Translations under genes and position numbers: made by a program | The notes under the pieces: generated by a model | The model's database searches: none | What the model saw: only the letters and a program-made list of their open reading frames with translations | What the model was told of the DNA's origin: nothing | Shown: positions 1 to 64,000 of the stretch, one piece after another | How positions within the stretch are numbered: the stretch's first letter is position 1 | How the letters are laid out: each line of letters begins with the position of its first letter | Source: Candidatus Zhuqueibacterota bacterium | Lineage (GTDB): Bacteria > Zhuqueibacterota > Zhuqueibacteria > Residuimicrobiales > Oceaniaggregativiventaceae | Direction: 5' to 3' | Assembly (NCBI GenBank): GCA_014728085.1 | Contig: WJMF01000069.1 | Span: 25,465-89,464, forward strand | Length of the DNA: 64,000 nt

Positions 1-312
1 CATTCCCCATGGAGGAAAGAAGAAAAGCCCCAAAAGCATACCAACAATCGAACCCAATACCCCTACCCGGGAAGCACCATATTTTTTTGCCCCGGCTGCA
101 GGGACGATGTAATCAAGCACGGTAACAAACAGGGTGAGAAACGCTAAAATCCATAGCACCCTCGCAGAATAGGGTTCCCAATCTTTAACAATTGCCAGCA
201 AGATCAGGGCAAGATAACTCAACGGGGGTCCGGGAATAACGGGAAGGATACAACCCAATAATCCAATGATGGAAATAATAAATCCCAGTATTATGACCAG
301 GGTTTCCAACAT
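1..312 (-). CDS. DUF456-like small membrane protein (3' end outside the window)
   Basis: Reverse-strand reading from ATG at 312 gives MLETLVIILGFIISIIGLLGCILPVIPGPPLSYLALILLAIVKDWEPYSARVLWILAFLTLFVTVLDYIVPAAGAKKYGASRVGVLGSIVGMLLGLFFFPPWG, a DUF456-type pattern. AGGAAG SD-like sequence upstream. Confidence 0.75.
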   Translation of the reverse strand, partial: MLETLVIILGFIISIIGLLGCILPVIPGPPLSYLALILLAIVKDWEPYSARVLWILAFLTLFVTVLDYIVPAAGAKKYGASRVGVLGSIVGMLLGLFFFPPWGM

Positions 313-664
313 TTTCGCTTCCTTTTGTACAACATTTATCTTTAATACATTCTGGAACGCAGGGGGCGCGATGGTCAACGACAAGGCTCCCTCCCGCTTT
401 GGCATTAATCGCCCTTTCAACAAGAGTATTTTATTATAATCATTTTTATTCTTTCCTCAAAGGCCTTTTTCATAGAATAGAACGCCCCGCCAGCGATATT
501 TCAATTTCTTGCTTGTTATCGTAATAAATTGTATATTAAAATCTGTTTTTAGCGCTGCTTGCGGAGGAATTAACCTCTTGTTTACATCGAAATATCCTAA
601 AGCGCATTGAGAAAAAACCGTGTAAATCCGTTTTATGTGAAATCTATTCGTAAAGGTCAAGTCT

Positions 665-1769
665 ATGTTTGAAGAACTTGAGGAAAAAATCACCTCCTAT
701 AAAGAGAGAATCGCCAGTCTAAGGAGGTATCTTTGACATTGAGAAAAAAGAAAAAGAAATAGCGGAACTGGAGAAGAAAACCCGGGTCTCAGGTTTTTGG
801 GATAATAATGAAACCGCCCAAAAAACAATGAAAGAGATCAGCAGTCGCAGAGAATGGATTGACAAATGGTCGGATCTGGCTGAATCGCTGCAATCCCTCA
901 AAGAGTTGACTATCCTGGCTGCAGATGAAAGCGACACAAAAATCGGTGCCGAGCTGCTAGAAGAAGCCGAAATGTTGGCAAAGAAACTGTCTGATCTGGA
1001 ATTTCAAAAAATGCTCGGCAACCCGGAAGATAATACCAATGCCATTTTGACCATCCATCCGGGAGCCGGAGGAACCGAGTCCCAGGATTGGGCCCAGATG
1101 CTTATGCGAATGTACCTGAGGTATATCGAAAGAAAGGGATTCAACCAGGAAACTCTGGATTTTCAGGCCGGAGATGAAGCAGGCATAAAAAGCGTAACCA
1201 TTGAAGTGAAAGGACCCTATGCGTATGGTTATCTCAAAGCCGAAGCCGGCGTTCACCGCCTTGTCAGGATCTCACCATTTGATGCCAATAAAAGGCGGCA
1301 TACCTCATTCGCATCGATCTTTGTTTATCCCGAAGTCAATGAAAATATAGAAATCGATATTGAAGAAAAAGATCTGCGAATCGACACTTACCGGGCAAGC
1401 GGTGCCGGCGGTCAACATGTAAACAAAACCAGCTCTGCGGTACGAATCACACATCTTCCCACGGGAATCGTGGTTCAGTGTCAGAATGAACGCTCGCAAC
1501 ACCGGAATCGGGAAGCGGCAATGAAAATCTTGATGTCAAAACTTTACCAGTTAAAACTGGAAGAAGAAGAGTCTAAACGCAACAAATTGGAAAACTCTAA
1601 AAAAGAAATCGCATGGGGTAGCCAGATTCGTTCCTACGTATTCCATCCTTATAATATGGTCAAAGATCACAGAACCAATGTTGAAACCAGCAATATTAAC
1701 CGGGTTATGGATGGTGAACTGGACGAATTTATCCATGCATATCTTATTCAAAAAGCTGAAAAAAAATAA
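665..1769 (+). CDS. prfB: Peptide chain release factor 2, expressed via programmed +1 frameshift at about 731-737
   Basis: ATG at 665 starts MFEELEEKITSYKERIASLRRYL then in-frame TGA (734-736). The +1 frame from 735 continues DIEKKEKEIAELEKKTRVSGFWDNNETAQKTMKEIS into the 828-1769 ORF, which has the GGQ motif (ASGAGGQHVNKTSSAVRITH). Confidence 0.97.
722..737 (+). promoter_or_regulatory. prfB: prfB programmed +1 frameshift signal (SD-like AGGAGG, slippery CTT, TGA, C)
   Basis: AGGAGGTATCTTTGAC, nearly identical to the canonical AGGGGGTATCTTTGAC element. Confidence 0.95.
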
Positions 1770-1781
1770 AAAACACAAATC

Positions 1782-2888
1782 ATGAACTCTGCAGTTGCGG
1801 AAATTGATCTATCGGCGATAGAGCATAATATTAAACAAATCCAGGCAAAAGTTGATCCTGCCGATGTAATGGCTGTCGTCAAAGCGAATGCATACGGACA
1901 TGGAGCCGTTCAGGTTAGTAAAACCGTTCTTGATGCCGGTGTTAAATATCTGGGCGTTGCACGGCTTGAGGAAGCAACAGACTTGCGTAAAAGCGGCGTC
2001 CGGGCTCCCATACTCGTCTTCGGCGGCATTCAGGAAAACGAAAAAGAATATGTTGATCATCGTCTGGATGCAACAGTATTTGATCCCTCTCATCTGAATC
2101 ATATAGCTGCGTTGGATAAAGCTATAGCTGTTCATATCAAAGTGGATACCGGTATGGGACGGCTCGGCATACCCTGGAAAGAAGCTTTGCCGTTCATTAA
2201 ACAGTGCAACTCCGCTGCAAACATTATTATTAAAGGCCTTTATACCCATTTTGCCACCTCGGATGAAGCGGATAAAAAATATGCACATTTACAACTGGAA
2301 CGCTTTAAGCAAGTTTTGCAACAATGCCGGGATACAGGCATAGAGTTCCCCTATATTCATGCAGCAAATAGCGGTGCAATTCTCGATTTGCCGGATACCT
2401 ATTTCAATCTGGTTCGGCCGGGGATAATGATTTATGGATACTATCCCTCTGACGAGACCAGCGAATCCATTCCCTTAAAACCGGTAATGACCTTTAAGAC
2501 GCGCGTAATTTACCTCAAAACCGTAAAAAAAGGAACCAGCATAAGTTATGGACGCGTTTATGCCAGTAAAAGAAAAACCCGAATCGCGACGCTGGCGGCA
2601 GGATATGCCGATGGTTACAACCGGCTGTTAACGAATACCGGCAAAGTATTAATTAAGGATCGGATCTTTCCGGTTGTCGGCAGAGTATGTATGGATTATA
2701 TAATGATCGATCTCGGCCTCGACAACAGTGTTAACATCGGCGATGAAGCGATTTTATTCGGCAACCATGAATCGGTCAATGTTTTATCGATTTGCCAAAA
2801 ACTTGATACCATTCCCTATGAAGTGACCTGCTGGGTCTCGAACAGAGTTCCCAGAGTTTATAAAAATGAGGTACTCTCTTATGACTGA
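1782..2888 (+). CDS. alr: Alanine racemase
   Basis: AEIDLSAIEHNIKQI, AVVKANAYGHGA (PLP lysine), HIKVDTGMGRLGI, RVCMDYIMIDLG. Confidence 0.95.
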   Translation: MNSAVAEIDLSAIEHNIKQIQAKVDPADVMAVVKANAYGHGAVQVSKTVLDAGVKYLGVARLEEATDLRKSGVRAPILVFGGIQENEKEYVDHRLDATVFDPSHLNHIAALDKAIAVHIKVDTGMGRLGIPWKEALPFIKQCNSAANIIIKGLYTHFATSDEADKKYAHLQLERFKQVLQQCRDTGIEFPYIHAANSGAILDLPDTYFNLVRPGIMIYGYYPSDETSESIPLKPVMTFKTRVIYLKTVKKGTSISYGRVYASKRKTRIATLAAGYADGYNRLLTNTGKVLIKDRIFPVVGRVCMDYIMIDLGLDNSVNIGDEAILFGNHESVNVLSICQKLDTIPYEVTCWVSNRVPRVYKNEVLSYD

Positions 2889-4383
2889 AGAATTACAAGA
2901 CTTGAATCAAGTGATGAAAGTGCGCCGGGAAAAGCTGGAGCAATTAAGGAAAAACGGCACAGAACCATTTGCTTATCGATTCGATAGAACGCATATGGCA
3001 AGTGATATCATCAAAGATTATGAAAACCTTACCGATAAATCCGTGGCAATCGCCGGACGAGTTATGGCCCTGCGGAGAATGGGTAAAGCCGCTTTTGCCC
3101 ATATTATGGATATATCCGAACGAATCCAGATATATATTCGCAAAGATAAAGTCGGCGAAGAGAAATTTGAACTATTCAAATTGATAGATATTGGCGATAT
3201 TATCGGTATTGAAGGTACTGTCTTCAAAACCAGAACCGGAGAAATAACAGTGCTGGTATCCGGTCTGGACCTTTTAACCAAAAACCTCCGCCCCCTGCCG
3301 GTGACTAAAGAGGTTGAAAAGGATGGCAAAACCATAACATATGACGCCTTTTCCGATACCGAACAACGATACCGCAAACGCTATGTTGACTTGATTACCA
3401 ATCGCGATGTGATGAATGTATTTATCAAACGATCTCAAACCGTTACGGCAATGCGCGACTTTTTGAATAACAAAGGATACCTTGAAGTCGAAACCCCCGT
3501 TTTGCAGCCAATCTATGGCGGCGCCTCAGCCCGGCCCTTTGTTACCCATCATAATGCGCTGGACATAGAACTCTATTTGCGAATCGCCGATGAACTTTAT
3601 CTCAAGCGACTGATCGTCGGAGGTTATGAAGGCGTATATGAAATTAGCAAAGATTTTCGCAATGAAGGAATCGACAGGACGCATAACCCGGAATTTACCA
3701 TGATGGAACTTTATGTGGCCTATCAGGATTACAATTTTATGATGAATCTGTTTGAGGAAATGATCACTTTTATCGCCAAGCGCGTTAACAGGGCTCTGAA
3801 ATTAACTTATCAGGGTCACGATATTGATTTGACGCCCCCCTGGGATCGCCTCTCCTTTTTTGATGTGCTCGAAAAATATACCGGAAAAAATTTCTATGGT
3901 AAAAATCAAACGCAGGTAGCAGCCATAGCTGAGGAACTGGATGTTCCCATTGAAAAAGAGTGGGGAACGGGTAAACTTTTGGATGAAATATTTGGCGAAA
4001 AAGTTGAACCCCATTTGATCCAACCCGTGTTTATATGCGATTATCCCCTTGAATTGTCGCCGCTTGCCAAAAAACACCGCAATGATTCAAACCTGGTGGA
4101 ACGATTTGAACCCTTTATCGCAGGACGGGAAATCGGCAATGCATTTTCAGAACTAAATGATCCCGTTGATCAAAAGGAACGCTTCAAAACCCAGATGGCC
4201 TTACGGGCACTCGGAGATGACGAAGCACAGGTTCTGGATGAAGATTATATCCGGGCCCTTGAATACGGCATGCCTCCGACCACAGGATTGGGCGTGGGGA
4301 TCGATCGACTCGTTATGTTATTGACCGATTCTGCATCCATCCGTGATGTCATCTTTTTCCCAACCATGAAACCAGAAAAGTAA
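2881..4383 (+). CDS. lysS: Lysine--tRNA ligase, class II (start likely ATG 2881; the track start at 2866 is an extension)
   Basis: Class II motifs FRNEGIDRTHNPEFTMMELY and GLGVGIDRLVMLLTDSASIRDVIFFPTMKP. ATG overlaps the alr stop by 8 nt (ATGACTGA). Confidence 0.96.
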   Translation: MTEELQDLNQVMKVRREKLEQLRKNGTEPFAYRFDRTHMASDIIKDYENLTDKSVAIAGRVMALRRMGKAAFAHIMDISERIQIYIRKDKVGEEKFELFKLIDIGDIIGIEGTVFKTRTGEITVLVSGLDLLTKNLRPLPVTKEVEKDGKTITYDAFSDTEQRYRKRYVDLITNRDVMNVFIKRSQTVTAMRDFLNNKGYLEVETPVLQPIYGGASARPFVTHHNALDIELYLRIADELYLKRLIVGGYEGVYEISKDFRNEGIDRTHNPEFTMMELYVAYQDYNFMMNLFEEMITFIAKRVNRALKLTYQGHDIDLTPPWDRLSFFDVLEKYTGKNFYGKNQTQVAAIAEELDVPIEKEWGTGKLLDEIFGEKVEPHLIQPVFICDYPLELSPLAKKHRNDSNLVERFEPFIAGREIGNAFSELNDPVDQKERFKTQMALRALGDDEAQVLDEDYIRALEYGMPPTTGLGVGIDRLVMLLTDSASIRDVIFFPTMKPEK

Positions 4384-4385
4384 CC

Positions 4386-5615
4386 ATGTTTTACGAACTC
4401 TTTATAGCCTGGCGCTATTTGAAAAACCGACGAAAAACCGGCATTTTTTCCGGCATTACGCATATTGCCGTTGCCGGCGTGGTTATTGGTGTGGCTGCAT
4501 TGGTTATTGCCCTGTCGGTTATGAACGGCTATGAAACCGAGGTGAGGTCGAATTTTATCGACGTTTTTGCTCATGCAAGAATACGGGCTTATCTAAACCG
4601 CGGTATAGAAAACCATCGGTCCCTGGTCGATACGCTGGAAAAAATTCCCGACATCAAAGCGGTTACCCCCTATATCTCGGATAAAGCTCTGCTCAAAGCG
4701 GAACTCGACCAAACCAGTATTTTCGTGCGCGGCGTTGATCCTGAAACGGTTACCGGTGTAACCAACATCGCGCGAAACATCGTCAAAGGAGAACTCTCCT
4801 TCGAAACCTATAGCAGATGGCCGGGTATCGTTCTGGGATCGCATCTGGCAGAACGCATGGATTCCAACCTGGGTGATGACATTCTGTTGGTCAGTCTGGC
4901 CAACTCTTCGTCTTTTTACGATATGCCTCAAAAATTAAAATTCCGTATCACCGGAATTTTGAAAACGGGTTTTTACGACGTCGATAATAACTATGCCTAT
5001 ATCCATATCAAAGATGCACAAACCCTATTCGGTATGCGAAACAAAATAAGCGGTCTGGAACTCCAATGCAAGGACTACAGATCTGCAAGCAAAGTGGTTG
5101 ATCAGATCAATCTAAAACTGACGACGATGAATCTCTCTTATGTTGCCGAATCCTGGAAAGAGATGAACAGCAATTTGTTCGCCTGGGTGCAGATTCAAAA
5201 ATGGGCATTCTTCATTGTCTTGAGTTTGATTATTTTGGTAGCGGCATTTAATATCACAAGTACTCAAATCATGGTTACCATGGAAAAAACGAGAGATATC
5301 GGCATTCTTAAAGCGATGGGTGCCCGCAACAACGATATTCAGCGTATCTTTACATTAGCAGGTTTGATCATTGGTGTTATAGGCGCCGTTTTCGGCAGTC
5401 TGCTCGGTTATCTTCTCTGTCTGGCACAATTGAAATGGAGAATCCTTTCTTTGCCATCGGATGTATACATCGTCGACTGGCTTCCGGTATTGATCAAAGC
5501 ATCAGACTTTATTATCATAAGTATTACGGCCTTGCTCATCGCTTACATAGCCTCTGTTTATCCGGCCAGACGAGCAGCGCGACAAGACCCTGTTCGCTCT
5601 ATTAGAGAAGAATAA
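4386..5615 (+). CDS. LolC/LolE-family lipoprotein-releasing ABC transporter permease
   Basis: FtsX/LolCE pattern: IAWRYLKNRRKTGIFSGITHIAVAGVVIGVAALVIALSVMNGYE; C-term YPARRAARQDPVRSIREE. Confidence 0.9.
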   Translation: MFYELFIAWRYLKNRRKTGIFSGITHIAVAGVVIGVAALVIALSVMNGYETEVRSNFIDVFAHARIRAYLNRGIENHRSLVDTLEKIPDIKAVTPYISDKALLKAELDQTSIFVRGVDPETVTGVTNIARNIVKGELSFETYSRWPGIVLGSHLAERMDSNLGDDILLVSLANSSSFYDMPQKLKFRITGILKTGFYDVDNNYAYIHIKDAQTLFGMRNKISGLELQCKDYRSASKVVDQINLKLTTMNLSYVAESWKEMNSNLFAWVQIQKWAFFIVLSLIILVAAFNITSTQIMVTMEKTRDIGILKAMGARNNDIQRIFTLAGLIIGVIGAVFGSLLGYLLCLAQLKWRILSLPSDVYIVDWLPVLIKASDFIIISITALLIAYIASVYPARRAARQDPVRSIREE

Positions 5616-5645
5616 TCCATTCATCCAAAGGATAGAATCATATCC

Positions 5646-6881
5646 ATGAAACTAGAATATTTTATAGCCAAGCGTTATCTTCGCTCTAAAAGAAAAACAA
5701 AGTTTATCTCCCTGATCACCTATATTTCCATTTTTGGTATCGTTATTGGCGTGGCTGCCCTGACCATCGTTTTATCCGTTATGAATGGATTTGAAGAACA
5801 AGTGCGTTCGCGTTTTCTGGGAGCGGATGCTCACGTCAAGGTACTTGCTCTTCACGACAATGGCATCAAGCATTATGGCTTTTTGATGAATGAAATCCAA
5901 AATACAGCACACATCAAAACCATGTCACCCTTTATCAGCGAGAAAGGTTTGATCAAATCAAAACGAACCCAGGCTGGAGTTGTTGTACGGGGAATAGACA
6001 AAAGATCTGCTGCAGAGGTTTTGGATTTAGGCAGAAATGTCGTTTATGGCAACTTGAATCTCAGCACGACAACAGAAATTGAAGGAGACACTTTGCCGGG
6101 GGTTGTTCTCGGCTTTCAGCTTGCACAGCGGCTTCAGGTTATTCTCGGAGATGAAGTGGCCGTTTTTAGCCTCACGGGATTACGTCATTTTCAGGATATA
6201 CCGGACGTTAAAAAATTCAGGGTTACCGGTTATTTTGAAACCGGATTGTATGAATTTGATGATATCATTGCCTATATTTCCCTCGAATCAGCTCAACAAT
6301 TGTATCAGATGGATAAAAAGGTAAACGGCATCTGGATAAAGCTCGATCACTATTCTCATGCTGATCAGGCTGCCCGGGAAATCAATACAAGAATCGGTTT
6401 TCCATATCAGGTATTGACCTGGAAAGACATGAACCCGAATCTCTTTGCCTGGATGGAAATAGAAAAGTGGGCTGCGTTTGTGATTCTGAGCCTCATCATA
6501 ACAGTGGCTGCTTTTAACATCGTCAGCACTTTAATTATGGTCACCCTGGAAAAAACGCGCGAAATCGGCATTTTAAAATCCATGGGAGCATCGTCTGTTA
6601 TCATTCGGCGCATCTTCACCTATCATGGCTTTATCGTTGGAGTGGTGGGAACCGTTGTGGGATGTGTCGCCGGTTTTGTTTTTTGTTTTGTTCAGCAATA
6701 TTTCAGAATCTTTTCGCTTCCAAAAGATATATACATTATCAGTTGGCTGCCGGTAAAAATGCAGCTGACCGACTTTATTTTAATCGGGATTGCTTCAATT
6801 GTACTCACATTTTTGGCGGCTGTTTATCCGGCTCATAAGGCCTCCCGCCTGGATCCGGTAAAATCTATCCGTTATGAATAA
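5646..6881 (+). CDS. LolC/LolE-family lipoprotein-releasing ABC transporter permease (paralog of the preceding gene)
   Basis: IAKRYLRSKRKTKFISLITYISIFGIVIGVAALTIVLSVMNGFEEQVR; C-term YPAHKASRLDPVKSIRYE. Confidence 0.9.
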   Translation: MKLEYFIAKRYLRSKRKTKFISLITYISIFGIVIGVAALTIVLSVMNGFEEQVRSRFLGADAHVKVLALHDNGIKHYGFLMNEIQNTAHIKTMSPFISEKGLIKSKRTQAGVVVRGIDKRSAAEVLDLGRNVVYGNLNLSTTTEIEGDTLPGVVLGFQLAQRLQVILGDEVAVFSLTGLRHFQDIPDVKKFRVTGYFETGLYEFDDIIAYISLESAQQLYQMDKKVNGIWIKLDHYSHADQAAREINTRIGFPYQVLTWKDMNPNLFAWMEIEKWAAFVILSLIITVAAFNIVSTLIMVTLEKTREIGILKSMGASSVIIRRIFTYHGFIVGVVGTVVGCVAGFVFCFVQQYFRIFSLPKDIYIISWLPVKMQLTDFILIGIASIVLTFLAAVYPAHKASRLDPVKSIRYE

Positions 6882-6899
6882 CAAAATGAAAGCCAGATC

Positions 6900-7607
6900 A
6901 TGACAGCAGAAAAAAACATTTTAGAGATCGACGATCTGTATAAAACATATCATATAGAGGGTGCCCAGGACGTACGGGTTCTGAAAGGTATTCACCTGGA
7001 ACTAAAAGTAGGAGAAATCGTTACTATCTATGGCCCCTCTGGTGTTGGTAAAAGCACTCTTTTACATATCATTGGTGCACTTGACCGCCCTACAAAGGGA
7101 AAGGTTAAGATCGATTCGAAGAATATTTTTAGCTTGACCGACACAAGATTAGCCATGTTTCGCAATCGCACTATAGGGTTTGTCTTTCAATTTCACCATT
7201 TGCTACCGGAATTTTCAGCGCTGGAAAATGTCATGATCCCGGGGATGATTGCACGACAGAACCGGGAAGAGGTAAAAAAACAGGCGATCGATTTACTCAA
7301 AAGCGTAGGCCTGGCGGCACGCCTGGACCATCGACCCCGTGAATTGTCCGGAGGCGAACAACAAAGAGTCGCTGTCGCCAGAGCACTGGTAAATAATCCG
7401 AAATTGCTCCTGGCCGATGAACCCTCTGGAAATCTCGATATGCGAACTGCAGATGCTCTGCACGAATTATTGTGGTCCCTGAGCCGGGATTTTAAAAAAA
7501 CCCTGGTTATCGTCACCCACAACCCTGACCTGGCAACCCATTCAGACCGCGTCATCGAGTTACTGGACGGGAAGGTTAAAAGTGATATAAAACCCAAATT
7601 GGCATAA
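6900..7607 (+). CDS. lolD: LolD-type ABC transporter ATP-binding protein
   Basis: Walker A GPSGVGKST, signature LSGGEQQRVAVARAL, Walker B LLLADEPSGNLD; directly follows the LolC/E-like permeases. Confidence 0.9.
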   Translation: MTAEKNILEIDDLYKTYHIEGAQDVRVLKGIHLELKVGEIVTIYGPSGVGKSTLLHIIGALDRPTKGKVKIDSKNIFSLTDTRLAMFRNRTIGFVFQFHHLLPEFSALENVMIPGMIARQNREEVKKQAIDLLKSVGLAARLDHRPRELSGGEQQRVAVARALVNNPKLLLADEPSGNLDMRTADALHELLWSLSRDFKKTLVIVTHNPDLATHSDRVIELLDGKVKSDIKPKLA

Positions 7608-7768
7608 TAATTGGAACAAGTAAAACCATAACGAGTAAAACTCTATAATTATTTGTTTTTTAGACAACAGTTGGGTTACCAACGACTCTGTTTTGTCGCA
7701 TTTTTGATTCAAATGTCCTGTTTTGAGATCAAGAAAACCTCTGAAATTTTACCCTTGCGGTTTGTGCT

Positions 7769-7774
7769 TATAAT
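7769..7774 (+). promoter_or_regulatory. Possible -10 element upstream of clpC
   Basis: Exact TATAAT about 70 nt before the clpC ATG; -35 is weak and no CtsR-type direct repeat was seen. Confidence 0.3.
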
Positions 7775-7842
7775 TTGTTATCTTAAAATAGGTAAATATA
7801 CGTGATAACATTCAATAAAAATCCAAGCAGGAGTATGAGTAT

Positions 7843-10335
7843 ATGAAGAACAATTTTTCCAGTCGTGTACAAATGGTCATCCAGTTTGCCAGAGATGAAG
7901 CGCTTCGTTTGGGACACGATTATATAGGAACCGAACATCTTCTCCTTGGCCTGATACGGGAAGGCGAGGGGATAGCGATAGAGATATTACAGTCATTGGG
8001 CGTGGATCTCGAAGAGATCAAGAATGCCATCGAAGACGCCGGCAGAGCTTCGGGAGACACGATGACCATTGGCAATATTCCCTTTACCAAACGAGCGGAA
8101 AAAATTCTAAAAACAGCCTATATGGAAGCAGACCGGCACAAATCCGATATTATCGGCACAGAACATCTGCTATTGGCTCTGGTGAAGGAAAAAGAAGGTC
8201 TGGCGGCGCAGATTTTAAACAGTTTCGAAGTCACCTATGAAGCGGTAAGTCAGGAACTCGAAAAATTGCTGCAAGGCAGCTCCTCAGCACAGGGAGATGC
8301 TGAGGGACAGGCCGCCCGTTCACAGACACCGGCCCTGGATCATTTTGGCCGTGATTTGACCGAAATGGGGCGCCATGGTGATCTTGATCCGATTATCGGC
8401 AGAGAAATGGAAATCGAACGTGTTGCACAAATCCTGAGTCGACGTAAGAAAAATAATCCGGTACTCATAGGAGAACCAGGCGTTGGCAAGACCGCTATCG
8501 CTGAAGGATTGGCTCTGCGAATCATAGAAAAAAAAGTGCCCCGAATTCTATATAATAAAAGAGTGGTGACCCTGGATTTAGGCGCCATCGTCGCCGGCAC
8601 CAAATATCGCGGTCAATTCGAAGAAAGAATGAAAGCGATTATCAATGAATTGATTAAATCAAAAGATATTATACTTTTTATTGATGAATTGCACACCATC
8701 GTTGGAGCCGGGGGAGCCTCTGGTTCTCTCGATGCTTCCAATATGTTCAAGCCCGCCTTGTCACGTGGAGAGATTCAATGTATTGGCGCCACAACATTGG
8801 ATGAGTATCGCCAATTTATCGAAAAAGACGGCGCACTGGAGAGAAGATTCCAGAAGGTGATGGTCGACCCTCCTAATCTCATTGAAACCGAAGCGATCGT
8901 TAAAGGGTTGCAGTCCCGTTACGAATCGCATCATCGGGTAAGATATACGGACAAATCGATTCAACAAATTATTCATCTTTCAGACCGATATATTACCGAT
9001 CGTTTTCAGCCGGATAAATCTATCGATGTGCTGGATGAAGCCGGCGCCAGAGTGCATCTGGCCAATATCGTCGTCCCTAAAGAAATTACCTATCTTGAAG
9101 AAAAAATTAAAAAGACCCGTACGGACAAGGATCAGGTTGTGCGATCACAAAATTTCGAACAAGCCGCCATTCTGAGAGATCGTGAAAAACAACTCGTTCG
9201 AAGCCTGGAAGGGGCTAAATCCCGCTGGAACGAAGAACAGGAGACCTCCTTTGCCGCGGTTACCGATGAAGATGTCTCTCAGGTCGTTTCCATGATGACA
9301 GGGATACCCGTCACACGCGTTGCACAATCGGAATCTTCCAAGCTCTTGACTATGCGCGAGGAAGTCAAAAAACGAATTGTCGGTCAGGATGTGGTTGTAG
9401 ACCTCTTGAGCCGCGCTATCAAGAGAACACGTGCAGGGCTCAAAGACCCCTATCGCCCGATTGGCTCTTTTATTTTTCTCGGCCCCACCGGGGTAGGCAA
9501 AACGCACCTGGCCAAAGAACTGGCTAAATATCTGTTCGAAAGCGAAGATGCCCTCATTCGCCTCGACATGTCCGAATTTATGGAAAAATTTTCAGTCTCT
9601 CGCCTGACCGGAGCACCTCCCGGCTATGTCGGCTATGAAGAGGGCGGCCAATTAACGGAAAAAGTCAGGAGACACCCCTATTCGGTGGTCCTGTTCGATG
9701 AGATTGAAAAAGCGCATCCGGATGTCTTTAATATTCTTTTACAGATTCTCGATGAGGGTCATGTGACGGATTCGCTCGGGCGGAAGGTGAACTTTAAGAA
9801 CACAATTCTGATTTTAACCAGCAATATCGGCGCTCGAAAAATCAACAAGAATATTAATTTCGGCTTTGAAAGCACGTCAAAAGATGAAAATGCCGGTTAT
9901 GAAACCATGAGGAGCCGGATTATCGAAGAATGCAAAAATCTCTTCAATCCGGAATTTATTAATCGCGTTGATGATATTGTGGTTTTCCGTCAGCTGGATC
10001 AACAGGACATGCTGAAAATCGTCGATATTGCCCTGGAGGAAATGTTATCAAAGGTTGCCAGTCGCAGTATTGAAATCGAATTAACCAAAACCGCCAAAGA
10101 ATTTTTGGCTGAAAAAGGGTTTGATCCTGTCTATGGAGCCCGGCCTTTGAAACGGACGATTCAAAAATATATAGAAGATCCTCTTGCAGAAGAAATCCTG
10201 AAAGATCGTTTCAGTGACGGCAGTAAAATCCGGATCAAAAAAAGAGGAGATCAACTCGATTTCTCGGAAGCAGCTTCATCGAAATCCAAACCCAAGGGCA
10301 AATCGAGAACGCGAAGGATAAAAAACGAAAAATAA
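7843..10335 (+). CDS. clpC: ATP-dependent Clp protease ATP-binding subunit ClpC (two AAA domains, UVR-like middle region)
   Basis: Clp_N repeats, GEPGVGKTAIAEGLA and GPTGVGKTHLAKELA Walker A motifs, UVR-like QNFEQAAILRDREKQL. Confidence 0.95.
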   Translation: MKNNFSSRVQMVIQFARDEALRLGHDYIGTEHLLLGLIREGEGIAIEILQSLGVDLEEIKNAIEDAGRASGDTMTIGNIPFTKRAEKILKTAYMEADRHKSDIIGTEHLLLALVKEKEGLAAQILNSFEVTYEAVSQELEKLLQGSSSAQGDAEGQAARSQTPALDHFGRDLTEMGRHGDLDPIIGREMEIERVAQILSRRKKNNPVLIGEPGVGKTAIAEGLALRIIEKKVPRILYNKRVVTLDLGAIVAGTKYRGQFEERMKAIINELIKSKDIILFIDELHTIVGAGGASGSLDASNMFKPALSRGEIQCIGATTLDEYRQFIEKDGALERRFQKVMVDPPNLIETEAIVKGLQSRYESHHRVRYTDKSIQQIIHLSDRYITDRFQPDKSIDVLDEAGARVHLANIVVPKEITYLEEKIKKTRTDKDQVVRSQNFEQAAILRDREKQLVRSLEGAKSRWNEEQETSFAAVTDEDVSQVVSMMTGIPVTRVAQSESSKLLTMREEVKKRIVGQDVVVDLLSRAIKRTRAGLKDPYRPIGSFIFLGPTGVGKTHLAKELAKYLFESEDALIRLDMSEFMEKFSVSRLTGAPPGYVGYEEGGQLTEKVRRHPYSVVLFDEIEKAHPDVFNILLQILDEGHVTDSLGRKVNFKNTILILTSNIGARKINKNINFGFESTSKDENAGYETMRSRIIEECKNLFNPEFINRVDDIVVFRQLDQQDMLKIVDIALEEMLSKVASRSIEIELTKTAKEFLAEKGFDPVYGARPLKRTIQKYIEDPLAEEILKDRFSDGSKIRIKKRGDQLDFSEAASSKSKPKGKSRTRRIKNEK

Positions 10336-10369
10336 AAAAAAGGCGAGTCAGTTGACTCGCCTTTTTTTT
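10335..10369. terminator. Bidirectional rho-independent terminator between convergent clpC and the M48 gene
   Basis: AAAAAAAGGCGAGTCAGTTGACTCGCCTTTTTTTT: near-perfect palindrome with A-tract/T-tract on both sides. Confidence 0.93.
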
Positions 10370-11822
10370 ATTCCTCTACGATCTTTACCAGATCGCCTTT
10401 TTCAATCCGGTCATTCATCGACAAACCATTCAACAGAATAATATCTTCCAGATGCCCGGCGGCAACCCCCATGCTGCTCAGTACCTCTTTTGCAGAACCG
10501 GAACGCCTGCTTTCTCTGACCTTCAGGCGGGCAGGTTTGACATTGATCTTTTGCGGATCGGTTAATCGTCTAAACCCCTGCATGGTGTTGGAAAAAAGCG
10601 ATTGATTTTGTGAAAAAACCTCTTTCCCGCTTAATCCATGAATGGTAAATACAGAGTTGTCCTTTTGAACAAAATAGGACATAACCTGTAAGAGTTGCTG
10701 TTGATCGGCTATTTCTGAAATCAACCGTTCTGCAGCCATCCCGTTGACTTTAACGGACTTTCTGGACAATACCGTTGCTTCGGTTTGGCTGACAAATTCC
10801 GATGCCGATTGAGCAGAATTGGCGTTTTGTTGAACGGTTAACATGAGCAGAGCATCCTCGGAAGAAGATATCATTTGTACCTGTGATGGTGTGTTGTTGA
10901 CTTTCCAGTTTGATGGCACAGGAACGACAAACGTCATGACCGGATGATAGAATGCATTCTCTTCAACATATCCCTGACGAGGATCTTCACCGAAAATCAT
11001 GCCATCTAGCCTGCGTAAATACGCCTCTTCCTTGACAGCGTATTGTTTTTCAGGTGTTTTTGCCTTCCAGGCCGCAGCTTTTTCGTTTACAGCTTTTACA
11101 CGGTTTTCCGGATTTGGATGGGTGGAAAACCATTCCGGTAAACCGCTCTGGCCTGAAGATGGATGGAGTCGCTCCAGAGTCTGAAAAAATTGCGCCATAG
11201 CCGTTGCATCATATCCCATCTTTACTGAATACTCTACTCCCAGGTCATCGGATTGTCGCTCATTATCACGACTAAACTTTAAAAAGAGCAAACCGACTCC
11301 GAATTGAGCCATACCGGCATATTCTCTGAATTTTTCCGAGAGCATTGAACCAAGGCCGAGACCAAGATTCGCCAGCGTAGAGCGGCTGTACTGCACCGCA
11401 CTGTGTCGTGCTGCAATGTGCCCCAGCTCGTGCCCCATAACCCCGGCGAGCTCGGCCTCGCTGTTGAGATAGGCTAAAATCCCTCGGGTAAAATAGACAA
11501 AACCGCCGGGTACGGCGAACGCGTTAACCACAGAGGCATCCAAGACCCGGAATGTGTAAGGTAAATCAGGACGATGAGTAACAGCAGCCATTCTGCTCCC
11601 CAAATCCTCCAGGTAGCGATTCAAATCTTCATTCTCATAAATCCCATACGTCTGAATAATTTGAGCATCTGTTTGCTTTCCCAGCGCTATTTCATCTTGT
11701 TTTGACAGCAACATTAATTCCCTGTCACCTGTTACCGGATTCACGGCACAAGAGAGAATCCAGCTTACACAGACGAATACAAACAATGTTACAATTGCCA
11801 TACCCGCTGTTCTTGCTTTCAT
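10368..11822 (-). CDS. M48-family metallopeptidase lipoprotein with a C-terminal LysM-like tail
   Basis: Zn motif HELGHIAARHS, lipobox-like WILSCAVNPVTG, tail HLEDIILLNGLSMNDRIEKGDLVKIVEE. Confidence 0.9.
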   Translation of the reverse strand: MKARTAGMAIVTLFVFVCVSWILSCAVNPVTGDRELMLLSKQDEIALGKQTDAQIIQTYGIYENEDLNRYLEDLGSRMAAVTHRPDLPYTFRVLDASVVNAFAVPGGFVYFTRGILAYLNSEAELAGVMGHELGHIAARHSAVQYSRSTLANLGLGLGSMLSEKFREYAGMAQFGVGLLFLKFSRDNERQSDDLGVEYSVKMGYDATAMAQFFQTLERLHPSSGQSGLPEWFSTHPNPENRVKAVNEKAAAWKAKTPEKQYAVKEEAYLRRLDGMIFGEDPRQGYVEENAFYHPVMTFVVPVPSNWKVNNTPSQVQMISSSEDALLMLTVQQNANSAQSASEFVSQTEATVLSRKSVKVNGMAAERLISEIADQQQLLQVMSYFVQKDNSVFTIHGLSGKEVFSQNQSLFSNTMQGFRRLTDPQKINVKPARLKVRESRRSGSAKEVLSSMGVAAGHLEDIILLNGLSMNDRIEKGDLVKIVEE

Positions 11823-11843
11823 GATACACCTCTCAGTTGTTGA

Positions 11844-13343
11844 TTATAACTTTACCATTCTTTCATCCACCGGTTTATAGATATTCGGATTCTGGCTCAC
11901 ATAATCAATCACCAGATCGGAAATCAAATATCCGGTTTCCTGAACGGTTGTCGGCACAAAATTAAAATAATTTTCAGCATGCCCCATTACAAAATCAACA
12001 GTTGCACCGGTATAACGGGCATTCGGATCAACCGGACTTTTCGATATTTCTGCGGAGATGATTTGGACGGAATCTTTTTCAAACGTACGGTATCGAAATG
12101 TCAAACCTGAAACCTGCAAAATACCATAAGCATCACTTACCATCGCCTTTGCATTATGTCTGATCATGGTCAATAGCTCCTGTCCACTGCACTCAAAGGT
12201 CACCACATAATTGGCAAACGGTAATACTTCATTTATATCTAGTTTGGTTAACGCTCCCGTAAATAAGCTTTTCCTGATCCCTCCACTGTTCAAGACTGCA
12301 AAATCCGCGTCCGTTTGCTTGCGCAATACATCTGTAAAAAAATTACCCAAATCACTCTCTTCATGACTGCTTTTAATCAGTTTGTCATGTATCCTGCCAA
12401 TAACAGCACCATAATTATCCTGGATCATTTTATCATATTTTTCAACCAGACTCTGCATCTCCGGGTCAGCATTCTTAACAGAATCAACAAATGTCGGAAT
12501 CAGTTCATAGGTATATTCGCTAACGGTATCTGCGTCTACCATCACTTCCAGTCTACCCAGGTTCGTGGTTTTGGAGCCGGCTTGCAGGACAAGAATACCG
12601 TTGTGCTTTTTAACATCCTCAACCCTGGTGTGACTATGACCACCGATGATAATGTCGACACCATGAAGCCTGGCTGCCAGCTCCACATCGTCCTCATGAC
12701 CAACATGGGTAAGCAATAAGATAAGGTCTGTTTTTGAGTCAATCTCATCGATTGCGGCTTGAGCCGTTGAGACCGCATCCCGTACGGTTATCCCTTCCAT
12801 GTTTTTTCCCAGCACAAGCCGATCCAGCCCCGGCAACAACAATCCGATCACTCCGATTCTTAAACCCGAAACCTCATAAATATTACAAGCCCCGGGCGCG
12901 AGCAAAGAGTCGTGATACATGGTGTTTGCTGATAAAACATCAAAGTCGGCCAGATCTACCAGATCTATCAAATTGGCGACTCCCTCATCGAATTCATGAT
13001 TGCCGATGGCCATGGCATCATATCCAATGAGATTCATCATCTCTACAAACCCTCCCCCCCTGGCCCCTTTAATCTTTATTTTTGAAAGCGGTGTACCTGT
13101 CATGATATCACCTGCATCAAGAACCAGAGTTTCGTTTTCCACCCGTTCCCGGTTCATATAATATTTCAGCGCGACCATGCCGCCGATGAGGGGTTTCTCT
13201 TCCCCTTCTATCCATGTGGCCGGGAGAGGTGTATACTGACAATGCATATCATTGGTATGTAAAATAATCACTTTACCCGAGCGCTGTTTTGCACAAGAGA
13301 GCAGCAGCACTATCAACAGCAGGATTACCACTATTCGCTTCAT
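11844..13343 (-). CDS. 5'-nucleotidase / metallophosphoesterase lipoprotein
   Basis: HTNDMHCQ, LDAGDIMTGTPLS, AIGNHEFDEG, GGHSHTRVED; C-terminal nucleotidase domain NSGGIRKSLFTG; lipobox LLLSCAKQ. Confidence 0.92.
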   Translation of the reverse strand: MKRIVVILLLIVLLLSCAKQRSGKVIILHTNDMHCQYTPLPATWIEGEEKPLIGGMVALKYYMNRERVENETLVLDAGDIMTGTPLSKIKIKGARGGGFVEMMNLIGYDAMAIGNHEFDEGVANLIDLVDLADFDVLSANTMYHDSLLAPGACNIYEVSGLRIGVIGLLLPGLDRLVLGKNMEGITVRDAVSTAQAAIDEIDSKTDLILLLTHVGHEDDVELAARLHGVDIIIGGHSHTRVEDVKKHNGILVLQAGSKTTNLGRLEVMVDADTVSEYTYELIPTFVDSVKNADPEMQSLVEKYDKMIQDNYGAVIGRIHDKLIKSSHEESDLGNFFTDVLRKQTDADFAVLNSGGIRKSLFTGALTKLDINEVLPFANYVVTFECSGQELLTMIRHNAKAMVSDAYGILQVSGLTFRYRTFEKDSVQIISAEISKSPVDPNARYTGATVDFVMGHAENYFNFVPTTVQETGYLISDLVIDYVSQNPNIYKPVDERMVKL

Positions 13344-13440
13344 TCTTCACTCTTTCTTTGTAATATTATACAGAGAGTTGTTTTTAACCGGTATATTGGT
13401 TATCTTGGATTTTTACAGAGCAAACCGACGAGGCTCTTGC

Positions 13441-14022
13441 ATGAATGTTAAAATAAAAAATTTTCAAACAATATACCAGGGCTTTTTAACTCTGGAAAAA
13501 GCAACTCTGCAATTTGAAAAATTTTCCGGAGAAATGAGCAAAGAGGTGGAGCGATTAAATGTTAGTCGTGGAGATGCTGTCGCTATTCTTCTATATAATT
13601 CAAAAAGAAAAAAAGTGATTCTGGTGGAACAATTTCGCTTCTCGGCATATACGGCAGCACCGGATCAGGCCTGGATGCTGGAAGCAATTGCCGGATCAAT
13701 TGAAAAAAATGCAAAAACAAAAGAAACCGCTGTCAGAGAGATTGCCGAGGAGAGCGGTTATCACATTCACAAGTCGCAACTCACTGACCTGGGATTATGC
13801 TTTCCGAGTCCCGGCACAACATCAGAACGAATTTATCTATATGCGGTAGATATCGCCAACACTCCCAGGACCAGCGCCGGAGGAGGTGTCGAACAGGAGA
13901 ATGAAGATATACGTGTCCGGGAATTCGATTATGATGAAATTTTTATCCGGTTACAAAAGCACGAGATACCGGATGCCAAAACCATAATACTATTGCAATG
14001 GCTTGAAAACACTCTGGTTTGA
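13441..14022 (+). CDS. NUDIX hydrolase, ADP-ribose pyrophosphatase-like (ATG at 13441)
   Basis: Nudix box in AGSIEKNAKTKETAVREIAEESGY. The 63-aa extension in the track runs through the divergent intergenic region. Confidence 0.88.
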   Translation: MNVKIKNFQTIYQGFLTLEKATLQFEKFSGEMSKEVERLNVSRGDAVAILLYNSKRKKVILVEQFRFSAYTAAPDQAWMLEAIAGSIEKNAKTKETAVREIAEESGYHIHKSQLTDLGLCFPSPGTTSERIYLYAVDIANTPRTSAGGGVEQENEDIRVREFDYDEIFIRLQKHEIPDAKTIILLQWLENTLV

Positions 14023-14080
14023 CAAATGCGCTTTCAGGACCCCTGCCGTTATCAACGTTTGAGTGGCCGGCCGTGAATCA

Positions 14081-15277
14081 CTATTCCATAATATCGCGGT
14101 CGACGATTTTGCCGGGATGAGTGCCCAACCGGGGCCAAATTTTCCTTCCGGGATAAATACTCGTATGTATGCCGAGGCTGACATGATCGGCCAGGATGGC
14201 GCCGAGCTTATGACGTCGGCTATCCACCAGCTTACCCTTGATCATTGATTTGATATTGTTACCATCATGGCGTTTGTTTGCCGTTATTGAACCGCCACCG
14301 ATATTACAGCCCTCGCCGATCACACTATCGCCGATATAGCTCAAATGGGCGACAGTAGATCCGCTCATGATCAGAGAATTTTTAATTTCCACACCCTGGC
14401 CAATGCGGCATTCATCCCCGATAGAGGAGTGTTTTCGCAGGTAACAATTGGGCCCAATGTTGCAATTGTCTCCGATAATAACCGGCCCCTCGATACAAGT
14501 TCCCGACTTGATGATGGTTCCTTTACCTATTCTAACCGGTCCATGCAAAACTACATGTTCTTCAACTGTGCCCTGGTTTTCCATGCCGGTCAACTCTGGC
14601 ATAAAAAATTCCTGATGCGTGAGTAAATCCCAGGCATAACCTGTCGGCAACCAAAATCCATTTATGGGCAATACTTTAAAATCCCGTTCCTCCATAACCT
14701 GCAATATGGCATCGACGATCTCGATTTCACCGCGTTCACTAAAGGAGGTTTTTTCAATTTTCTCAAAAATATCCGGCTGGAACACATAACAGCCGATATT
14801 GGCAAGATTTCCTATTGGTTCTTTTGGCTTTTCCACCAGATGTAAAGCCCTGCTTTTTTCATCAACCTCATAAACACCATAAAGAGAGGGATCTTCCACC
14901 TTTTTGGCCAGGGCACCATCATCCAGTTCGATCAGATGCTTCAAATCTTCACGGGCAAAAAGATCATCACCGTTCATTGCCACAAACTTGCCGTTAATGA
15001 AGGGTTTTGCCTGTAAAATAGCGTCCCCGGTTCCCAATTGTTTTTCCTGCTCTTGATATATCAAGTCAATATTTTTATACCGGTTACCCAGCATCGATTT
15101 AATCATCTCCTGCCGGTAACCGACGATTAAAATCACTTGATCAAAAAGACCCTCCATCTGATCAAGACTGTGCATAATCAATGGTCGATTCATGATGGGA
15201 AGTAACGGTTTTGGCCTTGTCAGGGTAAGGGGATAGGTGCGCGTACTTTTACCCGCAACCATAAGTACTGCTTGCAT
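14081..15277 (-). CDS. Sugar-1-phosphate nucleotidyltransferase with C-terminal left-handed beta-helix acyltransferase domain (GlmU-like)
   Basis: MQAVLMVAGKSTRTYPLTLTRPKPLLPIMNRPLI plus hexapeptide repeats (IGKGTIIKSGTCIEGPVIIGDNCNIGPNCYL). Confidence 0.88.
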   Translation of the reverse strand: MQAVLMVAGKSTRTYPLTLTRPKPLLPIMNRPLIMHSLDQMEGLFDQVILIVGYRQEMIKSMLGNRYKNIDLIYQEQEKQLGTGDAILQAKPFINGKFVAMNGDDLFAREDLKHLIELDDGALAKKVEDPSLYGVYEVDEKSRALHLVEKPKEPIGNLANIGCYVFQPDIFEKIEKTSFSERGEIEIVDAILQVMEERDFKVLPINGFWLPTGYAWDLLTHQEFFMPELTGMENQGTVEEHVVLHGPVRIGKGTIIKSGTCIEGPVIIGDNCNIGPNCYLRKHSSIGDECRIGQGVEIKNSLIMSGSTVAHLSYIGDSVIGEGCNIGGGSITANKRHDGNNIKSMIKGKLVDSRRHKLGAILADHVSLGIHTSIYPGRKIWPRLGTHPGKIVDRDIME

Positions 15278-15303
15278 ATGGAATCCTCTGATTTTTTTCA
15301 CTT

Positions 15304-15525
15304 TTATTTAAACTTGACAGCCACACCTGTAGCATTCTTTTTTACATCAACATAAACGCTTTTTTTGTTTATAGGTCGACGCCGGGGACCTCGGCCGACA
15401 ATTGCATGATGGTTCCTGATATACTTTTACCTGTCGACATTATACTCTACCAACATAATACCATCAACACCAATTCCTTTGCCTTCTTTTCCCGGTTGAC
15501 CTTTCCATTTCTGTAGATAAAACAT
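15304..15525 (-). other. Short ORF (32 aa) with in-frame continuation past one TAA; possible decayed or recoded small gene
   Basis: ATG 15525 gives MFYLQKWKGQPGKEGKGIGVDGIMLVEYNVDR* (TAA 15429-15427), then the same frame continues KYIRNHHAIVGRGPRRRPINKKSVYVDVKKNATGVAVKFK* to 15304. Not in the supplied ORF track. Confidence 0.3.
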
Positions 15526-15561
15526 GATACTATAATATAAAGATATAAAATAGATTGTATT

Positions 15562-15588
15562 TTGACAATATGATTATTAGTTTATAAA
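15562..15588 (+). promoter_or_regulatory. Possible sigma70-type promoter upstream of the aldo/keto reductase cassette
   Basis: TTGACA - 15 bp - TATAAA, about 30 nt before the ATG at 15618; spacer is short. Confidence 0.35.
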
Positions 15589-15617
15589 AAATTTTTAGTA
15601 AAAGGATCGAGTATCCT

Positions 15618-16610
15618 ATGCATCACAGAAATTTTGGCAAAACAACTCTAACCCCCAGTGAAATCGGTTTTGGTGCCTGGGGTATTGGTGGACCGGCCAT
15701 GGCCGGTGATGTACCTATCGGCTGGGGACAGGTCAATGACGAGGAGTCAAAAAAGGCTTTACAAAAAGCCTTTGATCTGGGTGTCAATTTCTACGATACC
15801 GCAGATTTTTATGGCCTGGGCCATTCAGAAGAATTGATCGGAGAGGTACTCGGCAACAAACAAGATATTATCATTGCCACAAAAGTGGGTCACAAACTAT
15901 CATCGGATAACTCTATCCTGCTGGACTATAGCAAAAATCATATTCTAAGAGCCTGCGAAGCCAGCCTAAAACGATTAAAGCGGGAATGTATAGATTACTA
16001 TCAGCTGCATTCAGCAAAACTGGAGCACCTCAAACAGGGTGAATGCATTGATGCACTGGAATCATTACGGCAGGCGGGCAAAATTAAGTATTGGGGTATT
16101 TCCCTGAATACATTCAATCCCTGGCCGGAGGGAGAGTATTTGATCGATAATCAATTAGGTGACGGATTCCAGGTTGTATTCAATATTATCAATCAACGCG
16201 CGTTTCGCTTTATCCAGCAAGCTCACCAGGCCGGCTATGGTATTATCGCACGAATGCCCCTGCAGTTCGGATTGTTAACCGGCAAGTTTACAAAAGAAAC
16301 AAAATTTCCGCAAAATGATCACCGCCACTTCCGCTTGACGCCATCCATCCTCGAGACTTCCCTGGACCTTCTGGAAAACGCCTGGCCAATTGCTGAAAAA
16401 TATTATATTTCTAAAACCAGCCTGAGTCTCAGTTTTATCCTGAGTTTCAAGGAGATCTCCACGGTAATACCCGGAATCAAAACAACCGAACAAGCAATCC
16501 AAAACACAAAAGACATTATCAAACTGGACAATGAAGACCAGGACTTTCTCATCGATCTTTATGAAAAAGCTCTGTTCAAGCTTGTGGATATGATGGAAAA
16601 GGAGAAATAA
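15618..16610 (+). CDS. Aldo/keto reductase family protein
   Basis: FGKTTLTPSEIGFGAWGIGG, FYDTADFYGLGHSEELIGEVLG, IDYYQLHSA, VIPGIKTTEQAIQN. Confidence 0.92.
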   Translation: MHHRNFGKTTLTPSEIGFGAWGIGGPAMAGDVPIGWGQVNDEESKKALQKAFDLGVNFYDTADFYGLGHSEELIGEVLGNKQDIIIATKVGHKLSSDNSILLDYSKNHILRACEASLKRLKRECIDYYQLHSAKLEHLKQGECIDALESLRQAGKIKYWGISLNTFNPWPEGEYLIDNQLGDGFQVVFNIINQRAFRFIQQAHQAGYGIIARMPLQFGLLTGKFTKETKFPQNDHRHFRLTPSILETSLDLLENAWPIAEKYYISKTSLSLSFILSFKEISTVIPGIKTTEQAIQNTKDIIKLDNEDQDFLIDLYEKALFKLVDMMEKEK

Positions 16611-16642
16611 AGATATCGACAACAGACGGGAGCGGAGATCTT

Positions 16643-17392
16643 ATGATTCCATTATTCGATGTACAAAACGGCTTTGCCGGTACGACCAAAGGAGAAATCA
16701 CGGTCACGCGAAGGGAAAATTGTTTACGGCAAATGGACAAATGCCAAATTGAAAAAAGCCTCGTCAGAATCGTGCCGGACAAGCTGGAACTGGATATCGT
16801 ATACTCAAATCTTAAATTATATGAGAACTGTGCCCATACGGATCGCCTTGTCCCCTGTCCGATAATGGTGCCCAACACGGCAAATGACATCGGTACCGAG
16901 GAACACCAGGTCGAACAAGCGCTGGAAAATGGTGCCGGGGCCGCCTGCTTGCGCTTTGCCACAGATCATTGGCTGCCCGAGGAGTGGGTAGACAAAAAAC
17001 TGCTGGACCTTTTAAATCATTATCAACTACCGGCATTCATACAATCCACCAACTTACCCCTGGAAAAATTCGCGGAATTGGCCGCCCGCTTTCCGGACCT
17101 GGCATTTATCTATGCGAATGCGGGATACCGGGATCAGCGTCTGTTCATACCGCTTTTAAAAAATTTTAAAAATATATACCTCTCTCTGGGAACCCGGTAC
17201 ACGGTTCACGGCGGTATAGAACAGTTGGTGACGCTGGTAGGCCCGCAACAGCTCTTATTCGGCAGTGGTTTGCCATCCAGCGAACCGATGAGCGCTATTA
17301 TGCAACTCGTCTATTCAGAAATTGATGAGGAGTCTAAACGATTAATCGGAGCCGGCAATCTGAATAATCTTATAAAAAGGATAAGATCATGA
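16643..17392 (+). CDS. Amidohydrolase-2-like TIM-barrel protein lacking canonical metal ligands (probable pseudoenzyme)
   Basis: Fold-level similarity to the next gene, but ligand positions read FDVQNGFAG, FIQSTN, FIYANAG, LFGSGLP instead of DxHxH / H / H / GSD. Confidence 0.7.
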   Translation: MIPLFDVQNGFAGTTKGEITVTRRENCLRQMDKCQIEKSLVRIVPDKLELDIVYSNLKLYENCAHTDRLVPCPIMVPNTANDIGTEEHQVEQALENGAGAACLRFATDHWLPEEWVDKKLLDLLNHYQLPAFIQSTNLPLEKFAELAARFPDLAFIYANAGYRDQRLFIPLLKNFKNIYLSLGTRYTVHGGIEQLVTLVGPQQLLFGSGLPSSEPMSAIMQLVYSEIDEESKRLIGAGNLNNLIKRIRS

Positions 17393-18171
17393 ATGCGTTG
17401 CTGCAAAAAGCAAGAGAAGGAAACCCTCTGGGGATCGATATGATCGATATACACGGTCATATTGGAAGATATGCCTTTGCAATACCGACTCTGAACGTCA
17501 AAAGTATTGTCGACTCGATGAACAAACTCGGTATTCAAAAAACGATTTGCAGCCATATGCATTGTATGGGACAAAATGCAGAAAATGGAAATGAAGAAGT
17601 TTATAAAGCGATTCAAGCCTATCCCGGTCGTATCGAAGGGTATATCTCCATCTATCCTTTCTCCCGTGAGCATGTTGAAATTGTGGTGAAAAAATGGTTA
17701 AAGGCAGGATTTGTTGGTATAAAACTTCACAATGCCAATGGTTTGCCTTATACCCACCCCCATCTGGAGCCGGCTTATAAAATCGCAAATCAACGTTACC
17801 TGCCGATTCTTTTTCATACCTGGGGCGATGAAAAGGAATTTGAAGAAATTGAAGAAATATCATCGAGTTACCAGAATCTCTCCATCCTTATGGCCCATTC
17901 CGGCGCCTGTAAAAAAGAAAAATATGCAGAGTTTGCCCTCAAACATCAAAATGTATATCTTGATGTTACCTTTAGCAGTGCACCCGCAGGATTGCTGGAA
18001 TACTTTACTGAAAGGATCGGTGCCCAACGCATTGTGTGGGGATCAGATGTCTACTTTTTAAATCAGGCACAGCAGCTCGGCAAAGTGGTTGGTTGTAACC
18101 TGTCACAACAAGAGAAATCTCTCATTCTCTATAACAATGCCAGACAACTTTTGGACCGTATTCAACGCTGA
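17389..18171 (+). CDS. Amidohydrolase-2 family metal-dependent hydrolase
   Basis: MIDIHGHIG, VGIKLHN, ILFHTWG, ILMAHSG, IVWGSDVYF. ATG overlaps the previous stop (ATGA 17389-17392). Confidence 0.87.
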   Translation: MNALLQKAREGNPLGIDMIDIHGHIGRYAFAIPTLNVKSIVDSMNKLGIQKTICSHMHCMGQNAENGNEEVYKAIQAYPGRIEGYISIYPFSREHVEIVVKKWLKAGFVGIKLHNANGLPYTHPHLEPAYKIANQRYLPILFHTWGDEKEFEEIEEISSSYQNLSILMAHSGACKKEKYAEFALKHQNVYLDVTFSSAPAGLLEYFTERIGAQRIVWGSDVYFLNQAQQLGKVVGCNLSQQEKSLILYNNARQLLDRIQR

Positions 18172-18187
18172 GACAGGGGATCAAAAT

Positions 18188-19762
18188 ATGGAACCAGGCA
18201 AGCTCTTGATGAATGAATGGATGATGATTCTCTTTTTTATCCTTTGCATAAGCTTTTGGGGATTTTATCTAAAAGAAAAAGCGGGGACCGACCTTTCCAG
18301 TTCTTTTCTCGCCGGCAGAAAAGTACCCGGCTTTATCGGCTCGCTCTCAACGGTTGCCACCAACATGAATGCAAATGATTTTATCGGCGGGGCCGGAGCC
18401 GTGTATGCAATGGGCCTGGTGATGCTGCATCAAACCTATATCAACTGCCTGGTGATCCTGTTTCTCAGTCTCTTCCTTATGCGAAAACTGCGCCAGCATA
18501 ATGTCTTCACATTGGGTGAATGGCTCCGTAAAAGATATAATAATAGTGTCGGAAATATGTACAGCATTATATGGGCTTTCATTTGGATGCTGTTTAATCT
18601 GGGCCTCTATATTTATGCCGGCGCCCTGGTCCTGCATACGCTTGTCGGTTGGAATTTATATCTCTCTATCGTTATTCTCACTTTGATTGCAGCGACTTAT
18701 ACCCTTCTTGGCGGATTCGGAGCCGTTGTCGCCACTGATGTGGTGCAAATCTTTTTAATGTTTTTTCCCTTTATCTTTTTGGTCATTTTGATTTGGCAGC
18801 AAGTCGGCTCGCCCGGGGAACTGCTGGCAAGCTTGCCCGGCAATAAAGCGGATCTCTGGGGCAAAGAAACCCCTTTTGGCCACCTCGGAATAACGATTTT
18901 TGGCATGTTGTTCCTTTCTATAAGCTATTGGGGAGCAGAAGCGCAAATTTTACAACGCCCGCTTTCAACAAAAAATCCCAATCAAGCTGCGATCAGCTAT
19001 ATCGGTGCCGGGTTCTGGTATGCCTTGCTCTCTCCTCTGGTTATATTTATACCGGCACTGGCCGCAATTAAACTGTTTCCGGGTCTACCAAATAACGATT
19101 TCGCTGTCCCTATGCTTATCAAAACCTTTTTGCCCCCCGGATTGTACGGTATTACGATCGTGGGACTTTTGGCTGGTATCTTTTCCAGTTGTGATTCTCA
19201 AATCAATGCGTTTTGCACAATGTTTACAACTGACATCTATAAAAGAATGATCAATCCAAAATGCCCGGAAAACAACCTTTTGAAAATTTCAAAAATATCA
19301 GGTGTGATTTTTACCCTCGCAGCCATTGGTACGGCCCTGATTTTTTCCTATGCTGAAAACGGGATGTTTCTGCTGGCCATCGGTATTCTCGCCACGATTA
19401 TGCCCCCGTTCGGAGCCGTCACCATATTAGGGGCCATATGGAAAAGGTCCAGTCCCCGGGCAGCATTTTCAGGCTTGATCGCCGGTTTTACAATTGCAAT
19501 CATTTTGTTCGCTTTAGACCTGAGCGGAAAATTGAATTTTTTGGCTCAAGATACGCTATTTTTCCGCGCAATGATTGCATTTTTAACAACAAGCTTTTAT
19601 GTCGTGATAATTAGCCTGTTCGATTCGCATCATCAGAATGTGGATCAGAAAAAGGAAAAATTTTACACCAAACACTGGTTCAACAATCCCAATATCCTGG
19701 GACTCATTCTGGCAATTACGATAGTATTAATGTATATATTGATTACAGTACTGAGTACATAG
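18188..19762 (+). CDS. Sodium:solute symporter (SSS) family transporter
   Basis: Multi-TM protein with FLAGRKVPGFIGSLSTVATNMNANDFIGGAG and GLLAGIFSSCDSQINAFCTMFTTDIYKR. Likely start 18188; the track start (18089) overlaps the hydrolase gene. Confidence 0.9.
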   Translation: MEPGKLLMNEWMMILFFILCISFWGFYLKEKAGTDLSSSFLAGRKVPGFIGSLSTVATNMNANDFIGGAGAVYAMGLVMLHQTYINCLVILFLSLFLMRKLRQHNVFTLGEWLRKRYNNSVGNMYSIIWAFIWMLFNLGLYIYAGALVLHTLVGWNLYLSIVILTLIAATYTLLGGFGAVVATDVVQIFLMFFPFIFLVILIWQQVGSPGELLASLPGNKADLWGKETPFGHLGITIFGMLFLSISYWGAEAQILQRPLSTKNPNQAAISYIGAGFWYALLSPLVIFIPALAAIKLFPGLPNNDFAVPMLIKTFLPPGLYGITIVGLLAGIFSSCDSQINAFCTMFTTDIYKRMINPKCPENNLLKISKISGVIFTLAAIGTALIFSYAENGMFLLAIGILATIMPPFGAVTILGAIWKRSSPRAAFSGLIAGFTIAIILFALDLSGKLNFLAQDTLFFRAMIAFLTTSFYVVIISLFDSHHQNVDQKKEKFYTKHWFNNPNILGLILAITIVLMYILITVLST

Positions 19763-19773
19763 AGGTAAATTCG

Positions 19774-19992
19774 ATGGCAAAAGAGGAATATGATTTAAAG
19801 ATCTGGCTTCCGGGCTCAATTGTCCTTCTGGGGATCGGCTTTTTTACTATAGCAACCCCTTTCTTTACACAACTAGACCATCAAAGCCTCCTTCTGGATT
19901 TAATCTCCGGCGGCTTGTTGATCGCTATCGGATGTATCGGCCTTTTAATCGGTAGGTCTTCGCAAAAGAAGGGACAAAGCGTTGACTCTTGA
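19774..19992 (+). CDS. Small two-TM membrane protein of unknown function
   Basis: 72 aa, two hydrophobic stretches, tightly spaced after the symporter. Confidence 0.65.
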   Translation: MAKEEYDLKIWLPGSIVLLGIGFFTIATPFFTQLDHQSLLLDLISGGLLIAIGCIGLLIGRSSQKKGQSVDS

Positions 19993-20989
19993 ACAGCTCG
20001 GCTGGGATGATTTCTTTGTGCAACAGATTCCTGCAAAGGATTTCGACCTGGTTGGCCGAATTTGCTCTGAATTTAAAAAAACCTACAAAGTATTATCTGA
20101 TCAGGGTGAGTTTGAAGCGGTCATCCCCGGGAAATTTTACCATAATAGCCGGAATAAAAATCTTCCGGTGGTCGGAGACTGGGTTTTGGGTAAAAACATA
20201 AACGATAATCAAATCGTCATTACACACCTCCTCCCGAGAAAAAATAAATTTTCCCGTAAAATTAAAGGACACGGCCTTGAAGAACAGGTCATAGCTGCCA
20301 ATTTAGATTATATTTTTATCGTTTCCGGATTGGATGATGAATTTAACGTGCGCAGAATAGAGAGGTATATCCTCCAGTCGCAAAAAAGCAGTGCCCAACC
20401 CGTTCTGATATTGAACAAAGTGGATATTGACGACAATATCAAAAGCAAGAGAGCCGCAATCCATAAATCATTTAAAAATACTCCTTCATTATTTATCAGC
20501 GCTCTAAAAAATAAAGGACTCTCGCAGATCAAAAAGCTGTTAAAAGATGGCAAAACCGGGGCCCTGTTGGGGTCTTCAGGCGTAGGGAAAAGCACGATAA
20601 TAAATCGATTGATGAACAAAAACATTCAAAAAACAGCCGATCATAAGGGAAAATTTAGTCACGGCACACATATTACCACCCGCCGGGAGCTTTTTCTGTT
20701 ACCTTCCGGTGGAATTTTGATCGACACTCCGGGCATGAGGGAACTACAGCTTTGGGAGGGAGAAGAGAGTATTCAAACAGCCTTTCATGATATCACAGAA
20801 CTGGCACAACACTGCCGCTTTATGGATTGCAATCATCGACAAGAACCCGGTTGTGCGGTTAAAAAAGCAATTGAAAACGGAGAAATCGATTCGGAACGGC
20901 TTGATCACTTTATAAAGCTGAAAGAGGAAATTGATGAAACCCAAAAAGGGATTCAGTGGCATTCAAAACCGAAAAGAAAGCGGCGTTAA
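19982..20989 (+). CDS. rsgA: Small ribosomal subunit biogenesis GTPase RsgA (TTG start)
   Basis: Circularly permuted GTPase: LNKVD (G4) before GSSGVGKSTIINRL (G1) and DTPGMREL (G3); Zn-knuckle CRFMDCNHRQEPGC. Confidence 0.94.
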   Translation: MTLEQLGWDDFFVQQIPAKDFDLVGRICSEFKKTYKVLSDQGEFEAVIPGKFYHNSRNKNLPVVGDWVLGKNINDNQIVITHLLPRKNKFSRKIKGHGLEEQVIAANLDYIFIVSGLDDEFNVRRIERYILQSQKSSAQPVLILNKVDIDDNIKSKRAAIHKSFKNTPSLFISALKNKGLSQIKKLLKDGKTGALLGSSGVGKSTIINRLMNKNIQKTADHKGKFSHGTHITTRRELFLLPSGGILIDTPGMRELQLWEGEESIQTAFHDITELAQHCRFMDCNHRQEPGCAVKKAIENGEIDSERLDHFIKLKEEIDETQKGIQWHSKPKRKRR

Positions 20990-21112
20990 GCGTATTCCTG
21001 TTTTACCGCTCGGAAGGATAAATCATGTAGGAACATATTTGAATAATTTTTGTTATAACTATTGAATAATCTTTTTTTTTGACGTATCTTTTTTGTTTAA
21101 TTTAAGAAAGCA

Positions 21113-21532
21113 ATGATAGAATCTGGCACCATAATTTCTATAGAGAATGAACTCGCCACGGTCAAGATACACCGTGGGGAAAAGTGTGAGAGTTGTCATC
21201 TGTGTGATTCTTTTGGTTCCAACGAGATGAACCTGGTTGCCCTTAATCAAGCCGGAGCAGGTATTGGGGACATTGTTGATATTAAAGTAGAACCCGAAAA
21301 AGTGATCAAGCACTCGCTTTTAATCTTCATCCTGCCGATTATAGCTATGATTTTTGGTTATTGGATCGGTATAACCCTGGTCCCGGAAGCAAGCGGTGAA
21401 GGAAGTGGAATACTGGGGGCTTTTATTGCGTTGCTCCTTGTCTTTATAATCATCCGGCTTTATAATCATCACTATTCAAGAAATGAAAAATGTGCTGCAA
21501 AAATAATAGGATTCTCAAGTGACCATTCATAA
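21113..21532 (+). CDS. RseC/MucC-family SoxR-reducing system protein
   Basis: GTIISIENELATVKIHRGEKCESCHLCDSFG followed by two TM helices. Confidence 0.85.
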   Translation: MIESGTIISIENELATVKIHRGEKCESCHLCDSFGSNEMNLVALNQAGAGIGDIVDIKVEPEKVIKHSLLIFILPIIAMIFGYWIGITLVPEASGEGSGILGAFIALLLVFIIIRLYNHHYSRNEKCAAKIIGFSSDHS

Positions 21533-24500
21533 ATTGATATTTTTGCTTTTCTTGTTATTTCCGGCAATTCTGGTATTTCCGCAAACCAGTGATATTAAAA
21601 TCCTGTCTGCCAGGGATAACAGTCTGGTTGTGGAATTTTCACCACAGGAATGGCAGCAACACACCAAAAAGCTGGACAATAAAACATATTCAAAGTTTGC
21701 TTTCAAAGGTGCAGAAATGATGGGCGAGCCCGGATCGCCTCAGATTCCGGTCAAAGTGTTCACACTGGGAATTCCAGAAAACGCATCCACAGAGATCGAA
21801 ATTGTCGATTTGACATTCGAAGAAATCAACAATGTTCTACTGTTACCGGTGCCGTTTTCCTCCAATAAATCTCTTGGCACAGCTTTTAGTTACGTACCTG
21901 TACAAAATATTTACGCTTCTGCCGACGCCCTTCCGGCGGATCATGTTGTTACCGGTGATCCCTTTATTTTCCGCAGCCAAACCGTACAAAAATTGGTTTT
22001 GCAACCCCTGCAATTTTTCCCCGCACAAAAAAAGATTAAAAAAATCAACCGGATGACCATACGAATAGGGTTTTCAAATCACTATAGCCGTTCGTTCCAG
22101 CCGATGAAAGATGAACACTTTTATCAGAACCTGCTGAATTATGAACAAGCAAAAAAATGGCGCCACAGTCAACCCAGACCCAAACGTTCCACCTATAAAC
22201 TGGACCCCGATGCCTGGTACAAGCTCACCATCCAGGGTGATGGAAGCGGTGGAAAAGAAGGGATTTACAAGGTTACGGCATCCCAACTGCAAGACGCCGG
22301 TATACCTGTCGGTTCCATAGACCCCCGCACCCTGCAGCTCTATAACAATGGTGGTAAACCCTTGCCCGTGGACATCAGCATACCACGCCCGGATAGTTTG
22401 ATCGAAAACCCAATCCAGGTTGTTGGTGAAGAAGACGGCGCCCTGAATGCCGGCGATTATATTCTGTTCTACGGACGATCTCTTGAAGGTGTGGAATACA
22501 ATCAGAGTATAGGGGAATACGATCATTATATTAATCCCTATTCCCATGAAAATGTATACTGGCTGACCTTTGGTAAGGGTGCCGGTAAAAGAATCGCAAA
22601 ACGCCCCTCTCTGTCTACCGAGGGTCTCACCCCCGAACCCGGTTTTCGTCAAACTGTTTTTTGGGAACAGGAAAAGCATAATATCTTCGGTTCCGGCAGA
22701 GACTGGTTTGGATATCAAATGGGTAAAATCCAAAAATCATTTACCCACACCTTCGAGACCCCTGATGCGACGGCAGATGACAGTACAGTTGTCCGGTTTC
22801 AATTAGCGGTTGTCACCAACGGTCTGCATCCCTTTCGCTTTTTTGTGAACGAGACCTTTCTTTCCGAAACCAGTATCCGGGGATACTCCACCAGGAACAA
22901 CTATAATTATGTTCTGGACGATGTAACCTTGAGCAAGCAGAGCCTCATAGACCGCGATCAAAGCAATCTGGTGATCGAATACCCCGTGGAATCGGATTTA
23001 TTCATCTCCTACGTCGATTGGGTAGAGATAGAATACGACCGTCAGTTTATCGCCAAAGATGAACAGCTTGTTTTTACCAGTCCGCCGGAAAACAAAATTG
23101 CACATTATCAAATCGAGGGCTTTGCCGGCAATAATATTCGCATCCTCGATATTTCAGATATTTCTTCCATTGAAGAAATCGAAAACACCCTCATTCAGAA
23201 CAAAAATGTATCGTTCGCCGAGCAGGCGACCGATTTGGTTCCGACAAAATATATTGCCTTTACCCCGGCTGCCTATCGTTCTGTATCCGCAATTGAAAGA
23301 GAAGACAGAACGGATTTGCGCTCTGCCCGCTCTGCGGATTATATCATCATTACGCACGAAAAGTTTATTCAACAGGCACAAGAGTTGGCAAGTCTGAGAG
23401 AGACTTATTCAACTCAACGTCTCGAAACACAAGTTGTAACGATTTCTTCAGTTTTCAATGAATTTGGCTGGGGTATCCCGGATGTGGCTGCCATCAGAGA
23501 TTTTCTCGCCTGGGCTGACAAACACTGGAATGCTCCCCAATACGTTCTCCTTTTTGGGGATGGCCACTATGATTACAAAAATATTTTAAACTTCAATACA
23601 CCAAATCTTATTCCCCCCTTTGAAACCAGAGACCGTCATGAAAATTATTCCAGAACGTCTGATGATTGGTTTACCTATACGAAAGGAACCACAGCCGGCA
23701 TGCAGATGGCAATCGGACGGATTCCGGTTCAATCGATTGCTACGGCGCAAGCGGTTGTGCAAAAAATCATACAATATGAAACAGATGAAAGCTTTGGCGA
23801 CTGGCGTAAAGTGTTGACCATAATAGGTGATGACGAGCTGGGAGAATATGGTGAAGAACTTGAGCACACCCGCCAGGCAGAAACACTTGCTGAAAGTCAT
23901 GTTCCGGCAACTTTTGATATCGAAAAAATTTACCTCATGGAATACCCGCCGGTTCGTACGGCAAGCACAACAGGAATAACCAAACCAACGGCAACCGAAG
24001 ATCTTTTACACCGGATTAATCGGGGTACTCTGGTTTTGAACTTTATCGGACATGGCAACGACGAACTCTGGACCCATGAACACCTCCTGACCAGAACAGG
24101 CGATTTCGACCGTATTCAAAATGAAAATCGCCTTCCTTTAATTGTCGCTGCGACTTGCGAATTTGCTTACTGGGATCAACCCCAAAAACAAAGCTTTGCA
24201 GAAGATTTACTCAATGTCGCCGGCCGTGGTGCGGTAGGCCTCATCGCCTCCTCGCGGGCAGCTTTTTCCTCCGACAATGCCGCCTACAACTATGCACTTT
24301 ATGATAAACTCTTTTCACCCTATCAAAGCAGCGGCATGACCGAAAGGATCGGAATGGCCTCTCTGCTGGCAAAACAAAACACATTGAGCCGCGACAACAA
24401 GGAAAAATACCATGTTTTGGGTGACCCCACTTTGAGATTACGCGCTCCCCGTTATCGCGCAATTATCGAAACTATCGAGCCGGATACCATCCAGGCCTTG

Positions 24501-25499
24501 CGGAAAACCAAAGTGACCGGACACATTGAAAAGGATAATGCCCTGTGGAATGATTATAATGGCAAAATTTATCTGAGGATTATGGATTCCAAAAACAGGA
24601 AAACCTATGAAACAGAAGGAGGCTTGTCAATAAGCTACCTGCTACCCGGCAATGGACTCTTTCGCGGCAGCGCTGATGTTGAAAATGGACACTTTGCGGC
24701 GGATTTTATCGTCCCCAAAGACATATCCTATGGAGGATCGCAAGGCAAAATCAGCGTCTATTTCTGGAATCAGTCGGCAGAAGGAACCGGTTATAGAGAA
24801 AAATTGATGGTCGGGGGTACAGCAAAAAACCTGATCGATCATACCGGCCCCTACATACGTGCCTATTTTCATCAACCCAATTTTTCTGCTGGAGATTATA
24901 TACGTCCCAGCGATACTTTGCATGTAGAAATCAGCGATTCTCTCAGCGGTATCAATATTACCGGTGAAATCGGCCACCAAATCAACATGACCTTTGACAA
25001 TGATATCTTGAATTCGAGAAATATTACCGATTTTTTTGAATATGATCCAAACAGTTATATTACCGGGAAAATACACTATCCGCTCTATAATCTCTCCCTG
25101 GGTAAGCATCAGGTGGAAATTAAAGCATGGGACAATTCGAACAACTCTTCTATCTATGAAACCTGGTTTACCGTTGTTGAAGATTCAATCCTGAAAATCC
25201 GCGACCTGCTAACCTACCCGAATCCGATGACAGAAGAAACAGCGTTTTGTTTTGAAATCACTCAGGATGCAAACGTATCGATCAAGGTATTCAGCCTGGC
25301 AGGAAGGCTATTAAAAACATTTCATCCAGTTTATACTCAGGCCGGCTATAACGTTCTGCCCGAACGCTGGGACGGCACAGACGAGGAAGGTGACTATCTC
25401 GCCAATGGTGTCTATCTCTATAAATTAACCGCAAAATCATCCTGGGAAGGCAAGGAGCATAAAATCAACAAAATCGGAAAAGTCATTATCGCACGTTAG
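21519..25499 (+). CDS. porU: Type IX secretion system sortase PorU-like (peptidase C25, gingipain family), GTG start
   Basis: Signal peptide; C25 region LLFGDGHYDYKN, LVLNFIGHGNDELWTHE (His), LIVAATCEFAYWDQP (Cys); C-terminal sorting-like domain YPNPMTEETAFCFEI...GVYLYKL. Confidence 0.88.
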   Translation: MTIHKLIFLLFLLFPAILVFPQTSDIKILSARDNSLVVEFSPQEWQQHTKKLDNKTYSKFAFKGAEMMGEPGSPQIPVKVFTLGIPENASTEIEIVDLTFEEINNVLLLPVPFSSNKSLGTAFSYVPVQNIYASADALPADHVVTGDPFIFRSQTVQKLVLQPLQFFPAQKKIKKINRMTIRIGFSNHYSRSFQPMKDEHFYQNLLNYEQAKKWRHSQPRPKRSTYKLDPDAWYKLTIQGDGSGGKEGIYKVTASQLQDAGIPVGSIDPRTLQLYNNGGKPLPVDISIPRPDSLIENPIQVVGEEDGALNAGDYILFYGRSLEGVEYNQSIGEYDHYINPYSHENVYWLTFGKGAGKRIAKRPSLSTEGLTPEPGFRQTVFWEQEKHNIFGSGRDWFGYQMGKIQKSFTHTFETPDATADDSTVVRFQLAVVTNGLHPFRFFVNETFLSETSIRGYSTRNNYNYVLDDVTLSKQSLIDRDQSNLVIEYPVESDLFISYVDWVEIEYDRQFIAKDEQLVFTSPPENKIAHYQIEGFAGNNIRILDISDISSIEEIENTLIQNKNVSFAEQATDLVPTKYIAFTPAAYRSVSAIEREDRTDLRSARSADYIIITHEKFIQQAQELASLRETYSTQRLETQVVTISSVFNEFGWGIPDVAAIRDFLAWADKHWNAPQYVLLFGDGHYDYKNILNFNTPNLIPPFETRDRHENYSRTSDDWFTYTKGTTAGMQMAIGRIPVQSIATAQAVVQKIIQYETDESFGDWRKVLTIIGDDELGEYGEELEHTRQAETLAESHVPATFDIEKIYLMEYPPVRTASTTGITKPTATEDLLHRINRGTLVLNFIGHGNDELWTHEHLLTRTGDFDRIQNENRLPLIVAATCEFAYWDQPQKQSFAEDLLNVAGRGAVGLIASSRAAFSSDNAAYNYALYDKLFSPYQSSGMTERIGMASLLAKQNTLSRDNKEKYHVLGDPTLRLRAPRYRAIIETIEPDTIQALRKTKVTGHIEKDNALWNDYNGKIYLRIMDSKNRKTYETEGGLSISYLLPGNGLFRGSADVENGHFAADFIVPKDISYGGSQGKISVYFWNQSAEGTGYREKLMVGGTAKNLIDHTGPYIRAYFHQPNFSAGDYIRPSDTLHVEISDSLSGINITGEIGHQINMTFDNDILNSRNITDFFEYDPNSYITGKIHYPLYNLSLGKHQVEIKAWDNSNNSSIYETWFTVVEDSILKIRDLLTYPNPMTEETAFCFEITQDANVSIKVFSLAGRLLKTFHPVYTQAGYNVLPERWDGTDEEGDYLANGVYLYKLTAKSSWEGKEHKINKIGKVIIAR

Positions 25500-26589
25500 C
25501 CCCTGATGTTAAGACGTGCTGAATCTCATGCAAAAACCGCCTTTTGGCGGTTTGTACCCACCGCAGATAAGCTTCATAGCTAATATTCCGGGACAAGGCG
25601 TCATCAATACTTTCCCGGTCGAATCGATTCGCCGCCCTGCCCAGTTTCGCATTATCATTTAAATCATATGCATTGATAATCTGATCATAGTGCTTTGAAA
25701 CCGGAATGACCACGATCGGTTTTTTCAAACAAAGCGCCTCACAGGCAGTTTCAAATCCTCCGGTGGTGATTACAGCTTTTGAAGTGGCCATGGCCTCTAA
25801 AAATCGATCGCCATTTAACTGATAAAAGATTACATTTTCAAGAGCTTCAAGTCTCTCCGGTACTTTTGACCGATCCCAAAAACATATACTCTTCAGATCG
25901 GGGTTTTTTTGATGAAGCGAAATGATATCGCGGCTATAGCCATCATTCAGGATATAAAAGAGATAATGACTGTAATTCCGAACGGATAATTTCAGGATAT
26001 AATCGCGCAACAAAGGAGGCATAACCACAATCTTCTTGTGGCGACCACCGGATAAGGGATAAAACGAAAGCGCTAAAAGCCGTTCTGCCCCGATTGCTGT
26101 AATTCGTGTAACCATTTTTGCCGCCCATTTGTTTATTGCCCTACCCGGAGGAAATCGGAAACCAGGATGAAGGAATAAATACTGATGCCCGACACAAATA
26201 ACAGGACTTTGCGGCCGGTATAACAACGAATAAAAGCCCGCAAGCGGCTCAAAAAAATTGATGATAATATCCGGGCGTGTCCTTTGTACCGTTTTTTGCA
26301 TACAGCGTACGGACTTGATATAACGACCGATTTGCCAACATGTGGACAATAAAGAAACAAAGGCTTTAATCGAACGGTTTTGTGAATCCCGAATATAATT
26401 TGGACTGTCGTAATAGACAAGAGTTGTATTTATTTTTTTAATAAAATAGTCGGGAATCGTTCTTTGCGGACTCTGTCCGGTCATGACGCCGACAAGCTTG
26501 TGCCCTGCGGCGTTTAAAATTTCCTGTAATGCCAGCGCCTGTGTCAGATGACCTCTGCCCTCGCCCTGTACAATGAATAAAAATTTCAT
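25486..26589 (-). CDS. MJ1255-like glycosyltransferase (GT28-like C-terminal)
   Basis: MKFLFIVQGEGRGHLTQALALQEILNAAGH; ITTGGFETACEALCLKKPIVVIPVSKHYDQIINA. Start 26589 preferred over 26670. Confidence 0.82.
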   Translation of the reverse strand: MKFLFIVQGEGRGHLTQALALQEILNAAGHKLVGVMTGQSPQRTIPDYFIKKINTTLVYYDSPNYIRDSQNRSIKAFVSLLSTCWQIGRYIKSVRCMQKTVQRTRPDIIINFFEPLAGFYSLLYRPQSPVICVGHQYLFLHPGFRFPPGRAINKWAAKMVTRITAIGAERLLALSFYPLSGGRHKKIVVMPPLLRDYILKLSVRNYSHYLFYILNDGYSRDIISLHQKNPDLKSICFWDRSKVPERLEALENVIFYQLNGDRFLEAMATSKAVITTGGFETACEALCLKKPIVVIPVSKHYDQIINAYDLNDNAKLGRAANRFDRESIDDALSRNISYEAYLRWVQTAKRRFLHEIQHVLTSGANVR

Positions 26590-26713
26590 CTCTTTTTTCA
26601 AAAGTCCGAAACCTATACAACTAAAACAAACTTGACAAATAAATTGATTGATAAATCGGGATCTATTCATTATATATTAATATCTTGTCAGATCGGAATC
26701 TCATCTGACCGCT

Positions 26714-28381
26714 ATGCCCTATCCGTTTGAATCTCTCGGGTCCGAAACGAAATACCACGAAGGAATAGTTTACTCGATGTATTTTGATCCGGTAATTTTT
26801 AAATATGCTTCTATATTGGCAATATTCCTCTTATATGCTGAAATTCACTTTCGTGTAAAGGGATTATTCAATCGTTTATTTGTAAAAGAACCTGAAATGA
26901 TAGCGGACATTCCGCATCGCATTCAACCCGGAAAAGCTATCCCCATTTTAATTCTTATAAACGATGCCCATCTCTACCCGATCACCTTGCTTACCATCGA
27001 TATCAATATAAGCATAATGGATAAAAAATATCACAAAAGATTCAGGTATTGTGAATTCATCGATCAGCCTTTGGTGTATGAAATTCTTTATTTCAATCTC
27101 CCGAAGCGCCGTTTGACAACAGCCCGTATTGACGTCTCCTTTATTTATGAACAGAATGGCAAACAAAAAATATGTCATAACGATAATTACCGGCACTCCA
27201 GCCATGCATCGCTCGAAACCATCATTGATGAACACCCTCTGCCCCGACTGGAAAACTGGTACTATGGTGACCTTCATTATCACAGTTACTATACACGCGA
27301 CCAGGTAGAATTCGGCGCACCGATAGAGGTTGCCAGAATCATGGCCGAAGCTATGGGATTGCATTTTATCGGCTGTACTGATCATTCTTATGATCTGGAT
27401 GATCAGCGGGAAAACTATCTGCAAAACGATCCCGAATTATCCAAGTGGACTGACTTGTGGCGGAGTATAGAAATGCTTAACCGAAATAATAATTCGTTCG
27501 TTGTTCTCGCCGGGGAAGAACTTTCTGTCGGCAACCACTATAAAAAAAATGTACATATGCTCATTTTCAACAACAAATCCTTCATTCATGGATCGGGCGA
27601 CGGTGCTGAGAAATGGTTCGCCAATACACCGGAAAACCAGATACCCTCAGTACTGGAAACCCTGGACAATGAAGCCCTGGCATTTAGCGCTCATTCGGCT
27701 ACTCTGCCTCCGCTTTCACAGCGCCTGCTGATTAACCGTGGGAAATGGAGTCGTATAGATCACAGTTATCCTCGCTTAAACGGTCTCCAATTCTGGAATG
27801 GCCATAACATGAAATCTTTTAAAAAAGGCAAAGAAAGCTGGGTTCAACTATTACTCCTGGGACACAAAAAAACCATAATAGCCGGAAATGACGCCCATGG
27901 TAATTTTAGTCGATTTCGGCAAATACATATACCGTTTTTTTCCTTAAAGGAGAATGAACACGAAATATTCGGAGGTGTAAAAACCGCGATCTTGACAAAA
28001 AACCCGCTGTCAAGAGCAACTCTCGTGAAAGCGCTCAAGCTGGGGCGAACAGTAATAACGGATGGACCCTTTGCATATTTTGAGCTGCAAAAGGGAAAGA
28101 GGATCTTTCACCTCGGTGACAAGTTTCCCCATAAGACCGGTATCCTCAGGATCCGGGGAAAATCAACTCCGGCTTTCGGAATGATCAAATCCGTTGCCCT
28201 TTTTGTCGGCGATTGTGATGAAAAAAAAGAAAAATGTTATTATTATCCGGCAGACACCTATGAACTCGAGCATCTTGAGGAGATCGACACCCTGCCGGGA
28301 AATGGCTATATTCGGCTCGAGGTTCTCACGACCCTTAACCGCCAATTACTCAGCAATCCAATCTATCTCGGCCAGGACTAG
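26714..28381 (+). CDS. PHP-domain metal-dependent phosphoesterase, CehA/McbA-like
   Basis: WYYGDLHYHSYYTRD, MGLHFIGCTDHSYDL, LAFSAHSA, IIAGNDAHGNF. Confidence 0.82.
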   Translation: MPYPFESLGSETKYHEGIVYSMYFDPVIFKYASILAIFLLYAEIHFRVKGLFNRLFVKEPEMIADIPHRIQPGKAIPILILINDAHLYPITLLTIDINISIMDKKYHKRFRYCEFIDQPLVYEILYFNLPKRRLTTARIDVSFIYEQNGKQKICHNDNYRHSSHASLETIIDEHPLPRLENWYYGDLHYHSYYTRDQVEFGAPIEVARIMAEAMGLHFIGCTDHSYDLDDQRENYLQNDPELSKWTDLWRSIEMLNRNNNSFVVLAGEELSVGNHYKKNVHMLIFNNKSFIHGSGDGAEKWFANTPENQIPSVLETLDNEALAFSAHSATLPPLSQRLLINRGKWSRIDHSYPRLNGLQFWNGHNMKSFKKGKESWVQLLLLGHKKTIIAGNDAHGNFSRFRQIHIPFFSLKENEHEIFGGVKTAILTKNPLSRATLVKALKLGRTVITDGPFAYFELQKGKRIFHLGDKFPHKTGILRIRGKSTPAFGMIKSVALFVGDCDEKKEKCYYYPADTYELEHLEEIDTLPGNGYIRLEVLTTLNRQLLSNPIYLGQD

Positions 28382-28854
28382 ATCAATTTTATTTTTTTAA
28401 ATATCCGTTTCAATCCTCGACCAAAGACATTGGGCTTTATCTCGACATGCCGTTCATATCCTTCACCCTCGCTTGCAGAGGTGATCAGATCGTTTCCTTT
28501 TAAAAAATCATGAATAATAAACCGTTCATAACTGCTCATATGAGGTAAAACCACTGTCTCGCCATTATCAATGGCAAGCTGGGCCTTTTCTTCGGCATAC
28601 TTTCGCAGATTTCCGACAGGATATATTTTTAATTCGTGAACGTCTCCACGACGATAGGTTTTTGTGACAATATCAGGATCATGATCAAAATGCCTGTGAA
28701 CCAGTTTACGTTCAAACGCATTTAACTCGGAAAGCGTAATCGGAACGATTGAACCATCCAATTCCTTTTTTATCTTTTCAATTAAATTTTTTATCTTTAT
28801 ATCGTCCTGTCGATCATTAAATCTTCTATGATCTGATTTTCTATTTCTTTCCAC
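28378..28854 (-). CDS. Tandem R3H-domain-like nucleic acid-binding protein
   Basis: Two R3H-like units: ELNAFERKLVHRHFDHDPDIVTKTYRRGDVHELKIYP and HMSSYERFIIHDFLKGNDLITSASEGEGYERHVEIKP. Confidence 0.75.
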   Translation of the reverse strand: MERNRKSDHRRFNDRQDDIKIKNLIEKIKKELDGSIVPITLSELNAFERKLVHRHFDHDPDIVTKTYRRGDVHELKIYPVGNLRKYAEEKAQLAIDNGETVVLPHMSSYERFIIHDFLKGNDLITSASEGEGYERHVEIKPNVFGRGLKRIFKKIKLI

Positions 28855-28895
28855 TTCTATTTTTTCCTTTCCAGTTATTTCAACTTGTAATCTGT

Positions 28896-30314
28896 CTATT
28901 GTTTATCCAGATCGATTAATTTTTCATGAATCCCCCCAAAACCGCCATTGCTAAACGTAATGAGCACGTCGTTTTCTTCGATATGCCTTTTTACATATTG
29001 AACGATTTCATCAATACTTTGAAAATTCTGCACCGTTCTGTGCTCGCTGTTCAGGTCCTGCACAAGTTTTTCTATTGAAAGTATTTGACCTGCCGGCGCT
29101 TTGTCCGGTCGATGAATCGGCGCCAGTAAAATCACATCAGCAACCTGCAGTGCCTCTGCGAGCTCTCTTTGAAAAATATTCCTTCGCATTGTAGCAGACC
29201 GGGGTTCAAAGAGTGCCCAGATACGACGAGAAGAATACTTTTTTCGAAATCCCGAAAGGGTTTCCCGAATGGCAGTCGGATGATGACCAAAATCATCATA
29301 TAGCTCTGCACTTTTAACCAACCCTTTAAATTCCAATCGTCTTTTAATTCCGGCAAAACAAGAAAGCGCTCTCAATATCTCATTACGTTTTATACCCTCA
29401 TGATGCGAAACGGCAATGGCTGCCAAAATATTGCGGACATTGTGCTCCCCGCTTAAAGTCGTTTTCACACGTCCCCAAAAATCTCCCTTGTACAGTACAT
29501 CAAAACGCATACCTTTAACGCCTATGGTAATATCTTCTGCCTTCCAGACAGCATGTTGATCTTTTATTGCAAATGTGAGTACAGGGCAAAAAGCCTTTTG
29601 ACTTATCTCCACAACATTCTGAAAATCAGAACATATAGCTAAAAGTCCATTACGCGGTATCAAATTGACAAATCGCTTGAATGCCAATTTAATTTCATCC
29701 AACGAATTGTAAATGTCGGCATGGTCGAACTCTAAATGATTGATAATACCTATATCAGGTATATAACGCAGAAATTTCGCCACTTTATCAAAATAGGCAG
29801 AATCATATTCGTCTCCCTCTACAATAAAATACTCATCACCTCCTACCTGATAGCCACGGTCAAAGTTTTTTGGAATACCACCAATTAAAAACCCGGGATT
29901 TCTGCCGGCCCTCTGAAAAATCCAGGCCAGCAGCGAACTCGTCGTCGTCTTACCATGAGTCCCGGTTACCACCAAAGAGCGTCGACCGCGAATAAAATAT
30001 TCCCGTAATGCATCCGACAACGAGATATAGGGGATATGATGATCCAGGACATATTCAATTTCTTCATTTCCCCGCGATATCACATTGCCGACCACAACCA
30101 GATCCGGAGCCGGCTGCAGATTCTTTTGCGAAAATCCCTCAAAAACATCAATATTATGTTCTGACAAAAACGTACTCATCGGCGGATAAACATCGGAATC
30201 GGAGCCATAGACTTTGTATCCACTCTCTTTTAACATTGCTGCCAGCGAAGCCATGGCGGTTCCGCAAATCGCCATAAAATATATACGTTTGGGTTGTTTG
30301 TTTGTTTTAATCAC
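28896..30314 (-). CDS. mpl: UDP-N-acetylmuramate:L-alanyl-gamma-D-glutamyl-meso-diaminopimelate ligase
   Basis: Mur ligase: YFMAICGTAMASLAAMLKESGYKVYGSD, VTGTHGKTTTSSLLAWI, YDDFGHHPTAIRETL. Confidence 0.92.
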   Translation of the reverse strand: MIKTNKQPKRIYFMAICGTAMASLAAMLKESGYKVYGSDSDVYPPMSTFLSEHNIDVFEGFSQKNLQPAPDLVVVGNVISRGNEEIEYVLDHHIPYISLSDALREYFIRGRRSLVVTGTHGKTTTSSLLAWIFQRAGRNPGFLIGGIPKNFDRGYQVGGDEYFIVEGDEYDSAYFDKVAKFLRYIPDIGIINHLEFDHADIYNSLDEIKLAFKRFVNLIPRNGLLAICSDFQNVVEISQKAFCPVLTFAIKDQHAVWKAEDITIGVKGMRFDVLYKGDFWGRVKTTLSGEHNVRNILAAIAVSHHEGIKRNEILRALSCFAGIKRRLEFKGLVKSAELYDDFGHHPTAIRETLSGFRKKYSSRRIWALFEPRSATMRRNIFQRELAEALQVADVILLAPIHRPDKAPAGQILSIEKLVQDLNSEHRTVQNFQSIDEIVQYVKRHIEENDVLITFSNGGFGGIHEKLIDLDKQ

Positions 30315-30328
30315 GTTGTTCTTTCTCT

Positions 30329-31138
30329 CTACCGCGGAAATTGCGAATCTGAAATCGATTCAACACCATTCTCATCTATCCGGATATTCTCGACCCGCCT
30401 TAAACTGTCCTCAATGACGAGCTTCCTCCCATCGACTTTCAAATCCAAACCGGGGACGTTTCCGATTTTCAAATAGTATCTCTGACTTGTCCACTCTCTG
30501 CTGTCACCGGGTAAAAACATAACTTCCTCTGATATCGTATCGCCATGAATAATTTTCATCCATGTGGATTCTTTTGCAACGACATTCAGGTTTAACATTT
30601 TTGCTGGATCTATTTCAGGTGATTGCTGAGCCACCGAATCTGCAACTGCATCGCTTAAACGCGGTATTTCGATTTCATGCACCTGTTTTGTTTTGGAATC
30701 CTCGCTCTGAGGCCAGAGGAGAAAAAGTAAAATAACCACTGCTGCTGCTACCGTCAGCAGCCAAAAAACGCTTCGATCCAAAACGGTTTTGAGCTTACCA
30801 AAAACATCCGTAAAAGAGACGTCCTCCTGCTTGTGGTTAGACTGGGAACCGGCGGCCCCTTCTTCACTCTCCGGTGCAGCTAATATCTGGGCTTGTTCAT
30901 ATTCCTGAACCAGCTTTTCACCATCCAGTTCCAAAGCTTCTGCAAACGCTCTCAAAAATGCCTTTACATACAAAGAGGGCAAAAAGTCCAGTTCACCGGA
31001 TTCCAGTTTTTTCAAAAACGCCTTGGAAATTTTCGTCCGCCGGGAAATTTCTTCAACCCGAATGGCCCTGGACTTACGTGCCTCCGACAACTCGCTGCCG
31101 ATTTTTTGATGTATCTCTTCTCTCTTGTTATTGTTCAT
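30329..31138 (-). CDS. RodZ-like helix-turn-helix membrane protein (HTH_25 + TM + DUF4115)
   Basis: IGSELSEARKSRAIRVEEISRRTKISKAFLKKLESGELDFLPSLYVKAFLRAFAEAL; TM; C-term WMKIIHGDTISEEVMFLPGDSREWTSQRYYLKIGN. Confidence 0.85.
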   Translation of the reverse strand: MNNNKREEIHQKIGSELSEARKSRAIRVEEISRRTKISKAFLKKLESGELDFLPSLYVKAFLRAFAEALELDGEKLVQEYEQAQILAAPESEEGAAGSQSNHKQEDVSFTDVFGKLKTVLDRSVFWLLTVAAAVVILLFLLWPQSEDSKTKQVHEIEIPRLSDAVADSVAQQSPEIDPAKMLNLNVVAKESTWMKIIHGDTISEEVMFLPGDSREWTSQRYYLKIGNVPGLDLKVDGRKLVIEDSLRRVENIRIDENGVESISDSQFPR

Positions 31139-31757
31139 GATGATGCTTTAAATCGTTCGAAAGGTGAGAGGATGTGAATTCTCTTAATGTTTTATAAAAT
31201 TTTGCCAATGGAAATCCTACTACATTATAAAAACAGCCTTCTATTCTTCTCACAAATACAGCACTCAGATCCTGAATACCATAAGCACCGGCCTTATCCA
31301 TTGGACTCTTTGTTTCAATGTATCGTTTAATCTCAAAATCTTCCAGTGTCCTGAAATAGACTTTGGTCATTTCATAGTCACTAATTGCATTCCCGCTCGA
31401 TGTATCGATCAACGAAAACCCGGTATACACACGGTGAACTTTTCCACTTAATGCTTTCAACATCGAGTAGGCCTCGTGGCTATTTTGGGGCTTTCCCAAA
31501 ATCTTGCTGTCGAGAACAACAATGGTATCCGCGCCAATAACAATGCTGTTTTCTGCGCCGGCAGCAACATCCCTGGCTTTATGTAGCGATAACAAGAGGA
31601 CATGCTTTTGTGGATCTGATTCTAAAAATTGATCCTCGTCAACACGGCTGGGTTTTATGGAAAAAGGGAGACCGATCAAAGACAAAAGTTGCGCCCGGCG
31701 GGGCGAAGCAGATGCCAAAACAAAAGTATCAGGATGTATTCGGTCGAACAAGCTCAT
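31128..31757 (-). CDS. maf: Maf family nucleotide pyrophosphatase
   Basis: FVLASASPRRAQLLSLIG, VIGADTIVVLDSKILGKP, YGIQD; start 31757 preferred. Confidence 0.93.
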   Translation of the reverse strand: MSLFDRIHPDTFVLASASPRRAQLLSLIGLPFSIKPSRVDEDQFLESDPQKHVLLLSLHKARDVAAGAENSIVIGADTIVVLDSKILGKPQNSHEAYSMLKALSGKVHRVYTGFSLIDTSSGNAISDYEMTKVYFRTLEDFEIKRYIETKSPMDKAGAYGIQDLSAVFVRRIEGCFYNVVGFPLAKFYKTLREFTSSHLSNDLKHHHEQ

Positions 31758-31761
31758 AAAT

Positions 31762-32211
31762 TTAACGCTTTTCCTCACTGTCCAGCATAATCGTAACCGG
31801 TCCATTGTTGGAAATCTTTACCAACATATCGGCTCCAAACTTACCGGTCGTCAGTCGCAAGCCGCTTTCTTTGAGTTTTTCCACAACATAATTATACAAC
31901 GGTTCAGATATCCCGGGCTTTGCAGCTTTAATAAAGCTCGGCCGCCTGCCTTTCCGGCAATCTGCATATAAAGTAAATTGAGAAATCACCAAAAGATCCG
32001 CCCCGACATCCATCGCAGACAAATTGACCTTTCCGTTGTTATCTTCAAATATACGCAAATTGACTATTTTATCAGCTAAATAATCAGCAGCTTTTTTGTC
32101 ATCACCCTCTTTGATGCCGAGTAAAATCACCAGTCCCTGTTCAATAGCGGCGTATTCTTTTCCCTCAATAACCACGGAAGCAGATGAAACTCGCTGTAAT
32201 AATCCTCTCAT
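31762..32211 (-). CDS. dtd: D-aminoacyl-tRNA deacylase
   Basis: MRGLLQRVSSASVVIEGK, LLVISQFTLYADCRKGRRPSFIKAA, TGKFGADMLVKISNNGPVTI. Confidence 0.96.
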   Translation of the reverse strand: MRGLLQRVSSASVVIEGKEYAAIEQGLVILLGIKEGDDKKAADYLADKIVNLRIFEDNNGKVNLSAMDVGADLLVISQFTLYADCRKGRRPSFIKAAKPGISEPLYNYVVEKLKESGLRLTTGKFGADMLVKISNNGPVTIMLDSEEKR

Positions 32212-32227
32212 AATAAACTCTGAAAAA

Positions 32228-33097
32228 TCAACCCATCCAAATCGCCAACAAGCCTGCCAGCATATCCGCCTTTAAAAGCACGGATAATCTGCCCAGTTCT
32301 TGCGTATTCGGCTTTTTCCACAGGACTATTATAGTATAAATAATCACCGTATGCACTAAAAAGATAACCAGGATCAGATACCACTGACCGTAGATATCGA
32401 GAATATAGGGTACTAAAGTGGCTATCAGTAGTACAAGAAAAATCGATATCGCCAAAATTCTGGAAATCCGAAAACCGTATCTAACGGGAAGGGTACACGC
32501 ATGAAAGGCTCGATCACCCTTTGCGTCTTCCATATCTTTGATGATTTCTCTGCCGAAATGCATTAAAAAAGCAAAACATGCCGGGATAATCCCATAAATC
32601 GCTTTGCCGACAGCAGCGCTACCATAAACAAATGCCAAACCGGTCATAACGCTGACCAGCATATTCCCCCACAAAACCGTTCTTTTGAAAAAAGCGCTAT
32701 AGGCATACAATAAAAATACGGATATTAAAGCCAGCGTTATGGTTGTCGCATTGATCAGACAACTGGCTAAAAAACCCAACATAAAGCAAATAATAGCAAA
32801 CCACCAAATCTGTTGACGCGCTAAAAGTCCGCTCGGAATTGGTCTTTCGGGTTTATTTATTTTATCAATCTCAAAATCGTAATAATCATTGATGGCGTTT
32901 GCCGCTGCAGTTAAAAATGCAGCGGAAAGACAGGCATAAAAAACAGGATTATAGGATCGTATCGAGCCCGTCATCATCGCTGCAACCAGTACGGAAAAAA
33001 CCGCAATCAACACATTTACCGGTCGACTGGCCCGGTATAATCCCTTCACCGTTCTCAATGATTCTCTTTCTCGAATAGAAAAAATTTTTTTATTCAA
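32228..33097 (-). CDS. UbiA-family prenyltransferase, possibly (geranyl)geranylglyceryl-phosphate prenyltransferase-like
   Basis: AANAINDYYDFEIDKINKPERPIPSGLL (NDxxDxxxD) and FGREIIKDMEDAKGDRAF second Asp-rich motif; multi-TM. Confidence 0.85.
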   Translation of the reverse strand: MNKKIFSIRERESLRTVKGLYRASRPVNVLIAVFSVLVAAMMTGSIRSYNPVFYACLSAAFLTAAANAINDYYDFEIDKINKPERPIPSGLLARQQIWWFAIICFMLGFLASCLINATTITLALISVFLLYAYSAFFKRTVLWGNMLVSVMTGLAFVYGSAAVGKAIYGIIPACFAFLMHFGREIIKDMEDAKGDRAFHACTLPVRYGFRISRILAISIFLVLLIATLVPYILDIYGQWYLILVIFLVHTVIIYTIIVLWKKPNTQELGRLSVLLKADMLAGLLAIWMG

Positions 33098-33173
33098 TTT
33101 TCAATATAATATGGATGTGAGCAAAATGCAAGAACTATTCCGCTGCTATTGCCGCGAGGGAATATAGGACCCT

Positions 33174-36100
33174 TTATTTTACTAAAAGTAGTCGGCGGAG
33201 TTTGGAGTATTGATTTGCCTTAAAAACGATAAAGTATATACCACTTGAAACAGCATTGCCTTCCAGGTCTTCTCCCAACCAGTTAATACAATGTCGACCT
33301 GCCGGCAGGGTGTCCTGGATAAGTATATCCACCGTCTGACCCATAATATTGATAATCTTTAGCACAACGCTGCTTTTTTCAGGCAACTGAAAATGAATCG
33401 ATGTTTGACTGTTAAATGGATTGGGATAATTTTGTTCGAGATAATAATTCAAAGGCTGAATGGTACCGATTTCTTCTATTCCGGCAACAGCTAAATGTTT
33501 ACCCTCGTTGTCACGCAAATCAATTTGATTGATCTTTATGGGAGAGCTTTCCCATTGTTGGAGTTTAAAATCAACACTTAATAATTGGTGGGTTCCCTTT
33601 TGCACAGGAGAACGGTTTACCGATAAATTTGCAAAAGAAATATCCAAAAAGCCGGAGGTTGAAAAATCACTAAAAAATGCGTATTGATCGCTGGAATTGT
33701 TTCCTCTGCCGGCATATACTCTTTTTATCGACAGACTGGAGGGAATGTATTGCAAAACAATATGTCCCATGGAAACATCATTTACCCCATCAACATAAAG
33801 AATTGCTGTGTAATGATCTGAACCTTTTTGTATATCCCAGAAACATCGCTTAAGGGTTGATTTCTGAATGGTATTGTCTTGTTGTTTATTGTGATTGAAC
33901 CAGTTCCACATTTGGGCAAACACGAACAAATCTTCATAATTGACAAGTTTATCGGCAACAGTAGCAATCAGAGGAATTTTACCATTCGCCGGCCCAATAT
34001 CACCTTTTCTGTCATTAGCGGGTTTCCAATAGGTCGAAAAGAGAGCGAAATCCTGCATGTCTATATCGCCATCTGCATCAAAATCACCTGTCAGATTTTC
34101 CAGAGGATAAACTTTCGCTCCGGCGGTGAGAGCAACAATTGTAGAAAGATCCGTCCGCCACAATTCTGCTGATTGGATATCAAGATTGCACGTATTTTCA
34201 TTTAGGACCTTAAACTCTATAGAACAAAGATTTCCAAAACCGAACATACCCCTGGTTGTATCCTCATAAACAATCCTTAGATCGATAACCAACTCGCCTT
34301 CACTTATATCAAAATCCAGGTCAGCGGAGACGGTATTGGACTCAAAAAAATCACCTTCCGTAACTTGAACAGCGCTTAGCCGGGTTGGATCATAGGTAAC
34401 TTTAAAGCGACCGGACTTGAAAGCGTTTACCTGATCTACAAAGAGATTGACAAAAAAAGATTCATTTTTTACCCCGACAACCTCCGCGGGCGATATAGAA
34501 ACGGAAGGGGATAACAAGCTGAATCGCGTGTTGGTCGAACCGCCTTTTTCTCCCCGCTCTATCACAACCGAAATATTGCGCACCTTGACTTCGGATTGTT
34601 GTGCTTGAAATATAATTCGATGCTGCGACGAAATAATACTCTGAATCAAATCAAAAGCCGACTTGAAACCGCTTTCAATATCAAAAACCAAGCCACCGGA
34701 TTTTTCTGATAGAGTGCGATAAGACTCTGTATCCATAGCAATACTGAACAAATGCAATCGGTTATCCAAAATGGAATTTGTAACCGAATCAAGAACGGCG
34801 CTGGAGGCAACAGAACCGTTCAGGGGAGAATCCGTACATAAAAGAGCAAATCTTTGTCCATATGTTCGAAAATCGAACGCCTCGATTGTGCTCAGTGCCT
34901 TCGGTAGCGATTGAGACGCTGCATTATTCTTATAGGATATCACATCAAACCAACCCATCAGTTCGTTTAAATCCGATGTAAAGGAATACGCAAACTCAAC
35001 CTCCTCGTGATAGGTAATCAGAGCATAACGGGGGATGAATCCTTTTGCTTTCAGAATATTATCAAGTGTGGATATACTTGTTTGCAATGCTTCTATTTCA
35101 GCTTGCATGCTCGAAACGGTATTGAGAATGAATACAATATCCATAAATATATTATCGCCCGCCGTAATATTTTCGATACTCTCTATCGGTCGGCTGAGGC
35201 CATTTTCTAAAAGCGAAACCTGATCAGCACTTATATTGTCGACAGTTCTGTTGGACGTCTGATCAAAAACACTAAGATAGCAGGAAACATCCGGAAAATT
35301 CCACGATTCAATTTGATGGATATTCACATAATATCCGCTCAGATTGGTTTCGCTGCTTGCCGGAATGATTTGCAGAATAAGGCCTCCATCACCCACGATC
35401 ATACCCTTCAGAGGCGAAACAAGGGCAATGTCATTAAGGTCGGATTCGACCCGGGTATCCACCTTTTCCCAGGTCTTTCCCCCTGTACGGGTCTTAAAAA
35501 GAGTACCCTGATCACCGATTGCATAGCCGTTCACAAGATCACTGAATACAACGGCATTGAGAGGAAGATCCGATACTTTTTTTGAAATCCAGGTTTCTCC
35601 ACCGTTCGAGGTTTGACATATTTCTCCCTCCGAAGTGACCGCCCAGCCTCTTTTGCTATCTAAAAAACACAAATCACGAATCGTTGACGTCACTCCGCTG
35701 ATTTGATCTTGCCAGGACCTACCGGCATCAACCGTTTTCATAATTCGGCCCAACGGGCCTGCGACCCAACCTGTCGTATTGTTGATAAAATCCATTGCAT
35801 AAAAAGCCAACGGATCGTTGCGGTAGCGATGCAACCAGTTGTTTCCGGCATCGGTGGTCTGTTTAACAATGCCCTTGTCACCTATAGCCCAACCGATGGA
35901 ATCAGAAACAAACTCGAGTGCGTAAAAAGCATATTCAGATGAACTGAATTTTTGTTGCCAGGTCTTGCCGCCATCTTTACTTTGTAAAATCATTCCCGAG
36001 TTTTGACTGTTTTTACCAACAATCCAGGCATCTGAATGACTTGTAAAATAGACATCATAGAGTTGATGATTGCCGGGTAACGGATTCTGATTCCACAGTG

Positions 36101-39100
36101 AACCACCATCTTCGGTGGTGGCGAATAAACCTTTGGAGCCTATCACAACGGCTTCGAGTGAGTCTTTAAAGAAAATTTTATGTAAATTGTCGCGAATCGA
36201 CGTCGTTTTTTGGTTTAACTGAAAATTATAGCTCCATACCGGCAGGGTTGCAGCAGAAGCCTGTGAAGCGGTTGTCGCCCTTGCGTAGCTCCCATCCGTA
36301 CTATAGGCAAATGCAGCATAATAATATTTCATTTCCGGAGAAAGACCGGCATCTATAAATCCGGACAGCTTGCCAGTATAGACCACAATACCATCTGAGG
36401 TGTTTTTGGGAAAAGATCTCGAATTGCGCAGCACCATAACACCATCAAAGTTCGGCGAGGATGGATTCTGCCAGCGACAGTAAATCTTATCGGGTGCCGC
36501 CGCAGAGGCGATAAATCCTTTGACATTTTCGATAACTCTGCCGTACCGGTAACGATCAAAATCATAGCCGCCTTTATCCGCTTTTTGTACGAGAACCTCT
36601 ACATTCCGGCCTTTATCATCTTCATCGATATTGTGCGTGTTATAGGTACATACGTATTGTGATGATATGATCAACCCGATATGATCCACAATCCGAGCAA
36701 AATCGCTGTTTATATCGAAATAAAATCCGCCTGTTTGAACGGCCAGTTGATGAAACTGTTCAAAATTGGGACCAGCAATATCCGCAACAATTCTCTTTTC
36801 CTGCAGCAGATCAGTGATGGATTCAGTGGTATGCAGAGTCGTACCATCTCCCGGATCTCCGGCCTGATGATATTCGGCATCAGTAATAAGAATCATCAAT
36901 CGCTGGCTGATTCCCCTGAAACTCAATTCGCCGGCTTTTGCCATACCTTCGAGTGCATTTTCTTTATAATCTCCACCACCGACCGGAGACAGGGTTTCAA
37001 TCCACTGCTTAAACTGGACAATATCATCGGTAAAATCAAAAGTGCGTTCAACTTTATCGCTAAAAGAAATCAAAGCCAGACGGTAATCAATTCCTTTGGC
37101 AGCCAGGGAATCTGCAAAACTGGAAGCTCTGTTTTTCAAATCCTCAATTTCTTGCGTCATGCTTGCTGTCACATCAAAGACGAATACGATATCAGCCTTT
37201 CCGCCGGAACTGGTATTGATCTGCTCAAAAGCTTCAGGAGCTTCTTCGACGCCATCTTCCTTGACCAGAATATCGCCCATTTCGATATCTGAAACCGGCT
37301 GAAGTGTTTTATCATCCACAATCGTAATAAAGTTAACAATCGTGGGAAAGCGGCTGATATCGATGCTGTTTATGGTAACCTTGTAACCCTCTACATCCAC
37401 ATCATCCAGTGTTGTCGCGTAACAAAAGGCCCCGTTTTGCAATTCGGAAAAGCGGTTATAGTGATCGAAAGCAAAAGCTGAATAGTAATAAGTAGTTGCC
37501 GGATCGACATCATAATCGATAAAATTTTCACCGGTACCCCGGTAAACCTCTGCGCCATCATAAGGATGAGAAGGGAATATATCCTTTCTTCGAAGGATTT
37601 TACAACCTGAAAATTCTGGCTGTGCAGGATTATCCCATGTCAGCTCAATAGCATCTGAGCCTCTGGTTTCACAAACCAAGTTTTGAATGCTATTCGGTTG
37701 CTCCTCAGATAAATCCAGTTTGATAATCGTGCCCCGATCACCTACCGCCCAGCCGCAGACCTGATTGATAATCACAATATCGTTTAGGTCTTCCGTGGTT
37801 CCGCTGTTGTCTATCCCCCAGGATTGACCGCCATTGCTCGTGCGCAGAATAACACCATTTGATCCGGCAATAAATCCCAGATTGGGATTGATGAAATCAA
37901 TCGAGTTTAAGGGATCATCCCCATATCTGGTTAATTCTTCCCATTTTTCACCCCCGTTTTTCGAATGCAAAATCACCCCGCGACTGGTTACGATAAAGCC
38001 GGTATTGGAATTAACAAAATAAACATCCAGCAAATCCGGACGCTCGCCACCAATGTTTTTTGAAATCCAGTCTTCTCCGCCATTGTTTGTAAACAAGACC
38101 GTATTATGTTCTCCAACGACCCATCCGGTATCGGCATTGAGAAAAAATAAATTGAACAAATCCTCGCTCGTGCCACTATTCAGACTCTGCCACTCTATTC
38201 CGCCGTTTACCGTCTTTTCGATTTTGCCGGATGCTCCGACCAGATAACCGACTTTTGAATCCAGCATGAAACATTCCCGAATAGCTCCCGGCGATGGGCT
38301 GGGAAAACGCATCCAGTTATAGCCGCCATTTTTCGTACTCAACAGTAAAGCATTCCCCTTGTCGTCATAGCCACCAATCCACCCCAGCGAATGATCGCGA
38401 AAGAGTATATCATGAAAATGGAACGTCTCATTTTCCGGAATAACATCCCAGCCGGCTCCACCATTGGTTGTGGCCAATATTTTACCGTTTTCACTAACCG
38501 CCCAGGCAGTCAGACTGTCGACAGCGCTAATCGCAGTCAGGTCTGTGAGAAAACCGGATTTTTGCTGACGCCAAATGGTGGGATATTGTACTTCCGGTTG
38601 AACGACAATATAATCAGATCTCGTTTTGTAAAAATAGTTGTCTTTGCTTTTTATCCGCAGTTGAACGCTATAACTACCGGCAGTTGTATATTCAAAAGCC
38701 GGAAAGCGGTCATAAGAATCAATTTTCCCGTCTCCATCAAAATCCCAGGCCCACTCTGCAATAGCAGAGAGCGAATTGTTGGAAGATAGAGCAACAATCT
38801 TTGGCTTTCTAAGCGATCTGACCTCTGCATCGGGACGATCGACTTGAATGACATTAACAGATTCGATTTTCACGCTATCAAGAGAAAACACTACATCCCC
38901 TATATACCAATAATCTCCGTCCCCGTTGACCGGTACGTTGATCGTGTTCATCAAGCCGTTTCGATCATAAATATCCAAATAGGCACCTGACTCGCTTAGT
39001 GCCGGATATTTGGAATAGTTTTCAACATATAATCGATAACGATTCAGTTGAGGTTGATAAAGCGTAATAATTTCCGGACCAAAGCCCCGGTTAAAATCCT

Positions 39101-40415
39101 GATTACATATCGCCCAGGGCGGCCCTGTATTTTGGCCTTGTTGTTGTGAAGAAATATCATATATTCTGCCGGACAATTCAGGCGTCAACAAATGCAAATC
39201 GAGATCACCCGGGCTCTGCCCCCAATGCAGTTCGAAACGATACTGGTTCTCTTTTAATAGAGGAGATAGTAATATATTAAATATATTCGGTTTATTTCGC
39301 TCCAGCCGGACTTTGGTTTGTATAGACGCGTAACCCGGTGCTATAATCGAAATAAGCTGCGAACTCTGCAAGCTGTTGTCATATAATTGAACCTGTAAAG
39401 GCGCATGACCCTTTCTGGGAACAGCATAAAAATCCGGAACCACCTCAAGCAAATCGATATTCCTGATCCTGTACCCTCCGGTGTCATCTGTGGTTGTGGT
39501 TAAATCGCCAATAGATACCCTGGCGTTATCAATCACATTTCCCGATTCGGCGTCCATTACACGTCCCATGATCAGGGGAAAATCATTCTTGCCCTCCCCC
39601 AGTGTTACGGTAACAGCTGTATAGCGACCGGGTGAAGATTTCGCTTCCGCCCGTATAACCGGTTTACAACCGACAGTGGGCGAATATCCGGACGTTGCAT
39701 TAAACTTTTGCCTCCATTCCCCACGAGTCAAAATGATTCTATCCGGCACGTTCAAACAGGACGGCGCCGAAGAGGTAAGAAAAATGGTGTCGTTCACTGC
39801 CGTATCTCCAGGGACGCATTCAAACCCTATACCGGTATAGAACGATGCCATAGTCGAGTCCGGAATCAGGCGTAGCTCAGGTCGCTTTTCTGCCGAAAAT
39901 CTCAATGCAAAACGCTCGATATCCAGATCGGTTCTGGCATAAAATTCCAGCCGTGAGCCGATCCACTGACGCAGATCTCCGTACCAGTATTCCCTGGAAG
40001 GAAGCAGTGAAAATTCTGTTCTGGGCTCCCCTGAGCAGAAAGCGCGCAAAAATGGTCCTCCGTCTCTACCCCCAACCGGGAACCATTGCATAACACTTTC
40101 TTGCGTATTCCAGCGTTCATAGCCATTGTTAAAAGTATGTAAAGAGATCGAGTCGGTTTTACCCACCAGCTTGAAATCATCCACATCAAAACGGATGGCC
40201 GAGGCGGAATAATTGATTTCAAACCACACGCTCTTTACATCACTAAAAATCTCAAAAAACTTGCTGCTATCCTGCGGATTGAATGCATCGGGGATTATCG
40301 GGATGGATACTTTTGTCCATTGATTTTGGTCGGTTATTGATGATATATTTCTCTCAACAATTTGAGGAAATGCAACGGAATATAATATTGATATATAGAA
40401 AAAAATCTTTTTCAT
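33174..40415 (-). CDS. Giant (2413 aa) secreted modular protein: carboxypeptidase-regulatory-like, PKD, two YCF48 arrays, two vWA domains, FN3-like, cohesin-like, dockerin-like, T9SS type A sorting domain
   Basis: Signal peptide; repeated YCF48 motif (GWAVGDRGTIIKL, GFIAGSNGVILRTSNGGQSW); vWA DIVFVFDVTASM and DIVFILNTVSSM; dockerin-like GDFDADGDIDMQDFALF; C-term YPNPFNSQTSIHFQLPEKSSVVLKIINIMGQ. Confidence 0.85.
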   Translation of the reverse strand: MKKIFFYISILYSVAFPQIVERNISSITDQNQWTKVSIPIIPDAFNPQDSSKFFEIFSDVKSVWFEINYSASAIRFDVDDFKLVGKTDSISLHTFNNGYERWNTQESVMQWFPVGGRDGGPFLRAFCSGEPRTEFSLLPSREYWYGDLRQWIGSRLEFYARTDLDIERFALRFSAEKRPELRLIPDSTMASFYTGIGFECVPGDTAVNDTIFLTSSAPSCLNVPDRIILTRGEWRQKFNATSGYSPTVGCKPVIRAEAKSSPGRYTAVTVTLGEGKNDFPLIMGRVMDAESGNVIDNARVSIGDLTTTTDDTGGYRIRNIDLLEVVPDFYAVPRKGHAPLQVQLYDNSLQSSQLISIIAPGYASIQTKVRLERNKPNIFNILLSPLLKENQYRFELHWGQSPGDLDLHLLTPELSGRIYDISSQQQGQNTGPPWAICNQDFNRGFGPEIITLYQPQLNRYRLYVENYSKYPALSESGAYLDIYDRNGLMNTINVPVNGDGDYWYIGDVVFSLDSVKIESVNVIQVDRPDAEVRSLRKPKIVALSSNNSLSAIAEWAWDFDGDGKIDSYDRFPAFEYTTAGSYSVQLRIKSKDNYFYKTRSDYIVVQPEVQYPTIWRQQKSGFLTDLTAISAVDSLTAWAVSENGKILATTNGGAGWDVIPENETFHFHDILFRDHSLGWIGGYDDKGNALLLSTKNGGYNWMRFPSPSPGAIRECFMLDSKVGYLVGASGKIEKTVNGGIEWQSLNSGTSEDLFNLFFLNADTGWVVGEHNTVLFTNNGGEDWISKNIGGERPDLLDVYFVNSNTGFIVTSRGVILHSKNGGEKWEELTRYGDDPLNSIDFINPNLGFIAGSNGVILRTSNGGQSWGIDNSGTTEDLNDIVIINQVCGWAVGDRGTIIKLDLSEEQPNSIQNLVCETRGSDAIELTWDNPAQPEFSGCKILRRKDIFPSHPYDGAEVYRGTGENFIDYDVDPATTYYYSAFAFDHYNRFSELQNGAFCYATTLDDVDVEGYKVTINSIDISRFPTIVNFITIVDDKTLQPVSDIEMGDILVKEDGVEEAPEAFEQINTSSGGKADIVFVFDVTASMTQEIEDLKNRASSFADSLAAKGIDYRLALISFSDKVERTFDFTDDIVQFKQWIETLSPVGGGDYKENALEGMAKAGELSFRGISQRLMILITDAEYHQAGDPGDGTTLHTTESITDLLQEKRIVADIAGPNFEQFHQLAVQTGGFYFDINSDFARIVDHIGLIISSQYVCTYNTHNIDEDDKGRNVEVLVQKADKGGYDFDRYRYGRVIENVKGFIASAAAPDKIYCRWQNPSSPNFDGVMVLRNSRSFPKNTSDGIVVYTGKLSGFIDAGLSPEMKYYYAAFAYSTDGSYARATTASQASAATLPVWSYNFQLNQKTTSIRDNLHKIFFKDSLEAVVIGSKGLFATTEDGGSLWNQNPLPGNHQLYDVYFTSHSDAWIVGKNSQNSGMILQSKDGGKTWQQKFSSSEYAFYALEFVSDSIGWAIGDKGIVKQTTDAGNNWLHRYRNDPLAFYAMDFINNTTGWVAGPLGRIMKTVDAGRSWQDQISGVTSTIRDLCFLDSKRGWAVTSEGEICQTSNGGETWISKKVSDLPLNAVVFSDLVNGYAIGDQGTLFKTRTGGKTWEKVDTRVESDLNDIALVSPLKGMIVGDGGLILQIIPASSETNLSGYYVNIHQIESWNFPDVSCYLSVFDQTSNRTVDNISADQVSLLENGLSRPIESIENITAGDNIFMDIVFILNTVSSMQAEIEALQTSISTLDNILKAKGFIPRYALITYHEEVEFAYSFTSDLNELMGWFDVISYKNNAASQSLPKALSTIEAFDFRTYGQRFALLCTDSPLNGSVASSAVLDSVTNSILDNRLHLFSIAMDTESYRTLSEKSGGLVFDIESGFKSAFDLIQSIISSQHRIIFQAQQSEVKVRNISVVIERGEKGGSTNTRFSLLSPSVSISPAEVVGVKNESFFVNLFVDQVNAFKSGRFKVTYDPTRLSAVQVTEGDFFESNTVSADLDFDISEGELVIDLRIVYEDTTRGMFGFGNLCSIEFKVLNENTCNLDIQSAELWRTDLSTIVALTAGAKVYPLENLTGDFDADGDIDMQDFALFSTYWKPANDRKGDIGPANGKIPLIATVADKLVNYEDLFVFAQMWNWFNHNKQQDNTIQKSTLKRCFWDIQKGSDHYTAILYVDGVNDVSMGHIVLQYIPSSLSIKRVYAGRGNNSSDQYAFFSDFSTSGFLDISFANLSVNRSPVQKGTHQLLSVDFKLQQWESSPIKINQIDLRDNEGKHLAVAGIEEIGTIQPLNYYLEQNYPNPFNSQTSIHFQLPEKSSVVLKIINIMGQTVDILIQDTLPAGRHCINWLGEDLEGNAVSSGIYFIVFKANQYSKLRRLLLVK

Positions 40416-40450
40416 AAAATTGCTCCCGGGCGATATCTCATCGTCTATAT

Positions 40451-41281
40451 CTATCGAACCCGCACTGTACCATTGAGAGATACAACCGTAATCGGCTTTG
40501 CTTCCTGGTCGAATATTCCGAGGTTCGTATCGACACTGGGATCGGCGATGATCGTGACAGCTGTTGAATCATTTTTCAGCGTTCGAAATTCCAATTCAAT
40601 CAGGTCGCCATTACCCTCTACCGCTTTGGATGCCGGCAAGATACTGAAAAAACATTCCGCAATTCCCTTTTCATTATCCAGCTTTTGATGCAAAATCGCC
40701 ACTTGCCCGCCATTATGAGATAAAAAATCCATACACGGCGCCATGGAATTGAGCTGCAGGATCTCGGAATCATATTCGAGTCGTATACCCGCAGTTGCAA
40801 GCCGTTCAATATGCCGCGTACTGATACGTAAATGCAGGTCAGCGGATGAATGCACGCTCGTATCCGAAGGTGTTATGATCAAAGCAGGAGAAATAAAACG
40901 AAGTACAATATTGACTTGTTGATCTTCTCCCGGGTTTAAATCCACGGTGTTTGAACCGCTCAACAATTTTACCGAATTCACCCAGCCATTGACCGTAAAG
41001 GTGCGGTTCTTACCTGCGGGCACCTGAATAGAAACCGAAGCACCGGCCTGATCCATATTCATCTCTTTCGAGAGAGTATCCATATTTGCAGCAGAAACCA
41101 TTAACTCCATCCTGGTAAGAACATGGCAAACAGCTGACCGATTTAATCCGGCCAGGGTGGTGTGGATCGTCATCGAATCATTTTTATCAGGCCCAAAGGG
41201 GTTGTAGGTCTGACATGATATTGAAAAAACAAAGACCCAAAAAGTAATGAATAACCTGGGTTTCATCGCGCTGATCATCAT
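40451..41281 (-). CDS. Lipoprotein with C-terminal cohesin-like domain (start may be 41266)
   Basis: Lipobox VFSISCQTYNPFGP; C-terminal segment IRLEYDSEILQLNSM...GNGDLIELEFRTLKNDSTAVTI resembles cohesin. Confidence 0.65.
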   Translation of the reverse strand: MMISAMKPRLFITFWVFVFSISCQTYNPFGPDKNDSMTIHTTLAGLNRSAVCHVLTRMELMVSAANMDTLSKEMNMDQAGASVSIQVPAGKNRTFTVNGWVNSVKLLSGSNTVDLNPGEDQQVNIVLRFISPALIITPSDTSVHSSADLHLRISTRHIERLATAGIRLEYDSEILQLNSMAPCMDFLSHNGGQVAILHQKLDNEKGIAECFFSILPASKAVEGNGDLIELEFRTLKNDSTAVTIIADPSVDTNLGIFDQEAKPITVVSLNGTVRVR

Positions 41282-41294
41282 AAAACTCTTGTAA

Positions 41295-42104
41295 TTAATA
41301 CCATTGAACCGATATGGTCACATTGGCTTCTTTTTCTTGTTGTTCTTTCGTTATGTAATAATATGCTCCACCTGCAGTCGTTGCCATGGTTAACCAAAAC
41401 CAGAGTTTTTTATAAAACGGGGTCCCGCCTTGCCGGCTGAATGTTTTCAAGCGAACTTTTTCCCCGCGCAACTCGGCAATTTCATCATCTGTCAAAAATC
41501 GCACTTCAACAAATTTGGTTTCGGCAAGATTTCCAAATTCGTCAAGAGCCCGGATTTGATAAAATATATAGGGATATTCTGTGATTTTTTCAGGTAAGGT
41601 TGCACCATATTGATACCCTGACAGGGAAACGGTTACGTTTGAGGTTGAAATATATCCTCTCAAGCCTTCTTTGTTCAGAACACGGTAGAAACGGTCTCCG
41701 GTTCGGGACACAAAAAGCCGGGTTCCCGCGGCAACGCTTGATAAAATCGGTGACTGCGTATTCGCTTCTGAATAAACACGGGCTGAATCAGAATTCACTG
41801 TGACTACAACCGGAACTGTTTTTTCTTTTTCCATGCCGGGAAAATCCCCTTCCACTGCCTTGCCACCATACTTTATTTTGATTGTCGAACGTCGAATCCT
41901 GTTGTTGTCACCGATATAAGCAATAATATTAAAGGATTCACCTCTTCTTCCAACATTGATAACCTCATGAGCGATAACGGGGACTGTCGTATCGAGTTCC
42001 AACGTGGCAGATGTCATTTCCATCAGCGGTGCAGCGAACAGGTAAAAGGGTAAACATAGTAACAAACAAAATGTGATTGTTTCAAAGCATTGCCAATGTT
42101 TCAT
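41295..42104 (-). CDS. SH3b-domain secreted/membrane protein with C-terminal TM segment
   Basis: SH3b pattern VVTVNSDSARVYSEANTQSPILSSVAAGTRLFVSRTGDRFYRVLNKEGLRGYISTSNV; C-term KKLWFWLTMATTAGGAYYYI. Confidence 0.7.
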   Translation of the reverse strand: MKHWQCFETITFCLLLCLPFYLFAAPLMEMTSATLELDTTVPVIAHEVINVGRRGESFNIIAYIGDNNRIRRSTIKIKYGGKAVEGDFPGMEKEKTVPVVVTVNSDSARVYSEANTQSPILSSVAAGTRLFVSRTGDRFYRVLNKEGLRGYISTSNVTVSLSGYQYGATLPEKITEYPYIFYQIRALDEFGNLAETKFVEVRFLTDDEIAELRGEKVRLKTFSRQGGTPFYKKLWFWLTMATTAGGAYYYITKEQQEKEANVTISVQWY

Positions 42105-42247
42105 ATTGCGACGCTCTCCTCGCTCATTTTTATACGATCAAAACAATATGCCGTTATATAGTTCTATTAAAATCATCAACTTAAACAGAACAGCCATATA
42201 AGTCGATATAATAGAGCAAATAACAGGCCAAAGAATAAAGAGCGAGT

Positions 42248-42289
42248 AAAAAGCCGCAAAATCAAAAAATTAAAATCGATTTTGCGGCT
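42248..42289 (-). terminator. Rho-independent terminator downstream of greA
   Basis: 12-bp perfect inverted repeat AGCCGCAAAATC/GATTTTGCGGCT followed on the minus strand by a T-tract. Confidence 0.8.
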
Positions 42290-42313
42290 CGTATGGGTAA
42301 AAAAATGTTTTGT

Positions 42314-42784
42314 TTAAAAAATTTTTTCAACTCGATAAGTTATCGTGCCGGCGGGAACTTTGATTTCTACGATTTCTCCGATGGTTTTCCCCAATAAAGC
42401 TTTGCCCACCGGAGAGTCGACGGAAACAGCTTCAAGATCAAAGGTGCTGAATTCAGTGGTTGGAACGAGTTCGTATTCAATAATCTCTTCTGTGCCTGTA
42501 TCCACCAATTTTACTTTTTTGCCCACCACGACGCGCTTGCCGTCCGATGCGGACTCGTCCAGTATACGGGCCCGGGATAACATCTCCTCAAGCCGGGAAA
42601 TTTTTCGTTCCACAATCTCCTGTTTTTCTTTTGCCGCAGCATATTCGGCGTTTTCTCGCAGATCGCCGTGCTCACGCGCATCAGTAATATCTTGAATGAT
42701 TTTAGGACGCTCCCTGTATTTTAAGGTATGCAACTCTTTCGATAATTTTTGGTGCTGATCCTTTGAAAGATAAACAGCCTTCAT
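42314..42784 (-). CDS. greA: Transcription elongation factor GreA
   Basis: Coiled-coil AREHGDLRENAEYAAAKEKQ; SVDSPVGKALLGKTIGEIVEIKVPAG. Confidence 0.96.
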   Translation of the reverse strand: MKAVYLSKDQHQKLSKELHTLKYRERPKIIQDITDAREHGDLRENAEYAAAKEKQEIVERKISRLEEMLSRARILDESASDGKRVVVGKKVKLVDTGTEEIIEYELVPTTEFSTFDLEAVSVDSPVGKALLGKTIGEIVEIKVPAGTITYRVEKIF

Positions 42785-42822
42785 ATAAACTCCTTATTAT
42801 TCCAAGATCAATTTGAGCCAAT

Positions 42823-42851
42823 AAAAAAAAGGCCTTTTCAGAGGGCCTTTT
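42823..42851 (-). terminator. Intrinsic terminator in the greA 5' leader (putative attenuator)
   Basis: Minus strand reads AAAAGGCCCTCTGAAAAGGCCTTTTTTTT: stem AAAAGGCC/GGCCTTTT plus U-tract ending 39 nt upstream of the greA ATG. Confidence 0.75.
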
Positions 42852-43060
42852 GCGGTTAGCAAAAAAGAGAACATATTCTTTATGTCGCTTCTAAAAGCTA
42901 CTAAAAAAACCCTTATGTGTCAATGAAAATTTTCATCTTTTTTTATTAGAATTTTTTGTCAGAAGATTGTATATTGAACTCTTTGATAAAAGCCGGGAAA
43001 AAATTTTACCGTCATCCGGAAAAATTTTCGGGCCAATACAAACAAAAAACACAGGCAAGT

Positions 43061-43582
43061 ATGAAACGAAAAGTAGTGGTCATCACAACAGGGGGAACAA
43101 TTGAAAAAATTTATGATGAGGATAGCGGAACGCTGAGCAATCGCGGTTCGCACCTGCGACAAATGTTAAAAAGATTGCGTCTGCCCTATACGCATGTGGA
43201 ACATCACGATCTAATGAGCAAAGACTCCCTGGACATGACAGAAGAAGACAGGAAGAAACTTGTCGCAACGGTCGAAAAGCTTCTGAACACCGTTCCCATC
43301 ATCATCCTGCACGGAACAGATACCATGCAGGTCACGGCAGAAAGATTATATGAAACATTCGCTGATTTATCCGCTCCGATCATTCTCACCGGTGCAATGA
43401 AACCGTTCGGATTCGAGGATTCGGATGCGCTTCAGAATTTCACCGAAGCCCTGATTGCATCAGAACTCGTCAAGCCCGGTGTCTACATTACCATGCACGG
43501 TAAAATTCATGTGATGCCGGGTGTTCGCAAAAACCGTCAGCATCGTACCTTTGAAAAGAGTGATGATCCGTTGCAGGATTAA
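43061..43582 (+). CDS. Short single-domain asparaginase-like protein (ATG 43061)
   Basis: VVVITTGGTIEKIYDE, IIILHGTDTMQVTAERL, PIILTGAMKPFGFEDSDALQNF; ends after about 173 aa, without the usual C-terminal asparaginase domain. Confidence 0.85.
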   Translation: MKRKVVVITTGGTIEKIYDEDSGTLSNRGSHLRQMLKRLRLPYTHVEHHDLMSKDSLDMTEEDRKKLVATVEKLLNTVPIIILHGTDTMQVTAERLYETFADLSAPIILTGAMKPFGFEDSDALQNFTEALIASELVKPGVYITMHGKIHVMPGVRKNRQHRTFEKSDDPLQD

Positions 43583-43693
43583 CCGGTGATGTATATTTGC
43601 TCTTGCCTGTTTTTATCAAGACATTTCGTTTGATTTTATCTCTTTTTTTTTTTACTATTAGAAAACAATATAGCTATAACTCTGGAGGAAAAT

Positions 43694-45145
43694 ATGTCGA
43701 TACTCAGCGATTTAGAGCCAAAGCGTCTCTGGAAACATTTTGATGAAATACGCAAAATCCCTCATCCTTCCCGAAATGAAAAACAACTGGCAGATTATGT
43801 GATTTCTGTGGCCAAAAAGCTTAATTTGGAATATGAAGAAGACAACGTCCACAATGTTCTGATCAAAAAACCGGCAACACCCGGTCACGAAAATGCAAAG
43901 TCCGTGGTCCTCCAAAGTCACCTGGATATGGTTTGTGAAAAAAATTCTGACAAAGAATTTGATTTTGAAAAAGATGAGATTGAAGTGGTAAAAGAAGAAG
44001 AGTGGCTGACGGCGAATGGAACAACATTGGGGTCCGATAATGGCATTGGAATTGCCACCGCTCTGGCAATCCTTGAAGATGATAACCTGGTGCATGGACC
44101 CATCGAAGCGCTTTTCACCGTCGATGAAGAGACCGGGCTCAATGGTGCCATGAATTTGTCATCCGACTGGCTTGAAGGCAGAACCATGATCAATCTGGAC
44201 AGCGAAGATCTCGGTATATTTTCCATTGGATGTGCCGGAGGCGCTGATACATTGATAACATTACCATTACATCGTAAACAAGCCAAAGGAGATGCTTTGC
44301 TCAAAATTCACCTTGCAGGACTGCGGGGCGGGCACTCCGGACTCGACATCAACGAGGGACGGGGAAATGCGGTAAAAATTTTGACCCGGCTTTTATATCA
44401 AATCAACAAAGACCTCCCGGTCGAAATTGTCTGCATGGATGGCGGAGACAAGCACAATGCTATTCCCCGTGAAGCGATTGCGCAAATCGTCTGTGATGAT
44501 GCCAAAACAGATGATATCAAAAGCTGGTTCGATAAAGCTATGAAAGATATCAGAATTGAATTTCAGCCGGTGGAAAAAGACATTACCTTAAAACTACAAA
44601 AGCTCACAGAAGACCTTCCGCACGTCCTGGATGAGAATTCACAAAACACCCTTCTCGCCCTGATTTTTGCCTTGCCGCACGGTCCGCTGGCGATGAGCAG
44701 AGCCATCGAAGGACTGGTTGAGACATCAAATAATGTCGCTTCTGTTAAATGCTCGGAAAAGGAAGCAAAGTTGCACCTCAGTAGCCGGAGTTCAAATGGT
44801 GCCGCTCTGAAAGCTACCCGGGATAAACTGACAGCAATCGGTACCCTTGCCGGCGCTGACATTGACAAACCAGAAGGTTATCCCGGATGGTTGCCCAATC
44901 TCGATTCCGATATTCTCCAGGTCGCACTGGATACATATAAAAAAACCACGGGAGAAGAGGCAAAATACGAAGCCATTCACGCCGGCCTCGAATGCGGACT
45001 AATTGGGGATAAATATGAAGGAATGGATATGATTTCACTGGGGCCGACGATTAAACATCCCCATTCCCCCGAGGAAAAAGTTCATATCGGTACAGTAGAA
45101 ACCTTTTACAAGCATGTCTTGAGTATGCTGGAAACTCTGGCCTGA
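43694..45145 (+). CDS. pepD: Aminoacyl-histidine dipeptidase (M20 family)
   Basis: VVLQSHLDMVCEKN, GTTLGSDNGIGIATALAIL, LFTVDEETGLNGAMNL, GLRGGHSGLDINEGRGNAVKIL, HAGLECGLIGDKYEGMDMISLGPTIKHPHSPEE. Confidence 0.95.
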   Translation: MSILSDLEPKRLWKHFDEIRKIPHPSRNEKQLADYVISVAKKLNLEYEEDNVHNVLIKKPATPGHENAKSVVLQSHLDMVCEKNSDKEFDFEKDEIEVVKEEEWLTANGTTLGSDNGIGIATALAILEDDNLVHGPIEALFTVDEETGLNGAMNLSSDWLEGRTMINLDSEDLGIFSIGCAGGADTLITLPLHRKQAKGDALLKIHLAGLRGGHSGLDINEGRGNAVKILTRLLYQINKDLPVEIVCMDGGDKHNAIPREAIAQIVCDDAKTDDIKSWFDKAMKDIRIEFQPVEKDITLKLQKLTEDLPHVLDENSQNTLLALIFALPHGPLAMSRAIEGLVETSNNVASVKCSEKEAKLHLSSRSSNGAALKATRDKLTAIGTLAGADIDKPEGYPGWLPNLDSDILQVALDTYKKTTGEEAKYEAIHAGLECGLIGDKYEGMDMISLGPTIKHPHSPEEKVHIGTVETFYKHVLSMLETLA

Positions 45146-45173
45146 GTTTTATCCATCCCTGTTCCGCTCTTTC

Positions 45174-45204
45174 AAGCCCAAAGCGTTTGCTTTGGGCTTT
45201 TTTT
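45174..45204 (+). terminator. Rho-independent terminator downstream of pepD
   Basis: AAGCCCAAAGC-GTTT-GCTTTGGGCTT followed by T-tract. Confidence 0.92.
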
Positions 45205-45335
45205 ATGGAAAAAATTGGGATCACCACCTGTTTTTATTCTTGCAGAGTAATTTCATGTAACTTATAGCTTTCTGTTCACGTATTTATCATAGAGAGAAAA
45301 CGTTAAACCAGATATATTTGGGAGGCTCTTCGTTC

Positions 45336-46448
45336 ATGGCCATAAAGAAACGAAAACCAGGTTGGATTATCGGAACGATTGCCCTGGTCATCATCACAAG
45401 TGTGGTTTTGTTTGTCGTTATCAAAAATTCCAACAACAATTCATCTGAAACTCAACAATCCGTCGTCAGGGTCGAAAAGACCAATATCATTAAAAAAGCG
45501 ATGGCATTGGGTGCCATTGAAGCGAAAATAGAAATTGCTGTCAAGTCTAAAATTTCCGGAGTGGTTGGAAAACTCTATGCCGACGTTGGGGACTATGTGG
45601 AACAGGGAGAGCCTCTCCTGGAAGTCAAGCCCGATCCCACACCCCTTGAATTGGCTGAAGGCAAAAGGAATGTTGAAAGAAAAGAGATAGACGCTAGAAA
45701 GTTAAAGAACGAACTGGATCGTCAAAATCAACTAAAAGAACGGGGATTGATATCGAATCAGGATTTCGAAGATATCCGTCAGCAATACGACCAGGCTGTA
45801 TTGGAACATCAAATTGCCATCGAGCAACTGGAATTGCTTGAGAAAGGCAAAGTGCGGATTGCCAATACCAATATTGAAACCGTAATCAAAGCACCGATTA
45901 CAGGCTATATTTTGGAAAAATCAGTCAATGTTGGAGACCCGGTTGTTCCGTTGACCTCTTATCAGGCCGGTACCGAATTGATGAAAATGGCGGATATGGA
46001 AGAACTGATTTTCCGCGGTACAATCGATGAGATTGATGTCGGCAAGATACGGGAAGGGATGCCGGCGAAATTGGAAATCGGAGCCTTGCCAGGCAAAACT
46101 GTCGAAGGCGTGGTTTCGTTAATCTCGCTAAAAGCAAAAAAAGAAGACAACACAACCGTTTTTCCGGTTGAAATTGAACTTTCGCAAATCGGCGATGTTG
46201 TGTTGCGGGCAGGTTTTTCCGCCAATGCCAATATCATTATCGCCAGAGAAGACAGCATTCTGGCTATTCCGGAAAGAGTGGTCACTTTTCGCAATGATTC
46301 GGCTTTTGTACGGATTCTATTCGAGGACGGAAGTTCGGTCGAGAAATATATCGAAACCGGCCTCAGCGATGCGATTAAAATTGAGGTTACATCCGGTCTG
46401 CAAGAAGGACAAAAGGTCCTTGAAAAAAAAGTAAGGGATATTATCTAG
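45336..46448 (+). CDS. MacA/HlyD-like periplasmic adaptor (membrane fusion) protein (ATG 45336 likely)
   Basis: N-terminal TM; biotinyl-lipoyl-like halves VKSKISGVVGKLYADVGDYVEQGEPLLEV and TVIKAPITGYILEKSVNVGDPVVPL. Confidence 0.9.
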   Translation: MAIKKRKPGWIIGTIALVIITSVVLFVVIKNSNNNSSETQQSVVRVEKTNIIKKAMALGAIEAKIEIAVKSKISGVVGKLYADVGDYVEQGEPLLEVKPDPTPLELAEGKRNVERKEIDARKLKNELDRQNQLKERGLISNQDFEDIRQQYDQAVLEHQIAIEQLELLEKGKVRIANTNIETVIKAPITGYILEKSVNVGDPVVPLTSYQAGTELMKMADMEELIFRGTIDEIDVGKIREGMPAKLEIGALPGKTVEGVVSLISLKAKKEDNTTVFPVEIELSQIGDVVLRAGFSANANIIIAREDSILAIPERVVTFRNDSAFVRILFEDGSSVEKYIETGLSDAIKIEVTSGLQEGQKVLEKKVRDII

Positions 46449-46458
46449 ATATAGAATA

Positions 46459-47694
46459 ATGGCTCAATTATTTGATACAATACGGGAAATCTTTCACTAT
46501 CTCAGACAGTATAAAGCGCGTACCTTTATGACGATGTTTGGTATCATTTGGGGTACGATCAGCATAGTCGTTTTGCTGGCATTCGGAATGGGCGTAAAGC
46601 ATGCCATGAGTAAAAACATGCACGGCATCGGGGAAGGAATTGTTATCCTGTGGTCGGGCAAAACCGGCAAACCATTCCAGGGTTTCAATCGCGGCAGACA
46701 AATTCACTTTCGAAAATCCGATGTAGATTTAATGCAATCCGAAATAAAAAACATAGATATGATAAGTCCTGAATACAGCACATGGCGAGCAGCGATCCAT
46801 CGAGGCAGCAAATCAATAAACCCCAATATTACCGGTGCCAATGAAGAATATGGCCTTATGAGACACGAAAGGCCCCGGCGTCAGGGGCGCTGGTTAAACA
46901 AACTCGATATCGAAGAAAAACGCAGAGTTGTTTTTCTGGGTAATGATCTAAAAGAATTTTTGTTCGGGGATGAAGAAGCAGTGGGTCGATATGTTAATAT
47001 TGGTGATTCACCTTTTCTGGTCATCGGTGTGCTCAGAGAAAAAACTCAGGCGTCTTCCTACAATTCACGTGACAAAGATCGGGCGTTTATTCCCTATACC
47101 ACCTTTCGATCGTTTTTTGGCCACAGGTATCTCAGCAATATTATCTATAAAATGCACAATCCAACTCTGAATGAACAAACCCGGAAACGCGTTTATCAGG
47201 TCCTCGGTAAAGAGCACAAATTCGATCCTGAAGACAGCGAAGCTTTGTGGATCTGGGATACTTCCGAGTCAGATGAGTTTATATATTATTTCTCTCTTGG
47301 ATTCAATATCTTTATGGGAATTATTGGAATAATGACTCTAACAGTAGGTGGCATTGGACTTGCCAATATAATGTATGTTGTGGTTCAGGAACGTACAAGA
47401 GAAATCGGCATCCGCCGGTCAATCGGAGCTAAACGCAGGCATATTATGCTTCAATTTATGACCGAGGCAATCATCATTATAGGTTTTGGCGCCTTTATCG
47501 GATTTACCGCATCTCTTTTGCTCGTCAAGTTGATCGGTATGTTACCCTTTGATGAATATGTCGGCAATCCGACAATATCCTGGCCGGTTGTGGCTGTCTC
47601 CATATCTGTACTTGGTCTTATCGGCATTATCGCAGGATTTTTCCCGGCAAGAAAAGCGGCAAACATGACAGTAATCGATTCCATCCGATTTTAA
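46459..47694 (+). CDS. MacB-like ABC transporter permease (FtsX domain, no ATPase domain)
   Basis: TFMTMFGIIWGTISIVVLLAFGMGVKHAM; VVQERTREIGIRRSIGAKRRHIMLQFMTEAI. Confidence 0.88.
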   Translation: MAQLFDTIREIFHYLRQYKARTFMTMFGIIWGTISIVVLLAFGMGVKHAMSKNMHGIGEGIVILWSGKTGKPFQGFNRGRQIHFRKSDVDLMQSEIKNIDMISPEYSTWRAAIHRGSKSINPNITGANEEYGLMRHERPRRQGRWLNKLDIEEKRRVVFLGNDLKEFLFGDEEAVGRYVNIGDSPFLVIGVLREKTQASSYNSRDKDRAFIPYTTFRSFFGHRYLSNIIYKMHNPTLNEQTRKRVYQVLGKEHKFDPEDSEALWIWDTSESDEFIYYFSLGFNIFMGIIGIMTLTVGGIGLANIMYVVVQERTREIGIRRSIGAKRRHIMLQFMTEAIIIIGFGAFIGFTASLLLVKLIGMLPFDEYVGNPTISWPVVAVSISVLGLIGIIAGFFPARKAANMTVIDSIRF

Positions 47695-47707
47695 GCAGGA
47701 AACCATT

Positions 47708-48952
47708 ATGCATATATTTGTTTTATTGAGTGAATTTTTTCAGGACATTAAAAAACAAAAAATGAGGGCATTTCTGACCACCTTTGCCATCACCTGGGGG
47801 ACGTTGGCGGTTATTTTGCTGATGTCCTTTGGATCCGGTCTCAATTTCCGCATGCGCGAAAGCCTGCTAAATGCCGGTGACCGCATCATCACGGTTTATG
47901 GATCTCAAACCAGAATGGAATATCAGGGGCTACCCGTAGGTCGCAGAATTCGCTTTGCTGAACGCGATATTCCTCTTTTAAAACAAAACATTCCCGAAAT
48001 AGGCTGGATCAGCGCTCAGGCAGGACGGTCCGTTCAACTGCGAAACGAGCAAAAAAGCGCCACCACCCATATGGAAGGCGTTTATCCACAGTTCAAAGTT
48101 TTACGTCGCATGTATCCGCAGCCGGGAGGACGGTTTATTAATGACATAGACCTGACGCAAAAACGCCGCGTCGTTTTTCTGGGATCGGTCATCGCTGAAG
48201 AACTCTTTGGAACAGAAGGCCCGATCGGAAAACGACTGGACATCGACGGCGTGCCTTTTAAAGTTATCGGCATTTTACCCGGCAAGCTGCAAACATCGAT
48301 GAATAATGGGCCGGATGACAGACGCGCCATTATACCTCTGTCTACATTTATGAGTTTGTACGGCTGGAGATATATCAACTCGATTATTGTAAAACCATAT
48401 AAGGACAACTATTCAGACCAGGTTAAACAACAAATCTATCAGGTTCTCGGTAAAAAACACCGTTTTGACCCAAAAGATGAACGGGCCATTGCCGTTTGGG
48501 ACATGGCAGAAGGTATAAAAATCCAAGATCGCGTTTTTCTGGGCATCAAAATATTTCTCGGCGTATTGGGTTCTATGACCTTGATCGTCGCCGGGGTAGG
48601 AGTCGCCAATATCATGTATGTGGTGGTGAAAGAGCGTACCCGGGAATTTGGCATCAAACGCGCTATTGGAGCCAAAAAACGGCACATCATGTTACAAATC
48701 ATTTTTGAATCCCTCTTGATTGCAGCAATCGGCGGTGCCGGTGGTATACTGTTATCATATTCGATCATTAAACTCATCTGGATGGTGCCTGCCGGAGATG
48801 GAGCCATGCAGTTCCTTGGCCGACCTCTCATGTCATCCGAGGTGATGTTGTTATCCGTTTCGGTATTGGGTGTTATCGGCTTGATGGCAGGATTTTTCCC
48901 GGCCAAAAAAGCGGCTCAGGTCAATCCGGTAGAAGCGTTACGCTATGAATAA
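47708..48952 (+). CDS. MacB-like ABC transporter permease (paralog)
   Basis: AFLTTFAITWGTLAVILLMSFGSGLNFRM; VVKERTREFGIKRAIGAKKRHIMLQIIFESLLIA. Confidence 0.88.
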   Translation: MHIFVLLSEFFQDIKKQKMRAFLTTFAITWGTLAVILLMSFGSGLNFRMRESLLNAGDRIITVYGSQTRMEYQGLPVGRRIRFAERDIPLLKQNIPEIGWISAQAGRSVQLRNEQKSATTHMEGVYPQFKVLRRMYPQPGGRFINDIDLTQKRRVVFLGSVIAEELFGTEGPIGKRLDIDGVPFKVIGILPGKLQTSMNNGPDDRRAIIPLSTFMSLYGWRYINSIIVKPYKDNYSDQVKQQIYQVLGKKHRFDPKDERAIAVWDMAEGIKIQDRVFLGIKIFLGVLGSMTLIVAGVGVANIMYVVVKERTREFGIKRAIGAKKRHIMLQIIFESLLIAAIGGAGGILLSYSIIKLIWMVPAGDGAMQFLGRPLMSSEVMLLSVSVLGVIGLMAGFFPAKKAAQVNPVEALRYE

Positions 48953-49217
48953 AAAAGATTCCATCCGATATAATTAAGAACCGTTTTTTCCCTTGAACAC
49001 TCCCGGATTTGACTATCTTTATCTGCGAAATCGAACCGGAACAAGACAAATTTCTCAATGTCCGTGCAATGCCCCATATTTGACTTGCTTTTTCAGTATA
49101 CCTATTTTACCTTTAATCATCATCCCCTGTTTACCAGTCCCGGCATCGACATATCTGGGTACAAAAAAGATTGAAAACCTGAGAATTAAAAGCGTGATTT
49201 ATACTTTTTTGAGACAG

Positions 49218-52200
49218 ATGAACATTTACAAAATGGACTTGTTTAAAGGGTTTCTTTTTCCGGCTATATCCTTTTTTCTTTTGTTGCCCTTTCATGTCAT
49301 GCCGGCCCAATATACCAATTTAAGCTTTGAGGAAATTTCCATAGAAGATGGCCTGTCACAGAGCATCGTAAATTGCATTATTCAGGATAATGTCGGATAC
49401 TTGTGGTTTGCAACAGAAGATGGCCTCAATAAATATGATGGATATCATTTCACCATATTCCGCTATGATCCGGGTGATGACAATAGTCTTAGCTATAATG
49501 AGATTCGCTCTATCTATCAGGACACCTCCGGTAATTTTTGGATCGGCTGCTTTTATGGCGGGCTGAATAAATATGATCCCAAAGAAAAAAAATTCACACA
49601 TTATCTGCATAGTGAAGACAATCCGTCTAGTCTGAGTCATAATAATGTCGAAGCAATCACTGAGGACGAAGAGGGGAATCTCTGGTTCGGCACCGATTTT
49701 GGATTAAACAGATATGACAGAAAAACAGATAATTTTTATGTCTATCTAAATGATCCCGAAAACCCCAATAGTTTGAGTCACAATACCGTTAACGATCTAT
49801 TCATTGATCTGGACGGTAGTCTCTGGGTTGCGACAGACAAAGGGTTAAACCAATATAATGCAATCCATGACCAGTTTACGATTTACCAACACGATTCATT
49901 TTCCCATATCGGTCTGAGCAACAATGTCATCACATCCATCTGTCAGGACAACAACGGTATTTACTGGATTGGAACAGAAAACGGCTTGAACCGCTTTAAT
50001 CGCGACAAAAACGAATTCATAGCGTATTATCACCAATCGACCGACCCCCACAGCCTCAGCCATAACATGATCAATACAATTTATCGGGATTCCAAAGGCT
50101 ATATCTGGGTCGGCACCGAAGGCGGTGGAATCAATATCTTTGATCCCCCAAAAAATCACAGCCGTAAAATCAACTTTATAAATTATCAAAATGATCCTCT
50201 TGATGCCACCAGCCTGAGTAAAAATGAAGTTCGTTGTATTTACGAAGACCGGTCGGGTATCATTTGGCTTGGCACTTATGGCGGAGGAAGCAATAAAGTA
50301 CAAAAACGAACAAAACAATTCAGCATTTACAGGGCTGTCCCGAATAATCCCAATAGCTTACCCAGTGAAATTGTCTGGTCTTTCTATGAAGACCCTTCCG
50401 GTATTCTATGGATAGGGACGCACGGTGGAGGCCTGACCCGGTTGGACAGAAAAAATAATCAGTACACACATTTACAACATAACCCCAACGACCCAAATAG
50501 CCTCAGCAACAATATCGTAAGAATTATTTACCCAGATCCTTCTGACCCGAATTGCCTCTGGATTGGAACCCACGGAGGCGGTCTCTGTAAATTTGATATC
50601 CCTACAAAAACATTTATCTGCTTTTTGCACGATCCCAATGATCCTGCGAGTATCAGCCATAATGAGCTGCGCTCCATTTATAAGGATCGATCCGGAACGC
50701 TCTGGATCGGCACCAATGGAGGCGGTCTCAACCAAATGATATCTCAGGACAACCTAACTCTTTTTAAACATTATCGCCACGACCCTAACAACAACCACAG
50801 CCTGAGCAATGATTATGTAAGAGTAGTATATGAAGCGCCTGAAGAAGCGGGTAAAACTCTATGGATCGGCACCCAGGGGGGAGGCCTTGAAAAATTTGAC
50901 AGAACAACCGGGAAATTTTTACATTATCAACATGATCCGGACAATATCAATAGCCTGAGTAACAATTATGTTCTCTCCATGTACGCCGATTCGTGCGGAA
51001 TGTTTTGGATTGGCACATGGGGAGGAGGAATATGCAAGTTCGACCGTAAAACGGAATCCTTTAAAAACTACACGATGCGGGACGGCTTGCCCCAAAACGA
51101 AATATATGGATTCCTGCAAGCTGAAGACGGCGACCTCTGGATCAGTACGAATAATGGTCTTTCAAAATTCAATCCAAGAACAGAACATTTTAAAAATTAT
51201 AATATTCAAGACGGTTTGCAAAGCAACGAATTTAACGGCGGTGCTTTTTACAAAAGCGACGACAATGAGATGTTCTTCGGCGGTATTCACGGATTTAATG
51301 CCTTCTTCCCGGAAAATATCAAAGACAACATCCACGTTCCACCAATTGTCCTTACCTCGATGCTAAAATTTAACCGGGAATTTCCATTGTCTAAACCTTT
51401 AACCGACTTGAAAGAAATTACATTATCCTATAAAGATTACATATTTTCATTCGAATTTGCCGCTCTTGATTTTACTTCGCCAATGAAAAATAAATATGCC
51501 TATAAAATGGCAGGACTGGATGAGGTTTGGGTTCAGACCGATGCCTCGAAAAGATTTGCAACCTATACAACGCTTGCACCAGGAAAGTATATCTTCAAGG
51601 TGAAGGGGTCGAATAATGACGGCGTCTGGAATGAAAAAGGAACCTCCATAAATATCGTCATTACGCCTCCATTTTGGAAAACGTGGTGGTTTATACTGAT
51701 TATTGCTTGTGCACTTGCAATGATGATCCTTTTACTCTACAAAAGAAGATTGCATAACATTAAAATGAAAATTGAATTGCAAGCCGCACATGATGCCCAA
51801 ATGTCAATTATGCCGCAATCTGATCCAAAACTTGAAGGCTTTGACATTGCCAGCACCTGCCTTCCGGCAAACGAAGTGGGAGGAGACTTTTTTGATTACC
51901 TTTGGCGGGATGAAAAGCACACTGAACTGGTTATTGCTATCGGTGATGTTTCGGGTAAAGCCATGACTGCAGCAATGACCGCTGTTATGGCCAGTGGCAT
52001 AGTCAACGCCAAGGTATACAAAAACAGATCTATGCAAGAAATAATGACAAAAACAAATGTTCCGGTATATCATAAAACCGAAAAAAAAGTCTTCATTACC
52101 CTGTGTCTGGCCTTGTTAAACAGCACAAAAAAAGAGCTCTGTTTTTCGAACGCCGGTTTAATGGAACCGTTGTTGATCTCCAATGGTTCTATCAACTATT

Positions 52201-52502
52201 TGAAATCACTAGGGCCGAGATACCCTTTGGGTGTAGCCCAAGATACTGTTTATAAAGAGAAAAAGGTCGCCTTGAAAAGCGGAGATGTTTTGATTCTACT
52301 GACTGACGGTATTTTAGAGGCGCAAAATCGCAGCAAAAAAATTTATGGTGAGAAGAATTTGTTGCAGTTGTTAAACAGAATCGACACAACTGAACACTCT
52401 GCCAGAATTATTGCAGAACAAATTATCAAAGACGTGGAAAAATTTACAGGAAAGGCCGCACAGCACGATGATATCACCATGGTGGTTGTAAAGATCAAAT
52501 AG
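49218..52502 (+). CDS. Two-component-regulator-type propeller sensor (about 14 Reg_prop repeats) + Y_Y_Y + TM + SpoIIE/PP2C phosphatase
   Basis: Repeats such as GTLWIGTNGGGLNQM; Y_Y_Y YKMAGLDEVWVQTDASKRFATYTTLAPGKYIFKVKGSNNDGVWNEKG; PP2C ANEVGGDFFDY, IAIGDVSGKAMTAAMTAVMASG, LLTDGILEAQN, HDDITMVVVKI. Confidence 0.9.
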   Translation: MNIYKMDLFKGFLFPAISFFLLLPFHVMPAQYTNLSFEEISIEDGLSQSIVNCIIQDNVGYLWFATEDGLNKYDGYHFTIFRYDPGDDNSLSYNEIRSIYQDTSGNFWIGCFYGGLNKYDPKEKKFTHYLHSEDNPSSLSHNNVEAITEDEEGNLWFGTDFGLNRYDRKTDNFYVYLNDPENPNSLSHNTVNDLFIDLDGSLWVATDKGLNQYNAIHDQFTIYQHDSFSHIGLSNNVITSICQDNNGIYWIGTENGLNRFNRDKNEFIAYYHQSTDPHSLSHNMINTIYRDSKGYIWVGTEGGGINIFDPPKNHSRKINFINYQNDPLDATSLSKNEVRCIYEDRSGIIWLGTYGGGSNKVQKRTKQFSIYRAVPNNPNSLPSEIVWSFYEDPSGILWIGTHGGGLTRLDRKNNQYTHLQHNPNDPNSLSNNIVRIIYPDPSDPNCLWIGTHGGGLCKFDIPTKTFICFLHDPNDPASISHNELRSIYKDRSGTLWIGTNGGGLNQMISQDNLTLFKHYRHDPNNNHSLSNDYVRVVYEAPEEAGKTLWIGTQGGGLEKFDRTTGKFLHYQHDPDNINSLSNNYVLSMYADSCGMFWIGTWGGGICKFDRKTESFKNYTMRDGLPQNEIYGFLQAEDGDLWISTNNGLSKFNPRTEHFKNYNIQDGLQSNEFNGGAFYKSDDNEMFFGGIHGFNAFFPENIKDNIHVPPIVLTSMLKFNREFPLSKPLTDLKEITLSYKDYIFSFEFAALDFTSPMKNKYAYKMAGLDEVWVQTDASKRFATYTTLAPGKYIFKVKGSNNDGVWNEKGTSINIVITPPFWKTWWFILIIACALAMMILLLYKRRLHNIKMKIELQAAHDAQMSIMPQSDPKLEGFDIASTCLPANEVGGDFFDYLWRDEKHTELVIAIGDVSGKAMTAAMTAVMASGIVNAKVYKNRSMQEIMTKTNVPVYHKTEKKVFITLCLALLNSTKKELCFSNAGLMEPLLISNGSINYLKSLGPRYPLGVAQDTVYKEKKVALKSGDVLILLTDGILEAQNRSKKIYGEKNLLQLLNRIDTTEHSARIIAEQIIKDVEKFTGKAAQHDDITMVVVKIK

Positions 52503-52523
52503 AACCAGATATAGTGTTCACCA

Positions 52524-52558
52524 GAGGGTACACCGAATCCGGCATACCCCCTCTTTCT
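52524..52558 (+). terminator. Possible terminator after the propeller-phosphatase gene
   Basis: GAGGGTA...TACCCCCTC imperfect stem with a weak T-rich tail. Confidence 0.35.
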
Positions 52559-52620
52559 CCTCAAAAACCGCAGCGTCTTAATGTCTCTAAAAAATTAAAT
52601 TTATAAATAAAAATCCATAG

Positions 52621-53190
52621 CTATCTTCGTTTCTGAAACAAAAGGACGATCTGGCTAGAGGATTTTTCCGATGCGATACAAGCCATCTCCGCTTTCTCAA
52701 TAATTGCGTCGGTTGAGTGATAATAGAGCGGAATTCCTCCCGCTTTCCTCAAGCAGGTGAACCAGGTCGAAGGAGATATGGTGAAAAGAAAGTACCCCCC
52801 CGGTCTAATGACATCATGAACTGCACTCAGCAGAAAATCAGGATTGCGGAAATATTCCAGCAGCCCAACGGCAACGACCAAATTATAACAATTTTTACGA
52901 AGAGGCAAACATTGAGCATTTGCCTGGACAAGATAATGGTAGGATTTTTTGCGACAACGATTCAGCATCTGCCTGGATTTATCAATGCCGGTGATATCCA
53001 ATCGGGATGACAATATCCGGCTTAAAGTGCCGGTCCCACATCCTAAATCCAAAACCGGTCCCTCTATCGAGACGGCCTGCCCCAGAACTTTTTGGATGTT
53101 TGCCAGTTCGAGTTTGAGGATCCGGTTTAGCGGCCAATATTCTCTTATTTGGTCGTAAAAACACGCTTTTAGACCCCAAATATCAATCAT
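52621..53190 (-). CDS. Class I SAM-dependent methyltransferase (ATG at 53190)
   Basis: GPVLDLGCGTGTLSRILSSRLDITGIDKSRQMLNRC, ANAQCLPLRKNCYNLVVAVGLLEYFRNPDFLLSAVHDVIRPGGYFLFTI. The track extension to 53430 is out-of-frame reading of the upstream VCBS gene. Confidence 0.8.
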   Translation of the reverse strand: MIDIWGLKACFYDQIREYWPLNRILKLELANIQKVLGQAVSIEGPVLDLGCGTGTLSRILSSRLDITGIDKSRQMLNRCRKKSYHYLVQANAQCLPLRKNCYNLVVAVGLLEYFRNPDFLLSAVHDVIRPGGYFLFTISPSTWFTCLRKAGGIPLYYHSTDAIIEKAEMACIASEKSSSQIVLLFQKRR

Positions 53191-53902
53191 CATTGTCGAC
53201 ATCAGCTGCAGTACTTCCCAGCTGCCCGAAAAAATTCGAATTTTCAGCAGGGCCCTCACAACCTCTGATCCCCCGGTGAAAAAAACCAGACCCGTCATTA
53301 ATATACATTTCATTGGCCTCCCCCCAGTTGGTCTGATAAAGATCCAAATCACCGTCTCCTTCAATATCGAGGACAACAGCGCTTTGGGTATTTGTTGAAT
53401 GCATTTCCAAACCGAGAGAATCAGCCGCAATGCGGTAAGCTCCTGATGTCTGTTTCACAAACAATCTATTCTTTGCTTTGTAATTTAGATTGTCAACGCT
53501 GAATTGGGCAGTGCAAAGATCCAGATTTCCATCATTGTCAACGTCTGCATTGATTATGCTGGATGTGACTCCCTGGTTATCAACTCCATAGGTGGCACCT
53601 TTTTCGATGAATATATAGCGGAAAGGTTCGATTTGACCTTCAAAATGAAAACTGGCCTGCAGAACATTGTCAAGATAAAGATGAATGCGTGACCTTGTCC
53701 AAACGACTTTGAACCGACAGGTGTGGTTTTTATTCCAATATTGTATTTTTTTAATACGAGTTTCCTCTCTCGACCAACGGCCATGGGGATGGGCGAGAAA
53801 TTTATAATGCGTCGCCCCCTCAGCCGGTCCCGTATATCCCTTTCCGGTTCGAATGCTTAAAACTGCGGGCAGGGCAAACTGACCTTTTGATAAACAATAC
53901 CC
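53183..53902 (-). pseudogene. ConA-like/VCBS-repeat secreted protein remnant: open frame without ATG, truncated at both ends
   Basis: Open frame after TGA (53905-53903): ...FALPAVLSIRTGKGYTGPAEGATHYKFLAHPHGRWSREETRIKKIQYWNKNHTCRFKVVWTRSRIHLYLDNVLQASFHFEGQIEPFRYIFIEKGATYGVDNQGVTSSIINADVDNDGNLDLCTAQF... to AADVDNDD*. Paralogous to part of the 53936-54943 product. Confidence 0.6.
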
Positions 53903-53935
53903 TCAAATGATCGGATATGCATAAGAAAATTGCAA

Positions 53936-54943
53936 TTAACGCAGCAGGGTTGCTTTAAATATGTCCTGAAAAGCCGGAGAGTCCAGTCGAACAAAGTAAA
54001 CGCCGCTGGGCAATGGGTCGTTTCGATCACTTTTACCATCCCAGACAATCTGATATCGCCCCATCTGTTTATGGCCGCTTTCAAGGGTCTTGACGATCTC
54101 GCCTCGAAGATTATAAATACATAGTGAGAATTGAGTTTCTTCAGCCAGTGTATACTCGATAATAGTGGAGGCATTAAACGGATTGGGATAGGCCGGTATA
54201 AGCCTTGAGGTATAAGGCGCTTCTTTATCATCAAGATTGGTCATTTTGCGGCCATAGATTTCCAAGCCGGAATATACAGGACCTGGTTGAGCGCCATATC
54301 CCCATATGAGGTTGTCGGTTCCGAGGAAAATATATTTAAATGGTACTGTTTGACCTTCGAATTTCAAATTTGCATATTCTACATCATCCATGTAGCATAA
54401 AATTCTCTGACGATTCCATGAAATTTTAAATTCATATTCATGATTGAGATCCCATTTGTGAGCGGCATCGAAACAGCGAACCTCAAGACGCGTATCGAAT
54501 CCACGCGGTGCTGCCAGAAATTTAAAATAAGCCAGACTGTCATTTTTTAGCCACAGGTATTTGTTCCCCGTTCTAACATTGCACCAGGAACCATCCGTAT
54601 AAAAGATAGACTTGTCACCGCATTTGCATGAGTACAGGTTTATGATTTGTTGTTTGCCTCGTTCATTTTGACTTTCGGGATCAAAATTCTTGGCGCGAAC
54701 AATAAAAGTTCCCTCATAAGGTAAAGCCTTTTGTAATTCTATAAACAGCTGGCTTTCTACGCTTGTGGCTTGCCATCCCTCTCCCTTGATAAACGTTCCC
54801 CCTTTATTGATCATGGAGCAAAGTTCAGATTCAAGCAAATGGTCGAGGTTGGCACTAAAAATAAGTTGCTCTCCATCTCTTTGTGCAAAAGCAATCGTTG
54901 AGAATAGTAAGCAAAACAAGATGATGCTTTTTCGTTGTCGCAA
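53936..54943 (-). CDS. Secreted ConA-like-domain protein with T9SS type A C-terminal sorting domain
   Basis: Signal peptide MRQRKSIILFCLLFSTIAFAQ; C-term IPAYPNPFNASTIIEYTLAEETQFSLCIYNLRGEIVKTLESGHKQMGRYQIVWDG...SGVYFVRL. Confidence 0.8.
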   Translation of the reverse strand: MRQRKSIILFCLLFSTIAFAQRDGEQLIFSANLDHLLESELCSMINKGGTFIKGEGWQATSVESQLFIELQKALPYEGTFIVRAKNFDPESQNERGKQQIINLYSCKCGDKSIFYTDGSWCNVRTGNKYLWLKNDSLAYFKFLAAPRGFDTRLEVRCFDAAHKWDLNHEYEFKISWNRQRILCYMDDVEYANLKFEGQTVPFKYIFLGTDNLIWGYGAQPGPVYSGLEIYGRKMTNLDDKEAPYTSRLIPAYPNPFNASTIIEYTLAEETQFSLCIYNLRGEIVKTLESGHKQMGRYQIVWDGKSDRNDPLPSGVYFVRLDSPAFQDIFKATLLR

Positions 54944-55067
54944 GGTTGGTCCCTTTATAATAGTGAAACAGCTATTTGGAATACCGGGTGAGTATTAATC
55001 GAACGCCAGACACAACTCATAAATCAGGAGTTGTGGGTCGGCAGGCCGGAAAAAAAATCATAAAATG

Positions 55068-56777
55068 CTAATTGACAAATAAATCGACATGGGTAAAATT
55101 ATCCACATCTACGAGTCCTTTATCGGTCAGCTTTAATTTTGGAATTACGGGCAACGCCATAAAAGACAATGTCATTAGCGCATCGTCAAGTTTGATGCCC
55201 AAACGCCTGGCGGCTTGATCGAGTTCACTAACTTTTGTGCTGACAAATTCAAGCGGTTTATCCGAAAGCAGGCCGGCAATTGGCAGAGCAAGCGAATCCA
55301 GGATGCGATCCTGATCAACAACAACAATGCCTCCCCCCATTTTGTTGATCGTAATAACCGCTCGCTGAATATCCTGATCATCAACACCCAACACGATAAT
55401 ATTATGACTGTCATGACCGATTGAGGTGGCAATTGCCCCGCGTTCTATACCAAACCCTTTAACCAATCCTTTGCCGATATTACCGGTAGCGCGATGACGT
55501 TCCACGACAAACAGCTTGGCAATATCATTTTGAACGTCAGCACTGACATAACCATTTTCGATTTTGCAGGGCAACTCAAGATAGTCAGTGGTGATTTGTT
55601 GCGGAACAATACTGATGACGCGACAGGTCTTGCCGCGTGCCTTGATCCTGAATTCATCCCCCTCCAGCCATTTGATATTCACTGAACTGCGTAGAGGTGT
55701 TGGAGTCTTTTGGGGGACATCATAAACGGGAACGCCATCAACAGCAACCAGCCGTCCGCTTTTGTAGACGCGCTTGATAGTAAAAGACTCGAAAGAATCA
55801 AATACAACCAGATCTGCCATTTTCCCGGGTGCAATCGCACCCAACTTACGCAAACCAAAATATTCAGCAATGTTGAGAGTTGCCAGGCGAATGGCAATAA
55901 ACGGATCCAGATCATTTTGGATCGCTGTTTTGATTAAAAAATTTATATGTCCTTCGTGCAAAATATCATTGGGATGACGGTCATCGGTACAAAACATACA
56001 GCGGCGTTCATTCTCTGTCGTTACCAGTGGCAATAAATCAAGCAGATTCCGCGTTGCCGAGCCTTCGCGAATCATGATATACATACCGCGTTCCAGTTTT
56101 TCCTTCGCTTCCTTTGCGGTAACGCATTCATGGTCCGATTCAATTCCGGCTGAAATATATGCATTCAAATCTTTACCGTTAAGCCCGGGGGCATGACCAT
56201 CAATTCGTTTGCCATGAACGATCTTGACTTTGTCAAGCATATCGGGATTCATATCGAGAATACCGGGATAATTCATCACCTCTGCCAATCCCAAAACATG
56301 AGGTTCCCGCAGAAAGGGGAAAATATCAAATGCCCGTAATTCTGAACCAGCGGTCTCCAGGGGGCTTGAAGGGACACAGGAGGAAAGCATAAAGAATACA
56401 TTCAAAGGATTATACTTGCTCGACTCCATCATATAACGAATACCTTCATAGCCCAGCACATTGGCGATTTCATGAGGATCGGTAATAACAGAAGTCGTGC
56501 CCAGGGGGACGACCGCACGGGCAAATTGCGGCACCTCAACCATAGAGCTCTCAATGTGGACGTGAGCATCGAGAAAGCCAGGTGCCACATAGAGCCCCTT
56601 CAAGTCGATCTCTTTTCTGCTTTTATACCCTTTACCCAATGCCACAATAGTATCTTTGTGAATCACAATATCAGTCTTCATTATAGAAGAATTGTACACA
56701 TTGATCACCTGAGCATTGCGGAGAACAAAGTCAGCCTTTTCAATTCCACGTGCAATTTTTATATCAGTTTCAATCAT
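55068..56777 (-). CDS. ade: Adenine deaminase
   Basis: LYVAPGFLDAHVHIESSMVEVPQFARAVVPLGTTSVITDPHEIANVLG, FCTDDRHPNDILHEGHINF; start ATG 56777. Confidence 0.94.
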   Translation of the reverse strand: MIETDIKIARGIEKADFVLRNAQVINVYNSSIMKTDIVIHKDTIVALGKGYKSRKEIDLKGLYVAPGFLDAHVHIESSMVEVPQFARAVVPLGTTSVITDPHEIANVLGYEGIRYMMESSKYNPLNVFFMLSSCVPSSPLETAGSELRAFDIFPFLREPHVLGLAEVMNYPGILDMNPDMLDKVKIVHGKRIDGHAPGLNGKDLNAYISAGIESDHECVTAKEAKEKLERGMYIMIREGSATRNLLDLLPLVTTENERRCMFCTDDRHPNDILHEGHINFLIKTAIQNDLDPFIAIRLATLNIAEYFGLRKLGAIAPGKMADLVVFDSFESFTIKRVYKSGRLVAVDGVPVYDVPQKTPTPLRSSVNIKWLEGDEFRIKARGKTCRVISIVPQQITTDYLELPCKIENGYVSADVQNDIAKLFVVERHRATGNIGKGLVKGFGIERGAIATSIGHDSHNIIVLGVDDQDIQRAVITINKMGGGIVVVDQDRILDSLALPIAGLLSDKPLEFVSTKVSELDQAARRLGIKLDDALMTLSFMALPVIPKLKLTDKGLVDVDNFTHVDLFVN

Positions 56778-57615
56778 GTGTTCCTGTCGATATATTATAA
56801 AGTTTAACAAATGTTTTCAAAAAGAGTTCCAGTTGCACAACGGCGAGATTTGCCCGTTCAGTAACTTCCCGATGGGTCAATATAGAATCCGTCAAGCCCG
56901 TGCTCAGATTTGTAATCAGGGAGATCCCAAGCACTCTTAAATGTCTCTGGGCCGCAATAATGACCTCAGGAACGGTTGACATTGAAACCGCATCCACCCC
57001 TAACATTTTCAACATTCTCACCTCCGAAGCGGTCTCATAATTCGGCCCGCTTACCCAGCAAAAAATACCTTGCCTAAAATCGACGTTTGAACGTTTTCCG
57101 CTCTTTAATGCGAGGTTTATTAATTCCTGATCATACGGTTCACTCATATCGGGAAAGCGGGGACCGAGCTGGTTTTTACCATCACCGATAAGCGGATTGT
57201 TAAAGGCGAAATTTATATGATCCCGGATGATCATCAGATCTCCGGGTTTAAACTCGGGATTAACACCACCGCTAGCCGTCGTTAATATCAGTGTTTTGAT
57301 TCCCATGCTGGCTAAAAGATGGATGGGATAGGTAATGACCGACAAGGGATATCCTTCATAAAAATGTGTTCGTCCCTGAACAAACAAACAGAGCATCTCA
57401 TCTATTCTGCTAAAAACCCATCTACCTTTATGACCCGGAACCGAAGATCGTGGATAATGGGGAATTTCATCTGTCGGGATGACTTGCAGCGGCGGAAAGG
57501 CAGACACCACCCTGCCCAATCCTGAACCCAAAACAACAGCAATCCCGGGTGTTTCTGAATAAAATGGAGATAAAAACGCCAAGGAAGAAGATATTTTGCT
57601 TTTTAAATCGACCAT
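56770..57615 (-). CDS. Purine-nucleoside phosphorylase (PNP, trimeric type); start near 57615
   Basis: IAVVLGSGLGRVV, HYPRSSVPGHKGRWVF, LILTTASGGVNPEFKPGDLMIIRDHINF, GVDAVSMSTVPEVIIAAQRHLRVLGISLITN. Confidence 0.92.
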   Translation of the reverse strand: MVDLKSKISSSLAFLSPFYSETPGIAVVLGSGLGRVVSAFPPLQVIPTDEIPHYPRSSVPGHKGRWVFSRIDEMLCLFVQGRTHFYEGYPLSVITYPIHLLASMGIKTLILTTASGGVNPEFKPGDLMIIRDHINFAFNNPLIGDGKNQLGPRFPDMSEPYDQELINLALKSGKRSNVDFRQGIFCWVSGPNYETASEVRMLKMLGVDAVSMSTVPEVIIAAQRHLRVLGISLITNLSTGLTDSILTHREVTERANLAVVQLELFLKTFVKLYNISTGTHD

Positions 57616-57719
57616 CCAGTCCTGTAAATACTGTTTTGATAAAATACTATAAATAAAAAAAAGTTGCAAGACCGATTTGGAAGGAAAACAAAAAAATCAA
57701 AACGACTTTGAAAAATTCC

Positions 57720-59492
57720 TTAAAATTCATTCACCAGGCGGATATGCAATTTCCCGTTCATAATACCATCCCCTTCACCCAGGCCGTAATCAATACCCAT
57801 AACCCCTAAACCGGTTTCAAGGCGAAATCCGATTCCATATCCGACTTTGAGGGTCGTTCCGATGTTCGAAATATCCCCGTTTCTGGAATAATAGCCTGAA
57901 TCCAGAAACGCAAATACCCGGGACCTTCGGCCGAAAATATATCTATATTCCAGATTCGTCCAGGCCACACTGCTGCCGAGAAACTGATCTTCCCGATATC
58001 CGCGCAGACTCTGCGCCCCGCCCAGGCGATATAGATCCGACAAGGGAACCAAGTCTTCATTGCTTTTCAGTTGGCGGCCGTGCAATGAAAATGAAATGAC
58101 TTGTCTCGCAAATAAAGGTATAAACACCTCGAGATCGAGTAGATATTGCTTGTTATCAATCTTTCTTTTGAGTTTCATCTCCTCGACCAGTGTCTCTGGC
58201 CCAAGATTCTTTTTGCGGCCAAATTCAACACTTGTCCGGTAATAAATGCCTTGCTGCGGATTAATCAAATCATCTCTTGTATCATAAGAGAATCCAACGG
58301 TTCCCGATATTTGACGACTGGAAGGAATCCCGAGTATATAGCTGCCAACGGAATCCGGCGTGACCTGCCTTCTGCTGATATTGGCCACAGCGGAGAGGTT
58401 ATATGAAACGGGTAGCTCAAAATCCATTGCTATATTGCGTTCAATATAGGTTGTATCCTGTATCAATTGAGCAAAATGCACGCCGACATGAAAAGGTAAC
58501 CTGGCAACCCAGGGTTCCCGGTAACGGAATTCCATCTCCTGGGTTTTCCGATCGCGTTTTTGCCAGTGAACGAACAAAGAACGCCCGGTACCGAGCAAAT
58601 TTCCCAACGAGATTTCCAGCAAACCGGTAAAATATCCTTTTTCTTCATCTGTACCCGGATTGTAACCAAGGACACCATCAAATCGGCTACTGGGGCCTTC
58701 CTCAATCTGAAGCAACAATCCTCCTTCATTGCCTTCAGACCAATAGAGTTTAGGCGGATAAACACGGATAAAATACCCCAAACGCATCAACCGCGATTGG
58801 ATTCGATTTATTTTGTCTTGTCTGTACAGCTCTCCGTCTTTGATTCCTGTTTCGCGCCGGATCACATAATCCCTGGTGGTTTCGTTACCGGTAATTTGGA
58901 TTTCCCGAAGATATAATTTCGGTCCTGTTCGTGCCCGAAATGCAAAATCAAAACAAGATTCGTTTTCCTGAACCGAATCCAGTCGTATGGCTTTCAGATC
59001 AAAACGACCAAATGGATATCCCAGATTGGAAAGGCGGTTGAGTTCGTCATCCAGATTGCGTTCAAAATGGGTTGGAATAAAACAGGCACCGGAACGACTA
59101 TTGATACGTTTTTTCATCTCATTGGCAAGCGAATCCTCTATGCCCCTAAATCTATATTCACCCATTCGCACCTCCCTTCCCTCCTGAATGTAGAGGGCGA
59201 GTCTTGCTGTCGTACTGTCCGGGGCAATATAATATACCAGAGAATCGATACGGGTATAAGCCATACCATTCTCTTTATATCGCTGCAAGAGCTCTGTACT
59301 CTTTTTAACCAACTGATCGCTGTTAAAAACCTGACCTTCGTGCATGTCAAACCAGTCTTTGGCTCGGGATTCCGAAATCGACTCCAGACCATAAAAATCA
59401 ATTCGGGATATGCGGATCTCGCCGGCGCCGATAAGAATGGTATGCCAAATCAGCAAAAGGAAAAGTCCTGTTTTCTCGATTCTAAAAAACAT
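57720..59492 (-). CDS. BamA/TamA-family outer membrane protein (POTRA + surface antigen barrel)
   Basis: POTRA-like segments ITGNETTRDYVIRRETGIKDGELYRQDKINRIQSRLMRLGYF; barrel SFSYDTRDDLINPQQGIYYRTSVEFG; LYRLGGAQSLRGYREDQFLGS. Confidence 0.85.
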   Translation of the reverse strand: MFFRIEKTGLFLLLIWHTILIGAGEIRISRIDFYGLESISESRAKDWFDMHEGQVFNSDQLVKKSTELLQRYKENGMAYTRIDSLVYYIAPDSTTARLALYIQEGREVRMGEYRFRGIEDSLANEMKKRINSRSGACFIPTHFERNLDDELNRLSNLGYPFGRFDLKAIRLDSVQENESCFDFAFRARTGPKLYLREIQITGNETTRDYVIRRETGIKDGELYRQDKINRIQSRLMRLGYFIRVYPPKLYWSEGNEGGLLLQIEEGPSSRFDGVLGYNPGTDEEKGYFTGLLEISLGNLLGTGRSLFVHWQKRDRKTQEMEFRYREPWVARLPFHVGVHFAQLIQDTTYIERNIAMDFELPVSYNLSAVANISRRQVTPDSVGSYILGIPSSRQISGTVGFSYDTRDDLINPQQGIYYRTSVEFGRKKNLGPETLVEEMKLKRKIDNKQYLLDLEVFIPLFARQVISFSLHGRQLKSNEDLVPLSDLYRLGGAQSLRGYREDQFLGSSVAWTNLEYRYIFGRRSRVFAFLDSGYYSRNGDISNIGTTLKVGYGIGFRLETGLGVMGIDYGLGEGDGIMNGKLHIRLVNEF

Positions 59493-59503
59493 TTTTCAAA
59501 CCT

Positions 59504-62500
59504 TTAACGAAAAGCTGCCGTAACTTGTGCCCTGCCTGTATGGATTACCCTGTCGCGTTCAGGCTCATTTCGACCATAATACGACAGCGTTGCCTGTATG
59601 GTGTCTGATATTCTGTAATCAAAGCGCACATCCCACCGCAATGATTGCCCCATACTTCTGCCATTGGCCATTTCATATGGAATGGGACGGTCATCGGGGG
59701 TTGCATCGACCTGGCTCCATTCAATATTTCCCCTTACTCTTCCACGTTCTCTCAAGGAATAGGAAATTCGGGGTATGATAGAAAACGCCTGCACCGTTGT
59801 CGGTTCAATATAGGCGCGATCTTGTTCATAAGAGGCCCGACATTGAAGCGCAATCTCAAATCGTTGATCGGGTCGGTAAGAGAGATCAACATCAGCTTGT
59901 GATGTGTGTATATCTCGGTCCTGCCGGCCGGCATAAAAAAAGCGGCGCAGCGTACGCTCCCGCATGAGCTCCGTCTTGCTGTTTAAAGAAGAGGTCAACC
60001 GGGAAATCAGACGAATCGAATTTTCACGTTCGCTCCTGTCCTGTCCGCCTTCCAGGTATTGATTGTTTTTTTCATCTCGCTGTCTAAAGCGATATCGAAG
60101 GGAGAAATCTCTGCTGTGCTCGAATAGATAAAGATCCTGTCTAAAATTTATGTTTCCCACGATCGTATTGGTGGGATGCTGAAATCTTTTCAAGTTAAGC
60201 AAATAGATATCCCAAACATCTTTGTCCTGCGTTCTCTCCTCAAGCGAAATAAAACTTTCACTCGAAAAAGCTTTAATTGCCTTTTTCCACCAGCGTTGTT
60301 CGGGATTGCGCTGTAATCTGGAAAAAAAGCGTGTCGGCTCTAACCTGATTCGAGCACTGGTTTTCAATTCAATTACGGGAATAAACTGATCTGTCGTCAA
60401 CACTCTCATAATATAATCACCAAGAGGATCATTTACATATTCGTTGAGATCCTCGTCAAATCGATAATTGCCATCTCCCTCACTGACTTTGATATAGATG
60501 CGTTCCTTCTTGGCCGTTGCTGTATTGGAAATTTGATAATTCAGTTGTGTGTTGAGCGCGTTTTTCCAGGGTGAATATCGGGTCGTAATTTCAGCCAAAT
60601 CCGTTCTTACCGAACTCTGTTGCGGATCAGTATATGACCGGCGACGATGCGTAAAAGCCATGGTTCCGGAAAAAGACCCTATGCGGTGCCATTGCATTCG
60701 TAGCGATTGAGTTGAAGCCGTAGATTTTTTTGTAAACTGATCCATCGATGTGTAATCACTGTCATCCCTATATGTCATTTCTGCTGTTGCAGAAAAACGA
60801 CTGCCGGGAATAAATTCAATGCCGGCATCAACCTCATCGAATTTGAATCCGGTATACAAGGAATCGGACCAATTTTCCTTTTTAACTTCCCCCTCATAAT
60901 TTGCAAAAGGTTTAAAATGCCAAAACTGAACCCGAGTATTCCCCCGTTGGCGCCACCATTCTCCATCCACTTTATTCCTATCATCATTCTTGCTGATGCT
61001 CTCGATACGGTACTGATAGGATGGCCAGCCTTTTTTTTCAAACCAGCTGGATAATTGAGATCGCGTTGAGGCAAAATAATCCCCTTTTTTGATGTTGCCA
61101 TATTCACCGCTTATCTGCATAAAGGAACGAGGCAAATATTTTACGTTAATTTCCCGAACATCCTCCTGCCTTTGAAATGATTCGCTCAGGTCCCATTTGC
61201 GATTGTATTCGATTTCTGTTGTTCTATCGATATCCCGAAAACGATTGTTGATCTTTCGCCATTTTGCCGAGAGATCAATACTTCCCAGGTGTTTCTTCAA
61301 CAAGCGCAAAGAGTCGTTCTGAATTGTCAACTGCCAATGTTGTGCAACGCCGTCATTGTCATTGTCGTCAATCGATGAATATATGTTTCGATCCAAACTG
61401 CTCAGAGCGATTTCCGATTGCAAAGAAATTGCAGGATGTGGATTGATTTCGAGGTCAAAATCAAGCAAATATTGATTTTGAGGGGTTGCCAAAAGTTGTA
61501 CCGGTGCATAGCGTCCACGATGATCCCCAATATATTCATAAACCCCTCCCCCCTTGTATTCATATGCGCCATTGCCACTACCGACATCTGAAAAGGAAAC
61601 ATTGTAATCACCGGAATCCTGGCCCACATGGACGAAAACGCTGTCTTCAGTAAGACGGTATCGTCCATTGCCTTCCCCGACAAAAGTTGCCCCATCCTGT
61701 ACTGCTTCATCCGGATTGTCCCCGGCATTTTCCAATATTCTGCGCTTGTCATCAGTGAGGACAAAATCGAGCGGATTTTCCTTGTCGTCGGCTTCTCGAA
61801 TAAAAGAAGAACCAAATTGAATGCGATCATGCCAAAAGCTTGTGCGTGAATAAAAGGTATAAAGATGCCGCCTGAAATTCTCATCTGAATATTGAAAATC
61901 AACGACAATGCGGGAATCGGAAGTGATAAGCCTCCTTCGGGTGAAGGTCAGTTGTCCGGCAGCATAATCAATTACATAATCATTGGATTCGCCACGTACC
62001 ATAGCTTCGCCATCAATATAAACCCGTTCGGTGCCAGCCAATATGATGATATCAATCTGCCCCTGATCCCCTTTTAGCTGGTATGGTCCCTGGTATCCTT
62101 CCCTGCCCTGAATAGACTGGGAGCGGTACTTTCCACGAGAAACGGCAACCGAGGCAAGTGCCTTCGTATTTCCATAATCCACCTGTCCCATTGCGCCTTG
62201 TAATTTTCGGTTATATTGCGCAAAACGCGATGCCTGCAATTCTACATTATAATCGCCCATGGTAGCAGAAAGATGAGGCGATTTAATTCTGACAAAGACT
62301 TTGTCGATTTCTTGCAGATTTTGTGTTGTCCCTTCAGGTTGAATAGGCGTACTCTGATCCGTCAGAGCAGCGGTGACGTTTACATCCCTGGCAATTTCTC
62401 CGCTTATGTTAATATTCAATGCAGAGTTTACTTTGAGACCTCGATTGTTTCCAACCGTTATCCCCCGGGTAATACTACCGCTTTTATTTAGCCGTGAAGC

Positions 62501-62914
62501 ATAGTTTTCTTCAGGGGTTTCAGCTTCTATTGCCGGCAGTTCAGCTGTACCGGTCGGAGCACCGAAAACCCGTTTGAATAACTTTCGATGATAATAATTT
62601 TTTTTGATTTTATAGGGAAATATCTTGTAAATAATCCTGATTTTAGCCTGGTTGGGAACCCCCTGTCGAAAACGAATCTCTCCGTCTATGGCATTCAAAT
62701 TATATTCGGAATCTGAGAGTCGGGTACCATCGATAAACACCCGTTCAGAATTTTCAATGATCAGGCTGTCCGGCAAAAGATAAGGACCTTTACGATCCTG
62801 CCCCATAATGACAAAATCTTTTTCAAATAGAGAAAAGCTTTCAATCTTGCCGACGGTTTGAGCTAAACTATACCCCGATCCGCAGAAAATAAGTATGAGA
62901 ATCCACTGCCGCAT
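59504..62914 (-). CDS. Large (1136 aa) conserved outer-membrane beta-barrel-like protein of unknown function
   Basis: Signal peptide; SGSITRGITVGNNRGLKVNSALNINISGEIARDVNVTAALTDQSTPIQPEGTTQNLQEIDKVFVRI; AGTERVYIDGEAMVRGESNDYVIDYAAGQLTFTRRRLITSDSRIVVDFQYSD; long alternating aromatic strands, terminal F-R. Confidence 0.7.
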   Translation of the reverse strand: MRQWILILIFCGSGYSLAQTVGKIESFSLFEKDFVIMGQDRKGPYLLPDSLIIENSERVFIDGTRLSDSEYNLNAIDGEIRFRQGVPNQAKIRIIYKIFPYKIKKNYYHRKLFKRVFGAPTGTAELPAIEAETPEENYASRLNKSGSITRGITVGNNRGLKVNSALNINISGEIARDVNVTAALTDQSTPIQPEGTTQNLQEIDKVFVRIKSPHLSATMGDYNVELQASRFAQYNRKLQGAMGQVDYGNTKALASVAVSRGKYRSQSIQGREGYQGPYQLKGDQGQIDIIILAGTERVYIDGEAMVRGESNDYVIDYAAGQLTFTRRRLITSDSRIVVDFQYSDENFRRHLYTFYSRTSFWHDRIQFGSSFIREADDKENPLDFVLTDDKRRILENAGDNPDEAVQDGATFVGEGNGRYRLTEDSVFVHVGQDSGDYNVSFSDVGSGNGAYEYKGGGVYEYIGDHRGRYAPVQLLATPQNQYLLDFDLEINPHPAISLQSEIALSSLDRNIYSSIDDNDNDGVAQHWQLTIQNDSLRLLKKHLGSIDLSAKWRKINNRFRDIDRTTEIEYNRKWDLSESFQRQEDVREINVKYLPRSFMQISGEYGNIKKGDYFASTRSQLSSWFEKKGWPSYQYRIESISKNDDRNKVDGEWWRQRGNTRVQFWHFKPFANYEGEVKKENWSDSLYTGFKFDEVDAGIEFIPGSRFSATAEMTYRDDSDYTSMDQFTKKSTASTQSLRMQWHRIGSFSGTMAFTHRRRSYTDPQQSSVRTDLAEITTRYSPWKNALNTQLNYQISNTATAKKERIYIKVSEGDGNYRFDEDLNEYVNDPLGDYIMRVLTTDQFIPVIELKTSARIRLEPTRFFSRLQRNPEQRWWKKAIKAFSSESFISLEERTQDKDVWDIYLLNLKRFQHPTNTIVGNINFRQDLYLFEHSRDFSLRYRFRQRDEKNNQYLEGGQDRSERENSIRLISRLTSSLNSKTELMRERTLRRFFYAGRQDRDIHTSQADVDLSYRPDQRFEIALQCRASYEQDRAYIEPTTVQAFSIIPRISYSLRERGRVRGNIEWSQVDATPDDRPIPYEMANGRSMGQSLRWDVRFDYRISDTIQATLSYYGRNEPERDRVIHTGRAQVTAAFR

Positions 62915-62932
62915 AAACGTACCATCACCTTT

Positions 62933-63841
62933 TTAATTGACCCGCAGTTCAAAAACGTGGATGCAGTGACGATTAAAGTCCGCGGCATAAAGACGATTTT
63001 CAAAGAGAGCAATATCGCTAAAAAAAGAGTTCGCAAAACCCTTCAGCCGGCTGCAATCGATTCTTCTCCCTTTTAGGGTAAAAAAGAAAAAAGACGGGGG
63101 ATCCGTTTCTGCAACGCAGAGAATATTGTTTTGATATAAATCCAGACCGGTAGGCTTGTTTAGTGTATCTGTTCCGATTTCAAAAATATAATTGCCAAAA
63201 TAATCAAATATCATGATGCTCTGCCTGCCCTGGTCCGAAATATAGATTAGATCATCTCTGGATATAACACACTGTTTTGGATCATAAAGCGCTCCCTCTC
63301 CCCAATCATAGCTTCCGAAACTCATTTCAGGCTCAAACTGGGCATTCAATTTTAATACTTTGGCCATTTCTCCATCAATAACAAACAAGTCCTGATGCAA
63401 ACTCGCCGTTAGAGAAACCGGATATTGCAGATCAAATCGCTCTTCCTCTCTCCGGTTTGATGAAATAGAATGTATCCAGTGTAAATCCTTATCGTATCTC
63501 TCGATTCGACTGTTTTCATAATCTGCAACAAAAACATCCATACCGCTCTGAATAATAATATCCATAGGGCGCTGGAACTGTTCCACTCCCCATCCAAAAC
63601 CACCATTAAAAGTGATCAGGCTTCCACTTTGATCAAACTTTTGAATGCGATGGTTGCCGGTATCCGCAACATAAATATTTCCGTTCATGTCGGTATCTAT
63701 CCCCATCGGAGCGTTTAGGTCTCCCGGTTTTTCTCCCTGTTCACCAAAAGAAAAGAGATGAAACAGTGCTACCGCATTTTGCGCCGCTGCGAATTGAGCC
63801 GAAACAAGAAAAAGGACAATTATATAACTATATTTACTCAT
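62933..63841 (-). CDS. NHL-repeat secreted protein (ATG 63841)
   Basis: Signal peptide MSKYSYIIVLFLVSAQFAAAQ; NHL motif PMGIDTDMNGNIYVADTGNHRIQKFDQSGSLI and further divergent repeats. Confidence 0.8.
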   Translation of the reverse strand: MSKYSYIIVLFLVSAQFAAAQNAVALFHLFSFGEQGEKPGDLNAPMGIDTDMNGNIYVADTGNHRIQKFDQSGSLITFNGGFGWGVEQFQRPMDIIIQSGMDVFVADYENSRIERYDKDLHWIHSISSNRREEERFDLQYPVSLTASLHQDLFVIDGEMAKVLKLNAQFEPEMSFGSYDWGEGALYDPKQCVISRDDLIYISDQGRQSIMIFDYFGNYIFEIGTDTLNKPTGLDLYQNNILCVAETDPPSFFFFTLKGRRIDCSRLKGFANSFFSDIALFENRLYAADFNRHCIHVFELRVN

Positions 63842-64000
63842 ATTGATATTCCTCCATGAGTAATGAGACAAAAATGGGACAGACTGCACGCCCCGAACAA
63901 GGGCAAAGACCTTGATAATATTGTGCTTGTAGCAATTGGTTTGAAAGATATCTATGGGAATGTGCAAATGATTTGCCAAACATCACGGTATTTTACTATA

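Follow-up and report, generated by a model that had tools for sequence, protein, structure and literature searches.

The 64,000-nucleotide stretch of DNA analysed here (the window) contains a genuine and conserved three-gene module on the minus strand, encoding an SH3b protein of 269 aa (41295..42104), a predicted lipoprotein of 276 aa (40451..41281) and a giant protein of 2413 aa predicted to be secreted by the type IX system (T9SS; 33174..40415). From sequence comparison, we consider the chances about evenly balanced that the lipoprotein and the giant are a dedicated cohesin-dockerin pair acting in trans, which would hold the secreted, vWA-bearing giant at the cell surface. A more specific reading is put forward tentatively, at somewhat below even probability: a diderm cohesin-dockerin receptor-ligand pair, kept between distant lineages, whose divergent dockerin (enlarged loop 2) would be exclusive to one giant and matched by one lipoprotein cohesin per genome, and which would tether an adhesin or sensor to the surface as a single-copy lock. 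The three ORFs were found where the original prediction had placed them, with spacings of 13 and 35 nt, and the unit goes beyond chance, since its gene order recurs in relatives and a two-gene core of it is found in two distant genomes.

The second gene product has a hydrophobic N-terminus followed by a cysteine in the lipobox position (Cys-23), which was unchanged across 19 aligned proteins, and with its signal peptide and lipobox Cys it is predicted to be a lipoprotein. Its mature part is built of a low-confidence linker, a beta-rich N-domain (~aa 36-125) and a C-terminal cohesin (~aa 132-276, 40454..40888). The Pfam cohesin profile PF00963 gave the latter 24.3 bits, which exceeds the cut-off (24.1) by a narrow margin of 0.2 bits. 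A PDB search with the single sequence returned only chance matches, and the alignment profile was needed to obtain the match to 5g5d (E 4.8e-4). In the AF2 model (pTM 0.72), the cohesin region had a pLDDT mostly of 91-97, and Foldseek returned cohesins as nearly all of the best 50 PDB matches, with a TM(target) of 0.81 to 2xdh. By profile and by model, the C-terminal domain of the lipoprotein thus has a cohesin fold, as had been proposed from the sequence at the outset. When the window genome was searched with the lipoprotein profile, only the lipoprotein itself and the cohesin of the giant were matched.

The giant comprises two YCF48 arrays and two vWA domains, then a cohesin, a dockerin-like module (Doc), a second cohesin-like domain and a T9SS tail (all on the minus strand); the original prediction had overlooked the second cohesin-like domain, both vWA domains, both YCF48 arrays and a CarboxypepD/PKD region. 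In that region, a CarboxypepD_reg-like segment (aa 282-320, 39456..39572; 25.8 bits) and a PKD-like stretch (~aa 540-605; PKD_4, 25.1 bits) remained below their cut-offs, which both profiles exceeded in several relatives. Pfam PSII_BNR scored 171 bits in nine stretches across the protein, and the two beta-propeller arrays lie at aa ~623-900 (YCF48/PSII_BNR-type, 37716..38549) and aa ~1405-1690 (YCF48-type, 35346..36203). The first vWA domain (aa 1010-1289, 36549..37388) was above the Pfam cut-offs (VWA_4, 66 bits), and an alignment of 17 proteins displayed D-x-T-x-S and a downstream ITDA, so that it has the DxS/TxS motif and the downstream Asp of a putative MIDAS. The second vWA domain (aa 1700-1965, 34521..35318) was matched by VWA_4 in two stretches and resembles the vWA domains of relatives, and its MIDAS motif is degenerate (NTVSS). 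Pfam detected neither a glycoside hydrolase nor a CBM in any of the three proteins, in line with the earlier remark that no glycoside hydrolase was seen here; a "glycosylhydrolase" NCBIfam match within the YCF48-type propeller region of the giant was below cut-off (72.9 vs 175 bits).

At the C-terminus of the giant, the sorting tail (aa 2330-2410, 33186..33428) scored 30 bits with TIGR04183 (NCBIfam cut-off 23) and 28.5 bits with Pfam Por_Secre_tail, so the T9SS sorting domain assigned to it earlier held. The T9SS sortase PorU is encoded in the window outside the operon (21519..25499, plus strand; NF033707, ~909 bits vs a cut-off of 420), ~8 kb from the 3′ end of the giant gene, and the window genome encodes at least 150 T9SS tails. 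With a type A sorting domain and a sortase in the same genome, the giant has the predicted features of T9SS cargo, and the presence of PorU and of so many tails makes its secretion likely. T9SS sorting tails are removed on export, and Doc, which precedes the tail, would therefore stay on the mature giant.

The region preceding this tail was analysed in detail. Cohesin 1 (Coh1; aa 1968-2100, 34116..34514) matched PF00963 with 26.1 bits (cut-off 24.1) over aa 1983-2074, within the interval 34110-34510 to which a cohesin-like domain had been assigned; the Foldseek matches of Coh1 were likewise nearly all cohesins, again with a TM(target) of 0.81 to 2xdh, and the profile of the giant's C-terminal region matched many PDB cohesins (best E 2.9e-6). 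The cohesin-like domain 2 (Coh2; aa 2185-2318, 33462..33863) appeared as a beta domain in the AF2 model and received no Pfam cohesin call in the window giant; the top Foldseek match of the C-terminal model was the cohesin dyad 3l8q. Between them lies Doc (aa 2108-2175, 33891..34094), for which the initial description as a dockerin-like EF-hand segment stood only in part. Its EF-hand loop 1, DFDADGDIDMQD (34050..34085), is canonical, with acidic residues at positions 1, 3, 5, 7, 9 and 12 and an invariant D at positions 1, 5 and 12, but in the EF-hand-like loop 2 (DIGPANG...VADKLVNYED, 33930..34001) the initial ligands and the terminal D..VN.ED are set apart by a long insertion. Dockerin_1 (PF00404) covered the first EF-hand only, with 20.5 bits against a cut-off of 22.9 (E 5.5e-4), and since Doc is below the profile cut-off, it cannot be classed as a type I dockerin by profile. 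In five relatives, Dockerin_1 was not listed by Pfam at E <= 0.01. The Doc alignment had a mean column identity of 70% across 18 proteins, and its profile placed dockerins at the top of the PDB matches with weak E values from 0.006, aligned mainly to the first EF-hand; in profile-profile comparison with the other dockerins of its own genome, the first EF-hand alone was aligned. The same profile also matched xylose/aldose reductases in the PDB, but only over a short second-helix motif, and these matches were rejected as chance.

As a separate observation, about 12 proteins of the window genome (L034-L043, L046 and L051) end in a dockerin that comes soon after an HRNH/RNH motif, lies near the stop codon and has no T9SS tail behind it.

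The sub-threshold dockerin label, the insertion in loop 2 and the low AF2 confidence count against a pair in trans, as do the flanking of Doc by the giant's own cohesins on both sides and the failure to recognise a surface-export signal in the lipoprotein. Because two cohesin-like domains adjoin Doc, the rival reading of an intramolecular arrangement has to be taken seriously, although we judge it unlikely: Doc would be a calcium-stabilised piece packing on the giant's own cohesins in a recurring T9SS C-terminal cassette, and the lipoprotein cohesin would be a plain beta-sandwich binding something else, for example a vWA domain. It would fit the vWA-Coh1-Doc-Coh2-T9SS ending, which was found in every giant whose C-terminus is in sequence, and also two T9SS proteins of the window genome (L033 and L044) that, judged by eye, have a Coh-Doc-Coh-like layout and no linked lipoprotein, as well as one relative (G003) with a second Doc-bearing giant without an adjoining lipoprotein. 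In the AF2 model of the giant's C-terminus (pTM 0.37), Doc was not packed with confidence against Coh1 or Coh2, which is weak evidence against such an arrangement; Doc was left unresolved (pLDDT ~30-48), so that the model says nothing about contacts within the giant. Two further results that speak against it, the distribution of the lipoprotein and the divergence of the domains, emerged from the comparison of genomes.

In a search of 60 relatives, homologues of all three proteins proved to be concentrated in the window genome's own order, many genomes of which are KSB1 MAGs; the rest of the class gave only weak lipoprotein and SH3b matches. The three genes are direct neighbours, with their arrangement unchanged, in 17 of the 22 genomes of the order (the window and 16 relatives), are separated by contig ends in three others (G007, G009 and G019), and are represented by the giant alone in G005 and G021, where the contig is masked or short. 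The survey of three-gene synteny proposed as a check in the original prediction thus revealed order-wide conservation. The position of the locus beside greA is shared with several relatives, and the propeller and vWA parts of the giant differ among species. Clear lipoprotein homologues were found solely in genomes that also have the giant, which is not what an intramolecular role of Doc would lead one to expect. Across 82 genomes of the phylum, Doc was confined to these giants and occurred once per genome except in G003 and G013, the latter carrying a second complete operon; the Doc-bearing giant and the lipoprotein co-occur at near 1:1 per genome. In G003, the second Doc-bearing giant (L062, contig C313, 8892-12446, plus strand; 1184 aa) occupies a greA-UbiA site without adjoining SH3b or lipoprotein genes. 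In G017, a second SH3b and lipoprotein copy without a giant was observed (L219, 5991-7762, minus strand), in which the SH3b frame is split and the lipoprotein end is altered. This copy is likely decaying, as would be expected if the parts of the unit work together. A literature search for KSB1 and dockerin found no paper.

Two distant genomes, one of them titled candidate division Zixibacteria, were found via the vWA profile, and each contains exactly one core lipoprotein and one core giant (2/2). The core lipoprotein of 182 aa consists of a signal, a lipobox Cys, a short linker and a cohesin, and nothing else; its gene overlaps by 4 nt that of the core giant of 1114 aa, which has the order vWA-Coh-Doc-Coh-T9SS. 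At these loci, neither an SH3b gene nor the lipoprotein N-domain nor propellers were present.

Across the order, Doc had a mean pairwise identity of 65%, while the lipoprotein cohesin reached 46%, Coh1 33% and Coh2 27%. Among the other parts, the value was 30% in the lipoprotein N-domain, 46% in the T9SS tail and 47% in vWA. Between the distant genome and the order, the corresponding values were 65% (Doc), 42% (lipoprotein cohesin), 28% (Coh1) and 22% (Coh2). If Doc had no partner other than Coh1 or Coh2, one would expect the constraint on these two to equal or exceed that on the lipoprotein cohesin, and their far faster divergence argues against the intramolecular arrangement. Doc may, however, be the more conserved simply for structural reasons, as a small module that binds calcium. 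Collectively, the identity pattern and the decay in G017 favour, without proving, pairing of Doc in trans with the lipoprotein cohesin, and binding between lipoprotein cohesin and giant dockerin is consistent with the conservation pattern.

The SH3b protein was matched by Pfam SH3_3 with 36.9 bits (cut-off 27) at aa 107-157, in agreement with the SH3b domain assigned to the first gene, and this domain seems to split a segment that is Ig-like by eye. Its N-terminus is signal-like, and a Gly/Ala-rich hydrophobic stretch lies near its C-terminus; as a helix, this stretch scored weakly in the protein of the window, but most relatives exceeded the threshold. In the SH3b proteins of the order, the hydrophobic stretch is commonly followed by a short conserved VxVxVxW end. 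The signal-like N-terminus and the hydrophobic stretch would put the SH3b protein in the envelope, which, together with the finding that no surface-export signal was recognised in the sequence after Cys-23 of the lipoprotein, would suit an export or assembly factor, in which a periplasm-facing lipoprotein and the SH3b protein chaperone the giant to the T9SS. We regard this explanation as quite improbable: the genome has at least 150 T9SS tails and one such lipoprotein, so general secretion does not need the lipoprotein, and the SH3b gene is missing beside the two-gene core of the distant genomes. In a pair acting in trans, the SH3b protein would have an accessory role.

The lipoprotein cohesin could also be a general receptor, that is, a one-cohesin scaffold for many dockerin-bearing secreted proteins, since ~20 dockerin-like matches (weak ones included) stand against two Pfam cohesin matches in the genome. 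Most of the other dockerins, however, belong to a different sequence class, many being located at the extreme C-terminus behind HRNH, and it is the operon's dockerin class that accompanies the lipoprotein, both within the phylum and in the two distant genomes, making this explanation very unlikely.

In the favoured model of a pair in trans, the giant would leave through the T9SS and lose its tail to PorU, so that the propellers, the vWA domains and the Coh-Doc-Coh end come to lie outside the cell. Anchored through its N-terminal lipid and presumably exposed at the surface, the lipoprotein would present its single cohesin, which may bind Doc of the giant in a calcium-dependent manner; this contact would keep the giant on the cell surface, where the MIDAS-type vWA domain and the propellers may do adhesive or sensing work.

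The cohesin fold of the lipoprotein and the giant is common to the type I and type II pairs of cellulosomes (for example OlpA, OlpC and ScaB; PDB 1ohz, 3ul4, 4dh2 and 3l8q), and EF-hand loop 1 of the giant resembles a dockerin repeat. By analogy with OlpA and OlpC, the window unit may follow the same logic, in which a secreted protein is received by a cohesin anchored to the cell. Unlike cellulosomes, it has no glycoside hydrolase or scaffoldin array and combines a single cohesin on a predicted lipoprotein with T9SS secretion, and unlike cellulosome dockerins, Doc is internal between two cohesin-like domains and has the long loop 2 insertion. Instead of a multi-cohesin scaffoldin with dockerin enzymes, one lipoprotein cohesin and two Pfam cohesin matches genome-wide were found, and the cellulosome reading was ruled out, there being neither enzymes nor a scaffoldin array.

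Non-cellulosomal cohesin/dockerin modules were reportedly reviewed by Peer et al. in 2009, and both the lipoprotein and the giant models had the non-cellulosomal A. fulgidus cohesin 2xdh among their best matches by fold. Compared with such modules, the window pair is distinguished by its linkage in an operon, its near 1:1 occurrence per genome and its conservation throughout the order and in two distant genomes. Cohesins and dockerins outside cellulosomes have been reported from many genomes, with their function there stated as unknown (PMC5244752). Cohesin/dockerin proteins have likewise been inferred in another uncultured phylum, in Ca. Stygibacter of the Cloacimonadota, which has separate dockerin enzymes and a scaffoldin of 3755 aa; the latter contains repeated cohesins and CBMs and a conserved T9SS-type CTD, for which a role in attachment to the cell has been proposed (PMC8542988). 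Unlike that scaffoldin, the window unit is a single-cohesin lipoprotein with a vWA/propeller giant. An operon-linked, near 1:1 pair without a cellulosome signature in its genes defines a specific and testable partnership, for which the two-gene core supplies small domains fit for binding and structure work. If true, the pairing would explain how a T9SS-secreted giant stays on the cell, and a cellulosome-style lock and key would serve something besides cellulose.

Elsewhere in the window, a protein of 1169 aa (48993-52502, plus strand) had two sub-cut-off matches, one to the propeller part of PorZ (124 bits, cut-off 260) and one, at its C-terminus, to SpoIIE-type phosphatase, and it looks like a sensor-phosphatase.
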